A stretch of DNA of 15,790 bases from an uncultured Eubacteriales bacterium (GTDB taxonomy: Bacteria; Bacillota; Clostridia; Peptostreptococcales; Anaerovoracaceae), in assembly GCA_902803185.1 (NCBI GenBank), contig CADCOV010000209.1:1-15790 (forward strand), written 5' to 3'. Positions within the stretch are counted from its first letter, which is position 1, and every line of letters starts with the position of its first letter. The position numbers were made by a program, and so were the translations under genes. Positions 1-15,790 of this stretch are shown here, in pieces. The notes under the pieces are model-generated. The model did not search any database. It was not told the DNA's origin and saw nothing but the letters and a program-made list of their open reading frames with translations.

Positions 1-208
1 CCGACGGGGTGGAGGGGGATGGAGATGTTTTTCTCACTTCCGGAGCGCCGGGAGGCTGCAGGGGTGAAAAAATGAAGGGCAAGTAGGCCCGTCCCGACGG
101 GACGGAGGGGGATGGAGATGGTTTTTTCACTTCCGGAGCGCCGGGAGGCTGCAGGGGTGAAAAAATGAAGGGCAAGTCCTCCCGCCCCGACGGGATGGAG
201 GGGGATGG
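1..208. repeat. 93-bp tandem repeat array (right end)
   Basis: Two complete units (1-93, 94-186) and the first 22 bp of a third (187-208) share an exact 93-bp period; the array may continue left of the window. The two full units differ at only eight positions (9, 10, 28, 33, 85, 86, 87 and 92 of the unit), six of which lie outside the core 19-75. Each unit carries a small stem, CTTCCGG-AGCG-CCGGGAG. In copy 2 this sits inside a 9-bp outer inverted repeat, TTTTTTCAC (122-130) with GTGAAAAAA (157-165). The junction of copies 1 and 2 is a perfect 17-base palindrome with a single central base, CCGTCCCGACGGGACGG (89-105). Its function is unknown. It is not a terminator shape, because the T-run precedes the stem on both strands. 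Confidence 0.9.
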
Positions 209-230
209 GCTCTGTTTTTTGATGAAGATG

Positions 231-246
231 TGCTATACTGGACCCA
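231..246 (+). promoter_or_regulatory. Extended -10 promoter, probable leaderless start
   Basis: TGCTATACT (231-239) is an extended -10 element. The ATG of the following gene begins at 246, seven bases after the last base of the -10, which is where transcription would be expected to begin. No clear -35 is visible 17 bp upstream, as is common for extended -10 promoters, and there is no Shine-Dalgarno sequence. A leaderless mRNA is inferred. Confidence 0.6.
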
Positions 247-542
247 TGGATAAGAAAGAACCGGAAACGAAAAAAGCGGCGGCGCCTGAAGCGCCGTCCG
301 CCTATGTCTACATGGTGCGCTGCCGGGACGGCAGCCTGTATACGGGATGGACCACGGACGTGGCCGCCAGGGTGGCGGCCCACAATGCGGGGCAGGGGGC
401 TAAGTACACCCGCTCCCGCCTGCCGGTGACCCTCGCCTACTGGGAGGCGGCGGAGGACAAGAGCGCCGCGCTCCGCCGGGAGGCTGCGATCAAGAAGCTG
501 TCCCGGGCGGCGAAGGAGAAGCTGATCAAAGAGGGACTTTGA
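246..542 (+). CDS. GIY-YIG domain protein, UPF0213 (YhbQ/YazA-like) family
   Basis: A 98-residue protein that is almost entirely one GIY-YIG nuclease-fold domain. The first half of the signature is Y20-V-Y22 and the second is Y32-T-G34. The helix arginine is R42 and the expected metal-binding glutamate is E79 in the segment ALRREAAIKKL. The spacing and the AKYTRSR stretch fit the UPF0213 family, small single-domain proteins usually predicted to be structure-specific nucleases; cellular function is poorly defined. The first about 18 residues are a charged, Ala/Pro-rich tail. I chose ATG 246 because the open frame further upstream (from 165) begins inside the tandem repeat and upstream of the promoter. 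The last 17 bases overlap the 3' end of the convergent regulator gene. Family call firm; biological role uncertain. Confidence 0.85.
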   Translation: MDKKEPETKKAAAPEAPSAYVYMVRCRDGSLYTGWTTDVAARVAAHNAGQGAKYTRSRLPVTLAYWEAAEDKSAALRREAAIKKLSRAAKEKLIKEGL

Positions 543-1296
543 TCCACTGCTTCAGGCCCCGTTCAGCGAGCTCGGACAGGATCACGTCCGGCGTGCCTTC
601 GTCCGTCACCAGAAGATCGATGTCGGCGAAGTCGCACATGCGGTAGAAGCTGCTCTTGGTGAACTTGGTGTGGTCGGCGAGGACGATCGTCTTCTTCGCC
701 ACGGAAATGTAGTATTTCTTCAGGTCGTTGATCCAGACCTCGTCGGAGGTGAATCCGGAGAGGGGGTCGATACCGTCCGCGCTGCAGAGGAAGAGGTCGA
801 TGCCGCTGATCTGCTTGGTGAACTCGGCGGCGAAGTCGCAGGAGGAAGCGCCGTAAGGGGTGAGGAACCCGCCCATCATATATACTTTGTTTTTGCTCAC
901 CGAGAGGATCTTGGTGGCGGCATGGATGTCCACGCAGATCGCGAGGATGTCCTTTTTTTCTTTCATCCGTTTGCACACCTCGAAGATGGTGGTGCCGGAG
1001 TCCAGGGCGATCACCGAGCCGTCGTGGATGTACGGCATGACGTATTCGGCCATCTTCTCCTTCTCGTGGAAGGCGATCTTCTGCCGGTTCTTGTAAGGCA
1101 GGACGTCCGCCTTCTCGCGGTTCACCAGTTCCGCCCCTCCGTACTTCTTCTCGATCAGGCCTTCCTGCTCCAGGTCATCCAGGTCGCGCCGGATGGTCGC
1201 AAGGGAGACGCCGAACCGTTCCGCGGCAGCAGCGGTCTCCAGGAATCCCTTGGATTCCATGATGCGGATCAGTTCTTTTTGTCTGGCGTTTTTCAT
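526..1296 (-). CDS. DeoR-family (GlpR-like) transcriptional regulator
   Basis: A 256-residue protein with the usual DeoR layout and length. An N-terminal winged helix-turn-helix (about 5-57) includes the signature stretch VSLATIRRDLDDLEQEGLI. A DeoR C-terminal sensor domain follows (about 75-235), with the DSGTT phosphate-sugar-binding loop at 99-103 and ADHTKF at 207-212. Family members normally repress catabolic operons and are released by phosphorylated sugar intermediates. It is transcribed divergently from the FAD-oxidoreductase/ABC operon, so it is the likely local regulator of that operon (inference). Start at 1296: an AGGGC motif lies just upstream, and the two more upstream in-frame ATGs (1371, 1350) lie at or before the -10 of its promoter and would not be in the mRNA. 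The 3' end overlaps the convergent GIY-YIG gene by 17 bp. Confidence 0.93.
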   Translation of the reverse strand: MKNARQKELIRIMESKGFLETAAAAERFGVSLATIRRDLDDLEQEGLIEKKYGGAELVNREKADVLPYKNRQKIAFHEKEKMAEYVMPYIHDGSVIALDSGTTIFEVCKRMKEKKDILAICVDIHAATKILSVSKNKVYMMGGFLTPYGASSCDFAAEFTKQISGIDLFLCSADGIDPLSGFTSDEVWINDLKKYYISVAKKTIVLADHTKFTKSSFYRMCDFADIDLLVTDEGTPDVILSELAERGLKQWIKVPL

Positions 1297-1350
1297 GTTC
1301 TGCCCTCGTTTCTCTGTCAGTCTGCGCCGCGGACGGCCGTTCCTGCCCAT

Positions 1351-1379
1351 ATTATATCCACAATGAAACAAAACTGCAA
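1351..1379 (-). promoter_or_regulatory. Sigma-A-type promoter of the DeoR-family gene
   Basis: Read on the minus strand: TTGCAG (1379-1374), a 17-bp spacer, then a perfect TATAAT (1356-1351). Transcription would start near 1344, giving a 5' leader of about 50 bases before ATG 1296. Confidence 0.75.
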
Positions 1380-1422
1380 CGGAGAAAGCCGCATGTATAC
1401 ATCAATTTACGAGAATATTATG

Positions 1423-1450
1423 TTGATTTCGTGATTTCATATGCTATAAT
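1423..1450 (+). promoter_or_regulatory. Sigma-A-type promoter of the oxidoreductase/ABC operon
   Basis: TTGATT (1423-1428), 16-bp spacer, then TATAAT (1445-1450) with the extended TGC at 1442-1444. The predicted start near 1457 leaves a leader of about 90 bases that contains an inverted repeat and a hairpin. Confidence 0.8.
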
Positions 1451-1460
1451 CGAATCAGAA

Positions 1461-1488
1461 GTTAACAAAATGTTTACATTTTCTTAAC
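1461..1488. promoter_or_regulatory. Inverted repeat, probable DeoR-family operator
   Basis: GTTAACAAAATG (1461-1472) and CATTTTCTTAAC (1477-1488) are inverted copies matching at 11 of 12 positions around a 4-base centre (TTTA). It lies immediately downstream of the predicted transcription start of the operon, a classic repressor position, and is in the only regulatory gap next to the DeoR-family gene. A related half-site, AACAAAACTG (1367-1376), overlaps the -35 of the regulator's own promoter. Assignment to this regulator is inference. Confidence 0.55.
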
Positions 1489-1498
1489 AAAGGAGAGA

Positions 1499-1520
1499 GG
1501 AAACGCGCATCCGCGTTTCT
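1499..1520 (+). promoter_or_regulatory. Leader hairpin before the first gene of the operon
   Basis: GAAACGCG (1500-1507) pairs perfectly with CGCGTTTC (1512-1519) around a CATC loop, with a further possible G-U pair (1499/1520). No T-run follows, so it is not an intrinsic terminator. It ends about 12 bases before the ribosome binding site AGGGAGG (1532-1538) and may stabilise the mRNA or be bound by a factor. Confidence 0.5.
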
Positions 1521-1547
1521 AATAGGATCAAAGGGAGGAACGGCACT

Positions 1548-2816
1548 ATGAGATCATTATCCTGTGATGTAGCGGTCGTCGGCGCCGGCCCGGCGGGCCT
1601 GGCAGCAGCAGTATCCGCGATGGAAACAGGGGCGAAGAACGTGCTGCTGATCGAGAGAGACATCCATCCCGGCGGGATCCTGCAGCAGTGCATCCATCCG
1701 GGCTTCGGCCTGCGCTATTTCGGCGAGGAACTGACCGGCCCGGAGTACGCGGAACGCTTTGCGGACCGCGCGAAGGAGCTGGGCGTACAGGTCCTGCTGG
1801 ATACCACTGCGCTGGAGATCCGGGACCACCTGCTGGTGTGCACCAGCACTGCCGGGCTCATCCACATCGAGTACCGCGCCCTGGTGCTGGCGATGGGCTG
1901 CCGGGAGAGGACCCGGGCGAATCTGGAGATCCCGGGAAGCCGCCCGTCGGGGATCTATACCGCAGGCACTGCCCAGAAGCTGATCAATATCTACGGCGAC
2001 AAGGTTGGCAGAGAGGTCGTGATCCTCGGAAGCGGGGACATCGGCATGATCATGGCGCGCCGGCTCACCCTGGAGGGTGCCCACGTCAAGGCGGTCGTGG
2101 AGATCATGCCGTTCCTGGCGGGACTGACCAGGAACAAGGTACAGTGCCTGGATGATTTCGACATCCCGCTGCTGCTGTCCCACACCGTGGTGGATATCAA
2201 CGGCATCGACCGGGTGGAGAGCGTGACCATCGCGCCGGTGGACGAGAAGAAACAGCCGATCATGGAGAAGGCGGAGGTCGTGACCTGCGATACGCTGCTG
2301 CTCTCCGTCGGCCTGATCCCGGAGAACGAGCTGAGCCGCACCGGCGGCGTCACCCTGTCCGGCATCACCAAGGGCGCGATCGTCAACCAGTATCGCCAGA
2401 CGGAGATGCCGTCCGTGGTCGCCTGCGGCAACGTGCTGCACGTCAACGACCTGGTTGATCACGTCAGCATGGAGAGCGAGGCCGCGGGACGGTACGCCGC
2501 TCTGTACGCCGCCGGCAGGCTGCCGGCCGAGACGGAGATCGAGACGGTCCCGTGCGAGGGCGTCCGCTACGTCTGCCCGCAGAGGATCGTGCCGGACGGC
2601 AGCGAGGACATCACGCTGTACTTCAGGACGGTACTGCCGGGAAGAGATTCGGTTTTGACCGTCAAAGACGGGGCGGACGGCCGCGTCCTGGCGGAGAGAA
2701 GGGTCCAGAGGACCAGTCCGGGTACCATGGAGACCCTGGTGATCCCGGCTGAGCTGGTGAAGGGGATCCGGGGGCCGGTGGAGGTCACCGCATCCCATGG
2801 GGAGGTGTTGGTATGA
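1548..2816 (+). CDS. NAD(P)/FAD-dependent oxidoreductase of the GlpA-partner type
   Basis: A 422-residue two-dinucleotide-binding-domain flavoprotein. The FAD motif is VGAGPAG at 11-17, followed by an acidic strand end (IERD, 35-38). A second Rossmann motif, GSGDIG, at 161-166 binds the nicotinamide nucleotide. The conserved VVACGNVLHVNDLVDHV region (290-306) resembles the C-terminal FAD-binding motif of this superfamily. There is no redox CxxC in the thioredoxin-reductase position. In clostridia and Thermotoga such proteins sit beside a GlpA-like dehydrogenase and a DUF1667 protein, as here, and probably pass electrons between the flavoprotein and NAD(P). It is cytoplasmic, with no signal or membrane segment. 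AGGGAGG lies 9 bases before the ATG. It overlaps the next gene by ATGA, indicating translational coupling. Family sure; exact acceptor and substrate not known. Confidence 0.88.
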   Translation: MRSLSCDVAVVGAGPAGLAAAVSAMETGAKNVLLIERDIHPGGILQQCIHPGFGLRYFGEELTGPEYAERFADRAKELGVQVLLDTTALEIRDHLLVCTSTAGLIHIEYRALVLAMGCRERTRANLEIPGSRPSGIYTAGTAQKLINIYGDKVGREVVILGSGDIGMIMARRLTLEGAHVKAVVEIMPFLAGLTRNKVQCLDDFDIPLLLSHTVVDINGIDRVESVTIAPVDEKKQPIMEKAEVVTCDTLLLSVGLIPENELSRTGGVTLSGITKGAIVNQYRQTEMPSVVACGNVLHVNDLVDHVSMESEAAGRYAALYAAGRLPAETEIETVPCEGVRYVCPQRIVPDGSEDITLYFRTVLPGRDSVLTVKDGADGRVLAERRVQRTSPGTMETLVIPAELVKGIRGPVEVTASHGEVLV

Positions 2817-3181
2817 CGAAGACGCTTGTTTGCACGGTGTGCCCGAACGGCTGCGAGATCACGGTGACCTATACGTCGCGGGAGGACGCGGTGGTCGAGG
2901 GCAACCGGTGCAAGAGAGGGATCGCGTACTCCCTCGATGAGTGCTTCGACCCGAAGAGAGTATTCACGTCGTCCGTCCGGATCGAAGACGGCTTCCGCCG
3001 GATGCTGCCGGTGAGGACGGCAGCGCCGATCCCGAAGGCGGACCTGATGGACGGAGCGGCAGAGACCAAAGCGATCACCGTGATGGCGCCGGTGCACTGC
3101 GGAGACGTCATCGAGAAGGACTTCCTGGGGACCGGGACGGACCTGGTGGCTTCCATGACGATCGAAGAGGAGGTGCGCTGA
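2813..3181 (+). CDS. DUF1667-type four-cysteine redox protein
   Basis: A 122-residue protein whose N-terminus carries CxxCPxGC followed by GNxCxRG; cysteines are C7, C10, C14 and C33. The pattern resembles the [4Fe-4S]-binding N-terminal segment of molybdopterin oxidoreductases, so an iron-sulfur cluster is likely (inference). DUF1667 proteins are found next to GlpA-like dehydrogenase and FAD/NAD oxidoreductase genes and are thought to belong to the same electron-transfer complex. GGAGG (2801-2805) lies 7 bases before the ATG. The gene overlaps its upstream neighbour by 4 bases and its downstream neighbour by 1 base (TGATG), so the three products are probably made in fixed ratio. The C-terminal half (about 65-122) has a VMAPVHCGDVIEKDFLGTG segment seen in the family. 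Role in detail unknown. Confidence 0.85.
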   Translation: MTKTLVCTVCPNGCEITVTYTSREDAVVEGNRCKRGIAYSLDECFDPKRVFTSSVRIEDGFRRMLPVRTAAPIPKADLMDGAAETKAITVMAPVHCGDVIEKDFLGTGTDLVASMTIEEEVR

Positions 3182-4620
3182 TGTACCAAACTGATGTACT
3201 GATCATCGGCGCGGGCGCCGTCGGCGTGGCGCTCGCCCGGGAATTCTCCAAATACAAGGTGGACGTTCTGGTCTGCGACAAGAACGACGACGTGGGCGGC
3301 GAGGCCTCCAAGTCGAACAGCGGCCTGACCTCCACGAGCGCCACCATGACGCCGGGCACGCTGGAGTGCCGGCTCAGAACGATCTCCCACAGCATGATCG
3401 ACGTGCTGTGCCGGGAGCTGGACGTGCCGATCAGCCACTGCGGCAGCATCGCGCCGGTCGTCTATCCGGAGCAGCTCGAGGTCGTGCCGAACCTCCTGGA
3501 AAAGGCTTTCCAGAACGGCGTCTACGACTACGAGTTCCTGCCGAAGGAAGAGGTCCTGGCGATGGAACCGGTCCTGAACCCGGACATCCTGGGCGGCATC
3601 TACAGCCCGCGGGACTCCCAGATCAACCAGTTTCTGATGGTGGTCGCCCAGGCGGAGAACGCTGCGGAGAACGGCGTGGACTTCCTGCTGGACTGCAAGG
3701 TCACCGGCATGGACGTGGCGGGCGGCAGGATCGAGACGGTCCACACCACCCGGGGCGACATCAAGGCGAAATGGATCATCAACGCGGCGGGACTGCACTG
3801 CGACGACATCGCCAAAATGGTGGAGGAATGCGATTTTTCCGTACACCCTCGGAAGGGCGAATTCTACGTCCTGAGCCACGAGACGCCGGTCAAGGTCTCC
3901 CACATCATCTCCTCGATCCCGAGCGCCAAGACCCGCGGCGTCCTGGTCATCCCGACCGTGGACGGCAACATCCTGGTGGGACCGACGGCGGACGACATCG
4001 AGGACAAGACCGACAAGAAGACGACCCGGGAGGGCATGGCGGAGATCAAGCGGAAGGCGCTGGACATGGTGCCGGGCCTGCAGTTCTCCGACACGATCAC
4101 CCAGTTCGTCGGTGTGAGGCCGGCCCGGGAACCGGAGGGCTACAACATCCTGATCTCCGAGAAGGTCAAAGGATACGTCGGCATTTCCGGCATCCGTTCC
4201 ACAGGATTGACGTCGAGCCTGGCCATCGCCAAGTACACGGTCCACGAGATGAAGGCGGCGGGTTTTGAGGCCGAGCGGAAGGTCGGCTGGATCCGTTACC
4301 GCCGGGGCATCGTCCGGTTCGCAGACAAGACCGACGAGGAGAAGGATGCTTTGATCCAGGCGGATCCGCTGTACGGCAAGATCATCTGCCGCTGCGAGCA
4401 GGTGACGGAGAGCGAGATCCGGCAGGCAATCCGCAGACCGGTGGGCGCGAAGACTCTGGACGCTGTGAAGCGCCGGGTCCGCGCCGGCATGGGCAGATGC
4501 CAGTCCGGGTTCTGCGGGCCGCAGGTGATCCGGATCCTGGCGGAGGAACTCGGCATCGACGAAAATGAGGTCCGCAAGCGGGGCGCGAAGGCGTTCATGC
4601 TGGACCATCCGGAACCGTGA
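3181..4620 (+). CDS. GlpA-like FAD-dependent glycerol-3-phosphate dehydrogenase with BFD-type [2Fe-2S] domain
   Basis: A 479-residue flavoprotein of the DAO/GlpA superfamily. The FAD motif GAGAVG is at 10-15, with the C-rich GGEASKSNSG loop at 39-48. The FVGVRP stretch (309-314) holds an arginine used for substrate binding in the family, and GYVGISGIRSTGLTSS (331-346) closes the FAD site. A C-terminal BFD-like domain (about 398-465) has four cysteines, C403, C405, C440 and C445, likely ligating a [2Fe-2S] cluster. I start at ATG 3181, which has GGAGG seven bases upstream; the longer frame (from 2941) runs through the previous gene and lacks homologous sequence. The family is annotated as anaerobic glycerol-3-phosphate dehydrogenase, feeding dihydroxyacetone phosphate into glycolysis. 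No glycerol kinase or facilitator gene is nearby, so another 2-hydroxy- or amino-substrate remains possible. Confidence 0.85.
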   Translation: MYQTDVLIIGAGAVGVALAREFSKYKVDVLVCDKNDDVGGEASKSNSGLTSTSATMTPGTLECRLRTISHSMIDVLCRELDVPISHCGSIAPVVYPEQLEVVPNLLEKAFQNGVYDYEFLPKEEVLAMEPVLNPDILGGIYSPRDSQINQFLMVVAQAENAAENGVDFLLDCKVTGMDVAGGRIETVHTTRGDIKAKWIINAAGLHCDDIAKMVEECDFSVHPRKGEFYVLSHETPVKVSHIISSIPSAKTRGVLVIPTVDGNILVGPTADDIEDKTDKKTTREGMAEIKRKALDMVPGLQFSDTITQFVGVRPAREPEGYNILISEKVKGYVGISGIRSTGLTSSLAIAKYTVHEMKAAGFEAERKVGWIRYRRGIVRFADKTDEEKDALIQADPLYGKIICRCEQVTESEIRQAIRRPVGAKTLDAVKRRVRAGMGRCQSGFCGPQVIRILAEELGIDENEVRKRGAKAFMLDHPEP

Positions 4621-4703
4621 TCCCACCGCGCCGGCGCGATGGCCGGAGCGTGAGATAAACACTTATAGCCAGTTATCAAGAAAGTACGAATGGAGGAAAA
4701 GAA

Positions 4704-5732
4704 ATGAAAAAGAGAATGTTGGCGATTCTGCTGATCCTTCTTCTCGCGATCGGACTGGTTGCCTGCGGCGGCGGCGAAAGTGAGCAGCCGAGCGGGGGAG
4801 AACAGCCGGCAGAAGAGAGCAACCGCGTCGTGATCTATCACTGCCTCTCCACCACGAGAAGTGACCCGATCATGGAAAAACTGAAGGAGCGTTTCCCGGA
4901 CTACGAGATCGTATTCGAGTATATGGGCCTGAGCGAGCTGGCGGCGAAGCTGGAGAACGAGGGCACCGACACGGATATCGACATCGCGCTGGATCTGGGC
5001 TTTGTCTACCTCGAAAAGATGATGAATGAGGATCTGTTCGCGGATACCACCAAGTATCAGGACATGATCAAGAAAATGTATGATGAGGAATTCTGGACCA
5101 ACAACAATGCCTTCCTGCCTTGGAGCCCGTACAGCGGTTCCGTCGTCGTGAACCTGGACGTCCTGGGCGAGAAGGGACTGCCGGTCCCGGCGACCTGGGA
5201 AGACCTGCTGGATCCGCAGTATAAGGACCTGATCGAGATGCCGAACCCGGCTTCTTCCGGCACCGGCTACATCTTCTACCTGATGCTCTGCCACCAGTGG
5301 GGCGATGAGAAGGCGGTCGAGTACTTCACCAAGCTGGGCGACAACGTCCTCGAGTTCACCGATTCCGGTTCCGCGCCGCTGAAGGCCCTGGCCTCCGGCG
5401 AAGTCGGCATCGCACTCTGCATGACCTATCAGGCCGCGCTGCAGATGGATGAAGGCGTCAACCTGCAGATCCTCGATCTGGAAGGCGGACATCCTTGGAC
5501 CTCCGACGGTACCGCTGTCATCAAGGGACACGACACCGCTGCGGTCGACGAAGTCATGAGCTACCTCTATTCTGAAGATATCCTGTATCTCGATGCCGAC
5601 CTGATGCCGGAGCACGGCCTCGCGAACTACGAGAGCACCATCGAGAACTGGCCGAAGGATATGAAGTACGCCGAGATGGGCGAGGATACCCTGGCCGAGA
5701 AGGAACGCCTGCTGGCCCTGTGGCCGTATTAA
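4704..5732 (+). CDS. ABC transporter solute-binding lipoprotein (AfuA/FbpA/PhnS-like class)
   Basis: A 342-residue exported lipoprotein. Residues 1-20 are a positively charged, hydrophobic signal with the lipobox LVAC, so C21 is the lipidated residue. A short linker rich in Gly/Glu/Ser (22-40) follows. The remainder is a periplasmic-binding type II fold of the ferric iron/2-aminoethylphosphonate/sugar-phosphate class, starting RVVIYHCLSTTRSDPIMEKL and containing the hinge-region motif PASSGTGYIFYLML. GGAGG lies 7 bases before the ATG. The 83-bp gap after the dehydrogenase gene has no convincing terminator, only a 12-bp GC palindrome (4627-4638), so co-transcription is likely. The ligand cannot be read from sequence; sugar phosphates and phosphonates are precedents in this class, and linkage to a GlpA-like enzyme suggests a phosphorylated C3-type compound (inference). 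Confidence 0.88.
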   Translation: MKKRMLAILLILLLAIGLVACGGGESEQPSGGEQPAEESNRVVIYHCLSTTRSDPIMEKLKERFPDYEIVFEYMGLSELAAKLENEGTDTDIDIALDLGFVYLEKMMNEDLFADTTKYQDMIKKMYDEEFWTNNNAFLPWSPYSGSVVVNLDVLGEKGLPVPATWEDLLDPQYKDLIEMPNPASSGTGYIFYLMLCHQWGDEKAVEYFTKLGDNVLEFTDSGSAPLKALASGEVGIALCMTYQAALQMDEGVNLQILDLEGGHPWTSDGTAVIKGHDTAAVDEVMSYLYSEDILYLDADLMPEHGLANYESTIENWPKDMKYAEMGEDTLAEKERLLALWPY

Positions 5733-5745
5733 ACCGAAACGCCTG

Positions 5746-5764
5746 AGCGATCGGGCGATCCGCT
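5746..5764 (+). other. Intercistronic hairpin after the binding-protein gene
   Basis: AGCGATC (5746-5752) pairs with GATCCGCT (5757-5764) with one bulged C around a GGGC loop. It lies 13 bases after the stop codon of the binding-protein gene and just before the ATPase start. There is no following T-run. A 3'-protecting hairpin that raises binding protein over ATPase/permease is a common arrangement in ABC operons (inference). Confidence 0.4.
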
Positions 5765-5771
5765 TTGATGA

Positions 5772-6587
5772 ATGGATACGGAAATGGATAACATGAATAC
5801 GAACAGCATCGAGAACACCCCTAAAATCAAATTATCCGCCAAAGGCTTATATAAGGTTTTTGGGAATCGGACTGCGTTGGATCATGTGAGCTTCGACGTC
5901 GAGGATGGAGAATTTCTCTCCATCCTCGGCCCGTCGGGCTGCGGCAAAACAACCATCCTGCGGATTTTGATCGGCCTTCTCGAACCGACGGACGGAACCG
6001 TGATCAAGGACGGCGTCGACATCACCCACTTCCCGGCTTCCAAGCGGGGCATGGGCATCGTCTTCCAGAATTACGCTCTGTTCGAAAACATGACGGTATT
6101 GGAGAACGTGGAATACGCGCTGAAATTCGACAAGCGCCTCAAGGCGAGGTCCCGGGAGATCGCGCTGGAGCAGCTTGAGATCGTCGGCCTGACCGAATCG
6201 ATCAACAAGAAGCCTCACGCCCTGTCCGGCGGACAGCAGCAGAGGGTCGCGATCGCGCGCACGCTGGCGCTCCAGCCGGATATCATCCTCTTCGATGAGC
6301 CGATGAGCGCCCTCGACGTGGCGACCCGGCTGACCCTGCGCGACCAGCTGAAGAGCATCCAGCACATGCTGGGAACGACGATGATCTACATCACCCATGA
6401 CCAGGAGGAAGCCTTCGCCATGTCGGATCACATCATCGTCATGGACAACGCGGTGATCCATCAGCACGACACGCCGCTGAACATCGTCGAACATCCGGCG
6501 GATCAGTATATCAGGGATTTCGTGATCCACAACCTGAGCGTGAAGATCAATTCACTGCTGAAGTTTTCGAGGGGGGATCAGGCATGA
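5772..6587 (+). CDS. ABC transporter ATPase, short PotA/FbpC-like
   Basis: A 271-residue importer ATPase. Walker A is GPSGCGKTT at 53-61, the Q-loop Q99, the signature LSGGQQQRVAIAR at 151-163, Walker B IILFDE at 171-176 and the switch histidine H209. Members of the PotA/FbpC class usually have about 350 residues with a C-terminal TOBE regulatory domain; here the protein stops about 20 residues after the EHPADQYIRDFV helix, so that domain is missing. The start is uncertain: ATG 5772, 5784 and 5793 are all in frame and none has a good ribosome binding site, so translation may depend on coupling to upstream translation. It overlaps the permease start by ATGA. It energises uptake of the ligand of the adjacent lipoprotein. 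Confidence 0.9.
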   Translation: MDTEMDNMNTNSIENTPKIKLSAKGLYKVFGNRTALDHVSFDVEDGEFLSILGPSGCGKTTILRILIGLLEPTDGTVIKDGVDITHFPASKRGMGIVFQNYALFENMTVLENVEYALKFDKRLKARSREIALEQLEIVGLTESINKKPHALSGGQQQRVAIARTLALQPDIILFDEPMSALDVATRLTLRDQLKSIQHMLGTTMIYITHDQEEAFAMSDHIIVMDNAVIHQHDTPLNIVEHPADQYIRDFVIHNLSVKINSLLKFSRGDQA

Positions 6588-8251
6588 GACTCAAACAGCC
6601 GGGCACGGGGACGGAGTTCGGCTTCACGACCTCCAAGCTCCTCATGCTGACGTTCTTTGCGGTATTCCTGCTGTTCCCGATCCTCAGAATGATGTCCGCC
6701 ATGACGATGGAGACCATCGTTGCAACGGTGAAGACGGCAGCCTTCCGCGCGGCCCTGAAGCGGTCCCTGGTCGTGGCGCTCACCACCATGTGCATCACGA
6801 TCACCATCGCCTCGATCTCCGCGTGGGCGGTCACCAGGACCTGCGTGCCGCTCAAGAGTTTCTTCACCATCGTGCTGACCCTGCCGATGCTGATCCCGTC
6901 CTACTCCCATGCCAGCGGCCTCGTGCTGCTGTTCGGACAGAACGGCATCCTGACGCGGAATCTGCATCTGGACCAGCTCTTCGGCGCAGCCTCGTACATC
7001 TACGGCATACCGGGCATCATCCTCGGTTCCGTGATGTTCTCTGTCCCGATCGCCTTCATCATGATCTCGGACATCATGCGCTATCAGGACTACACGCCGT
7101 ATGAGGCGGCGGAGGTCATGGGGATCCCGAAGCCGAACCGCTTCTTTTCCATCACGTATCCTTATTTCCGCAAGCCGATGATCTCCGTCATGTTCGTCGT
7201 GTTCACCGCGGTGATCACGGACTACGGCGTCCCGCACATCATCGGCGGCAAATCGATCACGGTAGCGGAGATGATGTTCCAGAAGACGGTCAAGCTCCTG
7301 GATTACGACACGGGCAGCGTCCTGGGCATGGTGCTCCTGGTCCCTGCCGTCGTCTCCTTCATCATGGACTTCGCCAACAAGGACAAGGGCAACATGGCCT
7401 TTGTCGGGAAAGCCTTCCCGCTGGTGAAGACCCCCGGAAGGGATCTCCTGACGACGGTCGCGGTCTCTTTGATCACCCTGTTCCTGATGATCCCGCTGTT
7501 CACGGCGACCTTCAACTCTTTGATCGTGAGCTATCCGAACAACCTGTCCCTGACGGCAAAGCACTATCGGACAGTGGTGTTCAAGAGCGGCTTCGTCTAT
7601 CTGAGGAACTCGCTGCTCATTGCAGTCGTGGTGTCGCTCGTCGGCATCGTACTGGTCTCGCTGGTGGCTTATCTGGCAGCGAGAATGAAATCAAAACTCT
7701 CCCGCGCGCTGCACCTGGTCTCCATGACGGCCATGGCGGTGCCGGGCATCGTACTGGGCCTGAGCTACGTGATCGTGTTCAACAAGTCGCCGATCTACAA
7801 CACGTTCTTCATCCTGTTCCTGGTCAATACGGTCCACATGTTTGCCAGCCCGTACCTGATGATGTACAACACCTTCGGCAAGCTGAACGAGAACCTGGAG
7901 AACGTGGGGATCACCCTGGGCGTCAGCCGGTTCAGGATCATCAAAGACGTCATCCTGCCGATCAGCCGCTCGACCATCCTGGACGCGATGTCCTACTTCT
8001 TCGTCCAGTGCATGAAGACCATCACGGCGGTGGCGTTCCTGTGGAGCACCTACACCAAGCCTTTGGCCATCAAGATCGACGAATACAACGCCATGATCGA
8101 GACCGGCAACGTGGCGGTGGCGACCATGCTGATCTTCGGCGTGAACCTGCTGTTCAAGACCTTCGTTTACCTGCGGCAGAGATCCATCGCCAGAGCCAAC
8201 ATCCGGGAAGGAAACGTGCCGATCCCGGAGGGCTCCAAAACCTTAGCTTAA
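6584..8251 (+). CDS. Fused double ABC permease (FbpB/PhnU2-like)
   Basis: A 555-residue integral membrane protein containing two binding-protein-dependent permease domains in one chain, about 50-265 and 330-535, with about twelve hydrophobic segments. Each half carries an EAA coupling loop that contacts the ATPase: YEAAEVMGIPKPNRF near 173-187 and LENVGITLGVSRFRI near 438-452. The fused arrangement is typical of ferric iron, putative 2-aminoethylphosphonate and AfuB-type sugar-phosphate importers. A GAGGGGGGA stretch precedes the ATG, which overlaps the ATPase stop codon. It is the last gene of the operon; a strong terminator begins 33 bases after its stop codon. Substrate specificity is not visible. 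Confidence 0.92.
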   Translation: MRLKQPGTGTEFGFTTSKLLMLTFFAVFLLFPILRMMSAMTMETIVATVKTAAFRAALKRSLVVALTTMCITITIASISAWAVTRTCVPLKSFFTIVLTLPMLIPSYSHASGLVLLFGQNGILTRNLHLDQLFGAASYIYGIPGIILGSVMFSVPIAFIMISDIMRYQDYTPYEAAEVMGIPKPNRFFSITYPYFRKPMISVMFVVFTAVITDYGVPHIIGGKSITVAEMMFQKTVKLLDYDTGSVLGMVLLVPAVVSFIMDFANKDKGNMAFVGKAFPLVKTPGRDLLTTVAVSLITLFLMIPLFTATFNSLIVSYPNNLSLTAKHYRTVVFKSGFVYLRNSLLIAVVVSLVGIVLVSLVAYLAARMKSKLSRALHLVSMTAMAVPGIVLGLSYVIVFNKSPIYNTFFILFLVNTVHMFASPYLMMYNTFGKLNENLENVGITLGVSRFRIIKDVILPISRSTILDAMSYFFVQCMKTITAVAFLWSTYTKPLAIKIDEYNAMIETGNVAVATMLIFGVNLLFKTFVYLRQRSIARANIREGNVPIPEGSKTLA

Positions 8252-8284
8252 CGAGCAGACACGCCGGCGTCTGCCGGCTCTTTC

Positions 8285-8317
8285 AAGGAGACCACAACAT
8301 CTTGTGGTCTCCTTTTT
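8285..8317 (+). terminator. Rho-independent terminator of the oxidoreductase/ABC operon
   Basis: A perfect 13-bp stem, AAGGAGACCACAA (8285-8297) with TTGTGGTCTCCTT (8302-8314), CATC loop, followed by a T-run to 8317. It cleanly separates the catabolic operon from the cell division cluster. Confidence 0.95.
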
Positions 8318-8349
8318 CTGTGCCGTTTTTCGGGGAAAAAACAGCAAAA

Positions 8350-8410
8350 AAAGTGGCAGAAAATGAGGCTTAGGTGGGAGAAAGTGTTGAAAAGTGGTGG
8401 AAGGTGGTGA
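8350..8410 (+). promoter_or_regulatory. MraZ-type operator: 10-bp-periodic GTG boxes
   Basis: Six boxes, each three purine-rich bases then GTG (or ATG), start their triplets at 8353, 8363 (ATG), 8374, 8384, 8394 and 8404. The last four are regular 10-bp repeats of the type AAAGTGKNNN. They cover the -35 and spacer of the mraZ promoter and end exactly at the -10. Direct GTG/TGGG repeats with 10-bp period at the mraZ promoter are the known binding sites of MraZ in E. coli and Mollicutes, so autoregulation of this cluster is expected. Confidence 0.8.
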
Positions 8411-8416
8411 TATAAT
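8387..8416 (+). promoter_or_regulatory. Promoter of the dcw cluster (mraZ promoter)
   Basis: TTGAAA (8387-8392), 18-bp spacer, TATAAT (8411-8416). The predicted start near 8423 gives a 5' leader of about 55 bases before the GTG start of mraZ. Confidence 0.8.
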
Positions 8417-8478
8417 GCATATGCAATGGTAAAAGTATAAGTGTCACTATCTCCATTATCAGGAAAGAGGCCGAAATC

Positions 8479-8901
8479 GTGTCGTTCAACGGTGAATTCT
8501 ACAACTCCATAGATGCCAAGAACCGCATGATCGTGCCGTCCAGATTCCGGGGCGCGCTGGGTACCAAGTGCGTCATCGCCAAGGGCGAGGACAAGTGCCT
8601 GGTGATCTACCCGATGGAAAGCTGGGAGGCCTGGATGGAGAAGCTCGCGCAGCTGCCGAAGTCCGATCCGAAGGCCAGGGCCTACGTCCGGTTCGTCAGC
8701 GGCGGCGCCTCCGAATGCGAGTTCGACAAGCAGGGCCGCATCATCATCCCGCAGACCCTCAAGGAGTACGCGGGCATCGAGAAGGACCTGTTCACCGTCG
8801 GCACCATCGACCGGATCGAGGTCTGGGCGAAGGAGAGACACGACGCGCTTGATGACTTTGATCCGAATGAGATCGCGGATCTCGTCGGATACGGCATATA
8901 G
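8479..8901 (+). CDS. mraZ: Transcriptional regulator MraZ
   Basis: A 140-residue protein, the normal MraZ length. It contains the two SpoVT/AbrB-like halves: [13 protein letters not shown] at 12-24 and [18 protein letters not shown] at 83-100. MraZ forms a ring that binds repeated GTG boxes and represses its own division and cell wall cluster; such boxes overlie the promoter here. GTG start at 8479 with AGGAAAGAGG (8461-8470) eight bases upstream; no nearby ATG matches the family N-terminus. It is the first gene of the dcw cluster, followed after 13 bases by rsmH. Confidence 0.97.
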
Positions 8902-8914
8902 CGGGAGAGCAGGG

Positions 8915-9850
8915 ATGGAGTTTTCCCACAAGCCTGTCCTCCTGACAGAATGCATAGAGAACCTGAACATCCGGCCGGACGGCATCTACGTGGACGGCAC
9001 CCTTGGCGGCGGCGGTCACAGCGCTGCGATCTGCGAACGACTTTCTGAGGCGGGCACGCTGATCGGCATCGATCGTGACGAGGACGCCCTCGAGGCTGCG
9101 GGGAAGCGTCTGGCAGGGTTTCCTTGCCGCAAGATCCTGGTGAAGAGCAACTACGCCGACATCAAGCAGGTGCTGGCGGAGCAGGGGATCGGCGCCATCG
9201 ACGGGGCCCTTCTGGACCTGGGCGTCTCCTCCTTCCAGCTGGACAATGCGGAGCGGGGCTTCTCCTACATGCAGGAGGCGCCGCTGGACATGCGGATGGA
9301 CAGGGAAGACGGCCTCACCGCCTACGAGGTGGTGAACGAGTACCCGCGCCGCCGGCTGACGGAGATCATCAGCGGCTACGGCGAGGAGCGGTGGGCCTCC
9401 CGGATCGCCTCCTTCATCGAGAAGGCGAGGGAAGAGGCGCCGATCGAGACCACGACGGAACTGGTGGATGTGATCAAAGCCGCCGTTCCGGCATCCGCGA
9501 GGCGGGAGGGACCCCACCCCGCGAAGAGGACCTTCCAGGCGATCCGCATCGAGGTCAACGATGAGCTCGGCGGACTGGAACGGGCGCTCAGAGATTTTGT
9601 CGACGTGCTGGCCCCGGGCGGCCGGTTCTGCGTCATCTCCTTCCACTCCCTGGAGGACCGGCTGGTCAAAGAGGAGTTCGCCAGGAGGGAGAACCCGTGC
9701 ACCTGCCCGAAGAACATCCCGGTGTGCGTGTGCGGAAAGAAGCCGGAGGTGAAGAGGATCAGCAAGAAGCCGATCGTCTCCGCGCCGGAGGAATTGGAAG
9801 ATAACCCGCGGGCCAGGAGCGCCAAGCTCAGGGTCTGCGAAAAGCTTTGA
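8915..9850 (+). CDS. rsmH: 16S rRNA (cytosine(1402)-N(4))-methyltransferase RsmH
   Basis: A 311-residue SAM-dependent methyltransferase that modifies N4 of C1402 of 16S rRNA. The N-terminus [13 protein letters not shown], the SAM-binding DGTLGGGGH (27-35), DLGVSS (101-106), the ISFHSLEDR motif (241-249), the paired cysteines in PCTCP and CVCG (262, 264, 271, 273) and the C-terminal [10 protein letters not shown] are all family hallmarks. Start at ATG 8915 with GGGAG (8903-8907) upstream; an upstream in-frame ATG (8849) lies inside mraZ and adds non-homologous residues. Second gene of the dcw cluster, as in most Firmicutes. Confidence 0.97.
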
Positions 9851-9891
9851 TCAGTCAGTTGTAACCGTTGGGTTCATGGAGGATGGCAGTG

Positions 9892-10221
9892 ATGTTGAGG
9901 GAAGCAGGACAAAGAAGAGCACTCTTCGCGATCTTATTGATCGGCGTTTTGAGTGTCATGATCGTCGTGCTCGCTGCCTACGCCGCGGAGCTGAAGGTGG
10001 ACAACAACCGCATGGAAGCGGCCAACGCCAGCCTCCAGAACGAGATCGACACGCTGGACATCAAGATCAAATCCGCGAACAGCATCGACCACATCGAGGA
10101 CGTGGCGATCAACCAGCTGGGCATGGTCTACGCGGAGGAGAACGAATGCGTGTATCTGTCCCAGACCGACGCGCCGACCGACAGCCTGGCACTCATCATT
10201 CGGGAGAACGCCTATCACTGA
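9892..10221 (+). CDS. ftsL: FtsL/DivIC-like division protein
   Basis: A 109-residue bitopic protein: a short basic N-terminus, one transmembrane helix (about 10-31), then a coiled coil (about 33-62) and the conserved AINQLGMVYAEENECVYL segment typical of septum formation initiators (A..xLGM..). Sequence alone cannot fully separate FtsL from DivIC, but position between rsmH and the division PBP is that of ftsL. FtsL bridges FtsQ/DivIB and the FtsW-PBP synthase. I chose ATG 9892 because GGAGG (9878-9882) is nine bases upstream; GTG 9889 is also possible, while ATG 9883 directly abuts the binding site and TTG 9868 lies before it. Confidence 0.85.
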   Translation: MLREAGQRRALFAILLIGVLSVMIVVLAAYAAELKVDNNRMEAANASLQNEIDTLDIKIKSANSIDHIEDVAINQLGMVYAEENECVYLSQTDAPTDSLALIIRENAYH

Positions 10222-10246
10222 GGCGCGTATTGTATTTGCATAGGGC

Positions 10247-10290
10247 AAGGCCGACAACTGAACAGATCCAGTTTGTCGGTCTTTTCTATT
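10247..10290 (+). terminator. Terminator-like hairpin between ftsL and the PBP gene
   Basis: AAGGCCGACAACTG (10247-10260) pairs with CAGTTTGTCGGTCTT (10269-10283) with one bulged T and one G-U pair, around an AACAGATC loop. A short T-rich tail (TCTTTTCTATT) follows. The T-run is weak, so partial termination or an attenuator is more likely than a full stop, because downstream genes are essential and no clear promoter follows. Confidence 0.5.
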
Positions 10291-10306
10291 AGGAAAAGGA
10301 GTCTTC

Positions 10307-12316
10307 ATGGAACGGCGCACCAGGGGCGCAAGCTTGCAGGGAAAAAAGAGAATACTGTTCGCCTTCGCTTTGATCGCCGTCGCGATGGTGCTGCTGCTCT
10401 TCCGGACCGCGTGGATCCAGGTCGTCAAGGCGGAGGAATACACCGACAAGGCCAAGGATCAGCAGACCAGCGACATCCCGGTGGAGGCCAAGCGGGGCGC
10501 GATCTACGACCGCAACGGCAAGGAGCTGGCCACCAGCGCCACCTGCTACACCCTCTGGGTGCGGCCGGCCCAGATCCGGGAGAACTACAAGACCGATGAG
10601 AAGCGGCAGGAGCTGGCCAGCGCCCTGGCGGTGATCCTGGAGTTCGACAGCGGGGACATCATCCACGCCTTCGAGTCCGAGAGCGTCCTGGTGCGGCTCG
10701 CCAACTACCTGGAGAAGGAGCAGGCCACCCAGATCCGCGATATGGAGGTCTACGGACTGGAGCTTTCCGAGGACACCAAGCGGTTCTACCCGATGGGCGA
10801 CTTCGCCTCGATCCTCCTGGGCAGCGTCAACGACGACGGCGTGGGCAGGAGCGGCATTGAGCTCCAGTACAACGAATACCTGAGCGGCATCGCCGGACGC
10901 GCGGTGATGGATACCGATATCAGCGGCAACCAGCTGTCCTTCGGACAGGACAAATACTACGAGGCGGAGGACGGCCTGAACGTCACACTGACCATCGACG
11001 AGGTCCTGCAGCACTACCTGCAGGACGCGATCCAGAAGGGTTACCAGGACACCGGCGCGGAGCGGGTCTTCGCGGTGGCGATGGATCCGAAGACCGCGGA
11101 GGTCCTGGCCATGGCCGTGACTCCGTCCTTCGATCCGAACGAACCGACGAAGCCGTCGGACGCGGCGGAACTGGAGGTCTTCTCCGAACTCTCCCTGGAG
11201 GAACAGAGCGCCTACCTCAGCCGGATGTGGAGGAACCCGCTCATCAGCGACGTCTATGAGCCGGGCTCCACGATGAAGCTGATCACCTCTTCCTCGTCTT
11301 TGGAGGAGGGGATCGTCACCCCGCAGACCGGCTTCTACTGCTCCGGCGTCTACGAGCTCTACGGCGTGGAGATGTACGACGCGGAGCACCACGTCCACGG
11401 CCAGGAGAGCCTGATCCAGGCGGTGGGCAACTCCTGCAACCCGGTCCACATCCAGCTGGCGCTGATGCTGGGGGCGGAGCGGTTCCTGAGCTACATCGAA
11501 AAATACGGCCTGACGGAGCCGACGGGCATCGACCTGCCGGGTGAATCCGGTTCCCTGGTGGGCAACCTGGACACCATCGGCCCGGTCGAGTTGGCCAACA
11601 TGGGCTTCGGCCAGGGCCTTGCCATCACGCCGCTCCAGCTGGCGACCGCGGTCTGCGCCATCGCCAACGACGGCGTCCTGATGAAGCCGCACTGCGTGTC
11701 CGCTTTGACGGACAAGGACGGCAACGCGGTGGTGGAATACAAGCCTGAGGTCGTCCGCAAGGTCATCTCCCACGACACCGCTGCGGAGATGATGGACATC
11801 ATGTACCAGCAGGTGGAGAACTACGGCGGCCGGAAAGCCCAGATCGAGGGCTACAAGATCGGCGGCAAGACCGGCACCTCCAGCAAGGTGGGCGACGACG
11901 GCACCTACGGGGACCAGACGGATACCTCCTTCATCGCGGTGGCGCCGATCGACGACCCGCAGATCGTGGTCCTGGTCATCTGCAGTTCCCCGCAGACCAC
12001 CTATTACGCGGACCTGACCGCGATCCCGATCGCCAGGGACTTCCTCGTCAAAGCCCTGCCGTACATGGGACTCGCCCCGGCGGACACGGGCGAGGGAAGC
12101 GACGAGGACTACGCCTACGTTCCGGACGTGACGGGCTATTCCTACCAGGACGCGGCGGCGATCCTCGCGGAATACGGCCTGAAGTACGAGGTGACGCCGG
12201 AACTGACGTCGGATGAGAAGAAGGACAAGTCCTTCACCTTCGAGGTCGTCGACCAGTACCCGAAGGCGGGGTCGAAGATCGACAAGGACGAAAAGGTCTA
12301 TCTCTACCGGGAGTAG
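10307..12316 (+). CDS. Class B penicillin-binding protein with one PASTA domain (FtsI/PbpB/SpoVD-like)
   Basis: A 669-residue division transpeptidase. It has a cytoplasmic basic tail, one membrane anchor (about 14-34), a PBP dimerisation domain (about 58-205, with the RGAIYDRNG motif at 63-71), a transpeptidase domain (about 250-585) and a single PASTA domain (about 604-667) after a short acidic linker. Active-site motifs are complete: STMK with nucleophile S321 and K324, SCN at 376-378, and KTG at 521-523. It cross-links septal peptidoglycan with an FtsW-type partner. AAAGGAG (10295-10301) precedes ATG 10307. In endospore formers this position can hold pbpB or spoVD; with only one such gene visible I do not choose between them. 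Confidence 0.93.
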   Translation: MERRTRGASLQGKKRILFAFALIAVAMVLLLFRTAWIQVVKAEEYTDKAKDQQTSDIPVEAKRGAIYDRNGKELATSATCYTLWVRPAQIRENYKTDEKRQELASALAVILEFDSGDIIHAFESESVLVRLANYLEKEQATQIRDMEVYGLELSEDTKRFYPMGDFASILLGSVNDDGVGRSGIELQYNEYLSGIAGRAVMDTDISGNQLSFGQDKYYEAEDGLNVTLTIDEVLQHYLQDAIQKGYQDTGAERVFAVAMDPKTAEVLAMAVTPSFDPNEPTKPSDAAELEVFSELSLEEQSAYLSRMWRNPLISDVYEPGSTMKLITSSSSLEEGIVTPQTGFYCSGVYELYGVEMYDAEHHVHGQESLIQAVGNSCNPVHIQLALMLGAERFLSYIEKYGLTEPTGIDLPGESGSLVGNLDTIGPVELANMGFGQGLAITPLQLATAVCAIANDGVLMKPHCVSALTDKDGNAVVEYKPEVVRKVISHDTAAEMMDIMYQQVENYGGRKAQIEGYKIGGKTGTSSKVGDDGTYGDQTDTSFIAVAPIDDPQIVVLVICSSPQTTYYADLTAIPIARDFLVKALPYMGLAPADTGEGSDEDYAYVPDVTGYSYQDAAAILAEYGLKYEVTPELTSDEKKDKSFTFEVVDQYPKAGSKIDKDEKVYLYRE

Positions 12317-12327
12317 GGATCAGACGG

Positions 12328-12849
12328 ATGAGAGTTGGTATGATCATGGAACGAGATATGTGCAAGACGGTGGCGGTCGCCGGGGGACCGGAGCGGGCTG
12401 CCGCCGGTGAGATGATCAAAACGATCCTCCGCCGGCACACCGGGGAGCCGCAGCCTGAGATCAGGGTGCTGGAGGCGGACGTGCCTCCGGCCGGGATGGA
12501 CGAGAGCTGCGTCCTCGTGGTGAACGCCGACGAGGAGTCGCTGTCCGCTTTGGACGGGCAGGCCCATCCTTACCGGATCCTCAGGGCGGGCAAAGCCGCA
12601 GACGCGGATTTCCGCGTCTCCGAGATCGAGGAGCTGGGCAGCATGGGCATCCGCTTCAATCTGACCACGGGCGAGGGCACGACGCCGCTGCGCCTGCTGG
12701 TCGAGGGAGAGAGCAAGGCGGTGGACGCGGCGATCGCCGCAGCGGCCGCCGCGGCGGCGGGGATCACCTGGGAGGAGATCATCGCCGGGCTTTCCCATGC
12801 GGAACATCAGGAGACGCCGGCAAAGCGGCCGGCGGGCTCGAATCAATAA
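12328..12849 (+). CDS. Truncated, non-catalytic MurF-like protein
   Basis: A 173-residue protein at the usual murE/murF site. Residues 15-34 align without gaps with the Mur ligase P-loop (IAITG-SxGKTTT-KEM-IL), but the nucleotide-binding residues are gone: E22 for Gly, R23 for Lys, A24 for Thr. Residues 62-155 match the second half of the MurF central domain: VLVVNADEES like the NADD strand, then ADADFRVSEIEELGSMGIRF, then a substituted G(R/K)HN motif (GESK, 127-130), an alanine-rich helix and GITWEEIIAGL. Between these parts, roughly 60 residues are missing compared with E. coli MurF as I recall it. The N-terminal UDP-binding and C-terminal domains are absent. The frame is intact, with AGGGA eight bases before ATG 12328, though ATG 12340, 12346 or 12358 could also serve. 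It cannot be an active ligase. It may be structural, regulatory, or decaying. Confidence 0.75.
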   Translation: MRVGMIMERDMCKTVAVAGGPERAAAGEMIKTILRRHTGEPQPEIRVLEADVPPAGMDESCVLVVNADEESLSALDGQAHPYRILRAGKAADADFRVSEIEELGSMGIRFNLTTGEGTTPLRLLVEGESKAVDAAIAAAAAAAAGITWEEIIAGLSHAEHQETPAKRPAGSNQ

Positions 12850-12873
12850 AGGCAATTTTGTGAGGGTAATGGT

Positions 12874-13830
12874 ATGAGCGTTTCCATCTGGTTCATCATC
12901 GCGTTCGCGGTCTCCGCAGTCCTGACGGGGGTCGAGATCCCGATGCTGAAAAAACATCAGTTCAAGCAGTATATCCGCGAGGAGGGACCGCAGTCCCACC
13001 AGAAGAAGTCCGGCACCCCGACCATGGGCGGCATCGCGATCATCATCGCCATGGTGCTGGTCGGGCTCATCGGCGGCGGCTTCGGCGGGAAGACGGTTTT
13101 GATGGTCGTCATGACGCTTTTGTTCGGCGCCATCGGTTTCCTCGACGACTACATCAAAGTCGCTCAGAAGCACAATCTGGGCCTCAGAGCATGGCAGAAG
13201 CTGGTCCTCCAGATCCTCTTCGCCGTGGTCCTGGCCCTCTACATCTCCAAGGGGACGGATGAGGGGACCCTGGTCTACATCCCGTTCTACGGCGACTACC
13301 TGGATTTCGGCATCCTGTACGTGCCGTTCGTGGCCTTCGTCATGGTGGCGATGGCCAACAGCGTCAACCTGTCCGACGGCCTGGACGGCCTCTGCGCAGG
13401 CTCCACCGCCATCGTGTCGGTCTTCTTCGCCATCCTGGGACTGAAGGCCGGCGAGGCCGAGGCGGGCGTCTACGCGGCGGTGATCTCGGGCAGCTGCCTG
13501 GGCTTCCTGCTCTTCAACCGGCACCCGGCCAAGCTCTTCATGGGCGACACCGGCTCCATGGCCCTGGGCGGCGCCCTGGCCTCCGCGGCCATCGTCATGC
13601 GGATGGAGTTCATGCTGGTGATCGCGGGCCTGATCTACGTGCTGGAGGCGCTCTCCGTCATCATCCAGGTCCTGTACTTCAAGAAAACCGGCGGCAAGCG
13701 CTTCTTCAAGATGGCGCCGCTGCATCATCATTTCGAGCTGTGCGGCATGAAAGAGACCAGCGTGGTCCTCATGTTCTGGGCCTTCGCCGCGGTCTGCTGC
13801 CTGCTCGCCTATCTGATCTATATGATTTAG
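12874..13830 (+). CDS. mraY: Phospho-MurNAc-pentapeptide transferase MraY
   Basis: A 318-residue polytopic membrane enzyme that transfers phospho-MurNAc-pentapeptide to undecaprenyl phosphate, making lipid I. Family motifs are present: the substrate-side SHQKKSGTPTMGG (41-53), the catalytic FLDDYIK with D91 and D92, NSVNLSDGLDGL (162-172), FMGDTGSMALGG with the third aspartate D225, and APLHHHFE (281-288) with the histidine triplet. About ten hydrophobic segments fit the known topology. GAGGG lies nine bases before ATG 12874. It begins 24 bases after the MurF-like gene and is followed after 12 bases by murD, the usual Firmicutes order. Confidence 0.97.
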   Translation: MSVSIWFIIAFAVSAVLTGVEIPMLKKHQFKQYIREEGPQSHQKKSGTPTMGGIAIIIAMVLVGLIGGGFGGKTVLMVVMTLLFGAIGFLDDYIKVAQKHNLGLRAWQKLVLQILFAVVLALYISKGTDEGTLVYIPFYGDYLDFGILYVPFVAFVMVAMANSVNLSDGLDGLCAGSTAIVSVFFAILGLKAGEAEAGVYAAVISGSCLGFLLFNRHPAKLFMGDTGSMALGGALASAAIVMRMEFMLVIAGLIYVLEALSVIIQVLYFKKTGGKRFFKMAPLHHHFELCGMKETSVVLMFWAFAAVCCLLAYLIYMI

Positions 13831-13842
13831 CGAGGTGATATC

Positions 13843-15216
13843 ATGCGTACGAATCCTGACAACATCAAAGGCAACCGCATCCTCATCGTCGGCCTCGGAC
13901 GCTCCGGCATCGCCGCGGTCCACGCCATGCTGGACCTCGGCGCGGTGGTCTCCGTCCAGGACGACCGGGAGCGGGCGAGCTTTGATCCGAACTTCATCAC
14001 CTATCTCGAGAACAAGAAAGTGACCTGCTGGTTCCACTGCCTGCCGGAGGACATGGGCGCTTACGACATGGTCATCCTGAGCCCGGGCGTGAACCCGGAG
14101 CTGCCATTCATCCAGGAGGCCAAAGCCAGGGGCGCGGAGATCACCGGCGAGCTGGAGATCGCCTTCCGGATCAGCCGGGGCGAGTTCATCGCCATCACCG
14201 GCACCAACGGCAAGACCACGACCACGACCCTCGTGGGCGAGATCTTCAAGGAATCCGGCCGCACCACCCACGTGGTGGGCAACATCGGCACCGCGGTCAT
14301 CGGCGCATCGGAGACGGCGGACGAGGACGACTGGCTGGTCACGGAGTGCAGCAGCTTCCAGCTGGAGACGACCCGGTACTTCAACCCGCACGTCTCCGCG
14401 ATCCTGAACCTGACGCCGGACCACCTGAACCGGCACCACACCATGGAGGCCTACGGCGCGGCCAAGGCGAAGATCTTCGCCAACCAGACCGGAGAGGACT
14501 TCCTGGTCATCAATTACGACGACAAGCTCTGCTACGGCCTGGCGGAAGGGGCGAAGTGCAACGTCATCCCGTTCAGCCGCAAAGAAGAGCTGGAGCGGGG
14601 CGCCTTCCTGAAGGACGGCCGCATCGTGATCCGTGAGAAGGGCGTGATCTACGACATCTGCGATCCGAAGGACCTCAAGATCATCGGCGACCACAACGTG
14701 GAGAACGTGCTGGCGGCCTCCGCCATCGCCTTCTACGCGGGGATCGCGCCTGAGGTCATCACCCGGGCGGTCCTGGACTTCGGCGGCGTGGAGCACCGCA
14801 TCGAGTACTGCGGCACCGTGGACGGCATCAAATACTACAACGACTCCAAGGGCACCAACATCGACGCGGCGGTGACCGCGCTCAGGGCGATCCGCGAGAA
14901 CATCATCCTGATCGCCGGCGGCGACGCCAAGGGACAGGTCTTCGACGAGTTCATCGAGGCCTTCCAGGGCAGCGTGAAGAAGATGCTGGTCCTGGGCAGG
15001 GACGGCCACTTCATCACCGAGGCGGCGGACCGCTGCGGTTTCAGCGACTACATCGTCTGCAAGGACCTCCCGGACTGCGTGAAGCGGGCGGCGGCCATCG
15101 CCGAGCCGGGCGACACGGTCCTGCTTTCCCCGGCCTGCGCGAGCTGGGATATGTACGACAACTACGAGCAGAGGGGCGAGCATTTCAAGGAGTGCGTCCG
15201 CCTGCTCGAAGAGTGA
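13843..15216 (+). CDS. murD: UDP-N-acetylmuramoyl-L-alanine--D-glutamate ligase MurD
   Basis: A 457-residue, complete three-domain Mur ligase adding D-glutamate to UDP-MurNAc-L-alanine in the cytoplasm. N-terminal Rossmann-like UDP domain with VGLGRSGIAA (16-25); central ATPase domain with P-loop TGTNGKTTTTTL (119-130), GNIGTAV (147-152) and AAKAKIF, where K208 is the expected carbamylated lysine; GDHNVENVLAA (282-292); C-terminal domain with the NDSKGTN motif (333-339) and LLSPACASWDMYDN (427-440). The intact P-loop and HN motif contrast directly with the degenerate versions in the MurF-like gene two genes upstream. GAGGTGAT precedes ATG 13843. Confidence 0.97.
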   Translation: MRTNPDNIKGNRILIVGLGRSGIAAVHAMLDLGAVVSVQDDRERASFDPNFITYLENKKVTCWFHCLPEDMGAYDMVILSPGVNPELPFIQEAKARGAEITGELEIAFRISRGEFIAITGTNGKTTTTTLVGEIFKESGRTTHVVGNIGTAVIGASETADEDDWLVTECSSFQLETTRYFNPHVSAILNLTPDHLNRHHTMEAYGAAKAKIFANQTGEDFLVINYDDKLCYGLAEGAKCNVIPFSRKEELERGAFLKDGRIVIREKGVIYDICDPKDLKIIGDHNVENVLAASAIAFYAGIAPEVITRAVLDFGGVEHRIEYCGTVDGIKYYNDSKGTNIDAAVTALRAIRENIILIAGGDAKGQVFDEFIEAFQGSVKKMLVLGRDGHFITEAADRCGFSDYIVCKDLPDCVKRAAAIAEPGDTVLLSPACASWDMYDNYEQRGEHFKECVRLLEE

Positions 15217-15225
15217 GGAGAGAGC

Positions 15226-15790
15226 ATGGCAAAGAGCGCGAAGCGCATCAGAAGCAAATGGGGGCACATCGACTTCCCCCTCCTCATACTGGTAACGATC
15301 CTGGCGATCTTCGGCGTGGTCATGGTGTTCAGCGCCAGCTATTACTATTCTATCAATTCCACCGGCACGCCCTATTCCTATCTTTGGAAGCAGGGCGCCT
15401 TTGCTGTCAGCGGCTTCGTGATCATGCTGGTCTTGTCCGTCTTTGACTACCACGTCATGCGGCATGTGGCCGTCCTCATCGCCGCAGTGGAGCTGGTCCT
15501 GCTGGTCCTGGTCTTCACGCCGCTGGGCGTCACGGTCAACGAAGCGACCCGGTGGATCAGGGTTCCGGGCATCGGCCTGACCATCATGCCGGGCGAATTG
15601 GCGAAGCCTGCGATCATCATCCTGGCGGCCAGCTACTTCTCGGCGAGGATGAAACGGGCGCAGAGCCTTTCCGGGCTGCTGCCGATCGTCGTCTATACGG
15701 TGGTCTGCTGCGTCCTCATCGTCAAGCAGCCGAACCTGTCGACGGCGATCACGGTGTTCCTCATCGCCGTGGGCCTCGCCTTCGTGGCGG
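15226..15790 (+). CDS. ftsW: FtsW/SpoVE-family SEDS glycosyltransferase (partial, runs off the right edge)
   Basis: The first 188 codons of a SEDS-family polytopic protein, the septal peptidoglycan glycosyltransferase that pairs with the class B PBP. A basic N-terminus is followed by a first membrane helix and FSASYYYSI. The conserved TRWIR segment and the loop normally written QPSE(L/F)xK appear here as MPGELAK; KQPNLSTAI corresponds to the usual QPDLGT segment. GAGGAGA (15216-15222) precedes ATG 15226, which begins 9 bases after murD. The catalytic aspartate region is beyond the window. FtsW versus SpoVE cannot be decided from this part; position in the cluster favours FtsW. Confidence 0.9.
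   Translation, partial: MAKSAKRIRSKWGHIDFPLLILVTILAIFGVVMVFSASYYYSINSTGTPYSYLWKQGAFAVSGFVIMLVLSVFDYHVMRHVAVLIAAVELVLLVLVFTPLGVTVNEATRWIRVPGIGLTIMPGELAKPAIIILAASYFSARMKRAQSLSGLLPIVVYTVVCCVLIVKQPNLSTAITVFLIAVGLAFVA

Follow-up and report, generated by a model that had tools for sequence, protein, structure and literature searches.

The P-loop and the HNxxN-type motifs of Mur ligases have catalytic roles, and MurF combines three domains (UDP-binding, ATPase and C-terminal). Among Mur-ligase relatives, the PAP11/MurE-like protein is described as a stable subunit of the plant plastid-encoded RNA polymerase (PMC9456514), and a study on Bordetella reports that a MurE-MurF protein forms a complex with MurG, a precedent for MurF as a member of physical complexes in this pathway (PMC6420597). 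The protein analyzed here (P0001) shares with the MurF of dcw clusters its slot, its ancestry and the middle-domain fold; unlike dcw MurF, it is devoid of the N- and C-terminal domains and of the EMGM, SHxE and AKxE stretches, and its P-loop and HNxxN motif are altered. PAP11 differs from it in being much longer and belonging to a transcription complex, outside any dcw cluster, and the Bordetella MurF differs in being an active enzyme fused to MurE. Our literature searches found nothing that joins a Mur ligase with the notion of a pseudoenzyme and nothing on non-orthologous displacement of a Mur ligase; the matches on catalytically inactive Mur ligases were unrelated by title and abstract opening, those listed for the name 'murF2' concerned muscle ring-finger proteins or kinetoplast MURF by title, and the microbial matches on MurF paralogues were unrelated in the matching passage.

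The window, i.e., the whole 15,790-nucleotide stretch of DNA that was analyzed, comes from a draft genome (79% complete, 304 contigs) of an uncultured Eubacteriales bacterium and includes part of a dcw cluster (Table 1). As the original prediction had it, an intact frame of 173 codons with a plausible ribosome binding site lies between pbp and mraY. It is 11 bases from the former and 24 bases from the latter, and the site (AGGGA) precedes its ATG at a distance of 8 bases. The product compares with 460-490 aa for the dcw MurFs of the genus. The mraY gene carries its own GAGGG, 7 bases 5' of its ATG.

Table 1. Coordinates of the remnant, its neighbors and the Mur ligase genes on other contigs of the same genome
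Feature	Position	Strand	Evidence or remark
Remnant gene (MurF-derived pseudoenzyme, P0001)	12328..12849	+	Open frame, MurF homology, same-length relative P0003
Residues 12-37: Mur middle domain from first strand through dead P-loop to first helix	12361..12438	+	GSVGKTTT -> GGPERAAA
Residues 43-48: probable leftover strand preceding the deleted NIGxSH motif	12454..12471	+	Alignment A2 and modelled strand; weak
Residues 57-160: MurF middle domain, second half	12496..12807	+	HNxxN -> SKxxD; homology searches, pLDDT
Tail (residues 161-173) and stop, in place of C-terminal domain	12808..12849	+	Poorly conserved; pLDDT <50
Penicillin-binding protein with PASTA domain (pbp), upstream neighbor	10307..12316	+	Pfam
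mraY, downstream neighbor	12874..13830	+	Pfam
murD, intact	13843..15216	+	TIGR01087, 435 bits
murE	C223		TIGR01085, 455 bits
murC	C133		TIGR01082, 501 bits
folC, cut by contig end	C82		TIGR01499, 256 bits
MurF2, 520-aa ligase	C93 (L027) 12517-14079	-	
ddl, directly downstream of MurF2	C93 (L027) 11289-12506	-	

The likeness of P0001 to MurF is beyond chance in its second half, which matches the MurF of congener G005 with E 4.7e-29, and NCBIfam models for MurE-MurF and MurF cover residues 29-162 (PRK11929, 1.2e-9; TIGR01143 murF, 1.3e-7; PRK10773, 7.5e-6), in agreement with the predicted retention of the second half of the MurF central domain. The proposed check by profile and structure came out divided: PF08245, the Pfam model of the Mur ligase middle domain, gave no match to P0001 even at E<=1, whereas the NCBIfam MurF models and the predicted fold did match. 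The TIGR01143 cut-off of 288.6 bits is not reached by P0001 (30.9) or by its relative from a second species, P0003 (35.6). MurF sequences from the PDB give matches inside residues 37-159 with E of about 2e-4 to 8e-4, and the sole better-scoring PDB entry (1.3e-5) is 8frf_A, a 217-aa chain named RBL7_C2_3. The predicted structure, with pLDDT of 85-92 for residues 81-150 and below 50 in the tail, resembles Mur ligases across residues ~10-168. Its fold matches include the plastid polymerase chains 9epc_Q, 8r6s_Q and 8xzv_J, which we take to be the PAP11/MurE-like subunit. Thus, both sequence and structure assign P0001 to the Mur ligase middle domain, and it consists of parts of this domain only, whereas all three MurF domains are recognized by Pfam in the G005 protein.

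In the first half, residues 12-37 (CKTVAVAGGPERAAAGEMIKTILRRH) pair gaplessly with KxxAVTGSVGKTTTRDMI of the congeners, with the catalytic Gly replaced by Glu22, the Lys by Arg23 and the Thr stretch by Ala24-26, exactly the substitutions anticipated from the sequence; the P-loop signature of MurF ligases, GxxGK(T/S)T, is accordingly absent from P0001 (GGPERAAA) and P0003 (GGPEQAAA). Taken alone, this match is modest, given that 12 of 300 shuffles of P0001 residues 1-56 score equally against a profile of 15 MurFs; for the P-loop region of P0003, scored with the same profile, 1 of 300 shuffles does so. In both proteins, the profile scores best precisely at the P-loop, and this placement is colinear with the remainder of the sequence. 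MAFFT put the segment elsewhere in one alignment and on the P-loop in another (A2), and the placement is based on the profile scan, alignment A2 and the model, itself built with A2. The suspicion that the likeness arises by chance from alanine-rich composition was dismissed on the strength of the G005 match, the P-loop position and the existence of two relatives of the same length, P0002 and P0003.

When P0001 is aligned with the 467-aa G005 MurF, residues 12-37 correspond to 107-132, residues 43-48 probably to 187-192, and residues 57-160 to 220-323. Some 100 residues are missing at the N-terminus, with the UDP-precursor domain, and some 140 at the C-terminus; the middle domain has lost its catalytic half, in two pieces of ~50 and ~20 residues. 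The alignment thus bears out the absence of both terminal domains and the existence of an internal gap, the size of which had been underestimated: rather than ~60 residues, about 70 are lost, with the strand 43-48 probably lying between the two pieces. The 11 MurFs of the genus share 98 invariant columns. The two main retained segments contain 30 of them, the other 68 lying elsewhere; P0001 preserves 16 of these 30 and P0003 preserves 17. The 14 columns altered in P0001 belong mainly to the binding set, so that the catalytic residues are lost: they comprise the P-loop positions (T18A, S20G, V21P, G22E, K23R or Q, T24A, T26A, R27G and D28E), the HN..N positions (H129 and N133, as well as N130 in P0001 only) and two further columns (F57M and D69E). 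The kept residues are A16, V17, G19, L63, N66, L72, G107, F110, L123, G127, A131, A137, A139, G145, I152 and G154. The pattern indicates that binding residues go and fold residues (glycines, alanines and core hydrophobics) stay.

A search of 61 genomes (the own one and 60 relatives) with P0001 gave matches in 44. In the congeners, the slot between pbp and mraY holds a full-length MurF of 460-490 aa in all 11 assembled loci; in the 12th congener (G006), the contig begins within mraY and the slot is cut off. The ORF is thus the native dcw murF cut down. Accordingly, the original view that it stands in place of murE/murF is right with respect to murF and wrong with respect to murE: the genus slot contains murF alone, no murE-murF pair, and murE of this genome is located on another contig. 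The search for full-length counterparts in the genome likewise recovered murE on C223 and found no canonical full-length murF in this genome, which is 79% complete. Another truncated dcw murF was found neither in 28 loci of the family (tblastn, E<=1e-4) nor in the 70 of 80 wider loci that have a pbp match upstream of mraY (tblastn, E<=1e-5), a set that includes some of the same congeners, leaves aside the 10 loci without a pbp match and could let a very diverged remnant escape. Neither a MurE nor a MurF match is present in the pbp-mraY gap in 14 of these 70 loci. In the more distant Firmicutes loci L196, L204, L207, L213, L218, L225, L230, L235, L239 and L242, a gap of 68-250 bases separates the pbp match from mraY and contains no match to MurE or MurF. 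A scan of our genome contig collection detected no relatives of P0001 or P0003.

Five genes of the genome match the Mur middle domain, namely murC, murD, murE, folC and MurF2 (Table 1). The genome's best TIGR01143 match, which with 247 bits stays below the 288.6 cut-off, is MurF2, a membrane-type protein with the Mur middle and C-terminal domains and an intact P-loop (GSYGKTS), but without a match to PF01225, the N-terminal Mur domain. Five hydrophobic segments within residues 1-150 replace the UDP-binding domain, and the way in which the UDP-precursor is bound merits a study of its own. With the remnant, MurF2 shares the Mur middle domain, to which it adds the C-terminal domain, the intact P-loop and the hydrophobic segments. 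The D-Ala-D-Ala ligase encoded beside MurF2 passes the PRK01966.1-4 and TIGR01205 cut-offs and remains below the Van-type ones; in 11 congeners, its best ddl match shares 33-42% identity with it, G005 yielded no such match, and we infer that this ddl is foreign. Upstream of MurF2 lies an apparent alpha/beta hydrolase gene (named by eye). Contamination as the source of contig C93 was considered and dismissed on the basis of its pcrA, which shares 79% identity with the pcrA of G005 and, over 134 aa, 89% with the one in G001.

No MurF2 orthologue was found in the 12 congeners, several of which are 75-81% complete and two (G004 and G008) 99%: the best match is their own dcw MurF at 28-35% in 11 of them and another Mur ligase in G006. 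Across the order, MurF2 is present at E<=1e-60 in 48 of 393 genomes, namely this one, 26 others of the family and 21 in other families. In a tree of 44 proteins, two database proteins form a group with this MurF2 (97/96), which neighbors the g5 carriers (86/74, weak). MurF2 is therefore likely to be a replacement catalyst, as opposed to a recent duplicate, and, absent as it is from the congeners, it very probably now performs the reaction of MurF; such a takeover would explain how MurF catalysis could be lost.

The fate of dcw murF in other MurF2 carriers is consistent with such replacement. The 26 other carriers of the family yielded 25 dcw loci (G384, where mraY lies at a contig end, was left out), and in 23 of these the slot is empty, without a MurF match; the pbp stop codon and the aligned part of mraY are separated by 45-90 bases in 21 and by 274 and 336 bases in two. 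These two longer slots, L164 (G306, 274 bases) and L166 (G328, 336 bases), contain open stretches of 65 and 88 codons, respectively, without MurF likeness. The remaining loci, those of G147 and G317 (L143 and L144), combine a full dcw murF with MurF2, apparently the step that precedes loss, and the three MurF2-less controls (G016, G109 and G115) have a full murF in the slot. In a TIGR01143 search of 53 genomes, 51 of them picked by MurF2 state and including 19 of the 21 carriers from other families, only 9 exceed the cut-off, all of which have a dcw murF; the other 44, this genome included, come from three families and are MurF2 carriers (with the MurF2 of G374 only a piece at a contig end) in which no gene scores above the murF cut-off. 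Together, the empty slots and the profile search indicate that MurF2 regularly accompanies the loss of MurF. The combination of MurF2 with a pared-down MurF is found in this genome and is absent from the other carriers examined, and the 23 carriers without a detected remnant suggest that MurF2 has no general need of it.

In a database of 5.8 billion proteins, where 7995 candidates were scored and full-length MurFs fell outside the length limits of the search, only two relatives of similar length were found: P0002, a cluster of 10 member sequences (1 contig) at 99% identity, and P0003. The latter, from a second species, has 173 aa, the same start and the same dead P-loop, and is about 72-73% identical to P0001. 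A MraY protein, P0125, is 88% identical to the MraY encoded in the window (86.8% end to end); its contig and that of P0003 are both 3073 bases long and come from the same source, so that P0003 very likely occupies the same slot beside MraY. Of the 172 residues aligned between P0001 and P0003, 126 are the same, with 76% identity in residues 1-38, 48% in 39-60, 81% in 61-159 and 50% in the tail (7 of 14 in residues 160-173). The P-loop segment 12-37 is 85% identical (22 of 26), within the 81-92% of functional MurF pairs, and the retained segments (12-37 and 57-157) are 81% identical. For six functional MurF pairs, the corresponding identities (with MraY identity in parentheses) are 66 (88.8), 74 (87.8), 64 (84.8), 75 (83.0), 84 (92.9) and 63% (80.7%); the three at comparable MraY divergence (85-89%) thus give 64, 66 and 74%, against 81% for the remnant. 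The second species thus keeps the dead 173-aa form at the conservation of a working enzyme, in line with the original proposal that the frame persists after the loss of catalysis. The structural or regulatory partnership suggested there is a hypothesis.

Neutral drift fits this conservation poorly. Among 27 MraY pairs of 85-90% identity, which share genomes and hence are non-independent, 0.57-0.71 of the fourfold sites differ; in neutral simulations, 73% identity is attained only when divergence stays within about 0.2 per site, far less than this calibration indicates, and at 0.3 per site none of 1500 runs reaches 73% with either base composition. The comparison of the remnant with MraY is a proxy and no dN/dS, and the genome is GC-rich, the calibration genomes less so. 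The standard dN/dS against G005 is useless because GC3 differs (0.84 in P0001, 0.77 in G005 and 0.44 in G001) and the fourfold sites are near saturation. The differences between P0001 and P0003 have a mean BLOSUM62 score of -0.22, compared with -0.52 under neutrality (sd 0.22, d 0.15), i.e., only 1.4 sd milder. Furthermore, the remnant has GC1 of 0.69 and GC2 of 0.50, against 0.56-0.63 and 0.36-0.43 in its neighbors, and GC3 of 0.84 (0.786 in residues 1-56) against 0.87-0.94; the raised GC1 and GC2 and slightly lowered GC3 are a mark of some relaxation.

We propose the following history for the locus. MurF2 would have been acquired by transfer and would have taken over the addition of D-Ala-D-Ala, so that the native MurF was no longer tied to catalysis; its gene would then have been shortened in frame before the split of the two species. 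The product would survive as a compact pseudo-Mur domain that is maintained for its binding to other proteins and most likely would hold or tune the cytoplasmic Mur machinery (MurD, MurE, MurG and MraY) encoded around it. To this main reading, namely that the native dcw murF, freed by MurF2, was shrunken and retained as a module that binds within the precursor machinery, we assign a probability of about 0.55 on evidence from two species and one draft genome. From its conservation in sequence, the remnant probably has a new non-enzymatic job, and the best-supported candidate would be that of a binding module of the precursor machinery without catalytic activity. More tentatively, the dcw cluster of this bacterium might encode a true pseudoenzyme of the Mur ligases that was selected as a non-catalytic part of the precursor machinery after takeover by a foreign MurF2 (together with its Ddl), in which case MurF would have a second, catalysis-independent role. 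No MurF2 was found for the species of P0003 among the matches listed, where the MurF2 relatives outside the own cluster are at most 59% identical (best 120 of 7546); if the genome of P0003 is devoid of MurF2, the proposed history needs another catalyst.

The remnant could also be a decaying pseudogene that is still open by chance, in-frame deletions being steps towards clean deletion after the arrival of MurF2. The empty slot in 23 of 25 family carriers and the base composition, notably the GC3 of residues 1-56, speak for decay, and GC-rich DNA keeps frames open, with 16-58% of neutral runs stop-free at an equilibrium GC of 0.85 (0.07-27% at GC 0.62). We nevertheless hold decay to be unlikely, given that the second species has the same start, length and dead P-loop, that the retained segments are 81% identical while the linker (48%) and the tail (50%) drift, and that the divergence of up to about 0.2 compatible with 73% neutral identity is much less than that implied by a MraY at 87%. 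An outright artifact, be it an alanine-rich ORF with accidental likeness or a full murF collapsed in assembly, might be suspected in a draft of 304 contigs and from a compositionally simple alanine run, and is negligible in view of the same length of P0002 (99%) and P0003 (72%), on which grounds misassembly was rejected, and of homology at E 4.7e-29.

A role in the specific service of MurF2, as its partner or regulator and perhaps as a substitute for the part that MurF2 lacks, would suit the missing PF01225 match and the presence of both genes in this genome. Yet the remnant consists of middle-domain pieces, not of PF01225, no MurF2 was found among the listed matches for the species of P0003, and the existence of 23 carriers without a remnant makes a MurF2-specific role less likely still, so that we rate this option as rather improbable. 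Even less credible is a mere translated spacer that couples the translation of pbp and mraY: the tight gaps of 11 and 24 bases would fit, but the GAGGG ahead of mraY gives this gene a site of its own, a spacer would not preserve 81% amino-acid identity, and the slot has simply closed up in 21 other genomes, with two more in which it is longer yet empty.

If retention of the old MurF as a binding module is the correct reading, the locus would be a case in which nature has separated the functions of an essential enzyme, with catalysis moved to a foreign protein; whatever selection still maintains would mark the part of MurF that does something besides catalysis, and the old question of a working Mur ligase complex would become testable. 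Moreover, a single family displays all four stages of a path along which an essential gene is replaced step by step: the native gene alone, both genes, a pared-down native gene and no native gene.

Ahead of the dcw cluster, the region 1548-8251 (+) of the window contains, as named by eye, apparent FAD-dependent oxidoreductase genes and an apparent substrate-binding/ATPase/permease ABC set. Antisense to the remnant, mraY and murD runs a 1053-aa open frame (window 12304-15465, -), most likely a by-product of high GC3.
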